Shown here: positions 1-64,000 of the stretch, one piece after another
Position numbering within the stretch: the stretch's first letter is position 1
How the letters are laid out: each line of letters begins with the position of its first letter
From: Methylorubrum extorquens
GTDB lineage: Bacteria; Pseudomonadota; Alphaproteobacteria; Rhizobiales; Beijerinckiaceae
Direction: 5' to 3'
Length of the DNA: 64,000 nt
Assembly (NCBI RefSeq): GCF_024169925.1
Contig: NZ_JALJXF010000001.1
Span: 998,001-1,062,000 of the forward strand
Program-made: the position numbers and the translations under genes
The notes under the pieces: model-generated
What the model was told of the DNA's origin: nothing
Database searches by the model: none
What the model saw: only the letters and a program-made list of their open reading frames with translations

Positions 1-2
1 GC

Positions 3-248
3 GGAGTGATTACTTGGAGTTCTGGTGGGGACGGGAAGCCGCTGAGCGTAGTTCGGCGTCCAGCGCGGATTGAGCTTAGGTCGGTAATTGATAGAGGCGA
101 GGAATATGCTGCGCCGATCAACCCCAACTCGAAGTTCAGAGATAATTATAGCCCGGTTGAGGCCGCTGAAATTGGGCTGAACTTTGCAAGGAAAGTCGTA
201 TCAGAGGCGAAGGAAAGGGTGGCGCCTGACGAGGCTCCAAGGCCCTGA
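3..248 (+). CDS. Partial gene, C-terminal part of an unknown protein
   Basis: An open frame enters from the left edge and ends at TGA 246-248. About 80 residues are visible. A GTG at position 6 could be a start, but the frame is open upstream of it, so this is more likely the 3' end of a longer gene. Base composition is less GC-rich than the neighbouring late genes. The protein is charged and shows no signal peptide or membrane segment. I do not recognise it. It converges with the small leftward gene at 470-718. Confidence 0.45.
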   Translation, partial: GVITWSSGGDGKPLSVVRRPARIELRSVIDRGEEYAAPINPNSKFRDNYSPVEAAEIGLNFARKVVSEAKERVAPDEAPRP

Positions 249-342
249 TCCGTTGAGCCAAGTTCGCCGTCCGCCATCGGTTGCTGGTTTAAGGCAGCGT
301 CCGCTTGATCGGTCGCCCCATTTCCGGGCAGGTGTGCGTACG

Positions 343-372
343 AAAAACCCCGCCGCGGCGAGCCGGGCAGGG
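343..372 (-). terminator. Intrinsic terminator after the gene at 470-718
   Basis: Read leftward, a 7-bp stem CCCTGCC/GGCGGGG (one G-U pair; arms 366-372 and 348-354) is followed at once by TTTTT (347-343). It lies about 100 bp beyond the stop of the leftward gene. Confidence 0.65.
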
Positions 373-469
373 CAAGGTGGGTATCGAGATGGAAGGACCC
401 GCTGGAGGGCGGGCATGAGGCAGACGGGCTGCGGTGGGCGGATAGTCCAGCTCAACGCTCCCAGGCCGA

Positions 470-718
470 TCACTCCTTCATGATCGCCTCTACGTTCACC
501 AGCGTGCCCCGCGCCGTCTCCGCGCGCTCGTGCGAGGCCGAGTCGAAGCCCCATGCTTCGTGCACCTCAATCCCTCCGTGGGTCGGATAAGCCGGATCGG
601 CCGCGGGCCCTTCATCGCGGATGGTTTCGAGACCGCCGATCGCCTCGGCGAGGGCGCGCTCATATCGATCAGTCGGGAGATCGCTTTCCACGTTCGCTGT
701 CGGATTGGTGCTGACCAT
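470..718 (-). CDS. Small acidic hypothetical protein (82 aa)
   Basis: An 82-residue acidic protein with no membrane segment or recognised domain. It is read leftward and is the last leftward gene before the left edge. It has its own candidate -10 box upstream (770-775) and a terminator downstream (343-372), so it is probably an independent transcription unit rather than the tail of the late operon, which has its own terminator at 896-925. Function unknown. Confidence 0.6.
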   Translation of the reverse strand: MVSTNPTANVESDLPTDRYERALAEAIGGLETIRDEGPAADPAYPTHGGIEVHEAWGFDSASHERAETARGTLVNVEAIMKE

Positions 719-769
719 ACTGCGCCTCTACCGGCGGGGATTCGCCGAGGGGACGAGACTGCATAATCA

Positions 770-775
770 ATTATA
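770..775 (-). promoter_or_regulatory. Candidate -10 box (TATAAT) for the gene at 470-718
   Basis: A perfect TATAAT on the minus strand lies about 50 bp before the start of the 82-aa gene, inside an AT-rich island (about 760-810) in otherwise GC-rich DNA. An inverted repeat ATAAT-ca-ATTAT overlaps it. No good -35 box is visible. Confidence 0.4.
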
Positions 776-895
776 TGTTGCATAGCGTCTAACAGCACAT
801 CCTGTTTCGATGTGCCGGGACTGTCTGGCCGCCCGGCGCCTTTCGCCCCGGCGGCGGTCCGCCGATCCCAAGCGTCCCCGTGCGCCAAGCGCACG

Positions 896-925
896 AAAAA
901 CCCCGCGCGGCGGGTGCCGGCGGGG
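896..925 (-). terminator. Terminator of the leftward late operon
   Basis: Read leftward, the hairpin has arms GCGGGG/CCCCGC (920-925 and 901-906) plus an inner CGGC/GCCG stem (908-911, 916-919) with one bulged G, and is followed by TTTTT at 900-896. It lies 25 bp beyond the stop of the last late-operon gene (950). Its GGGGTTTTTCG tail matches that of the terminator at 343-372. Confidence 0.8.
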
Positions 926-949
926 CTGATATGGGCGCCGAATTTGGGG

Positions 950-1480
950 CTATGCGGCTACGAGATCAGGAGGCAACGAATGGTCTGAGCGAGTGACTTC
1001 TCGGGCTGCCACCGATGCAAGATCCGTGACCTGAGCCTGCCCTTTGTAGAGGCGGGCCATCGCACCGCGCGCACGTTCGCCAGACCGTAAATCTGCGTAG
1101 CTGGTGGCCATTATGGCCGCGAACAACGTCTCTGAGACCAGTTGGGCCAGAGCGTCGTCGCCCTCGTAGAACGGCGTCCCATCGGAGTTCAGCGCCGTTG
1201 ATTGAGATGGGCGGTCAGGCGAGGTGAAGACCTTGTAGAGCAGCAGCGTGGAGCTTCGATCAAGCATGGCCGCATTGAGCCCGGCCAAGGTCTCCAAGAA
1301 CGACTGAGGCACGCGATCATCGTCCATCAGAAGGCGCGAGCCCCGAGCGAAGCGCCCGACCCAATGCTCTTGCTGGCGAAGTCGATCGAGGTCCGCACAC
1401 GCGAACGCGTGCCACTTGCCAACGGCAAGAGCCGCGGCGGCGGCTGTGACAATAATCAAGAGTGCGAGTTGCAAGCTCAT
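950..1480 (-). CDS. Membrane-anchored hypothetical protein (176 aa)
   Basis: The N-terminus has one hydrophobic segment of about 18 residues rich in Leu, Ile and Ala, then a soluble region of roughly 150 residues. This could be a signal anchor. The start overlaps the stop of the upstream gene by 4 bp (ATGA), so the two are translationally coupled. It is the last gene of the late operon, ending just before the terminator at 896-925. No family recognised. Its place after the lysis genes would fit an accessory envelope or lysis function, but that is inference. Confidence 0.65.
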   Translation of the reverse strand: MSLQLALLIIVTAAAAALAVGKWHAFACADLDRLRQQEHWVGRFARGSRLLMDDDRVPQSFLETLAGLNAAMLDRSSTLLLYKVFTSPDRPSQSTALNSDGTPFYEGDDALAQLVSETLFAAIMATSYADLRSGERARGAMARLYKGQAQVTDLASVAAREVTRSDHSLPPDLVAA

Positions 1481-1818
1481 GGGTTCAAGTCCTGCCGTGC
1501 CTCCAACCGTCTAACCCCTTGGTTCTGGAACTCTAACGCAAGGCGGTCACGTTCCCGCGCCGTTTCGTCTTTGATGCGGCGGCTTTCCCGCCGGTGTTCC
1601 AAGATCGTACTCAAGACTCCATTCAACGCGCTCACGAATTCGGGCCCGCGGGTTGCGAGCCCTATTGCAGCGCCGATAGCCAGAACGAGAATGACAGCAC
1701 CGCCCAGGCCGATCTTAAGCGCAACATCCGCCCAGGCTCCCGCGTCAATCCCCGTCATTCTCGCCACGCTACTCATCAACCCATTGCGAAAATATGGCAG
1801 AACCGGGGCAAATTCCAT
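1477..1818 (-). CDS. Small membrane protein with one transmembrane helix (113 aa)
   Basis: A transmembrane helix at about residues 35-55 is followed by a highly charged, probably coiled-coil C-terminal half rich in Arg and Glu. The layout, a membrane anchor plus a helical tail, resembles inner spanins or holin accessory proteins, but a better spanin pair sits upstream at 2808-3248. It is coupled to the next gene by a 4-bp overlap. Function unknown. Confidence 0.62.
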   Translation of the reverse strand: MEFAPVLPYFRNGLMSSVARMTGIDAGAWADVALKIGLGGAVILVLAIGAAIGLATRGPEFVSALNGVLSTILEHRRESRRIKDETARERDRLALEFQNQGVRRLEARQDLNP

Positions 1819-1888
1819 AGGACAAAAGAGTTGGGCGCTAAGTCGCTGAGAAGAAGACGAAACTCGGCGCTCCTTTTCGTCCTCGCAC

Positions 1889-2347
1889 TCACGGCTTCCG
1901 CTCGATCTGGAACTGCACCACGTTCTGTGCCCGCGTGATCGGCCAGTAATATCGCTGCAGTGGGTTGCAGGCGTATTCCGGCGCCGCGTGGTACTCGCCT
2001 GGGCCGGGCTCGAACTCGTCAGGCACCGTGAAGCATGTGGTGATGACGCGCAGCCCGAGCCCCTGCGGCGGGCGCTCGTATTTGATCGGAGGCAGGATCA
2101 CCCGGTGCGTGTGGGCGTCGAACAGCGCCCGATCGACGTTCCCGCGGCAGTCGCGGAGGTAGTCGACCCTCTGCCGGATGCAAAGGCGTCCGCCGGGTCG
2201 GACGGTGGGCGTCAGCACGGTGGTCTCGGGCACTTCGACGGGGAGGCCGCGGTCCGCGATGAACCAAGCCATTACGCCTGCGGTCGCAAGGATCGCCGCC
2301 GAGATGATGCCAAGGCAGGCGTAGCCGAAGAGGCGCAGCCCCATCAT
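1889..2347 (-). CDS. Membrane-anchored exported hypothetical protein (152 aa)
   Basis: The N-terminus carries a strong hydrophobic segment (about residues 5-28), followed by an extracytoplasmic-looking domain with four cysteines. I place the start at 2347 because that ATG overlaps the stop of the upstream gene as ATGA; an open frame extends further but lacks a coupled start. No family recognised. It is part of the coupled set of membrane proteins downstream of the lysis cassette. Confidence 0.62.
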   Translation of the reverse strand: MMGLRLFGYACLGIISAAILATAGVMAWFIADRGLPVEVPETTVLTPTVRPGGRLCIRQRVDYLRDCRGNVDRALFDAHTHRVILPPIKYERPPQGLGLRVITTCFTVPDEFEPGPGEYHAAPEYACNPLQRYYWPITRAQNVVQFQIERKP

Positions 2348-2799
2348 CGCCCCCCTCTCACGATCGAGAACAGGTCGATGCCGTTCTTCGCGAGCGCCGT
2401 GACGCCGGCAACGAAGGCGACCGCCGTGCCACCGATCCAGATCAGCACTTTCGCTGCGGTCCGCGATGAGGTGATGAAATCCACGGCCCCGTCGAGGTTG
2501 CGCAGCTCGCGATCGTTCTTGCCGTCGATCCAGGCGACCGTCTCGGCCTTCACCGCCATGAGGCGTTCCAGCTTCATCACGTCCGCCTCGCTGAGCGTGT
2601 CGAACCATTTGCGGAGGTGAGCTGGGAACATATGGATGTCCCGGCCATCGCGACGGCCTTGGCTTTCCATCAGCTGCCGGTCGAACCGTTCGCCGAGTTC
2701 GGTGTTCGGTGGCGCCGGCATCCGGTCAGGCATCTGCCCCTCGAGGAGACGGACGAGTTCGCGCGCACGCTCAAGGGACACCTCTTTTCGATCCGGCAT
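2344..2799 (-). CDS. Hypothetical protein with C-terminal membrane segment (151 aa)
   Basis: The first 110 residues are charged and helical. One hydrophobic helix near residues 118-138 precedes a short C-terminal tail. It follows the outer-spanin candidate and is coupled to the next gene by an ATGA overlap. A holin-accessory or antiholin role is possible from its place but is not shown by sequence. Confidence 0.6.
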   Translation of the reverse strand: MPDRKEVSLERARELVRLLEGQMPDRMPAPPNTELGERFDRQLMESQGRRDGRDIHMFPAHLRKWFDTLSEADVMKLERLMAVKAETVAWIDGKNDRELRNLDGAVDFITSSRTAAKVLIWIGGTAVAFVAGVTALAKNGIDLFSIVRGGR

Positions 2800-2807
2800 G
2801 CCATCTC

Positions 2808-3014
2808 TCAGCGTCCACCCGCAGCCGGGGCTTCACACGCCGCCCGCCACTTCGCGTTCAGGCCCCGGAGCTGCCGGCGGGTCTCCGCCGTGTCCTTCGC
2901 CGAGTAGAGGACCGGCGCCGTCATCGTCCGGCAGAACCGGGCGGCGGGCGGCGTCGGGTCGGGGCTCTGGCAGGCGAACACGAAAAAGCCCGCTACGGTG
3001 CAGGTGATCAGCAC
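2808..3014 (-). CDS. Candidate outer spanin (Rz1-like lipoprotein, 68 aa)
   Basis: A short secreted-type protein. The N-terminal hydrophobic stretch ends in VFACQS, a plausible lipobox with the lipidated Cys at residue 15, followed by a Pro-rich section. Outer spanins are small proline-rich outer-membrane lipoproteins that pair with an inner spanin to fuse the two membranes at the end of lysis. The gene lies 3 bp after the inner-spanin candidate, in the expected order. The lipobox is not perfect, so the call rests on context as well as sequence. Confidence 0.55.
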   Translation of the reverse strand: MLITCTVAGFFVFACQSPDPTPPAARFCRTMTAPVLYSAKDTAETRRQLRGLNAKWRAACEAPAAGGR

Positions 3015-3017
3015 GGC

Positions 3018-3248
3018 TCAGTCCTTCCGGAGGTCTCGGGAGTCGTCGGCCTCGTCCGCTGCGGCCGCACCAGCGCGTTCGGCGGCGGCTTCCTGGCGCT
3101 CGGCCTCGGCGCGGGCGGTGTTCGCCTGCGTTGCCGCGCCGAGGTCGCGCAAGACCTCCTCCGCGCGCTGGCGGGCCGCCCAATCGTTGACGGCCCGCAC
3201 GAGGAAGGTGATGAACGCGGACGCCCACCACGGGAGGGTGAACGGCAC
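3018..3248 (-). CDS. Candidate inner spanin (Rz-like, 76 aa)
   Basis: One hydrophobic N-terminal helix (about residues 5-20) is followed by a long Ala/Glu/Arg-rich segment predicted to form a coiled coil, the layout of type II inner-membrane spanins. It sits directly between the holin and the outer-spanin candidate. The protein is shorter than Rz of lambda (about 150 aa). Confidence 0.55.
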   Translation of the reverse strand: MPFTLPWWASAFITFLVRAVNDWAARQRAEEVLRDLGAATQANTARAEAERQEAAAERAGAAAADEADDSRDLRKD

Positions 3249-3249
3249 G

Positions 3250-3546
3250 TCAGCGCACCGTCACCTTGGCGTCGTCCACGCGATCGACGAGCTTCGGGGC
3301 AGCCTTAATCGCGGACACCTCGGGGAGCTTCGCGGCGGACGCGACGATGCCGGCCGGGCGGCGCATCCACACGCCGTAGACCGCGGCGGCAAGGGCTGCG
3401 ACGCCGCCGATGACGGCGGTCAGCAGGGTCGCGTCGCTGATGAAGTCGACCTGCTCCTGCGTGGCCCAGCCACGGCCGACGAGGATGCTGCCGACGGCAA
3501 CGATGAGGATACGCGCCAGGGACGCGATTTGCGCGGTGTTCATCAT
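3250..3546 (-). CDS. Holin, two transmembrane helices (98 aa)
   Basis: Two hydrophobic helices (about residues 6-25 and 38-60) are separated by a short polar loop and followed by a charged C-terminal tail. Holins pore the inner membrane to release the endolysin. I chose the ATG at 3546 because AGGA lies 7 bp upstream; an earlier in-frame start at 3573 has no such site. The gene follows the endolysin and precedes the spanin pair. Confidence 0.7.
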   Translation of the reverse strand: MMNTAQIASLARILIVAVGSILVGRGWATQEQVDFISDATLLTAVIGGVAALAAAVYGVWMRRPAGIVASAAKLPEVSAIKAAPKLVDRVDDAKVTVR

Positions 3547-3739
3547 GGTGATGTCCTGATGGTGGGGATGCACGGCGGGCCCGGCCGGCTCGGGATCACG
3601 AATTGGTCAAGCAAGGTCGAGGCGGCTTGAGCGCTGGCGGTCGGTCGCGCATGAGGCGACGCCGCTGGCTCTGCCCGATCAGTCCTGGGTCAGCGGCCGG
3701 CGGGCCGGCTCGTACCCCCCTAGCGGCCGGCTCGCTGAA

Positions 3740-4438
3740 CTATGCTTCGCTCACGCCCGAGCGCGCCCCGGCGATCGTCGTCGGCAGCGTGTGCGGCGCC
3801 GGCAGCGGCACGTCGGCCGGCCAGCGGAAGGCGGTGAACTCCTTGCGGGGGAAGGCCGCGACGGACCACGCATCGCCCTGGTTGCCGCCCAGCAGGAAGA
3901 TCTGGCTCGCGTTGGCGCCGACGACGAAGCCGACATGCCCCTGCCAGGACGAGTTGCCCCGCTTCTTCGTGGCGACGGCGCCGAGGGCCGGCTCCTTCAG
4001 CCCGACGCCCCACGCCTCGTAGGACCGCGCCGCGAGGCTGCCCGACGGCTTATGGCCGGCCCGCTTGAGCATGGCGCCGACCGCTGCCGCGCACCACGCG
4101 ACCGAGTCCTGCTTGATGCCGGAGAAGCCCGCATCGGCGAAGAGCTGCACGACCCGCGGGTTGTTGGCCGCGCCCGGTCCCTCGCGCACGCCGAGTTCGC
4201 CCTCGGCGAGCACAAGCCAGCCGGGTTTCTCCGGCGCCTCGCGCCGTTCGCTGATGTCCGCCTTCTGCAGGGCGGCCTGCGTCTTCGGCCCGGCAATACC
4301 GTCGGCCACGAGCCCCGCCGAGCGCTGGAACGCGGTCACGGCGGCGATGGTGCGGGGACCGGCATCGCCGTCCGCACCCGAGGGTCCGAGGTCATACCCG
4401 CGCGCCAAGAGAGCGCGCTGAATCACAGCGACGTCCAT
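3740..4438 (-). CDS. Endolysin: peptidoglycan-binding domain plus NlpC/P60-like (TIGR02594-type) hydrolase
   Basis: Residues 1-60 form a PG_binding_1 repeat (VIQRALLARGYDLGPSGADG). Residues 72-200 look like the TIGR02594 group of cysteine peptidases related to NlpC/P60. Likely catalytic residues are Cys116 (AWCAAAV), His168 (GHVGFV) and Asn186 (GGNQGD). The protein should cleave peptide cross-links in the murein during lysis. There is no signal peptide, so export would depend on the holin just downstream. Length (232 aa) is normal. Confidence 0.85.
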   Translation of the reverse strand: MDVAVIQRALLARGYDLGPSGADGDAGPRTIAAVTAFQRSAGLVADGIAGPKTQAALQKADISERREAPEKPGWLVLAEGELGVREGPGAANNPRVVQLFADAGFSGIKQDSVAWCAAAVGAMLKRAGHKPSGSLAARSYEAWGVGLKEPALGAVATKKRGNSSWQGHVGFVVGANASQIFLLGGNQGDAWSVAAFPRKEFTAFRWPADVPLPAPHTLPTTIAGARSGVSEA

Positions 4439-4509
4439 GAGGGTGTTCTCCGATCATGTTGGGGGGTCGTCTCAGGCTCGGGCCGGGTGGCGCGGCGAGC
4501 GAGTCGGGA

Positions 4510-4806
4510 TCAGGCGGCTTCGAGGTTCGCCGTCTGCACTGGGAATTGGATCGTCATCCCGGTGGTGTTCACGCCCATCAGGGTGGTGAGCGGCGAGAAC
4601 TCGGGATCGCACAGCATCACCGTGCCGATATCGCCGACCATGAACTCGGGCGGGATACCGTCGCGGCGGGTGATCCGGACCCGGTCGCCGAACTTGAACG
4701 GCGCCGCCTCGACGCGCCGCAGGAACTCGGCGTGCACGTGGTCGGCGATGGCCTCGGGCGTATCGAGCGTTTCCGTCGTCGTGACGGTCTTGGTCAGGGT
4801 CAGCAT
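4510..4806 (-). CDS. Hypothetical protein downstream of the tail fibre (98 aa)
   Basis: A soluble protein with a short region (about residues 38-60) resembling a small beta-barrel (FGDRVRITRRDG). The ATG at 4806 is preferred because GAGGAG lies 7 bp upstream; the open frame extends further without a better site. It lies between the tail-fibre genes and the endolysin. No family recognised. Confidence 0.6.
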   Translation of the reverse strand: MLTLTKTVTTTETLDTPEAIADHVHAEFLRRVEAAPFKFGDRVRITRRDGIPPEFMVGDIGTVMLCDPEFSPLTTLMGVNTTGMTIQFPVQTANLEAA

Positions 4807-4816
4807 GGATCGCTCC

Positions 4817-5266
4817 TCACAGGGCGGCGGCGCGGGACCACAGCGCATCGAGCGCCGCGGGGTCGTAGGGTTGGCCGGTGGCCGGGTTGGTGAGCAGGCC
4901 GCCGAGCTGATCGGTGAGCGGGTGGTCGCGCTCGAAGGTGGTCGCGCCGGCCAGCATCATGCGCGCGCCGAAGCGGTGGCCGCCCGCCTCGGGGATCTTC
5001 GCCAGCGCGGCTTCCATGGCTTCGGGAAGATCGCCCCGCGCGGCCCAGGCCAGCGCCTCGACTTCGGAGATGGTGCCGGCAAGCGCGAGCGCCTGCGCGA
5101 ACTGGCGGTCCGAAATCGCGTTGGCCGGCGCCGTCCAGAGCGGAGCGTCATCGGCCGGCTCGATCGCCCATCCATCCGGCAGGGCTGGCTGGGTCTCCCC
5201 TTTCTCGATCACGAGGCAGGTGATCTTGCGGCCCTGGTCGTCGCGGATCTGAAGGAACTCGGGCAT
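4817..5266 (-). CDS. Putative tail-fibre accessory or assembly protein (149 aa)
   Basis: A soluble protein encoded directly after the tail-fibre gene; the two junction codons share one base (TGATG). A small protein immediately after the fibre is often a fibre assembly chaperone. No diagnostic motif was seen, so the role is inferred from position only. Confidence 0.55.
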   Translation of the reverse strand: MPEFLQIRDDQGRKITCLVIEKGETQPALPDGWAIEPADDAPLWTAPANAISDRQFAQALALAGTISEVEALAWAARGDLPEAMEAALAKIPEAGGHRFGARMMLAGATTFERDHPLTDQLGGLLTNPATGQPYDPAALDALWSRAAAL

Positions 5267-6528
5267 CAGTCGGTCGCCTCGAAGAGCATGGAGAACAGGA
5301 TGTTGCTCGCGTCCGGGGCGCCCGCGCTGGCTTCGACCTTGATCGACCAGCGCTCCCCCGCCGCGAACTCGACGCTGTTGACGAGATCGGACGCTTGGTT
5401 GGAGCCGGAACCAGAGATCGTGCAGGTCAGCGCCGTGTCGGAGAACAGCTTCTCCAGCGTGAACTTGTAGGTCTGGTTGGCGCCGGGCGCCCCGCCCGTG
5501 ATGACCCGCAGGTTCTTGAAGCGGCCCGCACGTCCCGCCGGCACGTAGGCGAGGGCCGCGTTGATGCCGACCAGGGCGTTGGTGAAGTAGCGGGTCGTGC
5601 CGGCCGGCACCGGCGTCGTACCGCTGTTGCCCGAGACCACCTGCGGCGCGATCACCGGATAGCCGCTGGCTCTCTGATAGTGCCGCACCGTCCAGTTGCC
5701 GGCGGCGTCCGACGTGGCCAGGGCCGTGTCGCCGCCCTGCGTGACGATGTTGCGCCCGCCGGGCAGGACGAGGCTGGGGGCGCTATGGGTGAGGGTCGCG
5801 CCCTCGGTGAAGCGCAACAGGCGCACGAGGTGCTTGCCCGGCCCGAACGACGTGATGACCGCCCCGCCGGTGATCGTCACCTTGCCGGCCGGGGCCGAGC
5901 CGAGATCGACCATCGCCGCCGAGGCCATCGTGGCGCTGCCCTGGCGCAGATCCCCCGTGCCGTTGGCAAGATCGATCAGCAGCGCGTCGCTCGGCGTGGC
6001 GCCGTCGGGGAAGGCGCGCAGGGCCAGCGTCTCGATTGTGGCCACCTGCCCGCCGGTCGGGGTGTAGCTGAGGCTGCGCTGGGAAATGTCGCCCCAGGTC
6101 CGGCCGGCGATGGCAAAGGCGATGCGCCCGATCGCAGTGCTCGCCACCTTGTCGAGCACGAGCTGACGCGATCCCGCAAACAGGTTGGTGGCGGTGCCGA
6201 GCAGGTTGGTGAGCGTCGCCAGCAGCTTCAGGCTCACCGCCGCCGCGAAGCTGGAATCGGTGCCGTTGAACCCCCGCGTGTCGATCAGGAAGGGCACGCT
6301 GTTGTAGGCGGTCGGGATGCTGCCCGCGGTGGTGAGCGTGCCGCCGTTCGTGCCGTTTGGGACCACCGTGTTGATGATCCAGGCGTCGCCGACAGCCCGA
6401 TCGCGAGCGCCGAAGCTAATCGTCATGCCCTGCTGGACGACGGCATTCAGATCCATGCCGGTGATCGCCACCGAGTTGGTGTTCGCGGTGACCGTCGCGG
6501 TGGCATTCGAAGGACCGTAGAGAGGCAT
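5266..6528 (-). CDS. Putative tail fibre / receptor-binding protein (420 aa)
   Basis: Rich in Gly, Ala, Thr, Ser and Val with few charged residues, typical of beta-rich phage fibre proteins. Residues 1-90 are built of short beta-like segments. The C-terminal 120 residues look like a compact beta-sandwich tip. It lies just downstream of the host-specificity protein gene and has GAGGA about 9 bp before the ATG. Receptor binding is inferred from composition and position. Confidence 0.65.
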   Translation of the reverse strand: MPLYGPSNATATVTANTNSVAITGMDLNAVVQQGMTISFGARDRAVGDAWIINTVVPNGTNGGTLTTAGSIPTAYNSVPFLIDTRGFNGTDSSFAAAVSLKLLATLTNLLGTATNLFAGSRQLVLDKVASTAIGRIAFAIAGRTWGDISQRSLSYTPTGGQVATIETLALRAFPDGATPSDALLIDLANGTGDLRQGSATMASAAMVDLGSAPAGKVTITGGAVITSFGPGKHLVRLLRFTEGATLTHSAPSLVLPGGRNIVTQGGDTALATSDAAGNWTVRHYQRASGYPVIAPQVVSGNSGTTPVPAGTTRYFTNALVGINAALAYVPAGRAGRFKNLRVITGGAPGANQTYKFTLEKLFSDTALTCTISGSGSNQASDLVNSVEFAAGERWSIKVEASAGAPDASNILFSMLFEATD

Positions 6529-6611
6529 AGGCGAGCGTCCTCAGAAGCGAGGGGATGGCAGAGCGGAGTTGTTCGCGGGGTCGGGCGGAAGGCGCTCAGA
6601 GGCGCGGCGGC

Positions 6612-9600
6612 TCAAGAGCCGGTGATCTCGAAGAAGGTGTAGGCGACGCCGGCTTGGCCGTTGGTTGCGGCAATCGTGTAGGTGCGCTCGCCGGGCGGCG
6701 GCACGTCGCGGTAGAACGCCTCTGTGCCGAGGGTTTGGACCGTGTTCCCGTTGGCCGCGCGCGTTACGTAGTAGTTCATGCCCTTATCGCGCAGAGCGAC
6801 GCCATCGCGCGCGATGCGCAAGATACCTTGCTGGCCCGGCGCCAAGGGTTGGTCCGGTTGTCCGTAGAACTCGGCAAAGATCAGCACCGCGGACCCAGGC
6901 CGAACATTCACCTTGAAGCTAATGGAGTTGGAGTTGGGGTCGAAGCCGGCATTCGACTGAGAGATACTGTTCGGCAGCAGATTGCCCGGCCCGACACGAA
7001 GAGTGTCGATGTACGTCTCGGCACCGGTAAAGCGGAACGGATAGGTCGTCCCTCCGTTGGCGGTGAAGGCGATCAGGTTTGCGTCGAACAGGATCCGGGA
7101 CGAACCATCGCCCAGGATGTCCATGAACAGGCCGGAGTTGCGGTAGAAGCCATTCCGCTCGGTCGAAAGCTGGATCGAGAACCGGACCGCCACACCGGCC
7201 GGCGCCGACACTCCCTCGAACCTGATCCGGCCGAACGCGGTGCCGGCATCCGAGCGCGCATACAGATCGATGTTGGTGCCAGCCTGCGCCTGTACCGTGT
7301 TCGAGAGCGCGGTGGAGACTTGGTTGATCGTGCCTTCGTTGTTCCCGACCCGCGCGCCGAGGCCGCCGATCTGCTGACTGAGCGCCCCCTCCGTGTCGAT
7401 GCGAGCACGCTCCGAGGCGAGAAAGTAGGCCCGGTCGCTGTCCGTTTGCCTACCGAGGCCTTGCAGGAAGTTCCGGTCACCGTCGGTCTGCGCCTCCAGA
7501 CGGGTGGTGCGCTCCGCCTGCGCACTGACGGCGTCGGCCCGCGCCCTCTGTTCCGTGACCAATCCTGCCTCGACGCCGCCGACACGCGCATTCGTCGTGT
7601 CGATGCGCTGGCTTAGCGCGCTGTCGCCGTCGGCATAGGCCCTGAACAGCGTCTGGATGTTGCCTTCGGCCGTAGCGACCTTGCCCTCCACGGTCCCGAA
7701 GCGCGCGTTGACGCCCTGGAACTGCGAGGCGGTGGCGCTCTGATTATCCGTAACGGCCCTGCCGAGGCTCGTGATGCCCGCCTCGTTGGTGCCGGTTCGG
7801 GCCTCGAGGCTGGCGGCACGCTGCGATAGGGCGCCGGTCTCGCTGGCGCGTGTCTGCTCCTCCGTCACGATCCGCGCTTCGGCGGTCCCGATCCGCGAGA
7901 CCGCCCCGTCGATGCGGGTCGTCTGCGCCGCATCGGCCGCGGCCCGCACCTGGATCTCTGAGGTGACGTCGGCCGCGACCTTGCCGACCTGCGCCGAAAG
8001 CAAGGTCTGGCTCTGCACCAGGGCTTCGCCGTTGCCGGCAATCGCCCGCGTGACGGTCACGAACTGCGCCGCCGTGTCGCCCTGGAAGGCGAGCAACCGC
8101 GTGGACACCTCGGCGACGGACCGGCCCGCCTCGTCGAAGTTGGCGGAGGTGGCGGTCTCGGCGCGGGCAACGTGCTCGTACAGGCCCCCGGTTTGCTCGC
8201 CGAGGTAGTCGAGCATCTGCGCCAGCGTGCCGACCATCAGCGGCAGATCGACGGCGCTCGTGCCGGCGGCGGTGACGACGTTGCGGATGCTGCCCTCTGT
8301 CGCTGAAATGCGGGTCTCGGCGCTGCTCAAGCGCACGCCTTGCGCATTGACCGTAGTGAGCGTGGCCCGCTGCTCGATCGCCGCGCCTTGTGCGGTGATG
8401 GTCTGCTCGGCCGTGCCGAGACGTGCACTCACCCCGTCGAACTGCGCCGAGGTCGCCAGCGTCGAGACCGTCGCGGCCACGGCATCGAGGCGAACGCGGA
8501 CGGCGTTGATGTCGGTGACGAGGCCCGACACGTCCTTGCCCTGGACCGAGCCGTAGAGGTCGATCTGCCCCTTGAGCGCATCGACCAGCACGGAGAGCGA
8601 GGTCAGGCGCTGGCCGGTCTCGGCCTCCAGCTTCGCCACGGCAGCGATGCGGACGCGGCCTTCGTCCGGCAAGATCTCGATGCCGGCCGCCGCCTGATTG
8701 TCGCGCAGGGTCGCCACGTCGGCGAGCAGCCGGAAGGTCGCCTCGTTCAGAAGCGAGATGTCCTTGCGGACGTCGCCCATGACGGCATCGACGAACCCGA
8801 TCCGCACGGACGGGTCCGCAGCGAGCGCGCGGCGCAGGTCGTCGAGACGGCCATAGGCGCTGGCGAGGGCGCTGGCCGCTTCTTGGCTCGCGGCGTCGGC
8901 GGCTTCCTGCGCCGCATCGGCCGCGGCTTGGGCGGCGGTGATGAGCCCCTGCGCATCCGGACCCAGCTTCTCGTAGGGGAGCGGCTCCAAGTTGGTGACG
9001 TCGATCAGACCGCCGTCGATCACGAGGCTCGGCGCTTCGACCCGAACGATCGACCAAGCTCCGCGCGGCCCGGCGACTGTCACGCCACGGACGCGCACCA
9101 TCATCTGGTCCGAGCCGCCGACGACAGCCTCGAACGTGGTCCGGTCGCCCTCGTAGGCCCCGATCCACGACCCGCCGTTATCGTAGGAGACCTGCGCCTC
9201 GTAGCTCACCGCGTTCTTGGCCGGCTGCCAGCCGGCGGTGAGGATGAGCGCCGCCTGCCGCTGGGCGATGTTCGCCATCAGCGCGGCAATCACCGGCAGC
9301 GCGGAGGAGAACAGGTCGGGGATCTGCAGGAGCGGCGGAACGCCGTCCTCGTTGGTCGTGTAGACCTCGGCGGCGTCGATCACGCCGGACAGGTGGATGT
9401 GCTCGCCGTCCTGATCGGGATCGCCGTCGGTGATCAGCACCGGGAACGAACGGGGCTGGCCCGGCGAGAAGGCGAGCCATGCCGGCTCCTGTGTGTCGGA
9501 GCGGCCCACCGCATCCGCCAGGGTCACGCCGCCCGCCTGTGAGACGCTGACGATCGCCTCGGCGTCGTTGGCGCCGCGGGTCACCCGCACCGGTCCCCAC

Positions 9601-11690
9601 GGGCTTCCGTCGCGGCGGCGGATCTCGGCGTAGTGGTTGGCGCCCGCCTCCCATGCCGGGGCCGGGTCGAGCGTCAGGCGCCGCGACGCCGACTGGAACC
9701 CCACGACCTCGCAGGACTGCCCCCAGGTCTCCGGCTCCTCGGTCGTGATGCGCACGAGGTCGCCGCGCTTGAGCAACCGCCCTTCCATGCGGGCGGTCCA
9801 CGACACGGTGATGCGGCGGTACTGGCTCTCGGCCGCCATCATCCGGACCATGCCGGCGGCCTGCTTGCGGTTGACCACGCCTTCGAGCTGCACGCGGGCC
9901 GGCTTCAGTAGGACCACGCCATCCGGCGCGGACGAGACCTCCGCGAGGCGCCACGTCGTCTCGTCGACGTACTCGCCCACCATGCCGTCGGCCCAGGCCT
10001 CGTCCGAGAGCGCGTAATCGATTTCCAGCGTGTCGCGGACGATGTCGTTGTCGGTGAACAACATCCGCGGCAGGGCGCGCGGTTCGTCACGGGTGATCGT
10101 GAGCTTGTCGCCCACCGGCGCCGGGAAGGCGCGACCCGCCTTCAGCACGGTCTCGAGTACGTCGTCGAGGAGCGGAACCTCGGTGAAGCGGTGATCGAAG
10201 GTGTGGCCGAGTGCGTCCCAGAGCGCGGCGTGGCGCACGAAGTCGGAAAACTCGATATCCGAGATGCTGAGCCCGGCCGCGTAGTCGCCGTTGCGCCACC
10301 AATCGAGCGCGGCCCAGGCGATGGAGCGCGTCGGCTCCTCCACGAACTGCCCGTCCCGCCAGACCGGCAGGATGCGGGTGCCAATTACGCGCATCTGGCC
10401 GCCCGAGACGCCGGATAGCTGTTTCGAGGCGACGCCCTTCACCGCGAGCGTCGTGACGCGCGGGAAGGACTGCGGCCCGTCGATGTGCGCCCGCAGCGCG
10501 GTCCACGTTACGTCGTCGGTGCCGCCGATCTTGGCGATGCCGCTGTCGTTGACGCTCGGGTTGCGACGGCGCCCGCGGACCTCGTACCGGCCCGGCGCTA
10601 CGTCGACCCGTTCCGTGACCCGGATCTGGCTCTGCTTCGCCTGGCTGTAGACCTTCTGGAAGACGGTGACCCATCCGCCGGTGGCCGCGCCGGCATCGTT
10701 CACCGTGCGCGCCTGGACCTCGATGTCCGTGTTGGCGGCGAGCGTCCGGTCCTTGAAGGTGACGTAGGCGCCGCCCGGCCAGACGAAGTCGAGCAGGAGC
10801 TGCTTGGCCTGCGTGCCTGCGGCGTTGACGATGTAACCCGGCGTGAACTCGGTCGCGAGTTCGGCCCCGCTCAGCTCGTCGGCCGTGACAACGTTGACCG
10901 GGTAGAGCGTGACCTGCGCGCCGGGCTCGACGATCTGGATCTCGATGCCGGGATAGTCGGGGCTGGGGCCGCTCTCGTAGTGCCAGATCGGGGTGTCGCC
11001 GATCAGCAGCTGCTCCACCCGCATCCGACCGCAGGTCAGCGCGTAGAGCGCGTAGTCGGTCATCGCGTCGCCGGCATACTCGCTGTAGGTCGGCGCGGCG
11101 TAGTCGGGGGCGAAGCGCAATCGGCCGTTCAGCACCGGGATCGGCTGCATGGGTCGCGCGGCGTTGCCTTGGAGCCCGAACGAGTAGAGCGCGTCGGTGC
11201 TGTTGGTCTTGCCGCCGGACTTCGGCTGGAGAAAGTGCGAAATCGCGAGCGAGCCTGCGCCTACGATGACGGCCGACGCAATTGAGGTCGCGACCGTCAG
11301 CGCGGTGCCCGTGAGGCCCGCAGCCCCCGCGATGGCGCCCCCGAGCGGCCCGGACACCGCGGTGAGCGCGACCAGAGCGACGACGGACAGGATCGTCTTG
11401 CCGGCAGAGGGGCCGTTCGAGCCTCCGCCGAGCGGACGGCTGACGAACTCGACGTTGTCGTTGACCGCCAGCGCCCGCGTCTCCCACTCGGCCCGTGCAT
11501 AGAACTCGCCGTTGATCCGACATACGGTCGGCAGGTCGAACCGCCACGCGACGCGCGCGAGGTAGGCGGCCACGGTCTCGCCCATGGCGGCCTGCGCCTC
11601 GGCGATCGGCAGCACGATGGCGCCGCTCTCGCAGAGCGAAGGGTCCGCCGGGTCGAAGACCTGGAGGTTATGGCGGACGGCAATCTGCAT
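6612..11690 (-). CDS. Tail tip host-specificity protein, gpJ-like (1692 aa)
   Basis: The largest gene in the window. The N-terminal region (about 1-800) has the layout of lambda gpJ-type central tail-tip proteins: a hydrophobic insertion near residues 85-160, then baseplate-hub-like domains with a fibronectin-like module around 830-920. From about residue 950 to 1480 the chain is a long series of heptad-like coiled-coil repeats (motifs such as LEARTG and IGTAEARI recur), ending in a beta-rich C-terminal domain of about 200 residues that probably contacts the receptor or the fibre. I set the start at 11690, giving MQIAVRHN; the open frame further upstream crosses the rightward lipoprotein gene and looks non-coding. 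Confidence 0.85.
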   Translation of the reverse strand: MQIAVRHNLQVFDPADPSLCESGAIVLPIAEAQAAMGETVAAYLARVAWRFDLPTVCRINGEFYARAEWETRALAVNDNVEFVSRPLGGGSNGPSAGKTILSVVALVALTAVSGPLGGAIAGAAGLTGTALTVATSIASAVIVGAGSLAISHFLQPKSGGKTNSTDALYSFGLQGNAARPMQPIPVLNGRLRFAPDYAAPTYSEYAGDAMTDYALYALTCGRMRVEQLLIGDTPIWHYESGPSPDYPGIEIQIVEPGAQVTLYPVNVVTADELSGAELATEFTPGYIVNAAGTQAKQLLLDFVWPGGAYVTFKDRTLAANTDIEVQARTVNDAGAATGGWVTVFQKVYSQAKQSQIRVTERVDVAPGRYEVRGRRRNPSVNDSGIAKIGGTDDVTWTALRAHIDGPQSFPRVTTLAVKGVASKQLSGVSGGQMRVIGTRILPVWRDGQFVEEPTRSIAWAALDWWRNGDYAAGLSISDIEFSDFVRHAALWDALGHTFDHRFTEVPLLDDVLETVLKAGRAFPAPVGDKLTITRDEPRALPRMLFTDNDIVRDTLEIDYALSDEAWADGMVGEYVDETTWRLAEVSSAPDGVVLLKPARVQLEGVVNRKQAAGMVRMMAAESQYRRITVSWTARMEGRLLKRGDLVRITTEEPETWGQSCEVVGFQSASRRLTLDPAPAWEAGANHYAEIRRRDGSPWGPVRVTRGANDAEAIVSVSQAGGVTLADAVGRSDTQEPAWLAFSPGQPRSFPVLITDGDPDQDGEHIHLSGVIDAAEVYTTNEDGVPPLLQIPDLFSSALPVIAALMANIAQRQAALILTAGWQPAKNAVSYEAQVSYDNGGSWIGAYEGDRTTFEAVVGGSDQMMVRVRGVTVAGPRGAWSIVRVEAPSLVIDGGLIDVTNLEPLPYEKLGPDAQGLITAAQAAADAAQEAADAASQEAASALASAYGRLDDLRRALAADPSVRIGFVDAVMGDVRKDISLLNEATFRLLADVATLRDNQAAAGIEILPDEGRVRIAAVAKLEAETGQRLTSLSVLVDALKGQIDLYGSVQGKDVSGLVTDINAVRVRLDAVAATVSTLATSAQFDGVSARLGTAEQTITAQGAAIEQRATLTTVNAQGVRLSSAETRISATEGSIRNVVTAAGTSAVDLPLMVGTLAQMLDYLGEQTGGLYEHVARAETATSANFDEAGRSVAEVSTRLLAFQGDTAAQFVTVTRAIAGNGEALVQSQTLLSAQVGKVAADVTSEIQVRAAADAAQTTRIDGAVSRIGTAEARIVTEEQTRASETGALSQRAASLEARTGTNEAGITSLGRAVTDNQSATASQFQGVNARFGTVEGKVATAEGNIQTLFRAYADGDSALSQRIDTTNARVGGVEAGLVTEQRARADAVSAQAERTTRLEAQTDGDRNFLQGLGRQTDSDRAYFLASERARIDTEGALSQQIGGLGARVGNNEGTINQVSTALSNTVQAQAGTNIDLYARSDAGTAFGRIRFEGVSAPAGVAVRFSIQLSTERNGFYRNSGLFMDILGDGSSRILFDANLIAFTANGGTTYPFRFTGAETYIDTLRVGPGNLLPNSISQSNAGFDPNSNSISFKVNVRPGSAVLIFAEFYGQPDQPLAPGQQGILRIARDGVALRDKGMNYYVTRAANGNTVQTLGTEAFYRDVPPPGERTYTIAATNGQAGVAYTFFEITGS

Positions 11691-11720
11691 GGTATTGGCG
11701 GCACAACCTGGGAGGCTGAG

Positions 11721-12056
11721 ATGAAGTACGCGGTGGCGGCTATCGTGTGTGCCGCGGCGCTGGCGGGGTGCGCGGGCACGCAATCGCAGATGCGCCTTCT
11801 GGAAAATCAAAACGCTTTGCGTATCGAGCCGACTAGCGGTCCGGGTTACGACTACACTGTCGTCGTCAAGAATGTGAAAGATGTCGGCTACAACCCAGAC
11901 AACAAAGCTGACCGCGACGACATTGCTCTGCGCGCTATTGCCGCCCAATGCCCGAACGCAGCAATCACTAAGGAAGAAGCGATTGAGACGGGCACTTACC
12001 TGCTAGGTAATCCGTCGCGAGATTACTTCATGCGGATACGGTGCCGGCCCACCTGA
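11721..12056 (+). CDS. Rightward lipoprotein gene inside the tail operon (111 aa)
   Basis: The N-terminus is a textbook lipoprotein signal: MKYAVAA, a hydrophobic core, then LAGC with the Cys at residue 16. The mature part has about 95 residues and two Cys near its C-terminal half. GGGAGG lies 7 bp before the ATG. The gene is opposite in direction to its neighbours. It starts 30 bp from the divergent gpJ-like start and its 3' end overlaps the NlpC/P60 gene by 29 bp. Such reversed genes are usually morons expressed in the lysogen. Superinfection exclusion or surface modification, as for Cor or Llp lipoproteins next to tail genes of other phages, is plausible but unproven. Confidence 0.75.
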   Translation: MKYAVAAIVCAAALAGCAGTQSQMRLLENQNALRIEPTSGPGYDYTVVVKNVKDVGYNPDNKADRDDIALRAIAAQCPNAAITKEEAIETGTYLLGNPSRDYFMRIRCRPT

Positions 12057-12462
12057 AGATCCGCAGGTAGTGGAAGCCGATCGCGCGCAGCGATGGCAAG
12101 TCGTCCGCCACCACGCCGGCCCGCTCGTTGATGTGCAGCACCACGCCCGCGGTCGCCGGCACGACGTAGGTGCCGAGGTGGAAGTCGCGGCCGGCCACGT
12201 TCCCCATCAGCACGAGGTCGCCGTCTTGGGCCTCGTGCTCGGGGATCTCGCGCCAGTTCTTCCGCTCTGCGTGGCTCAGCATCGCCTCGGCCTGCTGCCG
12301 GGTCGTAGCTGCCACGAAGGGCAGTTCCGGCATCGGCACGTCATACAGCGCCGCCTGGACGTGACGGGCGAGGCCGTAGCAGTCGAAGGCGTCTGGTCCC
12401 AACGCGCCGATCAGGTAGGGGCGGCCGATCAGGTCGGAGAGGAAGGCGATGCGATCGGTCAT
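12028..12462 (-). CDS. NlpC/P60-family tail assembly protein (144 aa)
   Basis: An NlpC/P60-like fold with Cys28 (AFDCYGLARH) and His95 (DFHLGTYV) in the expected order. In lambda-like phages the matching protein (gpK) sits just before gpJ and may aid murein penetration by the tail tip. The start at 12462 is supported by a 4-bp ATGA overlap with the upstream gene. The last 29 bp overlap the rightward lipoprotein gene. Confidence 0.82.
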   Translation of the reverse strand: MTDRIAFLSDLIGRPYLIGALGPDAFDCYGLARHVQAALYDVPMPELPFVAATTRQQAEAMLSHAERKNWREIPEHEAQDGDLVLMGNVAGRDFHLGTYVVPATAGVVLHINERAGVVADDLPSLRAIGFHYLRIFRWAGTVSA

Positions 12463-13001
12463 GCGCCGGCTGCCACCATCAGCGCCGGGAATCGCTGGCT
12501 GTCGTAGATCTCGCGCATCACGCGCAGCTTGGTCGGGTCGGCCATGGTCAGCGTCCCGTCGAGTCGCGCGCCCTTGCGCTTCACGCTGCGCAGCAGGAGC
12601 CGGAACGGCCCGTGCCCGACGGTGTCCGGGTCGCTGGCAAGGTAGCCGCGGAAGATCACCACCACGCTCTCGTTCAGCTTGGTCGCCGGTTCGAGGTAGC
12701 GGGCCACCTCCCGGTTCACGTTGTCGATCCAGATGGGCGCCTCGACCCCAAGCTTGCCGATGCGCGGGTACTCGATACCGAAGGGCACCGCCTTGAACAG
12801 CACGCGTTGGCCGGCGTTCAGCGGCGCGCCCTCGTCCAGGCGGAAGGTCTGGTCCTGCGTGTCCATCACGGCCCGGATCGGCGACGGCTGGCCGTTCTCG
12901 ATGAACTGTGAGTGGATCATCTCCAGGGTCACCAGCATCCGCTGCGACACGTCCACGGTCGCGGCGGCCTCGGCCCAAGCCTGCGTTGCGGCGATCGGCA
13001 T
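12459..13001 (-). CDS. Minor tail protein, DUF1833-like / gpL position (180 aa)
   Basis: A soluble, beta-rich protein that I recognise as DUF1833-like, a family encoded between tape-measure-proximal tail genes and the NlpC/P60 tail protein. Its position matches lambda gpL. It is coupled to the next gene through ATGA and starts 3 bp after the previous stop. Confidence 0.65.
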   Translation of the reverse strand: MPIAATQAWAEAAATVDVSQRMLVTLEMIHSQFIENGQPSPIRAVMDTQDQTFRLDEGAPLNAGQRVLFKAVPFGIEYPRIGKLGVEAPIWIDNVNREVARYLEPATKLNESVVVIFRGYLASDPDTVGHGPFRLLLRSVKRKGARLDGTLTMADPTKLRVMREIYDSQRFPALMVAAGA

Positions 13002-13004
13002 GCG

Positions 13005-13382
13005 TCAGAGGTTCCGGACGTCGAGCGTGAAGGTGACGCGGGTCTTCGTGATGCCGTGTGGCTCTTCCGCGATGCCCTCGGCGCCGTTGCGGATCTGGAC
13101 GAGGCGATCTTCGTGCGCGTTTCGATCCGCGACCCACACCGGCATGGTGAACTCGGCGCTGGCGTCGCCGGTCTGGCGCACAAAGTCGTGGAAGGCACCG
13201 AGTTGCGCGGGCGTGAACAGGATCGAGACCTGCATCGCCGTGATGCGAAGGGTGAACTGCGGGCGCTGGCGCACCTTGCCCGACTGCATCGGCGAGCGGG
13301 CGGGGGCGAGCCCGAGGCTCGACACCTTGTGCGCATCGCGTTGCCCAGCAAAGGGCAGGCGGTTGGGCCACGCAAGGGGCAT
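13005..13382 (-). CDS. Minor tail protein at the gpM position (125 aa)
   Basis: A beta-rich protein of 125 residues; a middle segment (LRITAMQVSILFTPAQLGAF) and the layout resemble small minor tail proteins encoded right after the tape measure. Its start codon shares a base with the tape-measure stop (TGATG). It probably joins the tail tip complex. Confidence 0.6.
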   Translation of the reverse strand: MPLAWPNRLPFAGQRDAHKVSSLGLAPARSPMQSGKVRQRPQFTLRITAMQVSILFTPAQLGAFHDFVRQTGDASAEFTMPVWVADRNAHEDRLVQIRNGAEGIAEEPHGITKTRVTFTLDVRNL

Positions 13383-16300
13383 CAGCCGGTCCGCCGCAGA
13401 CCGTAGGCCCTCAGCGCCTTCTGCACGTCGGGATCGTTCGCGATGGCGCCTGCAATGGTCTTCCCGATCACGATGGTATCCCGTGGCCCGCGCGGACCCG
13501 TGGCGCGCTCGGTTTGCACCGGCTGTCCCGTCATGTTGATGATGACCGGCGGCTCGGCGGCGATTGTTGCGGCGTTGCCGTTGGCCGCGCCACCCTGCAT
13601 TGCCACCGGGATGCGCCGCCCGTCCGGCAACGGCACGTAAGCCTCAGCCATTGATCCCTCGCCGTAGATCGCGGCCTGTGGGGTGTCGGCGATGCCGCCA
13701 CGAGCATAGGTTCGCAGGGGCACCTCACCGAGCGGGGTCATAATGCCGCCGTTGGCGAACAAGCGGACGCCACCGGTGGGGGACGCTGCGCTGGCCGCGC
13801 CGCCGCCGAAGATCGAGCCGAGAAAGCCGCCAATCCCGTTGCCGCTGCCGGAGCCGCCCCCAAATGCCGCACCGATCGCCGAATCCAGTGCCGAGTTGAT
13901 GAGCTTATCGGCAATCCGGCCTAAGGCGTTGGTCATGGCGTCGGCCGCCGTGGCGCCGCGGCGCAAGTCGGAGGCAAAGCTCGTCGCGGCGTCGGTGAGC
14001 GTATAGCGCGCATCGGCCAGGATCGCGTTCTGCCTCGCCTGCTCGACATAGGCCTGCGCTTGGGGCGTGGTGACGTCGCCATAGATGCTGCGGGCGCGGC
14101 CGTAGGCGGTCTGGTCGTAGCGGTCTCGCCCGAGCTGGTCGCGATCAAACTGCAGATCGCGTCCGGCGCGCGTGGAAGCGAGGGCGCGTGAGGCAGCCGC
14201 CATCGCCGCCGCGCTGCGCTCAACGCTGGCGCGGTACTCGGCCGTGATCTCGATGCCGCTCGCCTGCGCGGCGCTCAGCATCTGCTGCGCCCGGGTGGCC
14301 GCGTCATAGGCCTCGCCGTTGCGATCGAGATACCGATTGGCGACGTCGATCTTCTGCCGCTCGTCATCGAGAGCGGTGTTCCGCTCCACCTGCGCCTTGA
14401 TCTGCTGTTCGGCATTTGGCGGAGGTGTGGTGATATTCCTGACGTAGCCCCTCGTTTCGTCTGGGAGCGTCGAGACATCGCTGCCGCTGGCAAGGAAGCG
14501 GTCAGCGCGGCGCGGGCCTGCATTGTAAGCCACCAGGGCGGCGGTCTCGTTTCCGTTGTACCGCTGCAGCAGGTCGCGCATCAGGCGCCCCTGCGCGTCA
14601 ATCGACGCCGCCGGATCGAACGGATCATTCAACCCGTATTGCCGAGCCGTGCCCGGCATGAACTGGGCGATGCCCTGCGCGCCCGCTCGCGAGACCGCGC
14701 GCGGATTGAACCGGCTCTCCTGATAGCCCTGAGCCACCAGCAGATCTGGGTTCACGCCGTACCGGGTGGCTGCGTCGTAGTAGAGGCTCCGATACTGCTC
14801 CGGCGCCTGTCCAAGCCCCCGCGAATAGCGACCGCTGCCGGACGAGGTGTCGTAGACCGCCTGCTGCCGGGCGGTTTCGAGCTCCAGGCGCTGCCGCTCT
14901 CGGATGGCGTTGACCTGAAAATCGCGTAGGAGCGGATCGTTCGGGTCGGCGTTCAGTCCCCGGATTTCGTTCTCAGCGCGCTCGTTGATGCCGGCGACGC
15001 GCTGCGCCTGTGGGGAAAAGCCGACCGTGCGCAGGGAGAACTGAGCCTCGCGGATCGCATTCGCGAACTGGCTTCCACCCTGCGAAAGCTCCTCGCGGAT
15101 ACGGCGCGCTGAGGCCTCCAGTCCGTCAGCTGTCCGCCTCGACTCGCCGGTTGGGTCCAGCACCCCGGCGGCAAGCTCGGTCCGGATGCGCGTCGCGCCC
15201 TGCTCGATCTGCTTCAGCCGCTCCTGGGCCGGATTGAACTGCTTCACGAGGTCATCGACCGCCGTGCTGCGCTGCGCGAGATCTGCCTGTCGCGATTGTG
15301 CCTGCCGGCGAGCCTGCTGAGCGAGAAGCGTGTCGAGATATGCGGTCGCCGTACCGACGTCGCGCTCGCCGAGACCGAATGGGAGATAATCCTGGCGGGC
15401 TTGGGCGTTTGCGAGCGCCTTCCGCGCTGTCTCGATCTGCGTTTCGAGATCGCCGCCGGAAATAACTCGATCAACGCTGCGCCCGACCGCATCCCATGCA
15501 TCCGAGATCGTTCTGCCAGCAGCGCCTGTTACCTTCGCCCAGCCGCTGGTAAGCTCCGTCGCGTTGGTTAAGCTTCCCTTGTATGCCTCGAACAGAACCC
15601 GCTGAGCGCCAAGCCGATCCCCCTGCGCCGAAAGCGTTTCAATGCTCTCTCTGGTTGCTGCGTCAAGAAATCCGAGCTGTTTGTTGAGCGCATCGGCGCC
15701 CTTTACAGGATCAGAAAAGGCTGCGGCAAGTGCCTTGGTTGCATCCGGCAATTCTTGTCCGGTCGTTGCCGCGTAACTCTTGGCCGTCCCGATGAGGCCG
15801 ACGTACATCTCGGAGCCAATCCGACCCGTGGCAGCGAACTCGCCCGCCATCTCGCGTGCAGACCGGACTGAGACGCTGCCGGCGGCTGCAGCTGCGGGCG
15901 CCAGCGCGTTGATTTGTCCCGCGGTCACGCCCGCAGCGCGCCCCACCCCAGAAAGCTGCTGAGCCAGAGCGGTCTGCGTCGACGCATATGATTGCTGCGC
16001 AACTACACCCGCAACCACGACAGCGGTTAACCCGCCAATGGCTCCACCTACGACACCAATCCGAGATGCAAGGCGCGCCGCAGCGCCGCCCATCCTCTCT
16101 GTTGACTCGCCAAATCGGTCGGCGCCGCGAGAGATCACCTCCTCTTGCAGCGCGCCTGATGCCGTACCGCTGTTCTCACCTTCAGGGCGCGCCTGCTCCC
16201 GCTGACCAATCTTCAACTTGTCGAGAGCACCTTCAATGGTGCCGGCGACGCGATTCCCGATATCGCGCAGGGCCGCGCCGATACCCACTCCGCCCTCACC

Positions 16301-16900
16301 CATGAACATCGGGGCGATTTGGCCTCCCTGTTGCAGCGCGACCGTCAGGGGGTTCATGCCGCCCTGAAGGGACGTGACGACATCAATGCCCTGAAACGTC
16401 AGGTTCTGAATCTCATCCGCACGGAGGCTTCGATTTTGCTGGGAGGCTGAAGCGCTCGGAACGGCTGAGGCCGAAGCCATACGTCTAGCGACGTCTAATC
16501 GCTGCGCCGTTGCAGCACCCATCGCTCCGAGGGCGGCCCAGGCGGCCGTCGCATCGCGTGCCGTGGTGGTGACGCTGTTCAAATCGTCTCGAGTCTCGAT
16601 CAGCGATCGGTCGAGGCGCACGACGTTGGTGGTCGCCGTCGCCGCGCTCGTCCCGACCTCTGAGATGGCACGCCCAGCCCGGCCGCCGGCAGCCTCGACT
16701 TGCGCGAGGGCGGCCGTCACGGCGTTCGTCGCCACCGTGTTTCGGTTCAGCGCCGCGATCAGCGCATCGGCGGCCGTCCGAATCTGCCCGACCTTGCTCT
16801 CGCCACGCGCAGCCGCTTCGCCCATCTTATCAAGGGCGTTTGCAGCCTCGACGACCGGACGGCTGTCGATCGCAAGAGATAGGGTAGCAAGATCGGTCAT
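13382..16900 (-). CDS. Tape measure protein with lytic transglycosylase domain (1172 aa)
   Basis: A long, Ala/Arg/Gln-rich helical protein, as expected of a tail-length ruler. A hydrophobic stretch lies around residues 285-310. About residues 700-805 form an SLT (lytic transglycosylase) domain with the catalytic-Glu motif QESRFNP near residue 725 and the GIAQFMPGTA and ALVAYNAG motifs. That domain would open murein during DNA entry. The C-terminal 250 residues are Gly-rich. At about 3.2 nm per 21 residues the helix would span roughly 170 nm, a long flexible tail, if the whole chain measures. Its start codon overlaps that of the divergent gene at 16899 by 2 bp. Confidence 0.92.
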   Translation of the reverse strand: MTDLATLSLAIDSRPVVEAANALDKMGEAAARGESKVGQIRTAADALIAALNRNTVATNAVTAALAQVEAAGGRAGRAISEVGTSAATATTNVVRLDRSLIETRDDLNSVTTTARDATAAWAALGAMGAATAQRLDVARRMASASAVPSASASQQNRSLRADEIQNLTFQGIDVVTSLQGGMNPLTVALQQGGQIAPMFMGEGGVGIGAALRDIGNRVAGTIEGALDKLKIGQREQARPEGENSGTASGALQEEVISRGADRFGESTERMGGAAARLASRIGVVGGAIGGLTAVVVAGVVAQQSYASTQTALAQQLSGVGRAAGVTAGQINALAPAAAAAGSVSVRSAREMAGEFAATGRIGSEMYVGLIGTAKSYAATTGQELPDATKALAAAFSDPVKGADALNKQLGFLDAATRESIETLSAQGDRLGAQRVLFEAYKGSLTNATELTSGWAKVTGAAGRTISDAWDAVGRSVDRVISGGDLETQIETARKALANAQARQDYLPFGLGERDVGTATAYLDTLLAQQARRQAQSRQADLAQRSTAVDDLVKQFNPAQERLKQIEQGATRIRTELAAGVLDPTGESRRTADGLEASARRIREELSQGGSQFANAIREAQFSLRTVGFSPQAQRVAGINERAENEIRGLNADPNDPLLRDFQVNAIRERQRLELETARQQAVYDTSSGSGRYSRGLGQAPEQYRSLYYDAATRYGVNPDLLVAQGYQESRFNPRAVSRAGAQGIAQFMPGTARQYGLNDPFDPAASIDAQGRLMRDLLQRYNGNETAALVAYNAGPRRADRFLASGSDVSTLPDETRGYVRNITTPPPNAEQQIKAQVERNTALDDERQKIDVANRYLDRNGEAYDAATRAQQMLSAAQASGIEITAEYRASVERSAAAMAAASRALASTRAGRDLQFDRDQLGRDRYDQTAYGRARSIYGDVTTPQAQAYVEQARQNAILADARYTLTDAATSFASDLRRGATAADAMTNALGRIADKLINSALDSAIGAAFGGGSGSGNGIGGFLGSIFGGGAASAASPTGGVRLFANGGIMTPLGEVPLRTYARGGIADTPQAAIYGEGSMAEAYVPLPDGRRIPVAMQGGAANGNAATIAAEPPVIINMTGQPVQTERATGPRGPRDTIVIGKTIAGAIANDPDVQKALRAYGLRRTG

Positions 16901-17345
16901 GCGTCAGGTTCTCTTCATGGCAGCGGCCATCGCTATGGCAGCAGGCACAGCCTCGGCCGCACCGCCGTCTGCTGACGCTGAGTACGAGCGCCTGCAGGCC
17001 TTCTGTCGGAAAGGAGACGTCGGACAGGACAGGATCACGGGCTGCATGTTCGACAGGGTTGACCGATTAAGGAAGGACCTCGCCGGGGCCGTTCGGAAGA
17101 AGCTGTTCGAGATCAGCGAAGTGGAGAAGGAAGAGGCCGGCCCAGGTGTCCTTAGTGGAAAGGAGGATGCGGATCGGTGGCGGACCGCCTTCGAATTGGA
17201 GCAGTCGGCATGGGCGAACTATGAGCGCGCGCGATGCAAGAACATCCTCGACTTTGAGCGCTATGGCGGTAGCGGCGCTGGACAGGCCCAGGCGGCGTGC
17301 TCGATCAGACTGATCCTGCGCCGCATCCATGAACTGCGCGAGTAG
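16899..17345 (+). CDS. Rightward LprI/DUF1311-like exported protein inside the tail operon (148 aa)
   Basis: A Sec-type signal peptide (about residues 1-20, ending ASA) precedes a helical domain with four cysteines in the DUF1311 (LprI, lysozyme-inhibitor-like) pattern: a Cys near the start, one after the first helix, then a W-x-N-Y-R-C-type stretch and a final Cys before the last helix. I read QSAWANYERARCKN and the GGSG loop as the family signature. The start at 16899 lies in a CATG shared with the tape-measure start; an ATG at 16917 is an alternative. Periplasmic inhibition of a muramidase is a plausible but untested role. Confidence 0.68.
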   Translation: MRQVLFMAAAIAMAAGTASAAPPSADAEYERLQAFCRKGDVGQDRITGCMFDRVDRLRKDLAGAVRKKLFEISEVEKEEAGPGVLSGKEDADRWRTAFELEQSAWANYERARCKNILDFERYGGSGAGQAQAACSIRLILRRIHELRE

Positions 17346-17348
17346 ACG

Positions 17349-17735
17349 CTAAGCGTCCCGCACGTCCCCAAACCCGTCCAGCATCCGCTCGACCGCGCTT
17401 GCGTTGCTGAACGACACGACGTGCCGCGGCGCCTCGCCATTCGGCCCCTGGGGGCGTCCGTCATCCTCGTCCCGTTGCTGCCCCCACACCTCGCGGCGGG
17501 CGCTGTCCATCGCCATCAGCGCCTCGACCTCCCAGGGAGCGAGAGCCTGATTGGCAAGCCGGGTCCAGGCCTCGACCTCGGCATAGGTGAAGGCCTGTGC
17601 CCCGCCCATGCCGCCCTGACGGGTGCGCTCGATCGCCCAGAACGCCGCCCAGGCGCCTTCCCCAAGGGGCGGGAAGCGGTGGGCGGCAGCATCGGTGATG
17701 CGGCCTGCGGCCTGGTCCAGGGTGACCCTGCGCAC
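17349..17735 (-). CDS. Tail assembly chaperone C-terminal part (gpT-like), made by -1 frameshift
   Basis: This frame (128 aa from a GTG) has no good ribosome binding site of its own. It is open without a stop back to the slippery site at 17771-17777 in the upstream chaperone gene, in the -1 frame. A ribosome slipping there would make a protein of about 277 residues (137 + 12 + 128), like lambda gpG-T. The position between the first chaperone and the tape measure is the expected one. The 128-aa frame is probably not translated alone. Confidence 0.72.
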   Translation of the reverse strand: MRRVTLDQAAGRITDAAAHRFPPLGEGAWAAFWAIERTRQGGMGGAQAFTYAEVEAWTRLANQALAPWEVEALMAMDSARREVWGQQRDEDDGRPQGPNGEAPRHVVSFSNASAVERMLDGFGDVRDA

Positions 17736-17755
17736 GGCGGCGCAGAGCCGTTGGA

Positions 17756-18181
17756 TCAGACCTTGCCGAAGTTTCCCCGGTTGGCCGTGTAGGCGAGCAC
17801 CTGATCCGCGAGCCAGGGATAGGCCTTCAGCACTTCGACGGCGGCTTCCGGCGAGTAATCGACGGGCTCACCCTTCAGGGCGATGCCGGACCAGCCGGTG
17901 ATCGCGGCGGCGGCGGACCGGGCCCGGCCCAGGATCAGCGCGTCGTCCTCGTCGGTGGGCTCGCGCTCCATCTCGCGGGCGGCAGCGTCGCGGATCCGAC
18001 GCAGCGCGACCCGGTAGGCGCGGGCGTCGGCGCCGTAGACCTGCAGCGTGGCGCCGGTCTTCTCGCCGGTGCGCGGGTTGGCGACGGGCATGGCCGCGCC
18101 GCGCTCCGCCTCGCTCTGCAGGTCGAACTCGGCAAGGTCCAGCATGGCGGGCGGGGCGCTCTCGGTGGCGGGTTTGGTCAT
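17756..18181 (-). CDS. Tail assembly chaperone, gpG-like (141 aa)
   Basis: A helical, acidic protein encoded between the tail tube and the tape measure, the standard position of the gpG-type chaperone that coats the tape measure before tube assembly. Near its 3' end the codons CGG GGA AAC contain GGGAAAC, a -1 slippery heptamer in the correct phase. Most ribosomes would stop at 17756; a minority would continue into the -1 frame. Confidence 0.72.
   Translation of the reverse strand: MTKPATESAPPAMLDLAEFDLQSEAERGAAMPVANPRTGEKTGATLQVYGADARAYRVALRRIRDAAAREMEREPTDEDDALILGRARSAAAAITGWSGIALKGEPVDYSPEAAVEVLKAYPWLADQVLAYTANRGNFGKV
17771..17777 (-). promoter_or_regulatory. Programmed -1 ribosomal frameshift site (GGGAAAC)
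   Basis: Reading leftward, the zero frame reads ..CGG GGA AAC.. so the heptamer is X XXY YYZ with GGG, AAA, C. Lambda uses GGGAAAG at the same place in its tail chaperone genes. After slippage the next codon is CTT and the frame stays open through the GTG at 17735 to 17349. I did not test for a downstream pseudoknot or stem. Confidence 0.75.
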
Positions 18182-18198
18182 GGGGTGCGCAGGGCTCC

Positions 18199-18678
18199 TC
18201 AGGTCGCGGCGACGCGGAAGATCGGCGTGTTGATGCCCACGCTGATCGTCATGGTGACGGGGTTGTTAGCGGCGCCGACGCTCTCGCGGCAGGACATGAC
18301 CTGCCCCGCGAAGTAGCGCTTGCCGTTGGTGCCGCCGGTCGTCTTCTTGTTCGGAAGCTCGACGTAGAAGGCGTAGTCGAAGGGCTGAGCTTCGGCCGCG
18401 AGCGCGGCGTCCTGGCCGGGGTCGCCCTCCTTGCGATCGACGACGAAGCCCGGCGTGCCGGCGTCGCGGGTGCCCTTGGCCTTCAGCGTGCGGTTGGCGC
18501 CGAGTTGGTTGGAAGTGATGGCGGCCGACTCGTCGCCGAACGCCGCGAGATCCTTCAGGCCCTTCACTTCGGTGAAGCCCGTCAGGCCGGAGAGGTCGGT
18601 CGCGTCGTCGATCTCGTCGATGTTGATCACGGGTCCGATGAAGAGCTTGGAGCCGTTGGAGGGGGTGAATCCGGCCAT
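18199..18678 (-). CDS. Major tail tube protein (159 aa)
   Basis: A 159-residue beta-rich protein encoded directly before the chaperone pair. The N-terminal pattern (MAGFTPSNGSKLFIGP...) and the size match tail tube proteins of lambda-like and HK97-like siphophages. About 75 bp separate it from the tail terminator gene and the region may carry a strong ribosome site (AAAGGAT near 18688). Confidence 0.72.
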   Translation of the reverse strand: MAGFTPSNGSKLFIGPVINIDEIDDATDLSGLTGFTEVKGLKDLAAFGDESAAITSNQLGANRTLKAKGTRDAGTPGFVVDRKEGDPGQDAALAAEAQPFDYAFYVELPNKKTTGGTNGKRYFAGQVMSCRESVGAANNPVTMTISVGINTPIFRVAAT

Positions 18679-18753
18679 CGCGGTATCCTTTCGGGCAGGG
18701 CTGGAAACCGCGCTGAGGCGGCGGGTACGGGCGAGGCCCGGATCGGTGAAGGG

Positions 18754-19215
18754 TCAGGCGTCGGCGGCGATGCCGGCGCGCCAGCGGATCGTGACCGGGA
18801 TCTGCACGAGGTCGCTCTCCTGAAGCGGACCGGCGACGGTCGGCAGGACATCGATGCGGACGACGATGCCGTTGCGCTCGAACGCCCGACCCGGCGGAAA
18901 GGCGTCGACGATCAGGGCGGCGGCCTCGAGCGGCTTCACGATGCCGTCGCCTGAGGGCCAGAACACCGAGACCTGAAGCAGGCCGATATGCGTCTCGTCG
19001 CTGTCGAAGGGCAGCCCGTCGAGGCTGGCGCCGTTCGGCATGTAGGTGACCGACAGGTACTCTTTCCGCTTGCCGCCGGCGCCCTTGGGCGGGGTGAAGC
19101 CGACGTTCGGGAGAGCGATGCCTGTCTTGGCCGGGAAGCCCGCCGCCTCGCCGGCTGCGACCGCCGCCGCCATCAGCGCGTCGTAGATCTTCGCTTCGGC
19201 GCCCGTCACCGGCAT
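18754..19215 (-). CDS. Tail terminator / head-tail completion protein, DUF4128-like (153 aa)
   Basis: A small alpha/beta protein whose size, N-terminal helix (AEAKIYDALMAAAVAAGE) and position before the tail tube match tail terminator proteins such as lambda gpU and DUF4128 members. Assignment is by position and overall character. Confidence 0.58.
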   Translation of the reverse strand: MPVTGAEAKIYDALMAAAVAAGEAAGFPAKTGIALPNVGFTPPKGAGGKRKEYLSVTYMPNGASLDGLPFDSDETHIGLLQVSVFWPSGDGIVKPLEAAALIVDAFPPGRAFERNGIVVRIDVLPTVAGPLQESDLVQIPVTIRWRAGIAADA

Positions 19216-19233
19216 GTGCTACCGTCCTTCGCG

Positions 19234-19449
19234 ATGACTGAATCGCTGCGCCCGCTGACCGACAATGAGGTGCATGACCGCCTCGTAGCGGCAGTCGAAG
19301 CACTGGGTACTCGGCCCGGAGCGACCGTCCGTGGCGACACCTCCCTCTTGGCCGCCCGCCGGGCCCTCTCCCTGTTCCAGCTGGCCCTTCTGATGGCCGT
19401 CGAGCAGGAAAGTGACGAGATGCCCGCCTATCGGCCGCCGGGTGCCTGA
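19234..19449 (+). CDS. Rightward small protein inside the tail operon (71 aa)
   Basis: An acidic N-terminus and helical middle (HDRLVAAVEALG, RRALSLFQLALLMAVEQE) on the opposite strand to the surrounding late genes. It occupies the only gap between the tail terminator (start 19215) and the gp10-like gene (end 19428), overlapping the latter by 22 bp. No clear Shine-Dalgarno site is visible. It is the third reversed gene at a tail-gene junction. Function unknown; it could also be a chance frame. Confidence 0.45.
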   Translation: MTESLRPLTDNEVHDRLVAAVEALGTRPGATVRGDTSLLAARRALSLFQLALLMAVEQESDEMPAYRPPGA

Positions 19450-19898
19450 CGCGCCTCGACCCGGCCCTGCAGCTCGGCGCTGACCTGCGCAACGATCGTG
19501 GGCCACCGCTGCGCTGCCATGGTGACCCACTGGCGGCCCGGCCGGCCCTCGCGCCCGTAGTGCACGAACCCCGCATAGTTGGCCGTGTACGAGGCGAAGA
19601 GCGTGTCGCCGATGCCGGCCCCGGCGAGCACGAGCGAGGCTGCGGTCGGGTTGTAAGCGTAGGTTTTGGCGTCGTCCGGCCGGCCCGCGCCCATCGGTAG
19701 CGGCGCGTCCTTCGTGATCCGCAGCGATGCCCGCAGGAAGCCGGTGTCGACCGGCATGTTGCCGCCCTGCGCGACAGGCGTCTGCATTTCGGTGATGACC
19801 CGCTGCGCGCTCTCGCGGAACACCGCCTCCATCCGGCGCTGGGTCTGGCGCACAAAGTCGTTGACCTGGGCGGCGAAGCTGACTGTCTGGACCGCCAT
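19428..19898 (-). CDS. HK97 gp10-like / tail completion protein (156 aa)
   Basis: A mixed alpha/beta protein containing the segment MPVDTGFLRASLRI, the signature of the HK97 gp10-like neck family. The start at 19898 gives an ATGA overlap with the MuF-like gene. It should act in head-tail joining. Confidence 0.75.
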   Translation of the reverse strand: MAVQTVSFAAQVNDFVRQTQRRMEAVFRESAQRVITEMQTPVAQGGNMPVDTGFLRASLRITKDAPLPMGAGRPDDAKTYAYNPTAASLVLAGAGIGDTLFASYTANYAGFVHYGREGRPGRQWVTMAAQRWPTIVAQVSAELQGRVEARQAPGGR

Positions 19899-20911
19899 CA
19901 GTCGACGTTCGCTAGGAAATCGATCCGGTACTCGCACCAGCACCGGCACTGGATGATTTCGGCCGCCGGGGCGCGGGCGTCGCCTGGGTAGCGCAGACGA
20001 GCACCAGATGGGCTGGCGAAGGACTGCGTGAAGCCGACCGATTCCCCGTTCAGGATCCTGTGGGTGTCGCGGACGCGGCGGTCGCCAGCCGAGTGCCAGA
20101 TTTTGCGCACGTCGCGGGCATCGACCTGACCCGCGGCAATCGCCTGCCGGAAGCTCTCGTCCTGCGCCTGATGGAGCGCCGCCATCGCCTCGGTTCGGCC
20201 GATTGCCTCTCCTCGGTAGCGGAGCGCCCTGTTGCGATAGGCAGCCACCATCTTCGCGAGCGTCTCGGCCGGGATCGGCGTGCCCTCGCGGATCGCCTTC
20301 GCCACGGTGCGGTCGAACCGCTTATCGCGCAGGGTGCGGGTCAACGCCTTCGGATCGCCGGCAGCCAACTCGGCCTCATAGTTCCTGACCCACGCCTCCT
20401 GGGTTGCCGTGAGCCCGATCGCGCCGCCCTCGCGCCGCCGGGTCGTCGCGTTGATCCGGCCGACAAGGTCGAGCGCCACGGTGCGCGGATTGCGGCCCGC
20501 CCCCATACCAGCGGTGAGTGCCGCGCGGATCATCGAGCGCTGATCCTCAACGATGTCGCTCACCAAGGTGGCGGAGTGGCTGCGCAGCCAGTTCTCGGCC
20601 TCAGGGTTGCGGGCGTTGAACAGGATGTCGAGCCGGTGCCCGACCGCCGTGCGCGAAGCCGGGATTTTGGTCGTGGTCGCGTTGCCGCCTGCCTCGAACG
20701 CCTGCGCGACCGCCACATCGAGGCTGCGGAAGGCGGACGGGTCGAGCCCAACGGCCCGCAGCGCGCCGTCGACGTCGCCGCGCTCGAGCATCGTCGCGAT
20801 CTGGCCGATCTGCGCGCGGTCGCGGATGAGGGCGATCGCTTCGAGGAACGCTCGCGCCAGCCGGGGCGCCCATGCCTCGACCAGGGCACCGATATCGGGA
20901 CCGGAGGCCAT
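19898..20911 (-). CDS. Phage head morphogenesis protein, Mu gpF-like (337 aa)
   Basis: The C-terminal region matches the MuF (PF04233) layout: an RTEAMAALHQAQ helix around residue 235, then KIWHSAGDRRVRDTH, LRYPGD and the cysteine-containing AEIIQCRCWCEYRI. These minor head proteins sit in the capsid and are needed for head assembly or DNA entry. It is encoded well downstream of the portal here, among the head-tail connector genes, rather than next to the portal as in Mu. Confidence 0.82.
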   Translation of the reverse strand: MASGPDIGALVEAWAPRLARAFLEAIALIRDRAQIGQIATMLERGDVDGALRAVGLDPSAFRSLDVAVAQAFEAGGNATTTKIPASRTAVGHRLDILFNARNPEAENWLRSHSATLVSDIVEDQRSMIRAALTAGMGAGRNPRTVALDLVGRINATTRRREGGAIGLTATQEAWVRNYEAELAAGDPKALTRTLRDKRFDRTVAKAIREGTPIPAETLAKMVAAYRNRALRYRGEAIGRTEAMAALHQAQDESFRQAIAAGQVDARDVRKIWHSAGDRRVRDTHRILNGESVGFTQSFASPSGARLRYPGDARAPAAEIIQCRCWCEYRIDFLANVD

Positions 20912-21348
20912 CAGCGCGAGATGGTCCGGACTTCGCCGAAGGCGTTCGGCCCGTGCGCCAGCGCGGCCTGTATCGCCTGGGCTGCCGTCGCTCCCATGAA
21001 GAGCGCGCCGAATGCCGTGACGGCCGCCGCCCCAATCGCGAAGTACGGCGCGTCGTAGCTCTCCACGCCGTGGGCGGTGACGAGTTCTACCGGACCGCCC
21101 GGCCGCACGCGCAGGACGATGAACGAACTGTCGTCGTCGCCCTTGCTGCGCGGGCCGGGCATGTCGCCCTGCTCGCCCTCATCAACCCACCGAAGGAATG
21201 CCTCGCTCTCGGCTGCACTGCCAGCGCAACCATAGAGCGCGCCGTCCGCGCCGCGAGCCAGCTTCCGCGCCCAGCCATGCGACGCCTCGCCGTACCAAGC
21301 GCCGCTATCGGCTGCCATGGTGCCGTTGCGATAGGCGATGACCGTCAT
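20911..21348 (-). CDS. Proteasome-like (HslV/Ntn-hydrolase fold) phage protein (145 aa)
   Basis: With the start at 21348 (ATGA overlap with the upstream gene) the protein begins MTVIAYRNGTMAADS. Removal of Met would expose Thr2 as an N-terminal nucleophile, as in proteasome beta subunits and HslV. Asp14 and Lys29 (WARKLAR) fall at the places of the catalytic Asp and Lys. The rest matches the fold pattern: CAGSAAESEAFLRW, then APYFAIGAAAVTAFGALFMGA. It is shorter than HslV (about 175 aa). Possible roles are processing head proteins or host proteins; none is proven. Confidence 0.65.
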   Translation of the reverse strand: MTVIAYRNGTMAADSGAWYGEASHGWARKLARGADGALYGCAGSAAESEAFLRWVDEGEQGDMPGPRSKGDDDSSFIVLRVRPGGPVELVTAHGVESYDAPYFAIGAAAVTAFGALFMGATAAQAIQAALAHGPNAFGEVRTISR

Positions 21349-21716
21349 GCTCTGCACCTCAGCACCCACGTTGCATTCGCCGGGTCGCTCGTGACCGCCG
21401 GCTGCGAACCGCCCTCCGAGACCACGGTGAGTGTGATGCCCTCCAGCACGATCCTGTCACCCTCCACCGGCTCCACACCGAGCGTCGCGGCGAGCACGAG
21501 GATCTTCCAATCCTTGCCGGTCACGAGGCCGCCCGAGCGGTAGGAGGCGCCCCACTCGTCGTGAATGGCCCGGCACGGGTAGCGTTGCTCGCTCGGTACG
21601 CCGGGGTTCCACGGGCTGTCGCCATCGGCCGCGGCGCTGCGGATCAGCGTCGCCTCGCGGAAGTCGTCGCCCAGCGCGTCGGCCAGGATCTCAGGCAGGT
21701 CGTCGAGGAAGGACAT
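21345..21716 (-). CDS. Head-tail joining / head closure protein (123 aa)
   Basis: A small beta-rich protein. Start at 21716 shares a base with the upstream stop (TGATG) and the stop overlaps the next start (ATGA), so it is tightly coupled on both sides. Size and position between the adaptor and the tail completion genes fit a head closure (gpFII-like) ring protein. Confidence 0.6.
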   Translation of the reverse strand: MSFLDDLPEILADALGDDFREATLIRSAAADGDSPWNPGVPSEQRYPCRAIHDEWGASYRSGGLVTGKDWKILVLAATLGVEPVEGDRIVLEGITLTVVSEGGSQPAVTSDPANATWVLRCRA

Positions 21717-22303
21717 CAGCCCCTCACCGCCCGCCCGCTGTACTGGCTCCGCGGCATCAGCAGCGGCCCGAGCGCGAGGTCGATCGTTTGGAAGGTCGTG
21801 CCGGCCGGCGCATTGCCGAAGAACTCGACGCGGGCCGAACCGGCACCCGCGCTCTTGATCGCGCCGCCGCGCTTCAGGTCGGGTGCGAGGCTGCCGGGCT
21901 TGGCGAGTTCGCGCACCGCCGCTTCGCAGACTGCGGCGCGCAACTCGCGCGGGATCTCGTTCACCGGCAGGTAGGTGTAGCCCTGATCGTAGGCAGCGCC
22001 GGTGTTGGTGTCGAAGTAGGCCGCGGACCGCCCGTCGTCGGGCACGTAGGTGAAGGCGCCGCGACGGGGCCACTCGAGCGCCTGGGCCCGCCCGCGGCTC
22101 GGATAACCGGAGAAACGAGCGCGGTACGTGGCGTCGATGAAGGCGGTGGCGCGGATCAGGGCCGAATCCCGAGCCGCATCCGTCACGCCGTCGGCCTGCC
22201 ACGCAGAGAGGCCCTGCGCGGTCGCATAGGCCGCCGCGTCGTCGAGGCTGACGTAGCTCTGCGCATCGGCCCGGCCGGCGCCGTCTTCAACGACGAGCGT
22301 CAT
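21716..22303 (-). CDS. Head-tail adaptor protein with DnaT-like fold (195 aa)
   Basis: The N-terminal pattern VVEDGAGRADAQSYVSLDDA with helices LSAWQ and RDSALIRATAFIDATY matches the phage connector family often annotated DnaT-like. In siphophages these bind below the portal. It follows the coat and accessory genes and is coupled to both neighbours. Confidence 0.7.
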   Translation of the reverse strand: MTLVVEDGAGRADAQSYVSLDDAAAYATAQGLSAWQADGVTDAARDSALIRATAFIDATYRARFSGYPSRGRAQALEWPRRGAFTYVPDDGRSAAYFDTNTGAAYDQGYTYLPVNEIPRELRAAVCEAAVRELAKPGSLAPDLKRGGAIKSAGAGSARVEFFGNAPAGTTFQTIDLALGPLLMPRSQYSGRAVRG

Positions 22304-22893
22304 CAGTCGGCCGCCCGCGCTTCGTCGATGGCGGCCTGCGCTTCGGCCTCGTTGGCGAAGCCCTTCGACACGCGGTCATCGCCGCGCATCACGTACCAGC
22401 GCCCTCCGGGGCCTTTGCCGACACGCAGGGGCTCGGGATCTTCCTCGGGCGGCGGGGACGGATCGTCAGCGACCTCCTGCGCCTCGCGCTCGGCGCCGTC
22501 CAGCGCTGCCGCCTGCTGCTGCCCCAGGACCTCGCGCTGGCGAGCCTCGTAGGCCGCACGCTCGCGCTGGTCGTCTTCGTAGGCGGCCTCGGCTGCATCG
22601 AGTTCGAACCCGAGCGCCTGAACGACCGCCAACCTCTCGGCCGCGGGCAATTCGTCGAACGGCAGCCCCTCAGCGCGACGCCGGAAGCCGACCATGCGCA
22701 GGCACAGCGCCGCGGCGGCGTCGCGCAGGGCCGGGTCGAGCGCAGCTGGCACGATGGCGCGCCGGATCTGCGCCGGGTCGAAGTCCTCGCCCTGCTCAGT
22801 GTGCAGCTCGTGCTGTCCGGCGTCGAAGTCGGCGGCGTTAATGGTGACGAAGCCCAGCACGGGGTGCGTCACGCGGACGGTCGGAATGCGCAT
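22303..22893 (-). CDS. Hypothetical virion-associated protein (196 aa)
   Basis: An N-terminal beta-type segment (PTVRVTHPVLGFVTIN) precedes a helical, Glu/Ala/Arg/Gln-rich middle that may form a coiled coil (about 115-140), a Pro/Glu linker and a C-terminal segment reading PGGRWYVMRGDDRVSKGF. That last part looks like a small separate domain repeated in many phage head-region proteins. Function unknown. Confidence 0.6.
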   Translation of the reverse strand: MRIPTVRVTHPVLGFVTINAADFDAGQHELHTEQGEDFDPAQIRRAIVPAALDPALRDAAAALCLRMVGFRRRAEGLPFDELPAAERLAVVQALGFELDAAEAAYEDDQRERAAYEARQREVLGQQQAAALDGAEREAQEVADDPSPPPEEDPEPLRVGKGPGGRWYVMRGDDRVSKGFANEAEAQAAIDEARAAD

Positions 22894-22920
22894 GCGGGCC
22901 TCGCGATGTCATAAAGCAGG

Positions 22921-22945
22921 GCCCCTCCCGGCGATCGGGAGGGGC
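22921..22945. terminator. Strong 10-bp hairpin between head genes
   Basis: A perfect inverted repeat GCCCCTCCCG / CGGGAGGGGC (22921-22930, 22936-22945) with loop GCGAT sits between the genes ending at 22954 and starting at 22893. There is no U-tract directly after it in either direction, so it may act as an attenuator, a partial terminator or an mRNA-stabilising stem that sets the ratio of head to connector proteins. Confidence 0.6.
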
Positions 22946-22953
22946 GGAGCGGT

Positions 22954-23409
22954 TCAGCCGCGCGACCAGCCGGCGCGCAGGTAGTCGCCTTCCATGTCCG
23001 GATGGACATCGGTGGTGACGACCTCGCCGGGCTTGTCCGGAGTGGTGCGGGTCAGGCGAACGGTCGGGCCGTCGTAGTCGGCCGGGATGCCCGGCAACGG
23101 TTGCGGGTTGGCCGGATCGTTGCCGCGCTTCACCGCCATCACGTCGCCCGCGGGCGTGTCGGCGGGGACGTGCGGGGCGATGACACCGGCCTCACCGACG
23201 GTCTTCAGCCCGCCGTCCGGCTCGCCGCCCTGCGCCTCGGCCGCACGAGCGCGGGCGTTGTCCGCCTCCTGCTCGGCCTTGTCGGCACGCTTCTCGGCGG
23301 CGGTGCGATCGTCGCGCTCGGCCTTCTCGCGCGCCTCCTGCGCCTTCTCCTCCGCCTCGTGAGCCTCGGCAGCCGCGCGGGCGGCGTCGTTCTGGTCGGT
23401 TCCGGCCAT
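22954..23409 (-). CDS. Hypothetical protein with N-terminal charged helix (151 aa)
   Basis: The first 60 residues are almost purely Ala, Glu, Lys, Arg and Asp and should be one long charged helix or coiled coil. The C-terminal half is Pro/Gly-rich and may be beta-structured (YDGPTVRLTRTTPDKPGEVV). It lies right after the coat gene, where decoration or head-fibre proteins are often found. Role inferred only from position. Confidence 0.58.
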   Translation of the reverse strand: MAGTDQNDAARAAAEAHEAEEKAQEAREKAERDDRTAAEKRADKAEQEADNARARAAEAQGGEPDGGLKTVGEAGVIAPHVPADTPAGDVMAVKRGNDPANPQPLPGIPADYDGPTVRLTRTTPDKPGEVVTTDVHPDMEGDYLRAGWSRG

Positions 23410-23498
23410 GATGGCCTCCTGTGTCGAAGTGATCGGGGACAGTCCTGAGAGCCGCCCAGGAACGGTGCGGGCCGGCGCGAAGCCGGCCAGCGTCAGGA

Positions 23499-24665
23499 TC
23501 AGCCCATCAGGAGGGCGATGTGCTCGGGGTTCGGTGCCGCGACGCCCCAGGACAGGGCCACCTCGAAGCGCACTTGTCGGTACATGTCGTAGACCCCAAC
23601 ATCGAAGGCGATGCCGGAGAACTCATCGACGATGATCTGGTGCACGCCGCCGTCGCCGTAAGTGCCGTCCAGGCGCTTCGGCAGCGCGGGCGCGCGGGTG
23701 GCGAGCACGAGGCCGTCCGAGGTGAACGCGATGTTCGGGGTGAAGCTCGCGCCGATGGTGACGGTGTCGTTGGCCGCATGCGCCTGCTTCAGGCCGGGGC
23801 TCTGGATCACCACGGTGCCCGGCGCCGAGACGCCGGAGGCGACCACGTAGCGGTTGTTGTCGCCCGCCAGGGTGATGACGTCGCCGGGGTTCACCGTGCC
23901 GGAGCCGGTGGCGAGCGCCAGCGTGCGGGTGCCGACCGGGTAGGAGCCCGCGCCGAGCACGTAGCCGGAGCCGGTGCCCTTCACGACCTGCTTGATGCCG
24001 GGCGAGTAGCCGATGTTGAAGCCCTGGACCTCGCCGACCTTGCCGCGGCGCAGGGTCTCGTCGGTGCCGGCCTCGTTCACCTTGAACAGGACCGACTGCT
24101 TGCCCCGGAGGTTGGCCATGGAGTCGGAGCTGACGACCATGCTGCGCGGCGCGGCGGGTGCGCCGTTCTCGTCGAGCACCTTGGCGGCCTGGGCGAAGTC
24201 GCTGAGGTCGCCTGCGGTGCCGAACGGTGCGGTGCCGGGGGTGCCGGCGGCGCGGCTGGCATTGCGGTAGGCGATCAGCGCAAGATCCTGCTCGACCTCG
24301 TTGACGGCCGCGCGGAACGCCTGCTGGAACTGCATGCGCAGGATCGGCGGCAGCATGGCGCCGCTGTTCTCCAGCGCAAGCTGCTCCTCACCGTTCCACT
24401 TGATCGGGAACGCGCGGGACTTGGTGATGGTCAGGTCGACGTTGCCGAAGATCTGGTCGCCATCGTTCGGCGGGGTGACGCCCGGCACGATGTCGGCGCC
24501 GATGATCGGCGGGACGATCGGCACGGTGACCTTCTGGCCGAGGGCCGCGCGGGTGAAGTTGCCGTTGTCCCGCTGCACGCCGGGGATGAAGCCGACGAAT
24601 TCGCGGGAGACGGAGTTCAGCGCCTCGTACAGAGGCGCGACAAGAGAGCCGAGGGTATTCGCCAT
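23499..24665 (-). CDS. Major capsid protein, P22 coat (gp5)-like (388 aa)
   Basis: The N-terminal part (MANTLGSLVAPLYEALNSVS, then FIPGVQRD and the Pro/Val-rich PIVPPIIGADIVPG) is the signature of the P22-coat-like family. A telokin-like insertion fits residues about 210-290 (beta-rich, GTRTLALATGSGTVNPGD). The length is close to that of P22 gp5 (430). It follows the scaffold gene. Confidence 0.82.
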   Translation of the reverse strand: MANTLGSLVAPLYEALNSVSREFVGFIPGVQRDNGNFTRAALGQKVTVPIVPPIIGADIVPGVTPPNDGDQIFGNVDLTITKSRAFPIKWNGEEQLALENSGAMLPPILRMQFQQAFRAAVNEVEQDLALIAYRNASRAAGTPGTAPFGTAGDLSDFAQAAKVLDENGAPAAPRSMVVSSDSMANLRGKQSVLFKVNEAGTDETLRRGKVGEVQGFNIGYSPGIKQVVKGTGSGYVLGAGSYPVGTRTLALATGSGTVNPGDVITLAGDNNRYVVASGVSAPGTVVIQSPGLKQAHAANDTVTIGASFTPNIAFTSDGLVLATRAPALPKRLDGTYGDGGVHQIIVDEFSGIAFDVGVYDMYRQVRFEVALSWGVAAPNPEHIALLMG

Positions 24666-24820
24666 GACGGCCGATCCTTCGTGATGGGGGAGGGACTGAG
24701 GGGATGGGCCGTCCAGCCCGGGCGCCGTGCCTCATCCGAGGCGATGGCCGTGCACGACGCGCGTGCGTGGTGGTGGTGCAGAGGCGCTGGCATCCGCCGA
24801 GCGCCCGCGCGAAAGGGGCG

Positions 24821-25627
24821 TCAGGGAACGATGGTCGGGCGATCCTTGCCGGACATCGTCTTCGCCTGATCCATCGGGTTCAGGGCGTCGAACTGCGCCT
24901 GCGTCATGGTTTTGCCGCCGGCGCCGTTGCCGCCGTGGTTCGGACGCGCGCCGGAGCCCGAGGAGCCGGAACCCTTCAGGATGTTGTCCCGGTAGGCGTA
25001 GGCGTCGACCATCTGCTCGAGCGCCTCCTCGAAGCCGGCGACCTCGCCGGGCTTGGAGCGGGAATAGAGCTTGTTGCCGGAAGGGTCGTAGCCGACCACG
25101 CCGCCGTCCTCGACCTTGAAGCGGCTGCCGAACAGCGCCTGCAACATGTCGGCCGGCACCGCGCTCTTGTCGTTGATGAACTTGGAGCGGGAGAACGCGC
25201 CGCCGACTTTCTCGGCGAACAGGGACTCGCGGAAGCTGTCCCGCTCGCCCGTAAGCTTCTTGATCTCCTCGCCGCTGGCACGCGCCGCGTCGGAGACCTG
25301 CTTCTCGGCGGCGAGCCGGGCTTCGCGCTTGATCTCCTCGACCTTGTCGGCCTTCACGAGGTCGCCGGCCGAGAGGTTCTTGACCGTGTCCAGCGCCTGC
25401 CGGGCAGCGGCGGCATCCTCGATGCCCTCGAACCCCTTCAGGGTCGCCTCGGCCTTCTCCGCCCGCTCCCGGTGGCTCTTGGCCTCGCCGTTGAGCCGCG
25501 TGATGGTCGTGACGGTGTGGGCCGCGTCGAACGCGACGTCCTTGCCGTCGTCGCCGACGAACACGGGCTTGCCGTCCGACACCTCCGCATAGGTGGTGCC
25601 GTTCACGTCGATGGTCTTGAGCTTCAT
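24821..25627 (-). CDS. Capsid scaffold-like protein (268 aa)
   Basis: Mostly helical and charged with long Ala/Glu/Lys/Arg stretches, and a C-terminal Gly/Ser linker before a basic end. Immediately upstream of the coat gene, this is the expected scaffold that directs procapsid assembly and then leaves. I recognise the N-terminal MKLKTIDVNGTTYAEV pattern from phage scaffold-type proteins. Confidence 0.7.
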   Translation of the reverse strand: MKLKTIDVNGTTYAEVSDGKPVFVGDDGKDVAFDAAHTVTTITRLNGEAKSHRERAEKAEATLKGFEGIEDAAAARQALDTVKNLSAGDLVKADKVEEIKREARLAAEKQVSDAARASGEEIKKLTGERDSFRESLFAEKVGGAFSRSKFINDKSAVPADMLQALFGSRFKVEDGGVVGYDPSGNKLYSRSKPGEVAGFEEALEQMVDAYAYRDNILKGSGSSGSGARPNHGGNGAGGKTMTQAQFDALNPMDQAKTMSGKDRPTIVP

Positions 25628-25713
25628 GGCGGTGGTCCTCGGGCATCCGCCCGTTCAGGGGTCATCCGACCCGGGCGCCGCGGCCTGTCCTGGCGCGCGG
25701 CTGGTGGGCCTGC

Positions 25714-25875
25714 CTATTCCGGCAGGAAGCTGCTGCGCCGCGCGAGGCGGATGCGGGTGATGCGAAGCCCTTCGCCCGGCTCGCCATCCATGCTGGTGAC
25801 GAGCACGAGGCCGAGGGGGCCGAGGAGGCGGTCGATGGCGAAGAGTGCTCGCTGGATGCGGGGCGAGTAGCGCAT
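25714..25875 (-). CDS. Very small basic protein (53 aa)
   Basis: A basic 53-residue protein with a hydrophobic centre (LLGPLGLVLVTSM), possibly a membrane-associated peptide. Start coupled to the stop of the preceding gene by a one-base overlap (TGATG). Function unknown. Confidence 0.45.
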   Translation of the reverse strand: MRYSPRIQRALFAIDRLLGPLGLVLVTSMDGEPGEGLRITRIRLARRSSFLPE

Positions 25876-26186
25876 CACGCCTCCATCGCCCGGCGGATAC
25901 GGGTCTCGTCGGCGGTGAGCGGGTTGCGCTTCCAGTTGCGCCACCGGCGGAAGGTGCTGCCCCAGACGGCGGGCGTGGTCAGGTAGTGGAGGGTGCCGCG
26001 GCCGGTGAGCGACTGCATGCCCCCATGCCGAACGGCATAGCCATTGGCGACGAGGTGATCGCGCGACGACTTGCTCGCGAGGTTGCCGTCCCAAACCATG
26101 CCGCAGGCGAACAGCTGCGTGGCGACGTCGAGATCGCCGTTGTTCCAGCCGTTCGAAGCGCGTGGCTCGCGTCGGATCATGCGCAT
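25875..26186 (-). CDS. Basic hypothetical protein, possible winged-helix (103 aa)
   Basis: A 103-residue basic protein with several Trp and Arg. The middle (ASKSSRDHLVANGYAVRHGGMQSLTGRGTLHYL) reads like helix-turn-wing, so DNA binding is possible. It lies between the scaffold and the cargo region. The start at 26186 is near a weak site; no family recognised. Confidence 0.5.
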   Translation of the reverse strand: MRMIRREPRASNGWNNGDLDVATQLFACGMVWDGNLASKSSRDHLVANGYAVRHGGMQSLTGRGTLHYLTTPAVWGSTFRRWRNWKRNPLTADETRIRRAMEA

Positions 26187-26293
26187 GTCGGTGCTCCATC
26201 GGCCCGCCCCATGGCGGGAGAGGCCAGACGCGCCCTATGGCGGCCGGCGGGTGACCGCACTACTTGTGCGGGTCTCAGAATTGGGAGGCGCTA

Positions 26294-26515
26294 GTGAGCG
26301 GCGACTACTATATCCGCGGTAGGTACATTTACGGCCCACGCAGCACTGGCGAATATTACATACACAACGATCACATATATGGCCCGCGTGGATATACGGA
26401 CTATTATATCAGGAATGACTATATCTACGGCCCAAAAAGTACGGGCGACTGGTACATTCGTAACGGCTATATCTACAGCACGAACAGCAAACCGCCGCCG
26501 TTCATAGAGAGCTAA
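26294..26515 (+). CDS. Tyrosine-rich four-repeat protein (73 aa), reversed cargo gene
   Basis: Nearly the whole protein is four imperfect repeats of 15-17 residues: GDYYIRGRYIYGPRST (3-18), GEYYIHNDHIYGPRGYT (19-35), DYYIRNDYIYGPKST (36-50) and GDWYIRNGYIYSTNS (51-65), followed by a Pro-rich tail. Fifteen of 73 residues are Tyr. The pattern YYI-x3-YIYGP suggests two short beta strands per repeat and a closed four-fold beta structure, or an amyloid-like stack. The start is GTG 26294 because GGGAGG lies 5 bp upstream; an in-frame ATG at 26264 lacks such a site. The gene is AT-rich relative to its neighbours and read against the head operon, so it is probably acquired. No family recognised with certainty. 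Confidence 0.75.
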   Translation: MSGDYYIRGRYIYGPRSTGEYYIHNDHIYGPRGYTDYYIRNDYIYGPKSTGDWYIRNGYIYSTNSKPPPFIES

Positions 26516-26739
26516 GCCTCACACACGATCGTCGTCCGCCCGTGCCCCGGGCACATAGCGCAGACCTCGAAGAACGTCCCGCCGGTCATCTTGCCGTTCT
26601 TAAGGCTGATGTTGCCGCCCTTGCGGATCCTGGTCGTCGCGTTGCTCGCGACGCCCTCAATGGCCTCGCGGGTCCGGCATTCCCAGGCGAAGTGCTGGAC
26701 CGGGCGCTGGGGCTTCTCTGCGCGGCGGGTGTCGGGCAT
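26512..26739 (-). CDS. Small cysteine-containing hypothetical protein (75 aa)
   Basis: A basic protein with CAMC plus a later Cys near its C-terminus, a possible partial zinc site. The stop overlaps the end of the tyrosine-rich gene by 4 bp on the opposite strand. Function unknown. Confidence 0.45.
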   Translation of the reverse strand: MPDTRRAEKPQRPVQHFAWECRTREAIEGVASNATTRIRKGGNISLKNGKMTGGTFFEVCAMCPGHGRTTIVCEA

Positions 26740-26748
26740 GACCGAAAC

Positions 26749-27297
26749 TCAACGCATCTGCCGACGTTCGCACAGGCGGGCCGCCAATTCGTTGGGAATA
26801 CTCGGCAATACTGTGCGCAACCCCTTCGCGTTTACATCGTCTATTCGCCCAGCCGCGCGAATTTTTCTGATCGCGTCAGCGTCGTAGCTCAAAAGCTCGA
26901 TGTGGTACAGAAAAGCATCTTTATAGTTTGCCGCCTCGTGCTCGACCGACAGGTGGCTTATTGCTCTAGCGGCATAATCGCTCAAAGGATACTCGGGTCC
27001 ATAGATGCTGAACCATACAGCCATGCCCTCTTCCAGCATAGTTGCTGGCGGCGTACCAATCGGTTCAAGGCAGTGCACTACCTCGTGCGATAGCTGGTAC
27101 AATCCTTGGCAGATATCTGGATCCGATCCAAGGTTGAGCCAGATCTTTAGACTGCCGGGACTGCTCGTACAATCCAGTATGGGGCCGCTAGGATGCTCGT
27201 GCAGGGTCGGGAGCCCCCACCCCCGCTCGCGCTCTCCGAAGATTGCCTCAGCCTTGGTCAGGAGCGGCTGAAGAAACGGCTGAAGCTGCAGGTGCAT
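26749..27297 (-). CDS. HExxH zinc metallopeptidase-like protein (182 aa)
   Basis: A gluzincin-type site reads SHEVVHCLEP (His71, Glu72, His75) followed by TMLEEGMAVWF (Glu89/90), giving HExxH plus a downstream Glu ligand. The rest is helical. There is no signal peptide. I chose the ATG at 27297, which follows a short upstream frame ending at 27305; the spacing to AGGAG is very short, so a start at 27339 is possible. Base composition is lower in GC than the structural genes. A peptidase acting on host or virion proteins is likely; the target is unknown. Confidence 0.65.
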   Translation of the reverse strand: MHLQLQPFLQPLLTKAEAIFGERERGWGLPTLHEHPSGPILDCTSSPGSLKIWLNLGSDPDICQGLYQLSHEVVHCLEPIGTPPATMLEEGMAVWFSIYGPEYPLSDYAARAISHLSVEHEAANYKDAFLYHIELLSYDADAIRKIRAAGRIDDVNAKGLRTVLPSIPNELAARLCERRQMR

Positions 27298-27304
27298 TCT
27301 CCTA

Positions 27305-27391
27305 CTATGCCGCCAACCCTGCCTTCCTGAAAGCCCCACGCTCGCGCCGCTTCAGCTCGTCGAGCGCGTATTCCCGGCCGGCCCGGTCCAC
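27305..27391 (-). CDS. Possible very small ORF upstream of the metallopeptidase (28 aa)
   Basis: Between two leftward genes the frame from GTG 27391 reads a charged peptide (DRAGREYALDELKRRERG) and stops 7 bp before the metallopeptidase start. It is in the same frame as, and just beyond, the stop of the 27422 gene. It could be a coupled leader peptide, the remnant of a longer gene, or chance. Confidence 0.3.
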   Translation of the reverse strand: MDRAGREYALDELKRRERGAFRKAGLAA

Positions 27392-27421
27392 GAAGCGGTC
27401 GATGTTAAGGCCGCCCCTTGA

Positions 27422-27667
27422 TCAGGCGGCCTTCACCGTGTCGCGTCCGGCCGCCGTAATCGTGAAGCTCTTGTAGTCGTCCGCTATCTCGAGGACGCCG
27501 CCGCCGGCCGCCTTCAGCGCGGCGTAGGTCAGCCCCGGCGGCTCGAGGATGGGGTCGTTCGGTTCGATACGGCCGTGGGCGTCGCCGATCATGCCGCCCT
27601 CGCCCTCGGCACGGGCCACCATTTCGATCGCGTCGCCGTCGGTGTGAAAGTACCAGCGCATGGGCAT
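27422..27667 (-). CDS. Hypothetical protein (81 aa)
   Basis: An 81-residue, slightly acidic protein with a Gly-rich middle. The start at 27667 shares a base with the upstream stop (TGATG). It lies between two metallopeptidase-like genes in the packaging region. No family recognised. Confidence 0.5.
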   Translation of the reverse strand: MPMRWYFHTDGDAIEMVARAEGEGGMIGDAHGRIEPNDPILEPPGLTYAALKAAGGGVLEIADDYKSFTITAAGRDTVKAA

Positions 27668-28881
27668 CAGGCGCCCCCGATCAGCTTTCGGATGTGAGCG
27701 GCCACGCGCGGGAAGCGCGAGGTCAGGGTCTCAACTCTACCGACCGGCGTGCCGTTGACAAGTTCCGAGAAGGTCTCTGCGAACATTTCGGATGGCCCGG
27801 CATCGCCGGGCTGCAGGAAGTAGCGGTGCTCGCCGTCGCGCGTGCCACCGGTCCTGAGGTATCGCGCGACGTCGGCATCATAGGCGGAGCGAAACGCGGC
27901 GGTCCGGCTCTCGTAGCGCCGGGCATCGTCGTAGGCGTGCCCGATCTCATGGGTCAGGACCGTATCGGCCCGGCCTGTCGGCTGGTACTTGCCCGTTACG
28001 CGTAAAAGCGCAGTCTCGCTGACGATGACCCGGCGCAGACCTGGGATGTACGCGCCATCGACCTCCTTCCATGTCGATCCCGGCAACCACCCTCGCGGGT
28101 GCTGATCGGCCAGGTCTGGCGCCACATCTATGAGGCGGGCTGGCGAATGGACCGCGACCTGCGCCTGCCGCAGCGCGCGGCGGACGGGCGGCGGCACCTT
28201 CTTCCAGGCTCCTCGAACCTGCGCGCGGAAGGCGGGCGAGGTGCCGTTGCCGAAGTTCAGATCCTGGTCGCCGGGCTGCGGCCCCTCTGGATCCTTCATA
28301 CTCCGCGGGCCGCGCGGTCCGTCGCCCGCCGGAAGTCTCTCGCGTTCAGCTTGGAGGCGGCCCACTCGCATGTCGGCTGCCACGACGCGCATACCGTAGG
28401 AGCGACCCTTTGGATGACGCGAGACGAACTGCTCGACCGTGATGCCGAGCGGATACTTCTTCGAGGTCCCGAGGCCGATCAGGTAATCGTCCCCGCGGAG
28501 AGGACCGGTGACGGTGACGGTGTGGGCCCGGAAGCCGCCGTCGTTCGGCCGCCAGCCTGCCGCCTCGAACTTGATCCGCCCAGCCTTATGATCCGCCGCC
28601 ATAACCCGCAGCGCGTAGGCCCGACCGCGGGGATGGCTTGAGGCGAACCCCTCGACGGTATCGTGGCCTTGGTACTTCCGGACTCGGCTCGACTGCACTG
28701 CGATCCGGTCCTCGCCGGTGACGCCGCTGTCCTTCAGCCGCTGCGCGCCGACGGTGAGCTTCTTCGGCGCGTCGTCGCCGGCACCTGGCTTGTCGGCGAA
28801 GCGCCCGGCCTCGCGGCGTACCTTGCTCTCGTCGAACTTCGTGTCGCCCCGGCGAGCGGAGCGACGGCGAGGCTTCTTCAC
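27667..28881 (-). CDS. Virion-associated zinc metallopeptidase-domain protein with internal repeats (404 aa)
   Basis: Residues 311-320 read HEIGHAYDDA, an HExxH zinc site, with Glu365 or Glu369 (SEMFAETFSEL) as the likely third ligand; the layout resembles the anthrax lethal factor-type peptidase domain. Upstream is an internal duplication: TVEGFASSHPRGRAYALRV (from 75) and TVEQFVSRHPKGRSYGMRV (from 148), each about 33 residues. The N-terminus is very basic. It overlaps the portal gene by 4 bp, a place often used for injected or head-maturation proteins. Whether it acts in the capsid or in the host is unknown. Confidence 0.65.
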   Translation of the reverse strand: MKKPRRRSARRGDTKFDESKVRREAGRFADKPGAGDDAPKKLTVGAQRLKDSGVTGEDRIAVQSSRVRKYQGHDTVEGFASSHPRGRAYALRVMAADHKAGRIKFEAAGWRPNDGGFRAHTVTVTGPLRGDDYLIGLGTSKKYPLGITVEQFVSRHPKGRSYGMRVVAADMRVGRLQAERERLPAGDGPRGPRSMKDPEGPQPGDQDLNFGNGTSPAFRAQVRGAWKKVPPPVRRALRQAQVAVHSPARLIDVAPDLADQHPRGWLPGSTWKEVDGAYIPGLRRVIVSETALLRVTGKYQPTGRADTVLTHEIGHAYDDARRYESRTAAFRSAYDADVARYLRTGGTRDGEHRYFLQPGDAGPSEMFAETFSELVNGTPVGRVETLTSRFPRVAAHIRKLIGGA

Positions 28882-30434
28882 CGGGTGCGGTCCAGCATCT
28901 CGGGGGCGAACAGGCCTGCGAGATCGCCGTCCGTGATGCCCGAGACATCCGGATCCCCATCGCCCTCGTCGATCATGGCGCCGGTCCGCGGATCGATCGC
29001 CTCCTCCGGCTCCAGCCCTTCCAACTCCTCGGCGAGCTTGCCCTCTTCAACCTCCGGGTCGAAATCCTGCGGCAGCACGTCGAACCGGCGCAGGCCGTCC
29101 CAGTAGGTGCGCTGGGAGATGTCCTTGGCCGTGCGAGCGTCCTTCAGGGCGGTCAGCGGCGCCTGGGCGAATGGCACCACCGAGAAGTCGGTCGAGACGA
29201 TCACCTCGACGTTGGGCTCCTCGCCGAGCCACTCGGCGGTGAACACGTAGGCCTGCTCGAACGCGTCCTTCATCCCGATGGCCCAGGCCTGCAAGGCGCT
29301 GTGCGCGCGGGCCGCGCCGATGCTCTCACCGGTTGCCGTCGGCGTTCCGCTGCGCGACGTGGCCGGCTGCATGCCGAGCCGGCGCATGTCGGCGATGATC
29401 GATTCGACGTGCTTGCGGATCTGCTCGATGTTCGAGGCGTCGGGGTTGATGTAGTCCCACGACGGCGTTGAGCCCTCACCGGAGCCGGGCGCGTAGAGGA
29501 TCGTCTTCGGGCCCACCGCGATGGCGGCGCCGTCCTGCGGCGCCGCCAAGCCATTCGCCGTCAGCATCGGCGAGGAAGCGAAGGTCAGGATTTCATCCTG
29601 TCGAGACAACGCTTGGTACAGCTCGATCTGGCAGTGGGCGAGTTCCTCAAGCGGGGGCTTCACCCGCAACTCGCCGAGGCGCTCACCCGTGAAGAACAGC
29701 ACGGCAGGGACCGAGGAGGCGTTCTTCGGCCCGCGGGCGATGACACCCTGCGCGACCCTCCCCCAATCCTTATTCGAGTCCTGCTCCCAGACCTCCCACT
29801 GGCCGGGCTCGTAGACCCGCACGCGCTCGACCGTGCGCTCCCCGAAGCCGTCGCGTATCGTCACGCTCTCGCGGATCCGGAGATGCTCGATGACCTCGCG
29901 CCCGCCGTCCCAGCGCGTGTAGAGCGCCAGCACGTCGTCGGCCTGGACTTGGATCCAGTAGGGCCGCGCACCGGCTGCCTGCTCCTCGGCGATCGTCAGA
30001 GGGCGCTTGGGCTCCAGGCCGTCCTCGCCCGTGTGCATCGCCGGATAGTCCACGATGATCAGATGGAAGCCTTTGGCGATAGCCTTGGCGAACGTCTCGC
30101 GGGCGAATGCGGTCTGGCTGTTGCCGCGTCCGTCGACATCCTCGGCGAGGCCCTTGATCCGCTCCGAGGCGCCGTCCTTCAGCCCGACGTCCTTGCCGAA
30201 CGGCTTCGAGGCGAGCGATTGCAGCGCATCGGCGAATTCGGGCCGCCACGGCGCAACCTGCTTGCGCCGCCGGTACTCTTTGTCGTCCTCGCCCTCGTAC
30301 TTTGGCAGGTAGGTGGCGCCCTTCTCACGGATGGCGGCGGCGCCGGCCAGCACGTCGCTGAGCAGCGTCCAGGCCGCCTGCATGGCCTTGCGCTCGCCGG
30401 ATTGCGCCGACGGGTCGGGCTTCTGATCGGGCAT
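28878..30434 (-). CDS. Portal protein, DUF4055 family (518 aa)
   Basis: Recognised as a DUF4055-type portal: an N-terminal LPKYEGEDDKEYRRRK segment, a central alpha/beta wing, SRQDEILTFASSPML near residue 285, then long helices and an acidic C-terminal tail. Portals form the dodecameric DNA gate of the head. Six bp separate it from the terminase gene. Confidence 0.85.
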   Translation of the reverse strand: MPDQKPDPSAQSGERKAMQAAWTLLSDVLAGAAAIREKGATYLPKYEGEDDKEYRRRKQVAPWRPEFADALQSLASKPFGKDVGLKDGASERIKGLAEDVDGRGNSQTAFARETFAKAIAKGFHLIIVDYPAMHTGEDGLEPKRPLTIAEEQAAGARPYWIQVQADDVLALYTRWDGGREVIEHLRIRESVTIRDGFGERTVERVRVYEPGQWEVWEQDSNKDWGRVAQGVIARGPKNASSVPAVLFFTGERLGELRVKPPLEELAHCQIELYQALSRQDEILTFASSPMLTANGLAAPQDGAAIAVGPKTILYAPGSGEGSTPSWDYINPDASNIEQIRKHVESIIADMRRLGMQPATSRSGTPTATGESIGAARAHSALQAWAIGMKDAFEQAYVFTAEWLGEEPNVEVIVSTDFSVVPFAQAPLTALKDARTAKDISQRTYWDGLRRFDVLPQDFDPEVEEGKLAEELEGLEPEEAIDPRTGAMIDEGDGDPDVSGITDGDLAGLFAPEMLDRTR

Positions 30435-30439
30435 GTGGG

Positions 30440-31987
30440 TTAGCGCCGTACCGAGTAGGTGCCGGCGGCAGCTGCGGGGGCTTCACGCTTCATGACGAGC
30501 CTCCCGAACGCCCCCGAGGACGCATCTACTTGGTCCTTGAACTTGCCGGTCGGAAACGCGGCGAGTTCGTCGAGGTAGGCCTCGTTCCAGGGCCCTGCGA
30601 TCAGCGACACGTTGCCGGCCTCACACTGCGCAGCGAAGGGGCGAGCCCGATCCACCTTGTCGCCCGTTTCGGGCTCGGCATGCGCGGTGAAGCCGGCAAG
30701 CAGCGCGATCATGTCTGACTTCTGCACCTTGCCGGCCTGCCCGGGATCCTGCGGCAGGCTGACCTCGACCCCGTGTCCGTCGGTCTCGGCGGTGGCCTTG
30801 ATCAGCCTACGCACCGCGTCGCCTTCCTGCTGCTCGGTGACGACGTGGGCGACGACGTAGCGCCCATCCGGTGTCCGCCCGAGTTTCACGCCAGCCGTAC
30901 GCGCCGCCGTGACCTTCTTAGTCGCCGCCAGATCCCAGTGGCGCACCCACCGGGTGCCGGCCGGCGCGGCGGCGATGATGCGCCCCTCGAACCAATGGCG
31001 CTGGAAGATGCTGCCCTGCCGCGGCCCAGGCCGCTGCTGGAACTGGCCGGCGATCGCGTAGGAGCCCATCGGGATCTTGTCCCGCTCGACCGTCGCGCGC
31101 GGGAAGCGCTCGGGGAAGAGCAGATCGCCCTCAGCTTGCCGGGGATCGGCGAACCCAATGGAGGTCCGGCACGCGCGTTCCGGCTCAAACTCCATCGGCA
31201 GCATCAGGTGCTCGTAGCCGAGCCCGAGCGAGAGGATCTGACCCGAGATGTCCTTCTCGTGCAGGCGCTGCATGATCACCACGATGGCCGACGACACCGG
31301 ATCGTTCAGGCGGGTCGGCACCGATTCCCGGAAGATGCGGGTGGTGCGCTCGCGTTCGGCGTCCGATTCCGCGGTCTCGGTCGAGTGCGGGTCGTCAATG
31401 ATGACGCGATCGCCGCGACCGCCGGTGAGGCTCTGGAACGGCATGCCCTCGCGGGCACCGCGGCGGGTGTTCTCGAAGCTGATCTCGCCGGCCCGGCTGA
31501 GCACCACCTCGGGCCACAGCGCCCGATACCAATCCGAGGTGACGAGGTCGCGCATTCGGCGGGAATCGCGCTTTGCGTAGTTCTCGGAATACGAGGTCGT
31601 CAGGTAGCGTAGGCTCGGCCGGCCTGTCGGACCCCATTCCCAGGCAGGCCAGAACACCGAGGCGATGAGAGACTTCATCGTGCCCGGCGGAATGTTAATC
31701 AGCAGCCGGGTCAGGCGACCGTCGGTGATCGCTTCGAGGTGCTCGCACACCGCATCAATGTGCCAGCCGTGCAAGTAGGGCTGGCCGGGTTCGAGGACGT
31801 GCCAAGCCTCGCGGACGAAGCCGGAGAGACGCTGGCAGCGGGACCGGATGCGCTCGGCGTCGTGGGCGAGGGCAACCCGTTCAGCCTCATCCTGTCGCCG
31901 AGCCTTCTCCGCCCGGATCGCCCTCATCATCGCCGCCGGATCCGGCAAGCGGACCGAAGACAGCCTCAAGGGTGGCGAGCTGATCAT
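30440..31987 (-). CDS. Terminase large subunit (515 aa)
   Basis: The ATPase Walker A is NIPPGTMKSL (about residues 97-106) and Walker B is RVIIDDPHS (about 197). A C-terminal RNase H-like nuclease domain follows (HWDLAATKK near 345). Length and motifs match TIGR01630-type large terminases. The frame overlaps the small terminase by about 100 bp from the ATG at 31987; a start at 31930 would reduce this to 44 bp. It pumps DNA into the head through the portal. Confidence 0.9.
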   Translation of the reverse strand: MISSPPLRLSSVRLPDPAAMMRAIRAEKARRQDEAERVALAHDAERIRSRCQRLSGFVREAWHVLEPGQPYLHGWHIDAVCEHLEAITDGRLTRLLINIPPGTMKSLIASVFWPAWEWGPTGRPSLRYLTTSYSENYAKRDSRRMRDLVTSDWYRALWPEVVLSRAGEISFENTRRGAREGMPFQSLTGGRGDRVIIDDPHSTETAESDAERERTTRIFRESVPTRLNDPVSSAIVVIMQRLHEKDISGQILSLGLGYEHLMLPMEFEPERACRTSIGFADPRQAEGDLLFPERFPRATVERDKIPMGSYAIAGQFQQRPGPRQGSIFQRHWFEGRIIAAAPAGTRWVRHWDLAATKKVTAARTAGVKLGRTPDGRYVVAHVVTEQQEGDAVRRLIKATAETDGHGVEVSLPQDPGQAGKVQKSDMIALLAGFTAHAEPETGDKVDRARPFAAQCEAGNVSLIAGPWNEAYLDELAAFPTGKFKDQVDASSGAFGRLVMKREAPAAAAGTYSVRR

Positions 31988-32264
31988 TCGACAACCTGCT
32001 CAGATCCGCCACCGCGATGGGGCCGCCGTCTCGGCCGGTGTGCTGCACGGCGGCGAGCCGCGGGTGCATGTACGGCGCGGCGTCCTTCGCGAACCCAGCC
32101 GCCTCGTCGAAGCGGTCGGCCGCCCAGTGGTGCCGCATCGCGCCGAGGATGACTTCGAGGGGAGTGATGCCTTCGGCCGCGGCCTTCTCGGCGATCTGCC
32201 GCGTGCGCCGCGTCGCCGAGCCCTGCTTTCGTCCGGCCCCCGGCCGCTTGCCGCCGCGTGCCAC
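31887..32264 (-). CDS. Terminase small subunit-like protein (125 aa)
   Basis: A basic N-terminus (GGKRPGAGRKQGS) with a following helical region resembles small terminases that recognise the packaging site. It begins with GTG at 32264 behind AAAGG (8 bp upstream). It is the first gene of the packaging-head operon. Confidence 0.65.
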   Translation of the reverse strand: MARGGKRPGAGRKQGSATRRTRQIAEKAAAEGITPLEVILGAMRHHWAADRFDEAAGFAKDAAPYMHPRLAAVQHTGRDGGPIAVADLSRLSNDQLATLEAVFGPLAGSGGDDEGDPGGEGSATG

Positions 32265-32309
32265 GTTTGATTACCTTTGATTTTTTTCCACGATGAGGAT
32301 GGAAATCAA

Positions 32310-32540
32310 ATGTCACTGACCGGCACAGCGATCACCCATAGCCACCAGTCAGCAGGGACCGCCTCTACCGCTCTCGTCGTGCACCTGATGAAAACGCTCG
32401 TAACCAACGGAACGCTGACGCAGGAGCAGGCTGCGGATATTGTTCAAGCAGCGATGAGCGATCTTCGTCACTCAGACTACAGCGTCGCTCGCGGAGCGGT
32501 CGATATCCTGCGGGAAGTGGCAGTCCCGGCGTTCGAGTAA
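32310..32540 (+). CDS. Rightward small hypothetical protein (76 aa)
   Basis: A helical protein (HLMKTLVTNGTLTQEQAADIVQAAMSDL) transcribed divergently from the small terminase gene. Start placed at 32310, behind GAGG and GGA. A hairpin follows at 32543-32561. It may be a lysogenic cargo gene; function unknown. Confidence 0.6.
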   Translation: MSLTGTAITHSHQSAGTASTALVVHLMKTLVTNGTLTQEQAADIVQAAMSDLRHSDYSVARGAVDILREVAVPAFE

Positions 32541-32542
32541 GC

Positions 32543-32561
32543 GCTCGGACAGAATCCGAGC
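32543..32561 (+). terminator. Hairpin after the gene at 32310-32540
   Basis: A perfect 6-bp inverted repeat GCTCGG / CCGAGC with a 7-base loop begins 3 bp after the stop codon. There is no U-tract, so termination is uncertain. Confidence 0.4.
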
Positions 32562-32674
32562 AAAGAGGCGAGTCGTCCAAGATGCGTCGTGCTAAGCCAC
32601 CTGCCTAAAAGGCTGATTACGTTTCACGGTTCTCAATTAGAATCAGCCCGCTACGCTCACTAAGGCGCGATAAA

Positions 32675-33388
32675 ATGCCTGAACGCGAAATGGTTTTGGC
32701 GCATTGCAACAAATGCCGACAGAAAACGAAGCATGACATAGTTCATCGCGAGATGACAGAGGGTAGAGAACCCGACGATGAGTCTGGCCATTATACTTGG
32801 TGGACGGATACGTATGATATGCTGGAGTGCAGGGGTTGTGGAGAGTTCCACTTACGCCACATCAGTTCGTTCTCCGAAGCCGAGCAGTCCGACATCTATG
32901 AGTATCCGCCTCGTATCTCTCGCTCAAAACCTGAATGGCTTGGTAAATTCCCCGGTCCATTTTGGGGAGGAGAAACCGAGATAGAACAGTTGTTGAATGA
33001 GGTGTACGCCGCTGTGCATAATGGATCACTCCGCTTGGCGGCGATCGGCACCCGAGCCCTACTAGAACATGTTATGATCGACAAGGTTGGTGATACGGGG
33101 ACTATCGCCGGCAATATCAAGGCGTTCTTAAGCGCAGGGTTCGTTGCGCCTGCCGATCAGAATAGGTTTCGTGATAAGCTTATCGAAGCAGGCCACGCCG
33201 CTATGCATCGAGGCTATCGTCCGAAAGCTAAAGATTTAAATATCCTGCTTGATCTTACCGAGGCCCTAATCGCATCTATCTATGTACATCCGTTTTTCGA
33301 AGGCCAGCTTGAGGCTGGGATTCCAAAACGCAACAGTTTGGCTGCACCGTTGTCTACAGTACTCCCCTCGTCACGTCCTAAGAAATAA
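32675..33388 (+). CDS. DUF4145-domain protein with zinc ribbon (237 aa)
   Basis: The N-terminus has CNKC and CRGC pairs, a zinc ribbon at about residues 11-55. The helical remainder (LRLAAIGTRALLEHVMIDK, IEAGHAAMHRGYRPK) matches DUF4145, a family often found with restriction and anti-phage genes. The gene is AT-rich compared with the structural genes and transcribed opposite to them, so it is probably acquired. A TAGAAT box at 32638-32643 could be its -10. A defence or superinfection-immunity role is suggested by the family's company, not by direct evidence. Confidence 0.7.
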   Translation: MPEREMVLAHCNKCRQKTKHDIVHREMTEGREPDDESGHYTWWTDTYDMLECRGCGEFHLRHISSFSEAEQSDIYEYPPRISRSKPEWLGKFPGPFWGGETEIEQLLNEVYAAVHNGSLRLAAIGTRALLEHVMIDKVGDTGTIAGNIKAFLSAGFVAPADQNRFRDKLIEAGHAAMHRGYRPKAKDLNILLDLTEALIASIYVHPFFEGQLEAGIPKRNSLAAPLSTVLPSSRPKK

Positions 33389-33400
33389 GCTGAGGCAGCC

Positions 33401-34096
33401 TCACATGGTTGGCTTGCTAGCCCGGAAGGCGTCGAGCTCCTGCCGTGATTGTCTGCCGCTCCGACGCCGCGTGTAGCGCAACCGCTCCTTTGTTCCGCGC
33501 AGGGCATCGACCCAGTCGAGTACCGGCGGGGTGGCGGCGCCTTGCAAACGCGCCGCGTTCCGCTCGATCTCTCGAAGTCGGGCGTGCTCGCGTTCCCTGG
33601 ATCGTGCCAGCGCCAACTTCTTGTCCCGAACGATCTGCCGGCGGGTGATCTGTTCTGGGGTTTGCGCAGCACCGATACCGCCGGGCATAAGGTTTGTAAG
33701 ACGGGGCATGCCGTCGATTAGGCGCCATTCGTGCTCAAGGGCATCGCTCTCAAGTGTGTAGGCCGCCTCAACCTCGACGATGACGCGACTGTCTGCTGCG
33801 AGGATCTGCGAGATGCGAGCGCACTTCGCAGGATTGCCAGCACTCCTGCCGGCTCGAACAAGCCGCTCGTGGTGCCAAGCGCGCGATCTCTGTCCCTTGC
33901 CGACGTAGAAAGTCTCACCGTTGCTGGGATCGACCAGCCTGTAGACGTAGAACCCAGGTGGGACGTCACCATCGACGCCCGTCCATGCCGTGAGCTCAAT
34001 GATACTTTCGGGCTGCGGAACGTCGAGGAGTGCGATCAGCTTTGCAGCTCGCCGCTTGGCTCCTCTGCCTGCTCGAGCACCGCGCTTTCTCGACAT
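33401..34096 (-). CDS. GIY-YIG nuclease-like protein (231 aa)
   Basis: The motif pair FYVYRLVDPSNG and TFYVGKGQRSRAWHH (about residues 49-77) is the GIY-YIG core in the LEM3-like form, and Glu in LEHEWRLI follows at the expected catalytic place. The C-terminal 100 residues are very basic and helical, suited to DNA binding. It converges with the DUF4145 gene. It could be a homing-type endonuclease or an anti-competitor nuclease. Confidence 0.72.
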   Translation of the reverse strand: MSRKRGARAGRGAKRRAAKLIALLDVPQPESIIELTAWTGVDGDVPPGFYVYRLVDPSNGETFYVGKGQRSRAWHHERLVRAGRSAGNPAKCARISQILAADSRVIVEVEAAYTLESDALEHEWRLIDGMPRLTNLMPGGIGAAQTPEQITRRQIVRDKKLALARSREREHARLREIERNAARLQGAATPPVLDWVDALRGTKERLRYTRRRSGRQSRQELDAFRASKPTM

Positions 34097-34267
34097 CGTG
34101 AGTGATCTGCTGCGGACAGAGTCCAAACTATGTATGCCGAACGTGGGCAGATCGTCCCGACGCAGGCACGTGACCCGGTAGTTCCGGCAGGGAGCACCCC
34201 ATAGGGAGCGCACACACGCACATCCGGCCGTCCACGGGGGCCATAGATTCAGAACCCGATTCGCGAG

Positions 34268-34909
34268 TCAAGCGGGGGCCAGCTGATGCGGCTCGAACTG
34301 CACAGGCGTCGCCCGGCCGAAGATCGAGACCTCGGCGAGGATGTGCCCCGACTGCAGCAGCTCGGTCACCATGGCGTAGAAGCTCGCGAACGGCCCGTCG
34401 GCAACCCGCATCGTCTCGCCGACCCGGTAGAGCGCGGCGGCCTGCATCCGCTCGGACTTCACGTCGCCGGAGAAGGCGTCGGCGATGGCCTGCATGACGC
34501 CGTGCGGGATGCGCAGGGGCTTCTCGACGCCGAGGATCGCCGCCACGGCCTGACAGCGCCGCAGCCGGTGCAGATCGTCCTCGTCGGCCTTCAGGATGGC
34601 CTGCCCCGTCTTGGCGTCGCGCTCGCCGGGCACGGTCCCGACCCCGACAAACAGGTAGCCCGGAAACAGGTGCAGCACCGTGTCGATCTTCCGTCCGCGG
34701 CGGACGATGGTGCTCTCGTAGACCGGCATCCACACGTCGAGCCCGACCTCGCGCAGCGCCGCCTCGGCCTGGCGATCGGGCTCGCCCTGCGCCTCGTAGG
34801 TCGGCGCGCCGATGTCCCAGGTCGCGGCGACGAACCACGCCCGGGCCGGGTCGATGATCCGGCGCTCGCCGAACCGGATGTGCTGACGCTTCCCGCGGCT
34901 ACGGCTCAT
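34268..34909 (-). CDS. NusG/RfaH-like transcription factor (213 aa)
   Basis: An N-terminal NGN-type domain reads WFVAATWDIG near residue 25, VWMPVYES and LFPGYLFVGV near 80-90, the pattern of NusG paralogues. A KOW-like segment follows (VADGPFASFYAMVTE, then ATPVQFE at the C-terminus). NusG paralogues bind RNA polymerase and prevent pausing or termination over long operons. GGAGAG 7 bp upstream supports the ATG at 34909. It lies just before the late packaging-head-tail operon, so a late antiterminator role is a reasonable inference. Confidence 0.78.
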   Translation of the reverse strand: MSRSRGKRQHIRFGERRIIDPARAWFVAATWDIGAPTYEAQGEPDRQAEAALREVGLDVWMPVYESTIVRRGRKIDTVLHLFPGYLFVGVGTVPGERDAKTGQAILKADEDDLHRLRRCQAVAAILGVEKPLRIPHGVMQAIADAFSGDVKSERMQAAALYRVGETMRVADGPFASFYAMVTELLQSGHILAEVSIFGRATPVQFEPHQLAPA

Positions 34910-34946
34910 TTGGCGCTCTCCTGCCCCTTGCAAATCGTGGTCGAGT

Positions 34947-35198
34947 TCAGACGAAGCGCGGCACGCAGACGTCACCCTGACGCTGCGGCTTGTGCTTCTG
35001 CCCATCGTCGAGAACCGTGACGACGCGGCCTTCGGCCATGACGAATCCAGCAGCGCGGGGAATGAGTCTGCCGTCGAAGGCCTTGAGCGAAGCGGTGACC
35101 TCGTCACGCATCAGGGCACGCCAGCCCTCGACATCCACCCCGTGGATTCGCTCCATCCAGCGCAGCAGGGCGTGGTCGGTGATGGAAATATCGCTCAT
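34947..35198 (-). CDS. Conserved small phage protein (83 aa)
   Basis: The N-terminal motif ITDHALLRWMERIHGVDVE occurs in many small phage proteins of unknown function. GGAGG lies 6 bp before the ATG at 35198. Only the family type is recognised, not its activity. Confidence 0.65.
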   Translation of the reverse strand: MSDISITDHALLRWMERIHGVDVEGWRALMRDEVTASLKAFDGRLIPRAAGFVMAEGRVVTVLDDGQKHKPQRQGDVCVPRFV

Positions 35199-35794
35199 CC
35201 AAACCTCCTGACGTCCTTGGTGACGTGATGGGCGTTGCGCTCGGACACGGACCCTTGGCCCCAGACGCGGGGCAGGTGCTCGTCGCACCACGATCCGTGG
35301 AGGTTGCCGGGCCCGACGAAGGTGCGGCGGCCGCAGAACCGGTGCTGGTCGCGGGGCACGTCGTCGGCGGTGCAGGCGAACCGGCACTGGCGCGGTCCGA
35401 GGGCGAGCGTCGGCCACTCGCCGTAGGGATGCTCGATAATTTTTGGGCTCACGATCGTGGCGGCAAAAATTAACGTGGGGTCAGCAGCCGGCCCTTCGTC
35501 GCTTGTCGACAAGGCTGCAGACTGGCGCAGACTACCGCCCCCAACCCCCTGATCCTGTTCCGATATCGGCATACCGATGGCGGCTTCGGCACCACCCGGC
35601 CCCGCGGCCTCCGGTTGACAAATCGGCCCTAAAATCGGTTCCGGTTGCGCGACGGCCTCGGGCTCCATCGCCGCCTTCCGTGAGGCCTCCTGCCGCCGCC
35701 GCTCGACGATCAGCTTCCGGCCCTGGCGGACGGCCTCGGCGGGCGTGAGGGGGCGGGTGTGGCGGGTCTGGCGGGCCATCATGCGGCCCGCCAT
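35195..35794 (-). CDS. GcrA-like C-terminal zinc-binding domain protein (199 aa)
   Basis: The C-terminal part reads GEWPTLALGPRQCRF, later HRFCGRR and HGSWCDEHLP, the cysteine/histidine pattern of the GcrA C-terminal domain (CxWP..FCG..YC..H). The N-terminal 130 residues are low in complexity and lack the usual GcrA helix-turn-helix. GcrA binds sigma70-RNA polymerase and methylated promoters in Alphaproteobacteria. A transcription role before the NusG-like gene is likely. Starts at 35782 or 35779 are possible. Confidence 0.6.
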   Translation of the reverse strand: MAGRMMARQTRHTRPLTPAEAVRQGRKLIVERRRQEASRKAAMEPEAVAQPEPILGPICQPEAAGPGGAEAAIGMPISEQDQGVGGGSLRQSAALSTSDEGPAADPTLIFAATIVSPKIIEHPYGEWPTLALGPRQCRFACTADDVPRDQHRFCGRRTFVGPGNLHGSWCDEHLPRVWGQGSVSERNAHHVTKDVRRFG

Positions 35795-35827
35795 GTGATT
35801 GTCGAGACTGCGTGAGCAGATTGAGCG

Positions 35828-36202
35828 TCAGGCGTCGCCGCGACGGCTCTCAGCGGCCCAGTCGAAGGCTGCCAGCATATCGCGCGCCCACTGGCACTCC
35901 TCGATCTTGGCGAACTCGGACAGCGCAGCACGGACCGACGCGGGAGAGGAGCCTTTTGAAAGCCAGTTGAAGGCGAAAGTGCCGGCCGGAGTGTCGAGCG
36001 GGTGACCGCTGGTGAGCCAGCCTGAGCCCATCGCACCGGTCGATTGGTCGAGATGCTCAGGGTCGCCGTGACCGACGCCGCGTCCAACCGTTTCGCGGCG
36101 GTCGAGGACGAGCACTTCCGAGCCGCCGGCGCGGCGGTACGGCGATTCGTCGTTCCAAAAAATGTCGGCGTGCTTCGCTGGGATGAGCTTTGCTTCGGGC
36201 AC
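35828..36202 (-). CDS. Hypothetical protein (124 aa)
   Basis: A soluble 124-residue protein with a C-terminal helical half (ASVRAALSEFAKIEECQWARDML). It lies between the replication genes and the GcrA-like gene. The start at 36202 is unconfirmed; no family recognised. Confidence 0.5.
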   Translation of the reverse strand: MPEAKLIPAKHADIFWNDESPYRRAGGSEVLVLDRRETVGRGVGHGDPEHLDQSTGAMGSGWLTSGHPLDTPAGTFAFNWLSKGSSPASVRAALSEFAKIEECQWARDMLAAFDWAAESRRGDA

Positions 36203-36269
36203 GAATTCGCTCCTCGGTGTGGTGGTCGAGCATTCGACGCGAAAGGCGGGTGGCGCTCAAGGGGCAGCA

Positions 36270-37244
36270 TCACGCGGCCTCGCCGATCAGCAGCCGTGCC
36301 GGAATGCGGCATCCAGGCTGTCCAGGGGGCGGCCCGACCATGTGGTCGAGCCACTGGCCGTTTTCGCGATGCTTGGCGATGAACACTCGCAGCACCGCTT
36401 CGCCGTAGGACCCAAAGGGCGCGCCGAGGTCGACCATCTCGCCCGGCTTCGGCGGAGCCGACGCTTTGGCGCTCAGACCCTGCGCAGCACGGGCTTGCCG
36501 CTGGACGTCGACGCGCTCGGCGACGGCATTGGCGAGGATCGACCAAGTGCGAATTGGCGTGCGGCGAGCCGCGACGAGGTCGATGATGGTCGGGATGATC
36601 TCCGCTTCGAGGTCGAGCCCGTCGGCCTCCAGCCGAGCCATCGGGCTGACGACGAGGTCGTTGACCCAGGCTGCCGGCAGCACGGCGCGGCAACGCCGTT
36701 CGACCCGGTCGAAGTTGTCCTTCGTGGCCCAGCCCTGAGACCTCTCGGCCGCGGCAACGGCTTCGGCGACCGGCGGCTCGGCAGGTGCCCGGTTGATCGT
36801 GGGTCGCGCGGGGTGAGAGTCGCCGCCGCCGCCGTTTCTAGAATCCTTTCCCTTCCCTTCTGTATTCCCTTCCCTTCCAGCGCCGATCGTTCGACGAACG
36901 GGTGGCGGGTCATGCTCCGGTGGCTCCGGGGTTTTTGGCTTTTGCGGCCGATCAATCTTCTGATGATGCCAGCCAGTCACCGCCAGAAACTCTTTTTCTT
37001 CAACGACATAAAGTCGTATCAGGCCGTTCCGCTCTAGTTCGTCGATCATTCCCCGAACGTTCGCTGACGTAAAATCGTCAGACGGGAACACCAGCGCCTT
37101 GATCTGCTTCGCCGAGGCCGGCATGCGGCCCGCGTCGTCGCAGAAGTTCCAGATGCCGATGAACGCGAGGCGCGCATTCGTCGAACACTCCATCACCTGT
37201 TCTGAGGTCCAGAACTCCGGCTTTATCGTGCGGATACGAGCCAT
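36270..37244 (-). CDS. Phage replication initiator, winged-helix type (324 aa)
   Basis: The N-terminal MARIRTIKPEFWTSEQV with LAFIGIWNFCDDAGR and RGMIDELERNGLI is the winged-helix domain found in phage replication proteins that act like lambda O or DnaD. A low-complexity linker at about 125-170 is followed by a helical C-terminal part. The ATG at 37244 shares a base with the helicase stop (TGATG). It should bind the origin and hand over to the DnaB-like helicase upstream. Confidence 0.72.
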   Translation of the reverse strand: MARIRTIKPEFWTSEQVMECSTNARLAFIGIWNFCDDAGRMPASAKQIKALVFPSDDFTSANVRGMIDELERNGLIRLYVVEEKEFLAVTGWHHQKIDRPQKPKTPEPPEHDPPPVRRTIGAGREGNTEGKGKDSRNGGGGDSHPARPTINRAPAEPPVAEAVAAAERSQGWATKDNFDRVERRCRAVLPAAWVNDLVVSPMARLEADGLDLEAEIIPTIIDLVAARRTPIRTWSILANAVAERVDVQRQARAAQGLSAKASAPPKPGEMVDLGAPFGSYGEAVLRVFIAKHRENGQWLDHMVGPPPGQPGCRIPARLLIGEAA

Positions 37245-38707
37245 CAGACGGCCCCTCGTGCATGTTGAGCGATGGTGGAGGAGGCCACGTCGCACCACAG
37301 ATCGAGGGTGCATTCCGGGCCAGAGCGGTTCTTGCCGAGGATGATCTCGAGGCTGTTCTGCTTCTCGAACAGCTTCGCCGCGATCTCGGGATCGCCGCCG
37401 CCGCGGAGCTTCTTCTGCAGGTAGAAGGCGTCGCGGTAGAGCAGCAGGACGCAGTCGGCAGCCTCTTCAAGCTCGCCGGAGTCGCGCAGGTCCGACACCA
37501 TGGGTCGGCGGTCCTGGCGCTCCTTAGCCTCGACGCCGCGGTTCAGCTGGGCGAGCAGGACGACGCAGATGTCCTCGCGCTTGGCGAGCTGCTTCAACTC
37601 GCCGGCGATCTGCCCGATTTCGAGGACGCGCTGGCCGAGATACCGGTCTGAGACCTTGATGTATTTGAGGTAGTCAATGAACACGACGCCGAGGCGGACG
37701 CCCTTGGCCGCGAGGCGCTTCTTCTCGGCCTTCACCTTGTAGGCCAGCTGCGCGAGCGAGATGCTGGGCTCGCATTCGACCTTCAGGTGGAGCTGCTGCA
37801 GGCGCTTCTGCGCATCCCGCAGCCGCCACACGTCCTCGTCGCTGAGATCGACGCCCTTCATGATCTGGCCGAAGGTCAGCGGCCGGTTGTGGACGTAGGA
37901 CAGGTCGGCGAGGTAGCGGGCGAACTGCTGATCGCGCGTCACCTCGAGCTGAAAGACCAGCACGCCGGCTTCGCGCGCCGCGTACCGGCTGAGCGAGGTC
38001 ATGACGACCGTCTTTCCCATGCCGGGGCGTCCGGCCATCAGGTAGAGCTGGCCGCGTTGGAAGCCGCCGCTCGTCGCACGGTCGAGGTCGGGCACGCCGG
38101 TGGAGATCGCGTTGGACAGGATGGTGCCGGACCGAAGCTCGTCGATCCGGCCCAGCATCCACTCGGCGCCTTCACCGGCGGTCATGCCGGCAAGATGCGC
38201 ATCGGGGGACTCGGCGCGCACTGCGAGCATCTGCGTCTCGGCGTCATCGATGAGGCCGGCACCGACCGTTCCGTTTTCGTCGATCGGGTCGTGCCGGGCG
38301 CGCGTGGCGAGGTCCTCGCCGATTGCGACAAGGCGGCGGCGCTGGGCGAAGTCGCGCACGATGGCGGCATAGCCCGGCACGCTCGCACTGACGGCGGACG
38401 ACGTGCCGAGGTGGGCGAGGTAGGTCATGGCCGGCTGACCGGCGATCTCGGCCTTGGGGAGGTAGCCCTTGACCGCCGGCGCGGTCGGCGCGGCGCCTGC
38501 CGCCGCCAGCCGGGTGATGACGGTGAAGATCTCTTGGTGGTCGGCGAAGAAAAAGTGCTCGGGCTGAAGCGTCGCGATTACCTTCTCCAGCGCGCCGGGC
38601 CACACCATCAGCGCGCCGAGCAGCGCCTGCTCGACCTCGATGTTGTGCGGCGGCGCCTCGGCCTCCGGCTTCTGATCCTGACGGAAGGGAACGACAGCGG
38701 TGCTCAT
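37244..38707 (-). CDS. dnaB: Replicative DNA helicase, DnaB-like (487 aa)
   Basis: An N-terminal DnaB domain (NIEVEQALLGALMV) is followed by a RecA-like motor with Walker A AGRPGMGKT (about residues 222-230) and Walker B LGVVFIDYLKY, then LAQLNRGVE with the conserved Arg and SGELEEAADCVLLL. Length is near that of bacterial DnaB. The ATG at 38707 overlaps the upstream stop as ATGA. Confidence 0.9.
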   Translation of the reverse strand: MSTAVVPFRQDQKPEAEAPPHNIEVEQALLGALMVWPGALEKVIATLQPEHFFFADHQEIFTVITRLAAAGAAPTAPAVKGYLPKAEIAGQPAMTYLAHLGTSSAVSASVPGYAAIVRDFAQRRRLVAIGEDLATRARHDPIDENGTVGAGLIDDAETQMLAVRAESPDAHLAGMTAGEGAEWMLGRIDELRSGTILSNAISTGVPDLDRATSGGFQRGQLYLMAGRPGMGKTVVMTSLSRYAAREAGVLVFQLEVTRDQQFARYLADLSYVHNRPLTFGQIMKGVDLSDEDVWRLRDAQKRLQQLHLKVECEPSISLAQLAYKVKAEKKRLAAKGVRLGVVFIDYLKYIKVSDRYLGQRVLEIGQIAGELKQLAKREDICVVLLAQLNRGVEAKERQDRRPMVSDLRDSGELEEAADCVLLLYRDAFYLQKKLRGGGDPEIAAKLFEKQNSLEIILGKNRSGPECTLDLWCDVASSTIAQHARGAV

Positions 38708-38895
38708 CCGAGGATCCTCCGGCGCTCGGCTTCGGAGAGGCCGGCGATCTGCATCCACGTCTCGAAGGCGCGGACGGCCGCGGCCATGTCGGGAAGGCGA
38801 CCGCTGGCAACGGCGCGCTCGTGGAGGCTGGCGTAAAGCCGGAAGGCTTCCTCGGAGCGGGCGTCGCGTTCGGCTTGGAGGTCGATCACCGGCAT
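38704..38895 (-). CDS. Small helical protein before the helicase (63 aa)
   Basis: A 63-residue helical protein (LQAERDARSEEAFRLYASLHERA) coupled to the helicase by ATGA. A start at 38895 follows the methyltransferase stop by 4 bp; 38913 is an alternative. Perhaps a helicase accessory, inferred only from position. Confidence 0.5.
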   Translation of the reverse strand: MPVIDLQAERDARSEEAFRLYASLHERAVASGRLPDMAAAVRAFETWMQIAGLSEAERRRILG

Positions 38896-38899
38896 GGCT

Positions 38900-39601
38900 T
38901 CATTCCGCGGCATGGGTGAGCAACGGGCCGGCGTCGGGCTGCATGGCGAACCGGCGGCGGTCGTCGGGGCGGGTCAGCGCCTTCCGACAGCCGGGCGGGA
39001 TCCAGAACGGCGCCATCGGGGCCCGGCTGCGCACCCACACGAACCACGCGTAGGACGTCGCCGTGGAGGCGTCGGGATCCCACCGCCCCTTTGTCATCGG
39101 CACGCGCTCGACGAAGGGGGCGAACAGCGTCGGCGGCTGGTCGCGGAACAGCGTCTCGTATCGATCGACGCCCTCAATCCAGGCGGTGCGCAGCAGCATT
39201 GCCACGACTGGCGCCAGCGTCAGGGCGCGCCGCACAAAGAGAGAGGCCGGCCGGAAGGGCGGGTTCGAGACGATGAACTCGGGGTGCGGCCCGTCTGGCG
39301 GTGAGCCGATCACGGTGCCCTTGTCGAGGAAGTCCTCGACGCGGTAGCCGCGCCCATAGTCGAAGATGTCGGTGCCCCAGCCCCCGCCGCCGAAATACTC
39401 CAGCAGCACCTCGAACATGTGGCCTTCGCCGCAGGCCGGATCCCAGCAAGCGGAAAAATCCATCGCTTGCTGCAGGCCCAGATGCGGGAGGACGTGCTCG
39501 CACAGGGCGCGCGTCGCCCACGGCGGGGTCGGGAAGAACTCAAGGCTATCCGGCGGCTCGCGGCGCGAGGCCATGACGGCGGTGTGACCGGAGGGGATCA
39601 T
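38900..39601 (-). CDS. DNA adenine-N6 methyltransferase-like protein (233 aa)
   Basis: SAM-binding motif I is DPACGEGHM (residues 54-62) and the catalytic N6-adenine motif is NPPF (113-116, FIVSNPPFRPAS). There is no obvious separate target-recognition domain, which suits small phage methyltransferases. Its place in the replication operon suggests methylating new phage DNA against host restriction, or setting a methylation state read by a regulator. Confidence 0.82.
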   Translation of the reverse strand: MIPSGHTAVMASRREPPDSLEFFPTPPWATRALCEHVLPHLGLQQAMDFSACWDPACGEGHMFEVLLEYFGGGGWGTDIFDYGRGYRVEDFLDKGTVIGSPPDGPHPEFIVSNPPFRPASLFVRRALTLAPVVAMLLRTAWIEGVDRYETLFRDQPPTLFAPFVERVPMTKGRWDPDASTATSYAWFVWVRSRAPMAPFWIPPGCRKALTRPDDRRRFAMQPDAGPLLTHAAE

Positions 39602-39843
39602 GCCGCAGCCCTCCGCGCGAGCTGCGCCACCGGGGCAATCGACCAGCCGCGATCCAGGCGCGCCGCGATCTCGGTGCCGTCCTCGGTGAAGCCGCGGCCC
39701 GGCACCATGACGCGCTCGGACTTGCCGCCCATCTCGACGGTGACGAGGTGGTAGAGAACGCCGAGGCGCTCGGCCGCCGCGAGGGCGCCCTTGTAGGAGC
39801 CGCGGTAGATCTCGCGACCGTCGTTGCAGAGGCGCCAGATCAT
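39598..39843 (-). CDS. Hypothetical protein (81 aa)
   Basis: A small protein with an N-terminal segment (MIWRLCNDGREIYRGSYKG) and a basic C-terminus. ATGA overlaps on both sides place it firmly in the operon. No family recognised. Confidence 0.55.
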   Translation of the reverse strand: MIWRLCNDGREIYRGSYKGALAAAERLGVLYHLVTVEMGGKSERVMVPGRGFTEDGTEIAARLDRGWSIAPVAQLARRAAA

Positions 39844-40097
39844 GCCGCCCTCCGCGGCTGCTGGCCGATCATTTCAGCGCGGGCGACGATGTCCCCGCGC
39901 ATGTCGACGGGAAGCGCCTGCAGGGCCGCCAGCGCGGCGGGCACGGCATCGGCCTGAAGCGTGGCGCGCCAGACGTGCGGAACGGCTGCGGCGGCGGCCA
40001 GGGGGAGCACGGCCCAGATGTCGCGTAGATCCTGGACCTGCAGGCTGCGCGGCCGGCCGGGGGTGAAGGCGCGGTGATCGGTGAAGGAGGCGCTCAT
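39840..40097 (-). CDS. Hypothetical helical protein (85 aa)
   Basis: Mostly Ala-rich helices with a TDHRAFTPGRP N-terminal stretch. The ATG at 40097 overlaps the RuvC-like stop as ATGA. Function unknown. Confidence 0.55.
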   Translation of the reverse strand: MSASFTDHRAFTPGRPRSLQVQDLRDIWAVLPLAAAAAVPHVWRATLQADAVPAALAALQALPVDMRGDIVARAEMIGQQPRRAA

Positions 40098-40609
40098 GCG
40101 GCCTTCCTCCCGACGACACGAACGTTGAACCGCTCGGCGTGCTTCGGCGCGACGGTCCTGACGGCGCAGCACCAAAGACCGAGGGCATCAGCAGCGTTAT
40201 CGTCCTTGGGATTCCAGCCCCGGCGCTGCGCCGCGGCGATCATCTCGTGCTTCTCGGCCCGGCCGTTGCCGGCGAACGCGGCCTTCACGCTGCTGTTGTT
40301 GTGCTCGAGGCAGCGCGTCTCGCGGCGGTAGCAGGCGATCTCCGTCTGCCAGCATAGGCCCATCAGCTTGCGGGCCGTGTTCGCGTTGCCGGTGCCGCTG
40401 ACGAAGGGGGCCTCGAAGATGACGAGGGCCGGCTGAAAGAAGGTCAGCCGGTCCAGAAGCCATTGGTCGTAGGCGTCGCCGAAGCGCCCGAGGCTGGCGC
40501 TCGCCGACGGCAGCGGGTGAGTCCCATAGACGGGCTCCTCGTCGGGAGCGCCGACGGCGAACCCGATGCGCGTGGCGAGGTCCAGCGCCAGGATTTTCGG
40601 CAGCGCCAT
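40094..40609 (-). CDS. RuvC-like Holliday junction resolvase (171 aa)
   Basis: An RNase H fold with the acidic residues in order: Asp10 (ILALDLATRIGFAVG), Glu66 (VIFEAP) and the DDNAADALG cluster (Asp136, Asp137, Asp141). Such phage resolvases trim branched DNA before packaging. It is encoded in the replication operon. Confidence 0.82.
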   Translation of the reverse strand: MALPKILALDLATRIGFAVGAPDEEPVYGTHPLPSASASLGRFGDAYDQWLLDRLTFFQPALVIFEAPFVSGTGNANTARKLMGLCWQTEIACYRRETRCLEHNNSSVKAAFAGNGRAEKHEMIAAAQRRGWNPKDDNAADALGLWCCAVRTVAPKHAERFNVRVVGRKAA

Positions 40610-40612
40610 GGC

Positions 40613-41026
40613 TCAGTGCACCGCGTCGAGCGACTTGATGCCCTTGGCGATCTTCTTGCCGTTCTCGGCCGCCTGATCGTCCTGCGCCTGCTTGTCGGCC
40701 TGAGCGGCGCGGCGCTGCTCCTCGTCGCCCTGACCGTCGGCGAACATGTCGGGCAGCGGATTGAGGTCGAGCTTCGCGCGGTAGTCGTCGAGCGAGCGGA
40801 GGAAGTCGGAGCGCTTCGTCTCGTCCATGCGGCTCAGCGACATGGCAAGCTTGAAGGCCTTTCGGTTGATGCCGTGGGTCTCCTCGGCATCCTTCACGGC
40901 CGCGCCGAGCTCGCCGCGCGCCTCGTCCATGTCGGACCGCATCTCGTCGCACTTGTTGATGAGGGCGCGAAGGACGTCGGCGCGGATGCCGTCCTTCTTG
41001 CCGGCGGTGTTCAGCTTATCGGCCAT
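40613..41026 (-). CDS. Helical DNA-binding-like protein, possibly GapR-related (137 aa)
   Basis: An N-terminal helical region (RALINKCDEMRSDMDEARGEL) and a GINRKAFKLAMSLSRMDE segment resemble the layout of GapR/DUF2312 proteins, though the match is not close. The C-terminal 50 residues are charged and disordered. GGAGGG precedes the ATG at 41026. The relationship to GapR is a suggestion only. Confidence 0.5.
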   Translation of the reverse strand: MADKLNTAGKKDGIRADVLRALINKCDEMRSDMDEARGELGAAVKDAEETHGINRKAFKLAMSLSRMDETKRSDFLRSLDDYRAKLDLNPLPDMFADGQGDEEQRRAAQADKQAQDDQAAENGKKIAKGIKSLDAVH

Positions 41027-41071
41027 GCGGCCCTCCATGATGCGCGGGGACGCCCCGCGGCGGCGGGAGCG

Positions 41072-41332
41072 TCAGCTCCGGGAATCGGAGGGCTCGGTGC
41101 GGCGAGGGACGCGCGGCTCGACCGGGTTGGCGGCAACCGTGCTCTCGACTTCGGCAGCCTTCAGAAGCAGGCGCTCGGCGAAGTGACGGGCGGCGTACGG
41201 CGGCAGATCAATCGACGCGAAGCCGCCTCGGTCAGCGAGGTGGACGCGCACCGCGCTGTCGGCGTCGGCGACAACCGCAGCCGCATCGTCTGTGCGGACG
41301 CCCGCGCCCATGAGGATGACAGGGTCGCTCAT
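41072..41332 (-). CDS. Hypothetical protein (86 aa)
   Basis: A short alpha/beta protein (MSDPVILMGAGVRTDDAAAVV) with ATGA overlap to the preceding membrane protein. No family recognised. Confidence 0.5.
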   Translation of the reverse strand: MSDPVILMGAGVRTDDAAAVVADADSAVRVHLADRGGFASIDLPPYAARHFAERLLLKAAEVESTVAANPVEPRVPRRTEPSDSRS

Positions 41333-41532
41333 GGCCGGCGCTCCTCGGCGTCGGAGCGCGGATCCTCGTCGCGATCCCAGAGCCGGGGCTCCCACTCGCG
41401 TGCGCGGTCACCGCACCAGCGAGCAGCTGAGAGGACCATGCGGCCGCACCACACGACGGCGGCCCCGATCTCGACGATGAGTTGCCCGACGACCTGAAGC
41501 GCGACCTCCGCGCAGACGAGAAGCGTGCGCAT
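41329..41532 (-). CDS. Small membrane protein (67 aa)
   Basis: An N-terminal hydrophobic segment of about 25 residues (LLVCAEVALQVVGQLIVEIG) and a charged C-terminus. Coupled on both sides. Function unknown. Confidence 0.5.
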   Translation of the reverse strand: MRTLLVCAEVALQVVGQLIVEIGAAVVWCGRMVLSAARWCGDRAREWEPRLWDRDEDPRSDAEERRP

Positions 41533-41972
41533 CAGAGCCGGCCCTCGCGAAGATCGTTGATCTGCCGCAGCAGCGCGTCAGCCTTGGCCTCGAGCCGGTC
41601 CTGACGCTGCTGGCGGGCGACGTCGGCGAACCAGGAGCCGGACTCTTCCGGATGGACCGCGCAGAGGAACGATGCCCCGTAGCGACGCACGAGCGCGTCG
41701 TAGGCCGAGCCGCTGGGTGCGTTGCCCTGCTCCAACCACTTCCGGACCGTCGCCGCGGGCACGCCGGTCTCTGCCTCGACGCTCTGCGGGGTCTTCAGCG
41801 GGTGCCGGTCACGCAAGAACGCCGAGATACGTTCTGCGAATGTTCGGGCATCGACTTGCCCAAACTTTCCCTGTTCTTGTCCAGACTTTCCCATGCCCTT
41901 CCCCAATGCTGTGTCTCGCATCGGGGAGAGCCGGGTGGGCAGGAAGTTGGGGGTGAAGGACGCAGCGGACAT
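41532..41972 (-). CDS. Helix-turn-helix protein (up to 146 aa)
   Basis: The middle (PQSVEAETGVPAATVRKWLEQG) is a clear helix-turn-helix, so the protein binds DNA. The N-terminal 35 residues contain the duplicated GKSGQEQGKFGQ that reflects the DNA repeat at 41855-41892. The start is uncertain: 41972, 41921 or 41897 are possible. It follows the Cro-like gene in the leftward operon and could be a CII-like or replication regulator. Confidence 0.58.
   Translation of the reverse strand: MSAASFTPNFLPTRLSPMRDTALGKGMGKSGQEQGKFGQVDARTFAERISAFLRDRHPLKTPQSVEAETGVPAATVRKWLEQGNAPSGSAYDALVRRYGASFLCAVHPEESGSWFADVARQQRQDRLEAKADALLRQINDLREGRL
41855..41892. repeat. Two 17-bp direct repeats, 21 bp apart
   Basis: CTTGCCCAAACTTTCCC (41855-41871) and CTTGTCCAGACTTTCCC (41876-41892) match at 15 of 17 positions with a period of 21 bp, two helical turns. 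They lie within the 5' region of the helix-turn-helix gene. A regulator or replication-origin binding site is possible, but the repeat may also simply encode GKSGQ/GKFGQ. Confidence 0.5.
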
Positions 41973-42156
41973 TTCAGCGGGGCCCGATCAGGTGGAGCGG
42001 GTACGCAGCACACAGGACAGCGCGACCGCCGCGGGCTTGGCGGCAGGGGCGGGCGCGCAGGACACGAAGACGGTGAAGCCCGGTGCAGCGCGCCGGGCTC
42101 GTCAGATGATGGGGAGGCTGATCGGCCTGTATGGCGGGCGCGTGCAGCGCGGATGA
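41893..42156 (+). CDS. Possible rightward small gene (87 aa)
   Basis: The frame from ATG 41893 has GC-rich third positions and a sensible protein with a basic C-terminus (ARRARQMMGRLIGLYGG). It fills the gap on the opposite strand between the leftward helix-turn-helix gene and a small membrane protein. There is no Shine-Dalgarno site and its 5' end overlaps the other gene. It may be a chance frame. Confidence 0.33.
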   Translation: MPFPNAVSRIGESRVGRKLGVKDAADISAGPDQVERVRSTQDSATAAGLAAGAGAQDTKTVKPGAARRARQMMGRLIGLYGGRVQRG

Positions 42157-42161
42157 GCCGG

Positions 42162-42293
42162 TCATCTGAACGACCACGGCATCGGCGGCAGATCGACCAT
42201 GCCGAGCGCGAGCCAGCCGAGGGCGCACAGCACCGGCGGCAGGATCAGCAGGATCACGGGCAGGTCGAAGAGGGGGGAGCGCGGCCGGGTCAT
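42162..42293 (-). CDS. Very small membrane protein (43 aa)
   Basis: One transmembrane helix (LPVILLILPPVLCALGWLAL) makes up half of the protein. The ATG at 42293 overlaps the Cro-like stop by 4 bp (ATGA), which supports translation. Function unknown. Confidence 0.5.
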   Translation of the reverse strand: MTRPRSPLFDLPVILLILPPVLCALGWLALGMVDLPPMPWSFR

Positions 42294-42541
42294 GCGGCGG
42301 CCCCATCGACTGCACGGGAGGGGCGCGGAACGCCGACCGGCCAATCCGTTTCTGCCGGCCAATTGTCGGCGAACCACTGGAGGCCATTATGCAGGCGCTC
42401 GGAACCCATGTCGGCACCGGCGCGCAGGCGCGAGATCGAATTGCCCGACCCGAACACGATGGTCGAGACGCGCGCCTCCGAGCGGCCAACGGCCTGCGCG
42501 TAGGCTTCGGACACGGTCAGGAGCTGGTCGCGGAGTCTCAT
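42290..42541 (-). CDS. Cro-like DNA-binding protein (83 aa)
   Basis: The N-terminal helices (LRDQLLTVSEAYAQAVGRSEARVSTIVFGSG) look like a helix-turn-helix. It is the first gene of the leftward early operon, divergent from the repressor gene, the position of Cro. The start at 42541 falls just downstream of the predicted transcription start, so the mRNA may be nearly leaderless. An upstream GTG at 42568 would lie inside the operator and is unlikely. Confidence 0.62.
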   Translation of the reverse strand: MRLRDQLLTVSEAYAQAVGRSEARVSTIVFGSGNSISRLRAGADMGSERLHNGLQWFADNWPAETDWPVGVPRPSRAVDGAAA

Positions 42542-42549
42542 GGCTGCGA

Positions 42550-42578
42550 AAACTGCGCGATATTTCACGCACTGTCAA
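42550..42578 (-). promoter_or_regulatory. Leftward early promoter (TTGACA, 17-bp spacer)
   Basis: A perfect -35 TTGACA (42578-42573) precedes a 17-bp spacer and a weak -10 CAGTTT (42555-42550). The operator at 42555-42570 lies in the spacer, so repressor binding would block the polymerase. It would drive the Cro-like, replication and regulatory genes. The weak -10 is the uncertain part. Confidence 0.55.
42555..42570. promoter_or_regulatory. Repressor operator, leftward promoter
   Basis: GCGCGATATTTCACGC matches the palindrome GCGTGAAATTTCACGC at 14 of 16 positions. It fills the spacer of the leftward promoter. Confidence 0.75.
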
Positions 42579-42593
42579 CGTGATATCTAGCGC
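42578..42593. promoter_or_regulatory. Weak middle operator
   Basis: ACGTGATATCTAGCGC matches the operator palindrome at 11 of 16 positions. Its centre is 23 bp from the leftward operator and 35 bp from the one at the repressor start. Possibly a low-affinity site like lambda OR2/OR3. Confidence 0.35.
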
Positions 42594-42622
42594 TTCGCCC
42601 AATCCGCTCCATGCGCTAAATT
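42594..42622 (+). promoter_or_regulatory. Candidate repressor maintenance promoter, leaderless mRNA
   Basis: A -10-like TAAATT (42617-42622) with a weak -35 (TTCGCC at 42594-42599, 17-bp spacer) places transcription start at the repressor ATG (42629). No ribosome site precedes the ATG, in agreement with a leaderless message as for lambda cI. The overlapping operator at 42613-42628 would give autoregulation. Confidence 0.5.
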
Positions 42623-42628
42623 TTACGC
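42613..42628. promoter_or_regulatory. Repressor operator abutting its own start codon
   Basis: GCGCTAAATTTTACGC matches the palindrome at 13 of 16 positions and ends one base before the repressor ATG. Occupancy would block the repressor's own promoter. Confidence 0.6.
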
Positions 42629-43378
42629 ATGACTGAAGTCGATGCCGATGGCGTCCTCGCTCGCATCCAGCGGCGGTTGGATGCGCTCCGATTGAGCGAG
42701 CGGAAAGCAGCTGAGGACGCCGGCCTCGGACAGTCGGCGATTCGCAACATCCGCGAGGGCAAGTCTCGCTCCCCGCGCCTGGAGACGATTATTAAGCTCG
42801 CGCCGATTTTGCAGGTCTCTCCGGAATGGCTGGCCTTCGGCGGAGACGAGGCGATCGATGCGGCGAAGGAGGCTTCAGCTGCGTTGCCGCCGGCATCCCT
42901 GCCGGTGGTCGGCGAGGTGGCTGCAGGCCGTTGGCTGGAGGCTGACGACCACGTTGACGTGCCTCTCTACGACCCGGTGCCGGTTCAGCCCGACACGCGG
43001 TGGCCGATCGAGTCGCAATACGGTTTGGTGGTACGTGGTACGTCGCTGAACCGCGTCGCGATCGACGGCGATATTCTCGCCTGCGTCGACGCCATCACTG
43101 CTCGCTATCAGCCGAGGGAAGACGACCTGGTCATCGTCGAGATGACCCGGAACGCCGGACTGCTCCGGCAGATGACGGCAAAGCGATACATGCGGCAGGG
43201 CACGCACGTCGAATTGTGGCCGGACTCGGACGACGAGCGTTGGCAGACGCCGATCATCATTCCGCTGCCTGAGGAAGGGCTATCGTCATCGATCGAGGAT
43301 GACGACGGCCGTATCGAGGTGCGGATCAAGGCAATGGTGACGTGGATCCATCGCCCGGTGCAGAAGCGCCGCCGCTAG
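42629..43378 (+). CDS. CI/LexA-type phage repressor (249 aa)
   Basis: Residues 10-70 are an HTH_3 domain (RKAAEDAGLGQSAIRNIREG with the recognition helix near 35-43). Residues 90-230 form a LexA-like S24 peptidase domain: the self-cleavage site is Ala99-Gly100 (EVAAGRW), the nucleophile Ser139 (VVRGTSL) and the base Lys185 (MTAKRYM). The protein should dimerise on the palindromic operators, hold both early promoters off and be cleaved in a RecA-dependent SOS response. Start at the ATG 42629 with no Shine-Dalgarno site. Confidence 0.9.
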   Translation: MTEVDADGVLARIQRRLDALRLSERKAAEDAGLGQSAIRNIREGKSRSPRLETIIKLAPILQVSPEWLAFGGDEAIDAAKEASAALPPASLPVVGEVAAGRWLEADDHVDVPLYDPVPVQPDTRWPIESQYGLVVRGTSLNRVAIDGDILACVDAITARYQPREDDLVIVEMTRNAGLLRQMTAKRYMRQGTHVELWPDSDDERWQTPIIIPLPEEGLSSSIEDDDGRIEVRIKAMVTWIHRPVQKRRR

Positions 43379-43644
43379 AAGGGGATCGACGCCTCGTCGA
43401 CCGCGATGCCAACGAGGCTTGCCCGTCCACCATCGCAGCTGAGGCAGCAGAACGGGGCGTCCCGCAGCATACCGGCCACGTCAGGCATCGTAAGCGGTGC
43501 GGTCTCTACGAGGATAGGCTCCTCGATAGCAGCGAACCTCAGCGGACGAGACCAGAACGACCGTACGTCCTCATTGCCGCAACCGTTGCAGCGCCGAGTA
43601 GCGATGATGTCGTAACCGAGGGGGTTGTCCCAGGTGAACGTCAT
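43375..43644 (-). CDS. Small zinc-finger-like protein (89 aa)
   Basis: CNGCGNED near residue 19 and CCLSCDGG near 66 could form one four-cysteine zinc site. The gene is read towards the repressor gene and overlaps its stop by 4 bp. Transcribed leftward from the region of the rightward early promoter. Function unknown. Confidence 0.55.
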   Translation of the reverse strand: MTFTWDNPLGYDIIATRRCNGCGNEDVRSFWSRPLRFAAIEEPILVETAPLTMPDVAGMLRDAPFCCLSCDGGRASLVGIAVDEASIPF

Positions 43645-43655
43645 AGCATCCTTCC

Positions 43656-43913
43656 TCAGAACGGCAGCTGATCGGACACGCTGGGCGGAACGGCCCCATA
43701 GGTCTCGAGGGTGATTGCTTCGCCTTCATCGAACTCTCCGCTGCCGCGGCGCAGGAAGGCGGCCGAGCCAGCCGCATGCCCGCCCTCGACCTTTGACGCC
43801 GCGACGCGGCGCGCCTCGTCAGCGTTCTTGCAAGACGTGAATCGCCCATGGGCGAGCCTCCCATTCTGATCCCGCACGAAAGTCTGGACGCCGTACAGAT
43901 CGCTGCTCGCCAC
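43656..43913 (-). CDS. Hypothetical protein (85 aa)
   Basis: A small alpha/beta protein (VQTFVRDQNGRLAHGRFTSCKNADEARRVA) that resembles short phage proteins of unknown role. I place the start at GTG 43913 because AGGA lies 5 bp upstream; the open frame from 44048 crosses the operators and is not likely translated. Confidence 0.55.
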   Translation of the reverse strand: MASSDLYGVQTFVRDQNGRLAHGRFTSCKNADEARRVAASKVEGGHAAGSAAFLRRGSGEFDEGEAITLETYGAVPPSVSDQLPF

Positions 43914-44000
43914 GTGTTCCTCCCGCCGGGCTACCTCGAAAGGATGGGCGGGTATGAGAACAAAGCAAGCACGATTTCCGGGCCTGTGGAAAAGCCGAAT

Positions 44001-44016
44001 GCGTGAAATTGCGCGC
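44001..44016. promoter_or_regulatory. Repressor operator upstream of the rightward early promoter
   Basis: GCGTGAAATTGCGCGC matches the operator palindrome at 14 of 16 positions. Its centre is 28 bp from that of the stronger operator at 44028-44045. Confidence 0.7.
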
Positions 44017-44023
44017 ATGACGC

Positions 44024-44051
44024 TTGACGCGTGAAATTTCACGCGCATACT
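44024..44051 (+). promoter_or_regulatory. Rightward early promoter (TTGACG, 16-bp spacer, CATACT)
   Basis: -35 TTGACG at 44024-44029 and -10 CATACT at 44046-44051 are separated by 16 bp that are filled by the palindromic operator. It drives the recombination-integration operon from GTG 44084. Repressor and polymerase binding should be mutually exclusive. Confidence 0.78.
44028..44045. promoter_or_regulatory. Primary repressor operator (perfect 18-bp palindrome)
   Basis: CGCGTGAAATTTCACGCG is a perfect palindrome and the best match to the consensus shared by the five sites. It lies in the promoter spacer. Confidence 0.85.
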
Positions 44052-44083
44052 AAACCCATCGCCGCCAGCGATGGAGCCGCCCA

Positions 44084-44296
44084 GTGCCCGCCGCCACCCC
44101 CGCCTTCTGGTCCGAGTTCAACGCTCGCACCGGCCTGTACGAGGTCCACGACGACCGCGGCCCGGTGCTCGGTTTCGAGCACATCGACTGCCGCGCTGAC
44201 GCCGACCACCACGCCCTCGACCTGATCGCTGCGGCGGACGCGGATCGCGCCGCGCTGGACGATCACGAGGCGCAGATCCTGGCGGAGGCGGCGTAG
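44084..44296 (+). CDS. First gene of rightward early operon (70 aa)
   Basis: A small acidic protein (FNARTGLYEVHDDRGPVLGFEHID) from GTG 44084, behind GGAG. First gene after the rightward early promoter. No family recognised; position is that of lambda early small regulators. Confidence 0.55.
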   Translation: MPAATPAFWSEFNARTGLYEVHDDRGPVLGFEHIDCRADADHHALDLIAAADADRAALDDHEAQILAEAA

Positions 44297-44298
44297 CC

Positions 44299-44631
44299 AT
44301 GGCCGCCCGTCCCCGCTTCACCTCCCGCCAGCAGGCGTTCAGCGCCGCCGCCGCTCTCGGCCGGGCTTTCGCCGCGGTCGGTGGCCGCGCCGCTCTGGCT
44401 CAGCGCCTCGGCATGAAGGGCGTCCCCCAGGCTTGGGGCTTCTGCCCTGAGGCCCGCGTCGAAGCCGTCGCCGCCGTCACCGGCGTGCCCGCCCACGAAC
44501 TGCGCCCCGACCTGTTTTCGGCTCCTGCGGCCGCCCCGCGCAACGACGCCGAGCAGGCGGTCGCCTCGCACCTCGCCGCCGGCCGGCACTTCGCCCTGAC
44601 CGGCCGCACTCTTTCCTCCGAAAGGCACTGA
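44299..44631 (+). CDS. Cro/YdaS-like helix-turn-helix protein (110 aa)
   Basis: Residues 29-60 (GRAALAQRLGMKGVPQAWGFCPEARVEAVA) resemble YdaS-type Cro-like domains, with PAHELRPDLF at the end as in that family. It probably binds DNA. It could be a second regulator of the early operon or part of a toxin-antitoxin-like pair with a neighbouring small gene. Confidence 0.6.
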   Translation: MAARPRFTSRQQAFSAAAALGRAFAAVGGRAALAQRLGMKGVPQAWGFCPEARVEAVAAVTGVPAHELRPDLFSAPAAAPRNDAEQAVASHLAAGRHFALTGRTLSSERH

Positions 44632-44632
44632 G

Positions 44633-44776
44633 ATGACCGACGTTCTGCTCTCCATGCCTGCGTGGCAGGCTCTGGCAATCTCGGCCGTCGCTCCGGGTGT
44701 CGTGACCCTGTCGGTGATCTGGATCGTCGCTGAGACCGTCCGCCTCGTCCGCCCGGCGCTCACGGAGCGGCTGTGA
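44633..44776 (+). CDS. Small single-helix membrane protein (47 aa)
   Basis: ATG 44633 starts two bases after the previous stop and the TGA at 44774-44776 overlaps the next ATG. One hydrophobic helix (ISAVAPGVVTLSVIWIVAE) makes up most of the protein. Function unknown; coupling on both sides supports translation. Confidence 0.55.
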   Translation: MTDVLLSMPAWQALAISAVAPGVVTLSVIWIVAETVRLVRPALTERL

Positions 44777-45057
44777 TGGCCGAGCCTCTGTCCGTCCTCA
44801 TTCAGAACGAGCGCGACGCCGCTCGCACCTTCGGCCTCGCTGCCGGGCTCCTGATCGGCGGCGCCTCGCAGGCCGATGCCGGGATCCGCGCGCTCGGGTC
44901 CGGAATCGACCTGATCGCCCAAGCCTCCCGCGATGGTGGTGATCCCGCGGCTGTGGCCGCCCAGGTCGCCCGGCTCGAACGCGAGGCCGCCTACCTGCTC
45001 GACCGGCTCGTCGCGATGCGGGCTCCCGCCACCGCTAGCACCCGCGAGGCCGCATGA
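44776..45057 (+). CDS. Helical early protein (93 aa)
   Basis: A helical protein with an Ala-rich body; the ATG overlaps the previous stop (TGATG). Function unknown. Confidence 0.55.
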   Translation: MAEPLSVLIQNERDAARTFGLAAGLLIGGASQADAGIRALGSGIDLIAQASRDGGDPAAVAAQVARLEREAAYLLDRLVAMRAPATASTREAA

Positions 45058-45275
45058 GCACGGACATGCCAACACCCGCCGCGCTGCTCGGCCCCCAAGC
45101 CGTCGCGATCGCCGCCGCCGACTACCTCCTGATGTCGGTCGGGCTGCCGACCTACACGGCGCTCGCCCTGCGGGTCGTCCCGATGGTGGTGAGCGAGCTA
45201 CCCGATGGCGTCGTCTCGCTCGACGCGGCCCGCGCTGACCGGCGCCCGGCTGGAACGGTCGGGAGGCGCCTGTGA
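45054..45275 (+). CDS. Hypothetical early protein (73 aa)
   Basis: An Ala/Val-rich small protein with a hydrophobic middle, coupled by ATGA. No family recognised. Confidence 0.5.
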   Translation: MSTDMPTPAALLGPQAVAIAAADYLLMSVGLPTYTALALRVVPMVVSELPDGVVSLDAARADRRPAGTVGRRL

Positions 45276-45469
45276 GCGAGAATGCGGCTTGCTCTCTCAC
45301 GGTGGAGCGCGGCGCTTCCGGCTGCGCGAGCCTGACCATCGACCTCGGCGAGTGCGAGGCGGTCATCGACCTGCCGCACGCCGAGACCCGCAAGCTGATC
45401 CGCGCGCTGTCTGCCGCGCTCGGTGACGGATTCGAGCGGACGCACGGGACGGAGGCGAGCGATGCGTAG
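45272..45469 (+). CDS. Hypothetical early protein (65 aa)
   Basis: A small protein with three Cys (residues 7, 18 and 28) in the first half (TVERGASGCASLTIDLGEC). Start coupled by GTGA-type overlap. Unknown function. Confidence 0.5.
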   Translation: MSENAACSLTVERGASGCASLTIDLGECEAVIDLPHAETRKLIRALSAALGDGFERTHGTEASDA

Positions 45470-45737
45470 CGCTGCCCTCGCCCGCCCCTTCACCGCCGAG
45501 GAAGCGGCTCGTTGGCTCGTCGCAGCCGGCCACGGCCTCCTCATGGTCTCGACCGACGAGGCGCTCGCCCGGCGGTTGGTCGAGGTCATGATCCGCGAGG
45601 GGAAACGGCTCGGCCGCGCCCCGAACGACTTCGACGCCATCCGCGCCGAGATGCGCCGCCTCTGGGGCGAGCACGAGCGGGCCGGGCGCTCGCGGGAATG
45701 CCGACGCTTCCATCCTGATCCGAGCCGGAGGGGCTGA
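45462..45737 (+). CDS. Helical early protein (91 aa)
   Basis: The N-terminal MRSAALARPFTAEEAARWLVAAG and the following helices suggest a small helical DNA- or protein-binding domain. The ATG at 45462 overlaps the previous gene by 8 bp; the start sequence GCGATGCGTAGC recurs at 55875. Function unknown. Confidence 0.55.
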   Translation: MRSAALARPFTAEEAARWLVAAGHGLLMVSTDEALARRLVEVMIREGKRLGRAPNDFDAIRAEMRRLWGEHERAGRSRECRRFHPDPSRRG

Positions 45738-45740
45738 GCC

Positions 45741-46121
45741 GTGATCCTCAAGCGCACGAAGAACAAGCTTCAGGTGGGCAACCTGATTGTGACCGCGAGC
45801 CGCTGGCCCTGGCAGGGGTATGGCTGGCGCTCCACGGGTGGGCCGACCGCACCGCTCAACACCTTTGGCGCGCGCTTCGGCGGCGGCTGGCAGTACAAGC
45901 TGGGCATCCAGATTGGGGGCACCACGGTGCTGCTGGATCTGCTCTTCGGCATCCTGACCTTCCGCTGGGAATCCACTGCAGCACGGGCGGCGCAGTCCCG
46001 CCGAGAGGCCGAGCATGCAGAGTGGCTTCGACGCTTCGACGCAGAGCGAGCCAAACACGAGGCCGAGATTGCCGCGATCCGCGCCGGCCGGCGTCGCGTC
46101 TCCGACGACATTCCGTTCTGA
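45741..46121 (+). CDS. Hypothetical protein with C-terminal coiled coil (126 aa)
   Basis: The first half is Gly/Trp-rich and may be membrane-associated (VLLDLLFGILTF near residue 65-76); the second half is a charged coiled coil. Its C-terminus ends DDIPF, a motif common at the ends of single-strand DNA-binding proteins and their partners, but this is only suggestive. Lies right before the exonuclease gene. Confidence 0.55.
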   Translation: MILKRTKNKLQVGNLIVTASRWPWQGYGWRSTGGPTAPLNTFGARFGGGWQYKLGIQIGGTTVLLDLLFGILTFRWESTAARAAQSRREAEHAEWLRRFDAERAKHEAEIAAIRAGRRRVSDDIPF

Positions 46122-46129
46122 GGCGCGCC

Positions 46130-47071
46130 ATGAAGATCGAGCGCATCCCCTACACCACGCGCGAGGCGTGGTTCGCGGCCCGGCAGCAGGACGTCACCGC
46201 CTCCGTGGCGGGCGCTCTGCTCGGCGTCCATGAGCACACGACCGCCTTCAGCCTCTGGGCGCTGAAGAGCGGCCTGCTCGCCGAGGACCCGACCGAGTCC
46301 AAGCCCGCCCGCCGCGGACGGCTCCTCGAGGACGACGCCCTGCAGGTGCTCGTCGAGGATCGGCCTACCTGGACCGTCACAGCCGGCGGCAACGAATACC
46401 TGCGCGCACCGGCCCTGCGCATCGGGGCGACTCCCGACGCCTACGCCGTCGATCCCGACCGGCCCGGCCGCGGAATCGTGCAGGTGAAGACCACTTCGGA
46501 TTTCGTGTTCCGGAAGAAGTGGCGCGACGAGGCCGGCGACCTCGTGCTGCCGCTCTGGATCGCCTGCCAAGCGATCGTCGAGGCGAAGCTGACCGGCGCG
46601 TCCTGGGCGAGCGTGGCACTCCTCGTCGTCGGGCACGGTCTCGACCTGCATGTGATCGACGTGCCGCTGCACGAGGGCATCTGGCACCGCCTCGTCGGCG
46701 AGGCGAAGCTGTTCTGGGAGCGGGTCGCAAGCGGAGAGGCGCCGGCCGCCGACTATGCCCGCGACGGCGAGACCATCGCCGATCTGTGGCCGCCTGACGC
46801 CGCCGCCGAACCGCTGGACCTCTCCGCCGACAACCTCCTGCCCGCTCTTCTCGACGAGCGCGAGGCGATCAACGCCCGCGTGAAGTCCGACGAGAAGCGG
46901 CTCGCCGAGATCAAGGCCGAGATCACCGCGAAACTGGCTGGCGCCACCGCCGCGCAACTCGCCGACGGCCGCGTCATCACGCGGACCCTCCAGAGCCGGG
47001 CCGAGCACACGGTCAAGGCCAGCACCTTCCCCGTCCTGCGCGTCCGCGCGCCTCGAAAGGCAGCAGCATGA
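46130..47071 (+). CDS. yqaJ: YqaJ-family viral recombinase / exonuclease (313 aa)
   Basis: A PD-(D/E)XK nuclease layout: TASVAGALLG near the N-terminus, RRGRLLEDDAL, then ATPDAYAV (Asp about 105) and IVQVKTTSDFVF (Gln-Val-Lys, the E/QxK site). The C-terminal helical part is normal for the family. It resects DNA ends to feed the RecT annealase encoded next. Confidence 0.82.
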   Translation: MKIERIPYTTREAWFAARQQDVTASVAGALLGVHEHTTAFSLWALKSGLLAEDPTESKPARRGRLLEDDALQVLVEDRPTWTVTAGGNEYLRAPALRIGATPDAYAVDPDRPGRGIVQVKTTSDFVFRKKWRDEAGDLVLPLWIACQAIVEAKLTGASWASVALLVVGHGLDLHVIDVPLHEGIWHRLVGEAKLFWERVASGEAPAADYARDGETIADLWPPDAAAEPLDLSADNLLPALLDEREAINARVKSDEKRLAEIKAEITAKLAGATAAQLADGRVITRTLQSRAEHTVKASTFPVLRVRAPRKAAA

Positions 47072-48042
47072 GCAACAACGCCCTCGCCATCTCAGAGACC
47101 GAGAAGCGGATCGCCGAGCGCATCGACCCGCAAGCAATGGGCGGCCTCGCGGTCTCGGCCCAGGCCGGCGGCGTCATCTTCGCCAACGCCGACGAGGTGA
47201 TGAACTTCGCGAAGATGATGGCGGTCTCGGCGGCCGGCGTCCGCAAGCACCTGCGCGGCAACCCCGGGGCCTGCCTCGCGATCGTCACGCAGGCGGTCGA
47301 ATGGGGCATGTCGGCCTACGCGGTTGCCAACAAGAGCTACTTCGTCAACGACCAGATCGCGTTCGAGTCGCAGCTCGTGCAGGCGGTGATCCTGAAGCGG
47401 GCGCCGATCAAGGGCCGGATCAAGTTCGAGTTCACCGGCGAGGGCGATAAGCGGGTCTGCCGCGCTTGGTGCCGGCTCGCCGACGATCCGGACGAGATGG
47501 TCGAATACGTCTCGCCCGCGTTCGGCCGGATCACGCCGAAGAACTCGCCGCTCTGGAAGAGCGACCCCGACCAACAGCACGCCTACTATTCCGGCCGCGC
47601 GCTCTGCCGCCGCCATTTCCCCGACGTCCTGCTCGGCGTCTACACCGACGACGAGCTGCCGCCCGCGCATCAGGGCGCGGACCGGGCGCGCGACGTCACG
47701 CCGAAGGGGCTCGACGCGAAGCTTGATGCCCTGGCGGCGCGGCCAATCGCCGAGGAGTCGCGCGCCGGGCCGGCGGCCGATCTGGGCTTCGGTGACGTCG
47801 AAGCGCCCGACGGCGGTACGGGCGGCGAGGAACGGCCGACCTCCGACGAGGCCAAGCCCGACCGCGGCCAGGCGCCCGAGATCGACCGCGATCACGACGA
47901 CTTCAAGCTCGGATGGGAGGGCGGGTTCGCTGGCCTGCGCAAGGGCTTCAACAGCGCGATCAAGGCCGCCCCGGTGCGGCTGGCCCACTACGAGGCCGGC
48001 TTTGCTGCGGGCCAGGCGCACGATCCGGATGGGGAGGACTGA
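47068..48042 (+). CDS. recT: RecT-family single-strand annealing protein (324 aa)
   Basis: The RecT core is recognisable: FAKMMAVSAAGVRKHLRGNPGACLAIVTQAVEWGM, the AYAVANKSYFVNDQIAFESQLVQAVI segment and KFEFTGEG; a C-terminal acidic, low-complexity tail (about 215-285) leads to a short helical end. It anneals the strands exposed by the exonuclease, giving phage recombination. Confidence 0.85.
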   Translation: MSNNALAISETEKRIAERIDPQAMGGLAVSAQAGGVIFANADEVMNFAKMMAVSAAGVRKHLRGNPGACLAIVTQAVEWGMSAYAVANKSYFVNDQIAFESQLVQAVILKRAPIKGRIKFEFTGEGDKRVCRAWCRLADDPDEMVEYVSPAFGRITPKNSPLWKSDPDQQHAYYSGRALCRRHFPDVLLGVYTDDELPPAHQGADRARDVTPKGLDAKLDALAARPIAEESRAGPAADLGFGDVEAPDGGTGGEERPTSDEAKPDRGQAPEIDRDHDDFKLGWEGGFAGLRKGFNSAIKAAPVRLAHYEAGFAAGQAHDPDGED

Positions 48043-48045
48043 GCC

Positions 48046-48507
48046 GTGGCCGCTCCTCGCACCATCCCCGACGAAGCTGACATCATGCGCCTCGTGCGCG
48101 CCGGCCTGACATACACGGAGATCGAGTTTCGTCTTCGCGTCCCGCGCCATCGCGTCAGCCGCATCGCCACGGCCCACGGCTACGATAGCTCGAAGCGGAT
48201 CAAGCTGAAGGCTCAGAAGCGGGCCGCGTTGCGCGCCCGGCAGAGGGCCAAGGCGGCATTCGAGAAGGCGAAGGCTGAAGCCGAGCGCAGACGGCGTCTG
48301 GGCGAGCGCGATCCGCTGCGGCGCATCCCGGCGGTGCCCGCATGGGCCGCGAACGCCGGCCTGACGCAGGACTATCGCGACTTCGCCCGTGAGTTCGACG
48401 AGGACCGCGCCGCGCGGGAATGCCGGAAGCTGACGGCAGAGCGGCGCCGGCAGGAAGTCTTCGCCGCCCTCACCGGCGCGAATCCTCGCAAGGGAGGGGC
48501 AGCGTGA
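48046..48507 (+). CDS. Helix-turn-helix protein with basic tail (153 aa)
   Basis: The N-terminal part (ADIMRLVRAGLTYTEIEFRLRVPRHRVSRIATAHGY) is a helix-turn-helix. The rest is very basic and Arg-rich, so it should bind DNA or RNA. Start is GTG 48046. Possible early regulator. Confidence 0.55.
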   Translation: MAAPRTIPDEADIMRLVRAGLTYTEIEFRLRVPRHRVSRIATAHGYDSSKRIKLKAQKRAALRARQRAKAAFEKAKAEAERRRRLGERDPLRRIPAVPAWAANAGLTQDYRDFAREFDEDRAARECRKLTAERRRQEVFAALTGANPRKGGAA

Positions 48508-49340
48508 CCTCCCCTCCCACTGCGTCCCTCGTCTCCGCAGACGAGGGGAAGGCCCTTCGCGTGTTGGACCTGTTTTCCGGCATCGGCGGCTTCAGCCTCG
48601 GCTTGGAGCGCGCCAGCGGCTTCGAAACCGTCGCCTTCTGCGAAATCGATCCCTTCTGCCGGCGTGTGCTGGCGAAGCATTGGCCCGAGGTTCCCTGCTA
48701 CGATGACGTCCATACGCTTACCACTGACCGCCTCCGCTCAGATGGAATTGCCGTGGACGTCGTCTGTGGCGGCTTCCCCTGCCAAGATCTCAGTCTTGCG
48801 GGTCCCGGCTCCGGACTTGCCGGCGCCCGTTCCGGCCTCTTCTGGCAGCTGATTCGTGCCATTCGCATGGTTCGACCGACAGTCGCGGTCGTGGAGAACG
48901 TGGCGGCCCTCCTCGGGCGGGGAATGGGCACCGTTCTCGGGGCGCTGGCCGAGGAGGGGTATGACGCGGAATGGGATTGCGTTCGCGCTGTTGACGCCGG
49001 CCGTCCGCACCCACGGGACCGGGCTTATCTTGTTGCCCACGCCCAGGGCGACGGATGGGGACCGGGGTGGCCGGGGGGACTTGCTGACGGCCTTGCGGGG
49101 CTACCAATCGAGCCATGTTGGAGCGGCGATCCGGTCGCGTGGTTCGAGGAAAGGTTCGCCCAACCCGCGCTTCTGGGAATGGATGATGGGCTTCCCGGAG
49201 GACTTCACCGCCTCGGACCCTGTGGCAACGCCGTCGTCCCGCAGATCCCGGAGCTAATCGGTCGCGCGATCCTGTCCGCGCGCCGAGCCTCCCACACCCC
49301 CATTTCATCCGACACCCCGACCGGTGGAGGTGCTGCATGA
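48504..49340 (+). CDS. dcm: Cytosine-C5 DNA methyltransferase (278 aa)
   Basis: Motif I is LDLFSGIGGFSLGLE (from about 21), motif IV GGFPCQDLS with catalytic Cys93, motif VI ENVAALL (131-137), motif VIII around RPHPRDRAYLVA and motif X GNAVVPQIPELIGRAI. The region between VIII and X is very short (about 50 residues), so the target recognition domain is reduced compared with stand-alone enzymes. The GTG start overlaps the previous gene. A recognisable second frame is nested in this gene (48856-49257). It probably protects phage DNA. Confidence 0.8.
   Translation: MTSPPTASLVSADEGKALRVLDLFSGIGGFSLGLERASGFETVAFCEIDPFCRRVLAKHWPEVPCYDDVHTLTTDRLRSDGIAVDVVCGGFPCQDLSLAGPGSGLAGARSGLFWQLIRAIRMVRPTVAVVENVAALLGRGMGTVLGALAEEGYDAEWDCVRAVDAGRPHPRDRAYLVAHAQGDGWGPGWPGGLADGLAGLPIEPCWSGDPVAWFEERFAQPALLGMDDGLPGGLHRLGPCGNAVVPQIPELIGRAILSARRASHTPISSDTPTGGGAA
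48856..49257 (+). CDS. Second reading frame inside dcm, homologous to a phage module (133 aa)
   Basis: In the +1 frame, an open frame of 133 codons reads RQSRSWRTWRPSSGGEWAPF, FSGRWPRRGMTRNG, LLPTPRATDGDRGG and NPRFWEWMMGFPEDFT. These are motifs I recognise from a protein module common in phages, often downstream of or fused to cytosine methyltransferases. The same nucleotides carry conserved methyltransferase motifs VI, VIII and X. Translation would need its own start (ATG 48868 or similar). It may be a real overlapping gene or the frame-shifted shadow that gave rise to that module. Confidence 0.4.
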   Translation: MPFAWFDRQSRSWRTWRPSSGGEWAPFSGRWPRRGMTRNGIAFALLTPAVRTHGTGLILLPTPRATDGDRGGRGDLLTALRGYQSSHVGAAIRSRGSRKGSPNPRFWEWMMGFPEDFTASDPVATPSSRRSRS

Positions 49341-50047
49341 ACGCGAGCGTGAAGCCCGTGGGCAAGGAGCGGCCAATCATCATGAGCGGGCCGATAGTGC
49401 GGGCGATCCTGGCCGGGCGGAAGACGCAAATTCGGCGCGTCCTGAAGCAACAGCCCGATCCGCTGGCGCCGGTTGGCTTCATTCAGAGTTACGAGGGTTC
49501 TCGGACTTTCGATCTGCACGCCCGACCGCGGTTCGCGAACGGACGCTTCATCGGCTCTGACCGGATGCAGATCGTGACGGCGCCTTACGCGCCTGGTGAC
49601 CGGCTGTGGGTCCGCGAGACGTGGGCTGCCATTGGCGATCTGACGCACAACGACCCCGGCACGCGGGCGCTTGCTGAGGGCTGCTTCTACCGGGCAGACG
49701 ACGGCACCGTTGAGGGCGAGATCCCGCGCTGGCGATCGCCGATCCACATGCCGCGAGCCCTGTCCCGCCTCACCCTTGAGGTGACGGAGGTCCGCGTCGA
49801 GCGGCTTCAGGGCATCAGCGAAGCAGATGCGGTCGCCGAGGGTATCGAGCGGTCGAAAGAGTTCCCCGATCGGTTCCTGACGCCCGCAGGCGATTACGCG
49901 GTGCCGGTGGTCGCATACCAGCGCCTCTGGAACAGCATCCACGGCAAGGACGCCTGGGACGCCAACCCGTGGGTCGCCGCGATCAGCTTTCGCCGCCTTC
50001 AAGCCGACGCCGTCTCGTCTCCTGCCGCTGAGGGGGAGAGGGCGTGA
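49337..50047 (+). CDS. ASCH-domain phage protein (236 aa)
   Basis: The N-terminal stretch (RPIIMSGPIVRAILAGRKTQIRR) and LWVRETWAAI are signatures of the phage ASCH/PUA-like family of morphogenetic proteins of unknown biochemistry. The C-terminal EADAVAEGIE and LWNSIHGKDAWDANPWV motifs also occur in that family. ATGA overlap with dcm. RNA-binding is predicted for ASCH domains. Confidence 0.75.
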   Translation: MNASVKPVGKERPIIMSGPIVRAILAGRKTQIRRVLKQQPDPLAPVGFIQSYEGSRTFDLHARPRFANGRFIGSDRMQIVTAPYAPGDRLWVRETWAAIGDLTHNDPGTRALAEGCFYRADDGTVEGEIPRWRSPIHMPRALSRLTLEVTEVRVERLQGISEADAVAEGIERSKEFPDRFLTPAGDYAVPVVAYQRLWNSIHGKDAWDANPWVAAISFRRLQADAVSSPAAEGERA

Positions 50048-50412
50048 AGGTCCTTACCCCCGGCCACCGCTACGAACTCGACCACCTCGATGGCAGCGGC
50101 AAGACGATCCTGCAATTCGTCAGCCGCAAGCCGCTGCACGAGCCGCAGGAAGGCGTCATCAACCAAGAGGTTCTGCGCGCGATTATCGACCGCGTGCAGG
50201 TGCTCGATGGCGAAGTGCCTTGGGAGGGCAATCGCCAAATCCTGATGCACCTCCGCATGGCGCTCGCCCTACACGAGGCCCGCGCCATGCTGCGGCACGT
50301 CGAGAAGGGCGAGATCAAGCCCGAGCTTCTGCCGGTCGGCGCTGACGGGCACTTCATCGTCCAAGGCGCCTCTCACCCCGCCCCGTTCGAGATCGAAGGA
50401 GGGCGGTCGTGA
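50044..50412 (+). CDS. Conserved early phage protein (122 aa)
   Basis: An alpha/beta protein with recognisable phage-type features (GHRYELDHLDG, KTILQFVSRKPLHE, a central helix QVLDGEVPWEGNRQILMHLRMAL). ATGA couplings before and after. Unknown role. Confidence 0.6.
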   Translation: MKVLTPGHRYELDHLDGSGKTILQFVSRKPLHEPQEGVINQEVLRAIIDRVQVLDGEVPWEGNRQILMHLRMALALHEARAMLRHVEKGEIKPELLPVGADGHFIVQGASHPAPFEIEGGRS

Positions 50413-50630
50413 GCGCGTGGTCCGATGGCGCCCTGCGGCCGGGATCAACTTGCTCGTTCTGCCTCGGGCGCGGGGCCTTCTTCCATCTGCGCAATGAGCG
50501 TCCCGCGTGGCGAGACTGCCGCGCCTGCGACGGCCAGGGGTCACCGGCCGTCTGCGTCCCTGCCGAGATGCGTATCGGCGCCGCACAGGGACGCTTCCTC
50601 AAGCCGTACCCCGCCACCCCGGAGTCCTGA
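50409..50630 (+). CDS. DnaJ-type zinc-finger protein (73 aa)
   Basis: Two CxxCxGxG motifs, CSFCLGRG (about residue 15) and CRACDGQG (about 37), are the repeat that defines the DnaJ cysteine-rich zinc finger; here there are two of the usual four. No J domain. It could bind unfolded protein or an RNA/DNA target. Confidence 0.62.
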   Translation: MSAWSDGALRPGSTCSFCLGRGAFFHLRNERPAWRDCRACDGQGSPAVCVPAEMRIGAAQGRFLKPYPATPES

Positions 50631-50631
50631 C

Positions 50632-52278
50632 ATGTCCATGACCCCCACCACCGAAGAGGCGAAGACGAAGGGGCAGGAGCCCACAACGAGCGCGGATCAC
50701 GCCCCCAACAATGCGCCGTCGTTTTGGCGGTGCCCCGACTGCTGCTGCCATTCCTACGCGCATGTCCATGAGCAGAAGCAGGATGGCAGCTTTGGCCCTG
50801 GTCCAAAGATCCGCTGCGTGAACTGCAAGGCTTTGTGGCCCGACCCCGCTCTCGCCGCACCCCGCGCGGACAGTGCCCTCGGAACGCTCGCCGTGCCGGA
50901 CGGCTGGTTGCTCGTGCCGGAGGAGGTAACCGGCGCGATGTGGTCGGCAGGCCAGGAAGCCGATACGCACCCAGGCAACGGCTACAGCGCGGTCTGGCGG
51001 GCGATGGTCGAGGCCGCCACGGCGCCGCCTGTTCTCTGTTCCCCCGCGCCGCCGTCCGTGCCGGACAGTGCCGAGGGGACGGCGGGGGAGGATCGGAAAC
51101 GGATCGCCGACCGGCTCGTGGTGGACGCCTGCGAACTGCCGGATCGCACGAGCCCCGAAGATCAGCCGGAAATGCTGCTCATCACGGGCGAGGAGCTTCA
51201 CGGTTTCCTGATGCAGGCCATGGAGGAGGCCACCCCCGCCCCGTCATCGCCGGGCGTGCCGGATAGCGTGCGGAATTTCGCAGCCGAGGATTTGGCTCGC
51301 ATCCGAGCGGCGATCCCCGCGTCGCTTCTGTTCGAGGTTCCAGATCTGGCGGAGGCGGTCGCATCGACCTTCCAGCAGTATGTGAAGGTCGCAGCCGAGG
51401 CGACGGGGCTTCGGAAGCAGGCCGCCGATCTCCGTACCGCCCTTGGAGAGCCGTTCCTAACGGCTCACGCTGGCGACGAGGGCGGCTCGTTTATCAGGCT
51501 CAAGTACAAGGCGCTTTCTGAGGCCCAGGCCGCTCACAACGCCTTGGTTCAGTTCTTCGCCGCCCATCCGGCCGGGCAGAGCACCGGGCAGGGGGCGGAG
51601 GCGATCGGCACTGCCATCCCCCTCCGGGCACTCAGCATTGCTGAGGAGCAGTGGGGCATCCGGTGGGTGGCGAACGAGGTCGAGGGGCTATCGAAATTCC
51701 TCCAAGCCGCGCACGTCAATGGCCGGCTGGATGTCGAGCCGCTGGTCTTTGACGGCGGCCGGTTTGCGGAGTGGAAGGCGGCGGATCTCGCGGCACAGTG
51801 CCGGGCGCAGGCACTCGGGATGATGGACCCAGACTTCGGCAGGTTCCTCAGCGCGGTTGCTGATCGTCTTACGATTGCCCCCGACAGCACCCGCACGGGG
51901 CAGGTGGAGACGGGGCAAGACCGACTGATCAGCCCCAAGATGACGCCCGAGCAAGAGCGGCGGATCGCTCACAACCTCTGCGGCGAGTTCGGGCCGGATG
52001 CTGTGATCGCGAACGCCACCTTCGTCAAAGCCTTCTACGACGAGCTTTACGCCGCCGCCCGCCAGGCAGCCCCGGAAGCGCAAGGGGCGTGGAGGCCGAA
52101 AGACGTGCGCGATCTTCGCGAGAAGGCCGCTCAAGTCCTGGCGGCCTGCGAAATCGACCAAGAAGTGGACCTTGCGCAGACCGGAGCGCAGCGACCTCAT
52201 TACGAGGCGATCGACGCCATCATGAAGGTGCTCGGGTTGCCCGCTCCCCCGGCCTCCTCCGGTCAGGAGGGCGCGTGA
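50632..52278 (+). CDS. Large early protein with zinc ribbon and phage repeat motif (548 aa)
   Basis: Near the N-terminus CPDCCCHS and CVNCKALW form a zinc ribbon (about residues 33-70). A segment typical of phage early proteins follows: VPDGWLLVPEEVTGAMWSAG ... YSAVWRAMVEAA. The rest is Ala-rich and helical with a long disordered-looking stretch (155-260). The C-terminal 80 residues are a helical domain. The gene may be a fusion of several small modules. Function unknown. The start at ATG 50632 follows the previous stop by one base. Confidence 0.6.
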   Translation: MSMTPTTEEAKTKGQEPTTSADHAPNNAPSFWRCPDCCCHSYAHVHEQKQDGSFGPGPKIRCVNCKALWPDPALAAPRADSALGTLAVPDGWLLVPEEVTGAMWSAGQEADTHPGNGYSAVWRAMVEAATAPPVLCSPAPPSVPDSAEGTAGEDRKRIADRLVVDACELPDRTSPEDQPEMLLITGEELHGFLMQAMEEATPAPSSPGVPDSVRNFAAEDLARIRAAIPASLLFEVPDLAEAVASTFQQYVKVAAEATGLRKQAADLRTALGEPFLTAHAGDEGGSFIRLKYKALSEAQAAHNALVQFFAAHPAGQSTGQGAEAIGTAIPLRALSIAEEQWGIRWVANEVEGLSKFLQAAHVNGRLDVEPLVFDGGRFAEWKAADLAAQCRAQALGMMDPDFGRFLSAVADRLTIAPDSTRTGQVETGQDRLISPKMTPEQERRIAHNLCGEFGPDAVIANATFVKAFYDELYAAARQAAPEAQGAWRPKDVRDLREKAAQVLAACEIDQEVDLAQTGAQRPHYEAIDAIMKVLGLPAPPASSGQEGA

Positions 52279-52646
52279 TGAGCGGCAACGTAGTCTCTCT
52301 CCCAGATGGCCACAGGGCTGGCCGCGTCCGCCGCGATCTGGCTCGACACCTGCGCGAGATCGCGGACCTCATCGAAGCCGACCAGGTCGAAACCGAACCA
52401 CACGCCTTTTGGCTCGTACTCACCGGAATGGCGCAGCACGAGGTGCTGTACGCGGGATACGCCGAGGACGGCGATGGTTTTCGCGGCGCGCTCTCTGCTG
52501 CCGGCTTCATTGGTGGGGCAGCTTTTCCAACGCGGGGCGGCCCTGTTCGTCGGCGCGAAGGCGAGGTCTACGGGCGCCCCTATCGCAACGAAAACGTCGT
52601 CGATTTCGGCGCCCCGCGCTCCAAGCCGAAGGATCGCCGCCCATGA
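52278..52646 (+). CDS. Hypothetical early protein (122 aa)
   Basis: A helical N-terminal part (RVRRDLARHLREIADLIEADQ) precedes a Gly-rich segment. The ATG is coupled to the previous stop by TGATG. No family recognised. Confidence 0.55.
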   Translation: MSGNVVSLPDGHRAGRVRRDLARHLREIADLIEADQVETEPHAFWLVLTGMAQHEVLYAGYAEDGDGFRGALSAAGFIGGAAFPTRGGPVRRREGEVYGRPYRNENVVDFGAPRSKPKDRRP

Positions 52647-53299
52647 AGCCTGCCGCCACCCCAGAGGCGCTGGAACAGGCGCCCTACGTCCTGCTGAAGC
52701 GTGGGCTATTCGAGCGGCCAGATCACCACGGCTACACCGGGGTTCTCCGCCATGCCGGCCGGTTCTCCTACAAGGAAGCGTCCGCCTACTCGGGCCACGG
52801 CGATGGCGTCACGATGATGCCGGCAAGTGAGGCCCCCGATTACTCGCCCGCCTGCTGGCATGAAACACAGGTCGAGGATCTACTCGACCTCTTGCGCATC
52901 GAGCGTGAAGCCAAGGACTCTGCCCTCGCCGACCTTCAGCGGGTCGAGGCCGAGAGGGACGAGGCGGACCGGCGCGCAGGTGCCGCCGAGCGTGAAGCCG
53001 AGAGCGACCGCGAAGGCACCCGCAAGCGAAACTCCTGGCTGCATCAGGCGAAGTTGCAGGCCGGCTACAGCACTGGCGTCAGCTTCGACAAGGTGTGGGC
53101 CGAGACACTTGAGAAGGCCGGCCGCGCAGACACCGCCACCGCCGAGGCCGCCAGCCTCCGGGCCGAGGTGGAGGCGAAGGACAAGGCGCTGAAGGAGATT
53201 GTGGGAGCGCAGCACCGGTCTTCGTCAGACTCGGAGGCTGTTGTGCGGATGGTCCGCATCGCCCGAGCCGCCCGCGCGGCCACGGCGGGGGAGGGGTAG
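52643..53299 (+). CDS. Early protein with central coiled coil (218 aa)
   Basis: The first 80 residues are a compact domain (YVLLKRGLFERPDHHGYTG and SYKEASAYSGHGDGV). Residues 85-160 are an Ala/Glu/Arg-rich coiled coil, and the C-terminus ends ATAGEG, encoded by the repeat at 53278-53295. Function unknown. Confidence 0.55.
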   Translation: MKPAATPEALEQAPYVLLKRGLFERPDHHGYTGVLRHAGRFSYKEASAYSGHGDGVTMMPASEAPDYSPACWHETQVEDLLDLLRIEREAKDSALADLQRVEAERDEADRRAGAAEREAESDREGTRKRNSWLHQAKLQAGYSTGVSFDKVWAETLEKAGRADTATAEAASLRAEVEAKDKALKEIVGAQHRSSSDSEAVVRMVRIARAARAATAGEG

Positions 53300-53598
53300 A
53301 TGGACCTCCTGTTTGGCCTTCGCCTGCATTGGGGCGATCCGAACCGCCCGACCGAAATCCGCGCTTGGACGACAGCGTTCAGTCGGAAGGATAGTCCTTG
53401 GCGACACGACTACATCACGCATCAGGTGTGCCGCTGGTACGGGCTCAGCCGTAAGCGCGACTGGTTCTGTGGCTTCTGCCGGCTCGGCAAGACCGAAATG
53501 TACAGCAGCCCGGAGAAGCCTCGCGTCGGCTGGCCGAGCGAGATGAGCGACCGCCCGTCCGACATTACGATGGGCGATGAGGCCACGGCGGGGGAGGG
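53278..53598. repeat. Gene-junction repeat GGCCACGGCGGGGGAGGG (two copies)
   Basis: The identical 18-mer occurs at 53278-53295 and 53581-53598. Each copy encodes ATAGEG at the end of one gene and supplies the ribosome site of the next. Between the two copies lies the 104-aa gene (53300-53614). Confidence 0.7.
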
Positions 53599-53614
53599 TC
53601 GCAGCGATGGGTGA
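53300..53614 (+). CDS. Small cysteine-containing early protein (104 aa)
   Basis: Contains HQVCRWYG, FCGFCRLG and Trp-rich segments, a possible zinc-binding site. The start at 53300 directly follows the previous stop; the GGGGGAGGG of the repeat gives its ribosome site. Function unknown. Confidence 0.55.
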   Translation: MDLLFGLRLHWGDPNRPTEIRAWTTAFSRKDSPWRHDYITHQVCRWYGLSRKRDWFCGFCRLGKTEMYSSPEKPRVGWPSEMSDRPSDITMGDEATAGEGRSDG

Positions 53615-53939
53615 GGCACACGAAATCACCGACGAACTGCGCTTGATAGCCGCCATTGGCCGAGTCTCGCATCGGCAAATCATGGCTCGCGCCCGCGACC
53701 TTGCGGCCCCCTCCTATCGTGGTGATCCGAACTGGAGCTTCGCGATGCATCTATTCGGGCTCAGCGCCTTCCACTCGAAGTTCATTTGCGAGCGCATGGG
53801 CATCGATCCTGAAGGCTACGAGGTGCTGCCGCATCCGGAAAGCCTCTACCGCGACCCCGAGCCAGCATCCACCCTCCTCGCCCAGGCCGAAGCCCCTTCC
53901 ACCAGCGCAGGTCGTCAGGAGGGCGAACATCATGGCTGA
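53607..53939 (+). CDS. Hypothetical early protein (110 aa)
   Basis: A helical N-terminal half (ELRLIAAIGRVSHRQIMARARDL) and a later segment rich in Phe and Pro. The C-terminus contains PSTSAG, encoded by the 19-bp repeat at 53893-53911. Unknown role. Confidence 0.55.
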   Translation: MGEAHEITDELRLIAAIGRVSHRQIMARARDLAAPSYRGDPNWSFAMHLFGLSAFHSKFICERMGIDPEGYEVLPHPESLYRDPEPASTLLAQAEAPSTSAGRQEGEHHG

Positions 53940-54161
53940 TATCCCTGCTCAGATTGCGCGCCTTGAAGGCTTCACAGCCGAACAGCGAACGGCGCCCCAC
54001 GGTTCGGCCCGGATGTACGCGGCCATGATGACCGCAGGGGCAGCAGACGGCTACCGTCTCGCTCTAGCCGACGTGGCCGAATGGCTCCGCAAGCGCGGCA
54101 ACCACGGGGTTGCGGCAGACCTCGAAAGGCTCGGGCGGACCACCCCTTCCACCAGCGCAGG
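53893..54161. repeat. Gene-end repeat CCCCTTCCACCAGCGCAGG (two copies)
   Basis: The identical 19-mer is found at 53893-53911 and 54143-54161. Both copies encode PSTSAG near the end of two successive genes and are followed by strong ribosome sites (GGAGGG). A second match, GTCAGGAGGGCG, occurs at 52262-52273 and 53914-53925. Confidence 0.7.
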
Positions 54162-54180
54162 AGGGAAGACCGATGCGTAA
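53932..54180 (+). CDS. Hypothetical early protein (82 aa)
   Basis: Helical (IARLEGFTAEQRT, ADGYRLALADVAEWLRKRG). The C-terminus overlaps the next gene's start codon (54173). Function unknown. Confidence 0.55.
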   Translation: MADIPAQIARLEGFTAEQRTAPHGSARMYAAMMTAGAADGYRLALADVAEWLRKRGNHGVAADLERLGRTTPSTSAGGKTDA

Positions 54181-55264
54181 CGTGAAGTCAGGGGGCACTG
54201 ATCGGCCGAACAATGCGCTGGTGCCAACCATCACAGTAAAGCTGCGCCTATGTGACAAGCACGCAGGCGGCTTAAATAGGCAGGCAAGATCTGTAAATTA
54301 TGTTTGGAACTACTGCAACGAAACGCAGAAAAAGGCAGCTCAAGCCAAGCGTAAATGGCTATTCGCGCAGGATTTTATGAAGTTGACTGCTGGGTCAGGC
54401 GGGGATCTCGGTCTCCACGCCCATACAGTTCAGCGCGTTTGCCGCGAATACGACATCTCTCGCAAGAGAGATAGCAAGGCTTGGCTTCGCTGGAGGTCGA
54501 GAAAATCTCTTGGTTGGGTTCCGTTTAACACTGGGCATGTAAAATTTGATGGGTCTCGCTTTGTGTTCAATGGCGTTCACTACGAGCCGATGCATCTGCG
54601 CGAGCATTTGACGCCGGGCATGCGGTTTGGCGCTGGCAGCTTCAATTCCGATGCGAAAGGCCGCTGGTACATCAACGTTCCTGTCGCGGTGCCGTGTGCA
54701 GAGCCGAGGCCAGAGAATGCGGTCGGTATCGACCTGGGCCTGAAGACGCTCGCGACGCTATCTACCAGCGCGAAGATTGAGATGCCGCGCTTCTACCGCG
54801 AGAGCGAGAAGGCGTTGGCGACGTCGCAGCGCGCGAAGAAAACCAAGCGGACCAAGGCGATCCATGCCAAGGCGCGGAACCGCCGCAAAGACTTCCTGCA
54901 CAAGGCGTCTCTCGCTTTGGTGCAAGAATACGGGACGATCATCGTTGGCGATGTGAGCCCGTCAAAGCTAGCCAAGACCACTATGGCGAAGTCGATCTAC
55001 GACGCCGGGTGGGCAGGCTTCCGGCACATGCTCTCGTACAAGGCCATTAGGCATGGCGGGCGCTACGTCGAAGTCTCTGAGGCTTATAGTACCCGAACCT
55101 GTTCTGCATGCGGAAGCATCGGCGGCCCGACAGGGCTGAAAGGTCTCGGAATAAGAGAATGGCAATGCCTCGATTGCGGCTCGGTTCATGACCGGGACGA
55201 AAACTCAGCGCAAGTCATTCTCGGTATTGGGCTGAATACCCTTGCTGAAGGAGTCCAGAAATGA
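54173..55264 (+). CDS. tnpB: TnpB RNA-guided nuclease, IS200/IS605-type (363 aa)
   Basis: The RuvC-like core is clear: GIDLGLKTLATL with Asp187, DVSPSKLAKTTMAKSIYDAGW, a zinc finger CSACG ... CLDCG and DRDEN (Asp340-342). At the usual RuvC-II position the sequence is IIVGDVS, with Gly259-Asp260 where most TnpB have Glu-Asp; a nearby Glu in EVSEAYSTRTC may take its place, as reported for some TnpB groups. The first residues (MRNVK) come from the interrupted phage gene. No tnpA is present. Confidence 0.85.
   Translation: MRNVKSGGTDRPNNALVPTITVKLRLCDKHAGGLNRQARSVNYVWNYCNETQKKAAQAKRKWLFAQDFMKLTAGSGGDLGLHAHTVQRVCREYDISRKRDSKAWLRWRSRKSLGWVPFNTGHVKFDGSRFVFNGVHYEPMHLREHLTPGMRFGAGSFNSDAKGRWYINVPVAVPCAEPRPENAVGIDLGLKTLATLSTSAKIEMPRFYRESEKALATSQRAKKTKRTKAIHAKARNRRKDFLHKASLALVQEYGTIIVGDVSPSKLAKTTMAKSIYDAGWAGFRHMLSYKAIRHGGRYVEVSEAYSTRTCSACGSIGGPTGLKGLGIREWQCLDCGSVHDRDENSAQVILGIGLNTLAEGVQK
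54180..54187. repeat. Left copy of ACGTGAAG at the tnpB element
   Basis: ACGTGAAG at the left junction. The same 8 bp recur at 55310-55317, 1130 bp away. Removing one copy plus the intervening DNA restores a phage frame MRNVKSLAAEIEAD. Confidence 0.75.
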
Positions 55265-55317
55265 GGGGCGCTATGGATAAAACCGTGTCCCGCAAATCTG
55301 GGAGCAGCCACGTGAAG
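54188..55317 (+). mobile_element. tnpB element (IS1341/IS605-like, tnpA-less), about 1.1 kb
   Basis: Low-GC DNA containing tnpB lies between two copies of ACGTGAAG. A repeat at both ends could be a target duplication or a shared end sequence; IS200/605 elements usually make none. Boundaries are inferred. The element sits in the early operon immediately after a start codon. Confidence 0.65.
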
Positions 55318-55650
55318 AGCCTTGCCGCGGAGATTGAGGCGGACACGACCGCGCTTCGCCTCGCCGTCCACGCCTGGATCAGAGAGGACGCCCCGCTCGC
55401 CGCAAAGATGAACCTGCTACCAAAGCACGTTGATGCGCTGATGGCCCGCCTCGCCGCCGAGATCGCCGCCAACCAGAGCCGTGCCTTTGAGGACGGGGCG
55501 CGGTGGATGCGAGGGGTCGCGGCTCAGCGCGTAGTCCGGTCCTTTCGAGGCGACGCACCAACCGATGCCGAGCGGTACACGCTGAACGAGGCTGTCCGGT
55601 GCGTGCGGCTCCTCCCCCTCCAGCCCGAAGGGGAGCGGAGCGATGGGTAG
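55261..55650 (+). pseudogene. Phage early gene interrupted near its 5' end by the tnpB element
   Basis: From 55310 the sequence continues a phage frame (VKSLAAEIEADTTALRLAVHAW...), 112 residues after removal of the insertion; its original start and ribosome site (GGAGG, ATG 54173) now belong to tnpB. New starts could be ATG 55261, 55273 or GTG 55312 (with GGGAG upstream), so a shortened protein may still be made. The protein is Ala/Arg-rich and helical. Function unknown. Confidence 0.6.
55310..55317. repeat. Right copy of ACGTGAAG at the tnpB element
   Basis: ACGTGAAG, the second copy of the 8-bp sequence at 54180-54187, followed by AGCCTTGCC of the phage gene. Confidence 0.75.
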
Positions 55651-55885
55651 ACTCTCACCCTCCCGACTGCGTGTCCTGCGCACGCTCGCCGACTACCCGC
55701 AGGGCGGTTTGCTGACGCGCCAACTCGCCGAGAAAATCGGCCTGACGACCGCCAGCGCCCGCCGCCTATGCCAAGCCATGCGGTTCTTCGGCCTCGTGCT
55801 GCGGTACGAGACCAACGATCAACGCTGGTGGATCACCGACGCCGGCCGCGCCGCCCTCGCCGAACAGGAGAAGGGCGATGCGTAG
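55643..55885 (+). CDS. Winged-helix protein (80 aa)
   Basis: A MarR-like winged helix: LSPSRLRVLRTLADYP, GGLLTRQLAEKIGLTTASARRLCQAM as the helix-turn-helix and the wing LRYETNDQRWWITDAGRAALAE. It should bind DNA near the integration end of the operon and could regulate integration. Confidence 0.68.
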   Translation: MGRLSPSRLRVLRTLADYPQGGLLTRQLAEKIGLTTASARRLCQAMRFFGLVLRYETNDQRWWITDAGRAALAEQEKGDA

Positions 55886-56060
55886 CACAATCGCGCTTTT
55901 CATCGTCACGTGGGGGCTGATCGAACTCGGTCGGCTCATCAGCGAGGGCTTCAGTTGGGGCTTTGCGGCAGGCTGTGCCTACGCCAGCCTCATCGCCTTC
56001 GTGTCCGTCCGCCGCCTCGCCCTCGCCAACTCGACAGAAGGGAGAACGGATCGTGGGTAG
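55878..56060 (+). CDS. Small membrane protein (60 aa)
   Basis: Two hydrophobic stretches (ALFIVTWGLIEL and WGFAAGCAYASLIAFVSV) indicate an integral membrane protein. Start sequence GCGATGCGTAGC is shared with the gene at 45462. Unknown role. Confidence 0.5.
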   Translation: MRSTIALFIVTWGLIELGRLISEGFSWGFAAGCAYASLIAFVSVRRLALANSTEGRTDRG

Positions 56061-56358
56061 CGTTCGCACCTCGGCTCCGGCCCAGGAGCCATCCTGCCTG
56101 TATCCCGACGAGGCCGAACTAGCGCGAGTCGTGCTCGGCCCTAAGCGGGCAAAGGCGTGGGGCGGTCTCGCCGCCGTCCTCGAGCGCAGCGGCCTCCCGA
56201 GGGTCGATCCGATGATGGGCGGTCGCTACTGGCCCGCCGTCCGAGAATTTCTGGACCGCTACCACCATACCGGCGACCATGCCTCCACCCGGCAGCAGGG
56301 CCGGAGGGAGGAGGGTGGCCATGCCAGCGGAGCACGAGTTGCACGCGCCCGGTCTTAA
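56053..56358 (+). CDS. Candidate excisionase-like DNA-binding protein (101 aa)
   Basis: The middle reads VVLGPKRAKAWGGLAAVLERSGLPRVDPMMGGRYWPAVREFLDRYH, which I recognise as a small protein encoded directly before integrases in many alphaproteobacterial prophages. Starts with GTG 56053 and overlaps the integrase gene by 38 bp. An Xis-type role is inferred from position. Confidence 0.6.
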   Translation: MGSVRTSAPAQEPSCLYPDEAELARVVLGPKRAKAWGGLAAVLERSGLPRVDPMMGGRYWPAVREFLDRYHHTGDHASTRQQGRREEGGHASGARVARARS

Positions 56359-57523
56359 ACGGATGAAGCGCCACAACGGGCGCGTCGATCTCTATTGGGT
56401 GGCCGACGAGAAGCTCGTCGCCAAGGGGTTCACACCGAAGACGGTTCGCCTGTTCGGGGACTGGCCCTCACAGGAGATCGCATCGCGTTGCGCGGTTCTG
56501 CAGGCCGAAATGTTGGAGTGGGCCGCAGGCCGCGAGCCAGGTCGGAACGCGTTCGCCCTCGGCACCATCGGCTGGATCTGCCGCGCCTTCGAGACTGACC
56601 CCGATTCGCCTATCCATGAGCGCCGACGAGACACCCGCGTCTTCTACGGCAAATATATCCGACACCTCGTCGAGGCGGCCGGCGACGAGCACATGGCCGA
56701 CATCATCGGCCGCGACGTGCGGCGCTGGCATCGCGCCTGGACCGACGATCTCGGCGAGCGCGGCGCCTATGCCTGCATCCAAACGCTTCGCCGGGTCGTG
56801 AACTACGGCTGCGAGCTGCGGGACCGAGACGCGATTGAGCTGGCGACCGTGTTGTCGAAGACGACGTTCCGGCAGCCGCGCGCCCGCAAGCTCCGCCCGA
56901 GTCACGAGATGATCGTCGCGTTGCGCGCCGCCGCCCACGAGGCCGGCCGGCCGAGCATCGCGCTCGCGGTGACGCTTCAGTTCGAGCTCGGGCTTCGGCA
57001 GAAGGACGTGATCGGCGAGTGGGACCGCCCCGACGCGGAGGCACGATCCCGAATCGCCGGCGCCATCACGGACGGCGCATGGGTCTGGGATTGGGGCCTC
57101 GTCTGGAACCACATCGACGGGACGATCCTGCGCAAGCCGACGTCGAAGTCGAACGGCAACGAGTTCGCCGAGCACGATCTCAGCCATTACCCCGAGTTGC
57201 TCACCGAATTGCCGCCGCAGGGCGTCGGTCCGCTGGTCATCGATGAGCGGTCCGGCCTGCCATGGAAGCGCTCGCACTTCAGCCGGACGTTTCGCGAGAT
57301 CGCCAGAACCTCCGGCTGGCCCGACGGCATCTGGAACATGGACAGCAGGGCAGGGGCGGTCAGCGAGGCTTTCGAGGCGGGCGCAGCGCCGGCCGACGTG
57401 ATGCGCACCGCGACCCACACACAGATGTCGACGACGATGCTCTATAACCGAGGATCGGTGGTGCAGTCGGGTCGCGTGGCCGAGCTACGAACGGCGCGGC
57501 GAAAGGCGAAGCCTGCGGGCTGA
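56321..57523 (+). CDS. int: Tyrosine recombinase (integrase), 400 aa
   Basis: The C-terminal catalytic domain has the first Arg in QFELGLRQKDVIGEW (about residue 228), the DSRAG box (Arg about 346) where the usual His of HxxR is absent, THTQMSTTMLYNRG with the nucleophilic Tyr (about 375). This pattern is typical of one alphaproteobacterial integrase group. The N-terminal 180 residues bind DNA. GGAGGG before ATG 56321. It catalyses integration and excision at the tRNA-Asn gene. Confidence 0.88.
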   Translation: MPAEHELHAPGLKRMKRHNGRVDLYWVADEKLVAKGFTPKTVRLFGDWPSQEIASRCAVLQAEMLEWAAGREPGRNAFALGTIGWICRAFETDPDSPIHERRRDTRVFYGKYIRHLVEAAGDEHMADIIGRDVRRWHRAWTDDLGERGAYACIQTLRRVVNYGCELRDRDAIELATVLSKTTFRQPRARKLRPSHEMIVALRAAAHEAGRPSIALAVTLQFELGLRQKDVIGEWDRPDAEARSRIAGAITDGAWVWDWGLVWNHIDGTILRKPTSKSNGNEFAEHDLSHYPELLTELPPQGVGPLVIDERSGLPWKRSHFSRTFREIARTSGWPDGIWNMDSRAGAVSEAFEAGAAPADVMRTATHTQMSTTMLYNRGSVVQSGRVAELRTARRKAKPAG

Positions 57524-57600
57524 AAACACCCTGAGAACAGCGACGGTAACAGGCGCGGTAACACGCCCCGGCCGATGTCTAGCTAAGTGATTGAAAGATT

Positions 57601-57676
57601 TGGCTCCCCGAGCAGGACTCGAACCTGCGACAAAGCGATTAACAGTCGCTTGCTCTACCAACTGAGCTATCGGGGA
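57601..57676 (-). tRNA. tRNA-Asn (GTT), likely prophage attachment site
   Basis: The cloverleaf closes with acceptor TCCCCGA/TCGGGGA, T-loop GGTTCGAGTCC, anticodon GTT in ACTGTTAATC, and CCA is encoded (57603-57601). The 3' end faces the integrase gene. The host tRNA remains complete after integration, as expected when a phage carries the matching 3' segment. Confidence 0.95.
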
Positions 57677-57920
57677 TCACCGGGCCGCCTCAGCGGCGGT
57701 GGCGGGTCATTAGCCTTCGTCGGTTTCGGACGCAAGGGTCCTATCGCCGGTTTTTGCGCCTTCTGAGCCGACAACGCACTTTTTCCCACCGGGGCGCGGT
57801 GCAGCGGTGTCGTTTGTGTCGATCGAGCGACAAGACCGTTGCCGAGCGGGTCGAGCCTCTGCTAGAGACGCCTCGCTCCGGACCGGCCGCTCGGCCCGGA
57901 GTGTCGCGCATTCGCGATGA

Positions 57921-57994
57921 GGCCTCGTGGCGGAGTGGTTACGCAGAGGACTGCAAATCCTTGCACCCCGGTTCGATTCCGGGCGAGGCCTCCA
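57921..57994 (+). tRNA. tRNA-Cys (GCA)
   Basis: The acceptor GGCCTCG/CGAGGCC, the anticodon GCA in CTGCAAA and CCA at 57992-57994 are all present. It precedes the pcm gene. Confidence 0.95.
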
Positions 57995-58161
57995 AACTTC
58001 CCGATACCCCTGACAATCTGCTGCTTTCTGGACACGCAAGGCGCTCGTGCGAGCCTTGCAATTCCGGGAACGATCCACGACAACCCGACCCGCTCGGGCC
58101 GGCGCCGCTCGACGGGCGGGCGGAGAAACGGTCTGGCGCAGCGGCGAGGGATGGACGGCTC

Positions 58162-58812
58162 ATGCTCGATTATGCTCAGGCGCGGCGCCTCATGGTCGAT
58201 TGTCAGCTCCGGACCTTCGACGTGAATGACGTCGCAGTGCTCGATGCCTTCGACACCGTGCCCCGCGAGCGCTTCGTCCCGCCAGGTCGCGAAGACTTCG
58301 CCTATATTGACCAGACTCTGACTCTCGATGCGGGGGAGGACGGGATCCGCGCCATGCCGGCCCCAATGCTGCTGGCGCGCCTGATTCAGGCGCTCAAGAT
58401 CCGCCCCGGCATCCGCGCCCTCGATGTCGGCACCGGCTACGGCTATGGCGCGGCCCTGCTCCGGCAGCTCGGCGCCGAGGTCGTCGCCCTGGAATCCGAC
58501 CCGGATCTCATCGGCGCCGCCCGCGAGCGCCTCGGCGACACCGTCAATCTCGTCCAGGATGCCCTGACCGCTCCGGCCAAGGGCGGGCCTTTCGACGCCA
58601 TCCTCGTCGAGGGACGAGTCGAGGTCCGGCCGCAGGCGCTGCTCGATCAATTGCGCGACGACGGGCGCTTGGTCTGCGTGCTGGGCCCGCATCGCAACGC
58701 CAAGGCGACCCTGTTCGTACGGGCGGGCGATGCCTTCGGAGCCCGCCCGCTCTTCGATGCCTCGCTGCCGCCCCTGAAAAGTTTCGCGACCGAGCCCGGC
58801 TTCGCGTTCTGA
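58162..58812 (+). CDS. pcm: Protein-L-isoaspartate O-methyltransferase (216 aa)
   Basis: A class I SAM methyltransferase with motif I DVGTGYGYGAALL (residues 88-100), the N-terminal DYAQARRLMVDCQLRTFDVND and the PVPRERFVP-type segment typical of PIMT; MPAPMLLARLIQAL follows. It repairs isoaspartyl residues in aged proteins. It is host, not phage. Start at ATG 58162; the frame is open further upstream but crosses the tRNA gene. Confidence 0.85.
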   Translation: MLDYAQARRLMVDCQLRTFDVNDVAVLDAFDTVPRERFVPPGREDFAYIDQTLTLDAGEDGIRAMPAPMLLARLIQALKIRPGIRALDVGTGYGYGAALLRQLGAEVVALESDPDLIGAARERLGDTVNLVQDALTAPAKGGPFDAILVEGRVEVRPQALLDQLRDDGRLVCVLGPHRNAKATLFVRAGDAFGARPLFDASLPPLKSFATEPGFAF

Positions 58813-59318
58813 TAGCGCCCGGCGACCGGTCGCCTTCCTTTCGGAAATGGCAGCGCGGCGAAACTTTGTGAGAGGCACCAAGGCGCGCTGGGGCCATCTT
58901 CAGCCCCTCGGCACTCTGCAATCCGGGCGCGTCGTGCCCCGCCGAAAAACCCATTCCATCTCATGCCGACGGCGGCAGCTACGGCAACGGCCTGACGCAG
59001 CGCGAAAGCACTCCTTCGCGCCCGCACGCGACCATGAGGATTAGTCCGTCGGGGTGTCGCTTTTTTGAGGCACCCGCCGGCAATCCGACGACGCGGTGCG
59101 GTAAGCCCTGTCGTCGGCAGCGCAAGCTCGGCTACTCTCCGGCACGAGGCGGGCTGGCCATTCCATCGCATGGGCGTGCATGCGGCACCCCTGTCGCGAC
59201 CCTTACGGTGCGGGTCGTCCGGTCGATGTCCCATGGGGCATTTGCCGGGGCGAAGCACCGGAGCGGACACGGCGGTGCGGCGGGACGGCATATCGAGAAA
59301 CCGCAAGGGCTGATCGAC
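58813..59318. other. Intergenic region before tolC
   Basis: About 500 bp without a supported gene between pcm and tolC. It holds a GGGTG...CACCC inverted repeat around a T-tract near 59052-59075, a possible terminator or leader element, and probably the tolC promoter. The open frame of tolC extends upstream to about 59034 but shows no better start. Confidence 0.5.
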
Positions 59319-60719
59319 GTGAAAGAACGGAACCCTGCGGCGCGGTCCGCGCTTCGGCTGGCTGGCGCCGTCGTCTCGGCACTGGCCGTCGCAAGTCCGG
59401 CGGTTGCCGAGACCCTTGAGAGCGCGTTGTCCCGCGCCTATCAGGCCAACCCGGCGCTGAACGCGGCACGGGCGAACCTGCGCGCCACCGACGAGGATGT
59501 GAATCGTTTCCAGTCCGGCTACCGACCGAACGCCGCGCTTTCAGCCGACATCGGCCTCCAGCAGTTCCAAGGTAAGATCGGCGGCATCGGTACCACCGGG
59601 CCGATCAATCTCACGACCCGCCCGGGCGGCGCGGGCCTGACCATCAACCAGAACGTCTTCGACGGCTTTCAGACCGACAACCGGGTGCGCGCGGCCGAAT
59701 CGACCGTGCTCGGGACGCGGGAGGGTCTGCGCCAGACGGAGATGAACACGCTGTTCAACGCTGCTCAGGCCTACATGAACGTCCTGAGCGACACGGCGAC
59801 GCTGGAGCTTCAGCGCAACAACGTCGAGGTGCTCGAAGAGCAGCTGCGTCAGACCCGTGACCGCTTCAATGTCGGCGAGGTGACCCGCACCGACGTCGCC
59901 CAGGCCGAGGCGCGGCTCGCCGGTGCCCGCTCCCAGGTGGGCGCGGCGGAGGCGGCTCTGCGCGCCTCGATCGGCATCTTCCGCCAGGTCGTCGGCGTCG
60001 AGCCTCGCCAGCTCGCCCCTGGTCGCCCGCTCGACCGCTACGTGCCGGCCTCGCTCGATCAGGCGATTCTCATCGGCCTGAAGGAGCACCCGCAGATTCT
60101 CGCCTCGCTGCACGCCGTGGACGTGGCGGAGTTGCAGGTGAAGGTGAACGAGGGCGCGCTCTATCCGCAGGCGCAGATCACCGGCGCGGTGCAGCAGCGA
60201 TACGATCAGCAGTTCCCCGGCGACAACGGCGTCACCGCCTCGATCGTCGGACGGGTCAACATCCCGCTCTATCAGGGTGGGGCCGAGTACGCCGCAATTC
60301 GGCAGGCCAAGGAGAATGCCGGGCGCGCCCGCCTTGTCGCCGACCAGGACCGCGACACCATCCGCGCTTCGATCGTACGGACCTGGGGCAATCTCGAAGC
60401 CTCAAAGGCGCAGGTGATCGCCTCGCAGGCGCAGGTCCAGGCCAACGAGGTGGCGCTGAACGGTGTGCGTGAAGAGGCCCGCGTCGGCCAGCGGACCACC
60501 CTCGACGTGCTGAACGCGCAGCAGGAACTGCTCTCCGCGCGCGTCGCCCTGATCCGCGCCCAGCGCGACCGCGTGGTGAACTCCTACGATGTCGTCCAGG
60601 CCGTCGGACGGCTCACGGTCCGCTTCACCAGTCTGCCGGTTACCCCGTACTCCGCCCGCGAACATCTCGATCAGGTGCGCGACCTCTGGTTCGGCCTGCG
60701 CACCCCCGACGGGCGCTGA
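59319..60719 (+). CDS. tolC: TolC-family outer-membrane efflux/secretion channel (466 aa)
   Basis: From GTG 59319 a Sec signal peptide (cleaved near ASPAVA) leads to two outer-membrane efflux protein (OEP) domains of about 190 residues each. The internal repeat, with ETLESALSRAYQANPALNAARANLRATDE and LDVLNAQQELLSARVALIRAQRD, is typical. It forms the trimeric outer-membrane channel for type I secretion and drug efflux. An alternative ATG at 59226 is less consistent with a signal peptide. Confidence 0.85.
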   Translation: MKERNPAARSALRLAGAVVSALAVASPAVAETLESALSRAYQANPALNAARANLRATDEDVNRFQSGYRPNAALSADIGLQQFQGKIGGIGTTGPINLTTRPGGAGLTINQNVFDGFQTDNRVRAAESTVLGTREGLRQTEMNTLFNAAQAYMNVLSDTATLELQRNNVEVLEEQLRQTRDRFNVGEVTRTDVAQAEARLAGARSQVGAAEAALRASIGIFRQVVGVEPRQLAPGRPLDRYVPASLDQAILIGLKEHPQILASLHAVDVAELQVKVNEGALYPQAQITGAVQQRYDQQFPGDNGVTASIVGRVNIPLYQGGAEYAAIRQAKENAGRARLVADQDRDTIRASIVRTWGNLEASKAQVIASQAQVQANEVALNGVREEARVGQRTTLDVLNAQQELLSARVALIRAQRDRVVNSYDVVQAVGRLTVRFTSLPVTPYSAREHLDQVRDLWFGLRTPDGR

Positions 60720-60844
60720 CCGCCTCGCCGCCGACGACGTTTTCCTGTTGGCCGGCGGCGGACCATGGTTGATGCCGGGCGAGGCGATGAAATAGTTCGT
60801 TAACCAAGTCATCGTCTTGTCAATCGTCACCGAGTATCGTCCCG

Positions 60845-61447
60845 ATGAGCGCAGCGAGCCCTAAGGTTCAGGACAAGTCGCAGGAGCCCTCCATGGAGGA
60901 GATCCTGGCTTCGATCCGCCGCATCATCGCCGACGACCAGGCCCCGAAGCCGGCCGAGGCCGAGGCGCCTCCGACGCCGGCGCCGGCTCCCGCGCCGCCG
61001 GACGACGACGTGCTCGATCTTGCCGAGGTCGCCGAGCCGGTGCGCAAGCCCGAGCCCGTCGCCTTCGACATCCCCGAAATCGATTTCCGGATGCCGGAGT
61101 TCGACCCGGAGCCGGAACCCGATTTCGAGCCCCCGGCGGCGGAAAAGCCGGATCCCTTCGACTTCACCCCCGAGCCGCCTCCCGCCCCGCGCGTGACCGA
61201 GCGCGTCCGCGCGGCGGTCGAGGAGGAGGTGACGGAGCGGCTCGTCTCGTCCGGCACCGGCGAGAGCGTCGGTCAGCACTTCCAGCTTCTCGCCCACACG
61301 GTGCTGTCGCAGAACGCTCGCACGCTGGAGGATCTCGTCAAGGAGATGCTGCGGCCGATGCTGAAGAGCTGGCTCGATGAGAACCTTCCGCACATGGTCG
61401 AGCGGCTGGTGCGGATCGAGATCGAGCGGGTCGCCCGCGGGCGATAA
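60845..61447 (+). CDS. popZ: PopZ-like polar organising protein, DUF2497 (200 aa)
   Basis: The N-terminal MEEILASIRRIIADD helix, a central proline/acid-rich disordered region (about 30-120) and the C-terminal helices (LEDLVKEMLRPMLKSWLDENL, HMVERLVRIEIERVARG) match PopZ. It assembles into a polar matrix that anchors the chromosome origin and cell-cycle proteins in Alphaproteobacteria. Its gene lies next to valS in many of them. Confidence 0.85.
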   Translation: MSAASPKVQDKSQEPSMEEILASIRRIIADDQAPKPAEAEAPPTPAPAPAPPDDDVLDLAEVAEPVRKPEPVAFDIPEIDFRMPEFDPEPEPDFEPPAAEKPDPFDFTPEPPPAPRVTERVRAAVEEEVTERLVSSGTGESVGQHFQLLAHTVLSQNARTLEDLVKEMLRPMLKSWLDENLPHMVERLVRIEIERVARGR

Positions 61448-61579
61448 GCCGTTCGGACCTCGATCACGGGGTGATTGCACCGCGGCACCGACGGGCCGAC
61501 GGTTGACGACGGCCCCGCGGCGGGCCGATAGCGGCGGCGACATCTTTTAGAACGCCGTCTCGAAAAGCCCGCCCCGCCC

Positions 61580-64000
61580 ATGATGGACAAGACCTTCGAC
61601 CCCGCCGCCGTCGAGGCGCGCGTCTCCGCGGCCTGGGAAGAGGGTCAGGCCTTCCGCGCCGGACGCCCCGAGCGGGCCGGCGCCGAACCCTTCAGCATCG
61701 TGATCCCGCCGCCGAACGTGACGGGCTCGCTGCATATGGGCCACGCGCTCAACAACACGATCCAGGACATCCTCGTCCGCTTCGAGCGGATGCGAGGCAA
61801 GGATGTGCTGTGGCAGCCCGGCACGGATCATGCCGGCATCGCCACGCAGATGGTGGTCGAGCGCCGGCTCATGGAGACGGGAGCGCCCGGCCGTCGGGAA
61901 CTCGGACGCGAGGAATTCCTGCGCCGGGTCTGGGCCTGGAAGGAGGAATCCGGCGGCACGATCATCGGCCAGCTCAAGCGACTCGGCGCCTCCTGCGACT
62001 GGTCGCGGGAGCGCTTCACCATGGATGAGGGCCTGAGCCGTGCCGTGCTCAAGACCTTCGTCGATCTGCACGCCCAGGGGCTGATCTACCGCGACAAGCG
62101 CCTCGTGAACTGGGACCCAAAGTTCCAGACCGCGATCTCGGACCTCGAAGTCCAGCAGATCGAGGTGAAGGGCCATCTCTGGCACTTCGACTACCCCGTC
62201 GTGGACGAGGCCGGCAGCCCGACGGGCGCGATCATCACCGTGGCGACCACGCGGCCCGAGACGATGCTCGGCGACACGGCGGTGGCCGTCCACCCGGACG
62301 ATGAGCGCTACCGCGATCTTGTCGGAAAGCGTGTTCGCCTGCCGCTGGTCAACCGGCTGATCCCCATCGTCGCCGACGCCTATTCCGATCCGGAAAAGGG
62401 CACCGGCGCGGTCAAGATCACCCCGGCCCACGACTTCAACGACTTCGAGGTCGGGCGCCGCAACGGTTGCCGGCCGATCAACGTGCTCGATCCGGAAGCG
62501 CGCATCCAGATCGCGGGCAACGCCGATTTCCTCGACGGCGCCGAGCCGGAGGACGCCGCGCTGGCGCTCGACGGGCTCGACCGGTTCGCGGCGCGCAAAG
62601 CGGTCGTCGCCCTGATGGAGGAGCGCGGCCTGCTGCGCTTGGTCGAGCCGAACACCCATGCGGTGCCACACGGCGACCGCTCGGGCGTGGTGATCGAGCC
62701 CTACCTCACCGACCAGTGGTACGTGAACGTCAAGCCGCTGGCCGAGCGCGCGCTCCAGGCTGTGCGCGACGGGCAGACGAAGTTCGTCCCCGAGAACTAC
62801 GAAAAGATCTTCTTCCAGTGGCTGGAGAACATCGAGCCGTGGTGCGTCTCGCGCCAGCTCTGGTGGGGACACCAGATCCCGGTCTGGTACGATGCCGAGG
62901 GCGGCATCTTCGTCGCCGAGAGCGAGGCGGAAGCGGTCGCGCAGGCCAAGGCCAAGCACGGCGCCGAGGTCGCGCTGACCCGGGACGCCGACGTGCTCGA
63001 CACATGGTTCTCGTCCGCCTTGTGGCCGTTCTCGACGCTCGGCTGGCCGGACAAGACCCCGGAGCTCGCCCGCTTCTACCCCACCAGCACCCTGGTCACG
63101 GGCAAGGACATCATCTTCTTCTGGGTCGCCCGGATGATGATGATGGGCCTGCACCTGACCGATCAGGCGCCGTTCGAGACCGTCTACCTGCACACCCTCG
63201 TCCGCGATGAGAAGGGTGCGAAGATGTCGAAGTCGAAGGGCAACGTGGTCGATCCGGTCGATCTGATCGACCGGTTCGGTGCCGACGCGCTTCGCTTCAC
63301 GCTCGCCGCGCTGGCCGCCCCCGGCCGCGACATCAAGCTTGGGGCCCAGCGGGTCGAGGGCTACCGCAACTTCGCGACCAAGCTCTGGAACGCCGCGCGC
63401 TTTGCCGAGCTGAACGGCTGCGAACTCAAGGCCGATTTCCGGCCGGAGGCCGTGCGCGAAACGCTCAATGCCTGGGCGCTCACCGAGGCCGCTAAGGCGG
63501 TGGCGGAGGTGGCGCAGGGCATCACGGTCTACCGCTTCAACGACGCGGCCGCCGCCGCCTACCGCTTCGTCTGGAACGTGTTCTGCGATTGGTATCTCGA
63601 ACTCGCCAAGCCCGTGCTTCAGGGCGAGGGGGTCGATCCGGCCGCACGCGCCGAGACGCAGGCGACCATCGCCTTCCTCATCGACCAGATCGCCATGCTG
63701 CTGCACCCGTTCATGCCGTTCCTCACGGAGGAGCTATGGGCGATCAAGGGGCAGGTGCTGCCGACGGAACGCGGCCTGCTCGCGCTCGAATCCTGGCCGG
63801 AGCTGTCGGCCTACACGAACCCGCAGGCCGAGGACGAGATCGGCTGGCTGGTCGATCTGATCTCCGAGGTCCGCTCGGCCCGCTCGGAGACCAACGTGCC
63901 CGCCGGCGCCCAGGTGCCGCTGGTGCTGGTGGCCGCCGACGCGGGCGTCCGCGCCCGGGTCGAGCGCTGGAGCGAGACGCTCACCCGCCTCGCCCGCCTC
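61580..64000 (+). CDS. valS: Valyl-tRNA synthetase, runs off the right edge
   Basis: An open frame of 807 codons from ATG 61580 to the window end with no stop. The class I motifs are present: HMGH (52-55, [13 protein letters not shown]), the zinc-free editing-domain segment [13 protein letters not shown] (from about 222) and KMSKS (548-552). The full enzyme is about 900 residues, so about 100 are missing. Host housekeeping gene. Confidence 0.95.

What the first reader, a model, noticed from the sequence alone, without database searches (positions are those of the whole stretch)
54173..55650. tnpB element has captured the start codon and ribosome site of a phage early gene
ACGTGAAG occurs at 54180-54187 and 55310-55317, flanking low-GC DNA with tnpB. 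Deleting one copy and the DNA between gives a continuous phage frame MRNVKSLAAEIEADTT with a strong ribosome site (GGAGG before ATG 54173). TnpB therefore begins MRNVK, codons of the broken gene, and is expressed from the phage early operon with no tnpA. The disrupted gene may restart at GTG 55312. It shows how a lone tnpB can live by promoter and start capture.
Basis: seen in the sequence. Interest (0 to 1): 0.78.

Follow-up and report, generated by a model that had tools for sequence, protein, structure and literature searches.

The report
TnpB element borrowing phage start codon
In a Methylobacterium-type prophage, a small gene for an RNA-guided DNA cutter (TnpB) sits just behind the start codon of a phage gene, appears to use that start signal itself, and seems to hand the interrupted phage gene a replacement start; parts of this layout recur in related phages.

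Summary
Two viral contigs (L086, L087) carry the uninterrupted site: same ribosome site and ATG, one copy of ACGTGAA(A/G), gene MRDVKSLAAEIEADTT. The window has a 1.13-kb tnpB element between two ACGTGAAG copies. The TnpB frame opens at phage ATG 54173; residues 1-15 are predicted disordered and the fold starts at residue 19. A better restart than GTG 55312 is ATG 55261: it overlaps the tnpB stop, follows AAGGAG, and reads 17 codons through the right end in frame with the phage gene. No Y1 TnpA gene was found in the genome. The canonical RuvC-II Glu is Gly, but a relocated Glu303 is invariant in relatives, so cleavage is plausible. The predicted guide matches L087 exactly. Four relatives sit at ATGAC start codons with tnpB in frame. 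Five of 19 members without the left-end hairpin, the window among them, carry 8-13 bp direct repeats, unexpected for IS200/IS605; a further repeat (L144) is backed by an empty allele (L225). Start capture is supported by sequence, not by expression data. How such copies insert is open; scars of TnpB-triggered repair are my bold reading.

The parts
54159..54164 (+). AGGAGG ribosome site of the interrupted phage gene
   Evidence: sequence; same in empty sites L086, L087
54173..54187 (+). ATGCGTAACGTGAAG: first five codons of the phage gene, now first five codons of the tnpB frame
54180..54187 (+). left copy of the 8-bp direct repeat ACGTGAAG
54173..55264 (+). tnpB ORF, 363 aa; RuvC D187, G259 in place of the canonical Glu, alternative Glu303, D342
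54188..54225 (+). remnant left end: in frame, without the left-end hairpin that some relatives have
   Evidence: by eye; motif not flagged
55248..55253 (+). AAGGAG, ribosome site for the restart, inside the end of tnpB
   Evidence: AGGAG at this place in 20 of 25 rows of the alignment (my count)
55261..55650 (+). restarted ORF: ATG overlaps the tnpB stop (ATGA); 17 element codons, then VKSLAAEIEAD... of the phage gene
55265..55311 (+). right end / putative 3' scaffold of the guide RNA, ending GGGAGCAGCCAC
55310..55317 (+). right copy of the direct repeat ACGTGAAG
55312..55331 (+). predicted 20-nt guide GTGAAGAGCCTTGCCGCGGA; identical in empty site L087, one mismatch in L086
56279..57523 (+). 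phage integrase, next to tRNA-Asn 57601-57676 (-)

Best explanation
A TnpA-less tnpB element lies in codon 5 of a small gene of a temperate phage. TnpB is most likely translated from the phage gene's own ribosome site and ATG 54173, with five phage-derived residues as part of a disordered tail (sequence shown, translation inferred). The element's 3' part carries AAGGAG and an ATG that overlaps the tnpB stop and reads through the right end in frame into the rest of the phage gene, so the phage protein is probably still made with a changed N-terminus (inferred). The transcript's 3' part should act as guide RNA whose guide is the flanking gene sequence; TnpB would then cut phage copies that still have the uninterrupted gene and so keep or spread the element among related phages (inferred from known TnpB biology).
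For: Empty alleles L086 and L087 with the same RBS and ATG. Fold starts at residue 19, residues 1-15 pLDDT under 50. D187, Glu303 and D342 are kept in 88 of 88, 87 of 87 and 87 of 87 rows with a letter there; position 259 is Gly in 87 of 88. Right-end motif like GGGAGCAG(C/T)CAC before variable flank in relatives. Guide 20-mer identical in L087; its first 16 bases occur once in the own genome, at the locus itself. Restart frame matches the flanking gene in 8 of 10 scorable elements (scored by hand). In-frame capture in L105, L107, L119 and L122, whose flanks join to a GcrA-like protein, an unknown protein, a DNA-methylase-like protein and a 191-aa ORF.
Against: No RNA or protein data. GTG 54221 could start TnpB without the phage ATG. 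L105, L107, L119 and L122 each also have an ATG close to the conserved TnpB core, so capture is optional there. The restart fails to match in L103 and L114. L086 has one guide mismatch, and the window's left flank reads TAAC where both empty sites read TGAC. The predicted fold of the 3' region is not clearly better than shuffles (z -0.97) and no Rfam family matched.
Confidence: 0.72

Rival explanations
1. An ordinary IS200/IS605-type insertion 3' of a TGAC motif whose left end later decayed; the 8-bp repeat is microhomology by chance and the open frame into the phage ATG is luck.
For: Relatives with a hairpin left end sit behind TGAC-like motifs and show only 4-7 nt of match, as chance gives. 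The conserved right end at C55311 and TRAC at 54178-54181 fit a canonical joint. TGAC is often a start codon anyway: 40 of 264 TGAC sites in 13 of these loci are ATGAC opening an ORF of 60 or more codons, and 4 of 13 elements there is not a significant excess (P 0.12). 14 of 19 hairpin-less members show no repeat of 8 or more.
Against: Six extra bases (GTGAAG) of flank on the left are unexplained by IS200/IS605 chemistry. Repeats of 10-13 bp at the same position occur in four other hairpin-less members, and in L144 an empty allele supports one.
Confidence: 0.3
2. TnpB starts at its own GTG 54221 and the phage ATG plays no role.
For: Nearest relatives L031 and L095 have no in-frame ATG and no GTG/TTG with an SD score of 3 or more before the core, so they may use a plain GTG; L093 has GTG-GC with SD score 4 there.
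Against: By eye the place of that GTG holds CCG in the window; I see no SD before GTG 54221, whereas ATG 54173 has full AGGAGG.
Confidence: 0.2
3. Domesticated, nuclease-dead TnpB (TldR-like) acting as an RNA-guided repressor for the prophage.
For: The canonical RuvC-II Glu is Gly; TldRs are known in prophages (PMC13418256, abstract read).
Against: An alternative Glu six residues before the zinc finger is invariant, as in the active-site type called Ealt (PMC10711439, passages read). The guide's 16-mer has no second exact site in the own genome; mismatched sites were not searched.
Confidence: 0.07

Closest known systems
IS200/IS605-family tnpB-only elements (IS1341-like, label recalled)
   Same: TnpB with OrfB_IS605 and Cas12f1-like zinc-finger domains, conserved right end abutting a variable flank; some relatives have hairpin left ends behind a TGAC motif
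   Different: No left-end hairpin, no Y1 TnpA in the genome, 8-bp direct repeat, tnpB frame opening at a phage start codon, in-frame restart for the interrupted gene
ISDra2 TnpB (PMC8612924, passages read)
   Same: Same protein fold by search; guide from the right flank expected; cleavage of the empty joint is proposed there
   Different: ISDra2 inserts 3' of TTGAT without target duplication, and its E278A mutant is compromised; that position is Gly here
Alternative-glutamate TnpBs and Fanzors (PMC10711439, passages read)
   Same: Glu six residues before the first CxxC (E303, C310), canonical Glu absent
   Different: RuvC1 motif is DLG, not DPG; 113 residues between that motif and the Glu, below the 120 of their search pattern; phage setting
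TnpB gene drive in plasmids (PMC11870625, outline and passages read)
   Same: Guide records the insertion site and would target copies without the element
   Different: Here the population would be phages; not tested
IStrons (PMC4227781, start of abstract seen in the listing)
   Same: Insertion made harmless to the interrupted gene
   Different: IStrons self-splice; here no Rfam match, and sparing would be by translational restart

Membership tests
IS200/IS605 tnpB-only element | TnpB protein with OrfB_IS605 and zinc-finger domains | tested here: met
   PF01385 and PF07282 over cut-off
IS200/IS605 tnpB-only element | conserved right end next to variable flank | tested here: met
   GGGAGCAGCCAC
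IS200/IS605 tnpB-only element | subterminal left-end hairpin | tested here: not met
   absent in the window (by eye; not flagged), present in several relatives
IS200/IS605 tnpB-only element | no target duplication | tested here: not met
   8-bp repeat against a single copy in empty sites
IS200/IS605 tnpB-only element | insertion 3' of a fixed motif | tested here: inconclusive
   TAAC at 54178-54181, TGAC in the empty sites; TGAC in several relatives
IS200/IS605 tnpB-only element | a Y1 TnpA in the cell that could move it | tested here: not met
   PF01797: 0 matches in own genome; 5 of 14 control genomes positive
IS607 element | serine TnpA next to tnpB | tested here: not met
   5 resolvase (PF00239) matches in own genome, none inside the window's range
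TldR repressor | loss of nuclease triad | tested here: not met
   D187, E303, D342 kept in all rows with a letter there
TldR repressor | guide matches a host promoter | tested here: inconclusive
   exact 16-mer found only at the locus itself in own genome; shorter or mismatched targets not searched
Alternative-glutamate TnpB | Glu six residues before CxxC, no canonical Glu | tested here: met
   definition from PMC10711439
Homing-type selfish gene | cuts the uninterrupted allele and is copied into it | not testable with these tools
   a target exists (L087); activity unknown
IStron | self-splicing intron | tested here: not met
   no Rfam match up to E 1 in 53800-55800

The most novel reading that the evidence does not exclude
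A branch of phage TnpB elements has given up TnpA-type ends and spreads as RNA-guided homing genes. TnpB cuts the uninterrupted gene; the right side is repaired from the element-bearing copy through flank homology while the left side is joined end to end, leaving a short duplicate of the first guide bases and a ragged left end. Selection keeps copies that use the phage start codon for TnpB and give the gene a coupled restart, so the element costs the phage little.
Probability: 0.25. Interest if true: 0.85.

Novelty: new variant of a known kind. Interest (0 to 1): 0.64.

Why it matters
TnpB genes without a transposase are common, and how they are expressed and persist is not well understood (recalled). 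This locus and its relatives suggest a concrete answer for phages: the insertion motif TGAC overlaps ATGAC start codons, so insertion can hand the element a start, while its right end carries a coupled restart that spares the gene. Natural empty alleles exist, so cleavage, expression and homing between laboratory phages can be tested directly. The direct repeats in some members without a left end point to an insertion route other than TnpA.

Tried and rejected
Rejected: dead TnpB (relocated Glu invariant). Rejected: an excess of start-codon insertions; TGAC sites are so often starts in these loci that 4 of 13 is not significant (P 0.12). The same call printed 0.046 for starts with an SD, but that value does not apply, because the start in L122 shows no SD in the printed context. 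Rejected as proof: the automated repeat count alone; 6 of 53 loci reach 8 nt against a null mean of 1.8 (maximum 6 in 60 draws), 3 of 53 reach 10 nt against 0.2 (maximum 1). That script mis-set the right end of L093, and L144 and L146, whose repeats were seen, were not among its rows with 7 or more. The unanchored scan gave p 0.71 for the window and 0.02-0.22 for L093, L094, L101 and L112. Rejected: a conserved RNA fold of the right end from 8 sequences; RNAalifold gave 6 pairs and not the hairpin I expected, and my coordinates for L111 missed its right end. Genome searches with TnpB in class (385 genomes) and order (397) found only the own genome at 1e-60; the left-end pattern was in 0 of 398 phylum genomes and in 7 viral stretches. 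The empty-site search for L101 found only its own contig. The binomial value for the restart test is not corrected for the shared ancestry of the right ends.

Full report
Observation. The window is bases 998001-1062000 of contig C1 of a 5.26-Mb genome; the two closest tnpB relatives among named genomes lie in Methylobacterium and Methylorubrum records. It holds a prophage: terminase, portal, major head protein, tape measure, repressor, RecT-like protein and DNA methylase by PHROG, integrase and tRNA-Asn beside it. ACGTGAAG occurs at 54180 and 55310 and not elsewhere on that strand. The tnpB ORF runs from ATG 54173 to the stop at 55262-55264.

Empty alleles. A scan of viral contigs with the downstream ORF returned 7 loci; two are close, L086 (99% identity) and L087 (95%), and both match only from residue 18 on. 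Their DNA has the same 30 bases before the ATG, the ATG, one copy of the repeat and the rest of the gene, giving MRDVKSLAAEIEADTT. L086 has one base change in the repeat (GTGAAA). More distant genes in the genus start with a few residues and then DPK(S/R)LAAEIEA.

Start capture. The seven closest relatives first match TnpB between residues 6 and 34, four of them at 19-20. In the AlphaFold model, made from 14 sequences, residues 1-15 are below pLDDT 50 and the first strand is 19-26. AGGAGG stands 8 nt before ATG 54173. GTG 54182 and 54221 are other in-frame options. Near relatives L031 and L095 show no in-frame ATG before the core; by eye the GTG-GCN that may start them corresponds to CCG in the window. 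I infer the native start is gone here, but the alignment is short.

Restart. ATG 55261 overlaps the tnpB stop, has AAGGAG 7 nt before it, and runs 17 codons to C55311 in the frame of the phage gene. One search printed 27 loci with at least 50% identity and a right-end match; a few of those right ends are doubtful (for example L096). Of the 27, 16 have an ATG at -8 to +2 of the tnpB stop that stays open to the right end. Reading the table by hand, 10 of the 16 have a clearly longest flank frame of at least 80 codons; the restart matches it in 8 (window, L095, L099, L101, L105, L107, L119, L122) and not in L103 and L114. The other six (L097, L100, L109, L117, L121, L123) were left out for lack of a long flank frame. 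With 1/3 per case this is about 0.003; L095 has two candidate ATGs and right ends share ancestry, so the value is optimistic. The window and L101 use frame phase 0, L095 phase 1, the other five phase 2; the restart fits in each.

Insertion motif and recurrence. Joining flanks at TGAC gives ORFs with ATGAC starts in L105 (173 aa; right piece matches GcrA, PF07750 2.5e-17), L107 (114 aa), L119 (234 aa; right piece phrog_799 methylase 3.1e-36) and L122 (191 aa), and a TTGAC joint in L099 (right piece N6_N4_Mtase 3.7e-46). In L105, L107, L119 and L122 the tnpB frame is open back to that ATG; L105, L107 and, in a variant form seen by eye, L119 have the hairpin left end, L122 does not. L097 also sits at ATGAC, with a joined frame of only 24 codons and its own start. 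L103 and L118 gave no convincing joint. This needs no special targeting: in 13 loci that I picked by their right ends, 77 of 264 TGAC sites outside the element are ATGAC and 40 of these open an ORF of 60 or more codons.

Direct repeats. Of the 27 loci, 5 have a match of 8 or more bases between the start of the right flank and the 260 nt upstream of the core: window 8, L093 12, L094 10, L101 13, L112 10. None of the five has the left-end hairpin; the other 14 of 19 hairpin-less loci show 4-7. The eight hairpin members (L097, L099, L103, L105, L107, L117, L118, L119) show 4-7. A wider automated count is weaker (6 of 53 at 8 nt, null mean 1.8; 3 of 53 at 10 nt, null mean 0.2). In L144, at 48% identity, a 10-bp repeat TGATTCGCTC has a single copy in the 80%-identical gene of L225, a second empty-site case. 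IS200/IS605 insertion does not duplicate the target (PMC8612924, passages). Counted from the right end the duplicated stretch is 6-11 nt, short of the 15 and 20-21 bp where ISDra2 TnpB cuts the two strands (same passages). That fits, but does not show, one-sided repair after a TnpB cut. In a tree of 32 rows the window groups with L031, L033, L093, L094, L095, L096 and L098 (100/100), none labelled with a hairpin and three with repeats; L101 and L112 lie outside in unresolved positions.

Active site. In 88 distinct TnpBs (106 loci collapsed to 87, plus the window) D187 is D in 88, position 259 is G in 87 and S in 1, and E303 and D342 are present in 87 of 87 with a letter there. ISDra2 TnpB E278A is compromised (PMC8612924, passages). 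PMC10711439 (passages) describes TnpBs and Fanzors with Glu six residues before the zinc finger, the spacing found here. I therefore expect an active nuclease.

Guide. The base after the conserved right end is G55312. GTGAAGAGCCTTGCCGCGGA is identical in L087 and has one mismatch in L086. Of 37 viral stretches with GTGARRAGCCTTGCCG only these two have TGAC directly in front. In 111 genus genomes the pattern GTGAARAGCCTTGCCG occurs in 5, once in the own genome; the four others have no TRAC directly in front.

Literature. Eight answered full-text searches of the open library listed no title or start of abstract describing start-codon capture by tnpB or target duplications in tnpB-only phage elements. 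Subscription papers are mostly not held, and I read none of the listed papers in full, so this is not proof of novelty. Plasmid gene drive by TnpB is described (PMC11870625, outline and passages), and prophage TldRs (PMC13418256, abstract).

Verdict. The capture of start and ribosome site is well supported as sequence anatomy and recurs in part of the family; its use, guide activity and the insertion route are inferred.

Noticed in passing
L094:4060-4105: TnpB reads through its right end into the last codons and stop of the host phage gene (LSQGASA), so it may have captured a stop codon as well.
   Followed up: partly
L033:4212-5996: The Sphingomonas tnpB match lacks the first strand and its frame is open 263 codons upstream (595 aa open frame), a possible fusion to an upstream phage gene.
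   Followed up: no
L221:3743-3790 and 13286-13308; L220: Left and right end motifs directly fused without tnpB, and what looks like an internal deletion derivative, in phage contigs.
   Followed up: no
L097, L103, L095, L093 upstream of tnpB: A GC-rich stem-loop (GGGCCGAAG...CCGGCCC-like, by eye) precedes tnpB in longer left ends, perhaps a 5' leader.
   Followed up: no
window:47068-48042: RecT-like annealing protein in the same prophage; could assist recombination-based spread.
   Followed up: no
window:55452-55511: About 60 bp coding AAEIAANQSRAFEDGARW is a near-identical module in otherwise different prophage genes (L004, L005, L088, L090).
   Followed up: partly
L225 and L142 (same contig IMGVR_UViG_3300033485_000012): A phage contig carries the empty L144-type site and a related tnpB elsewhere.
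   Followed up: no
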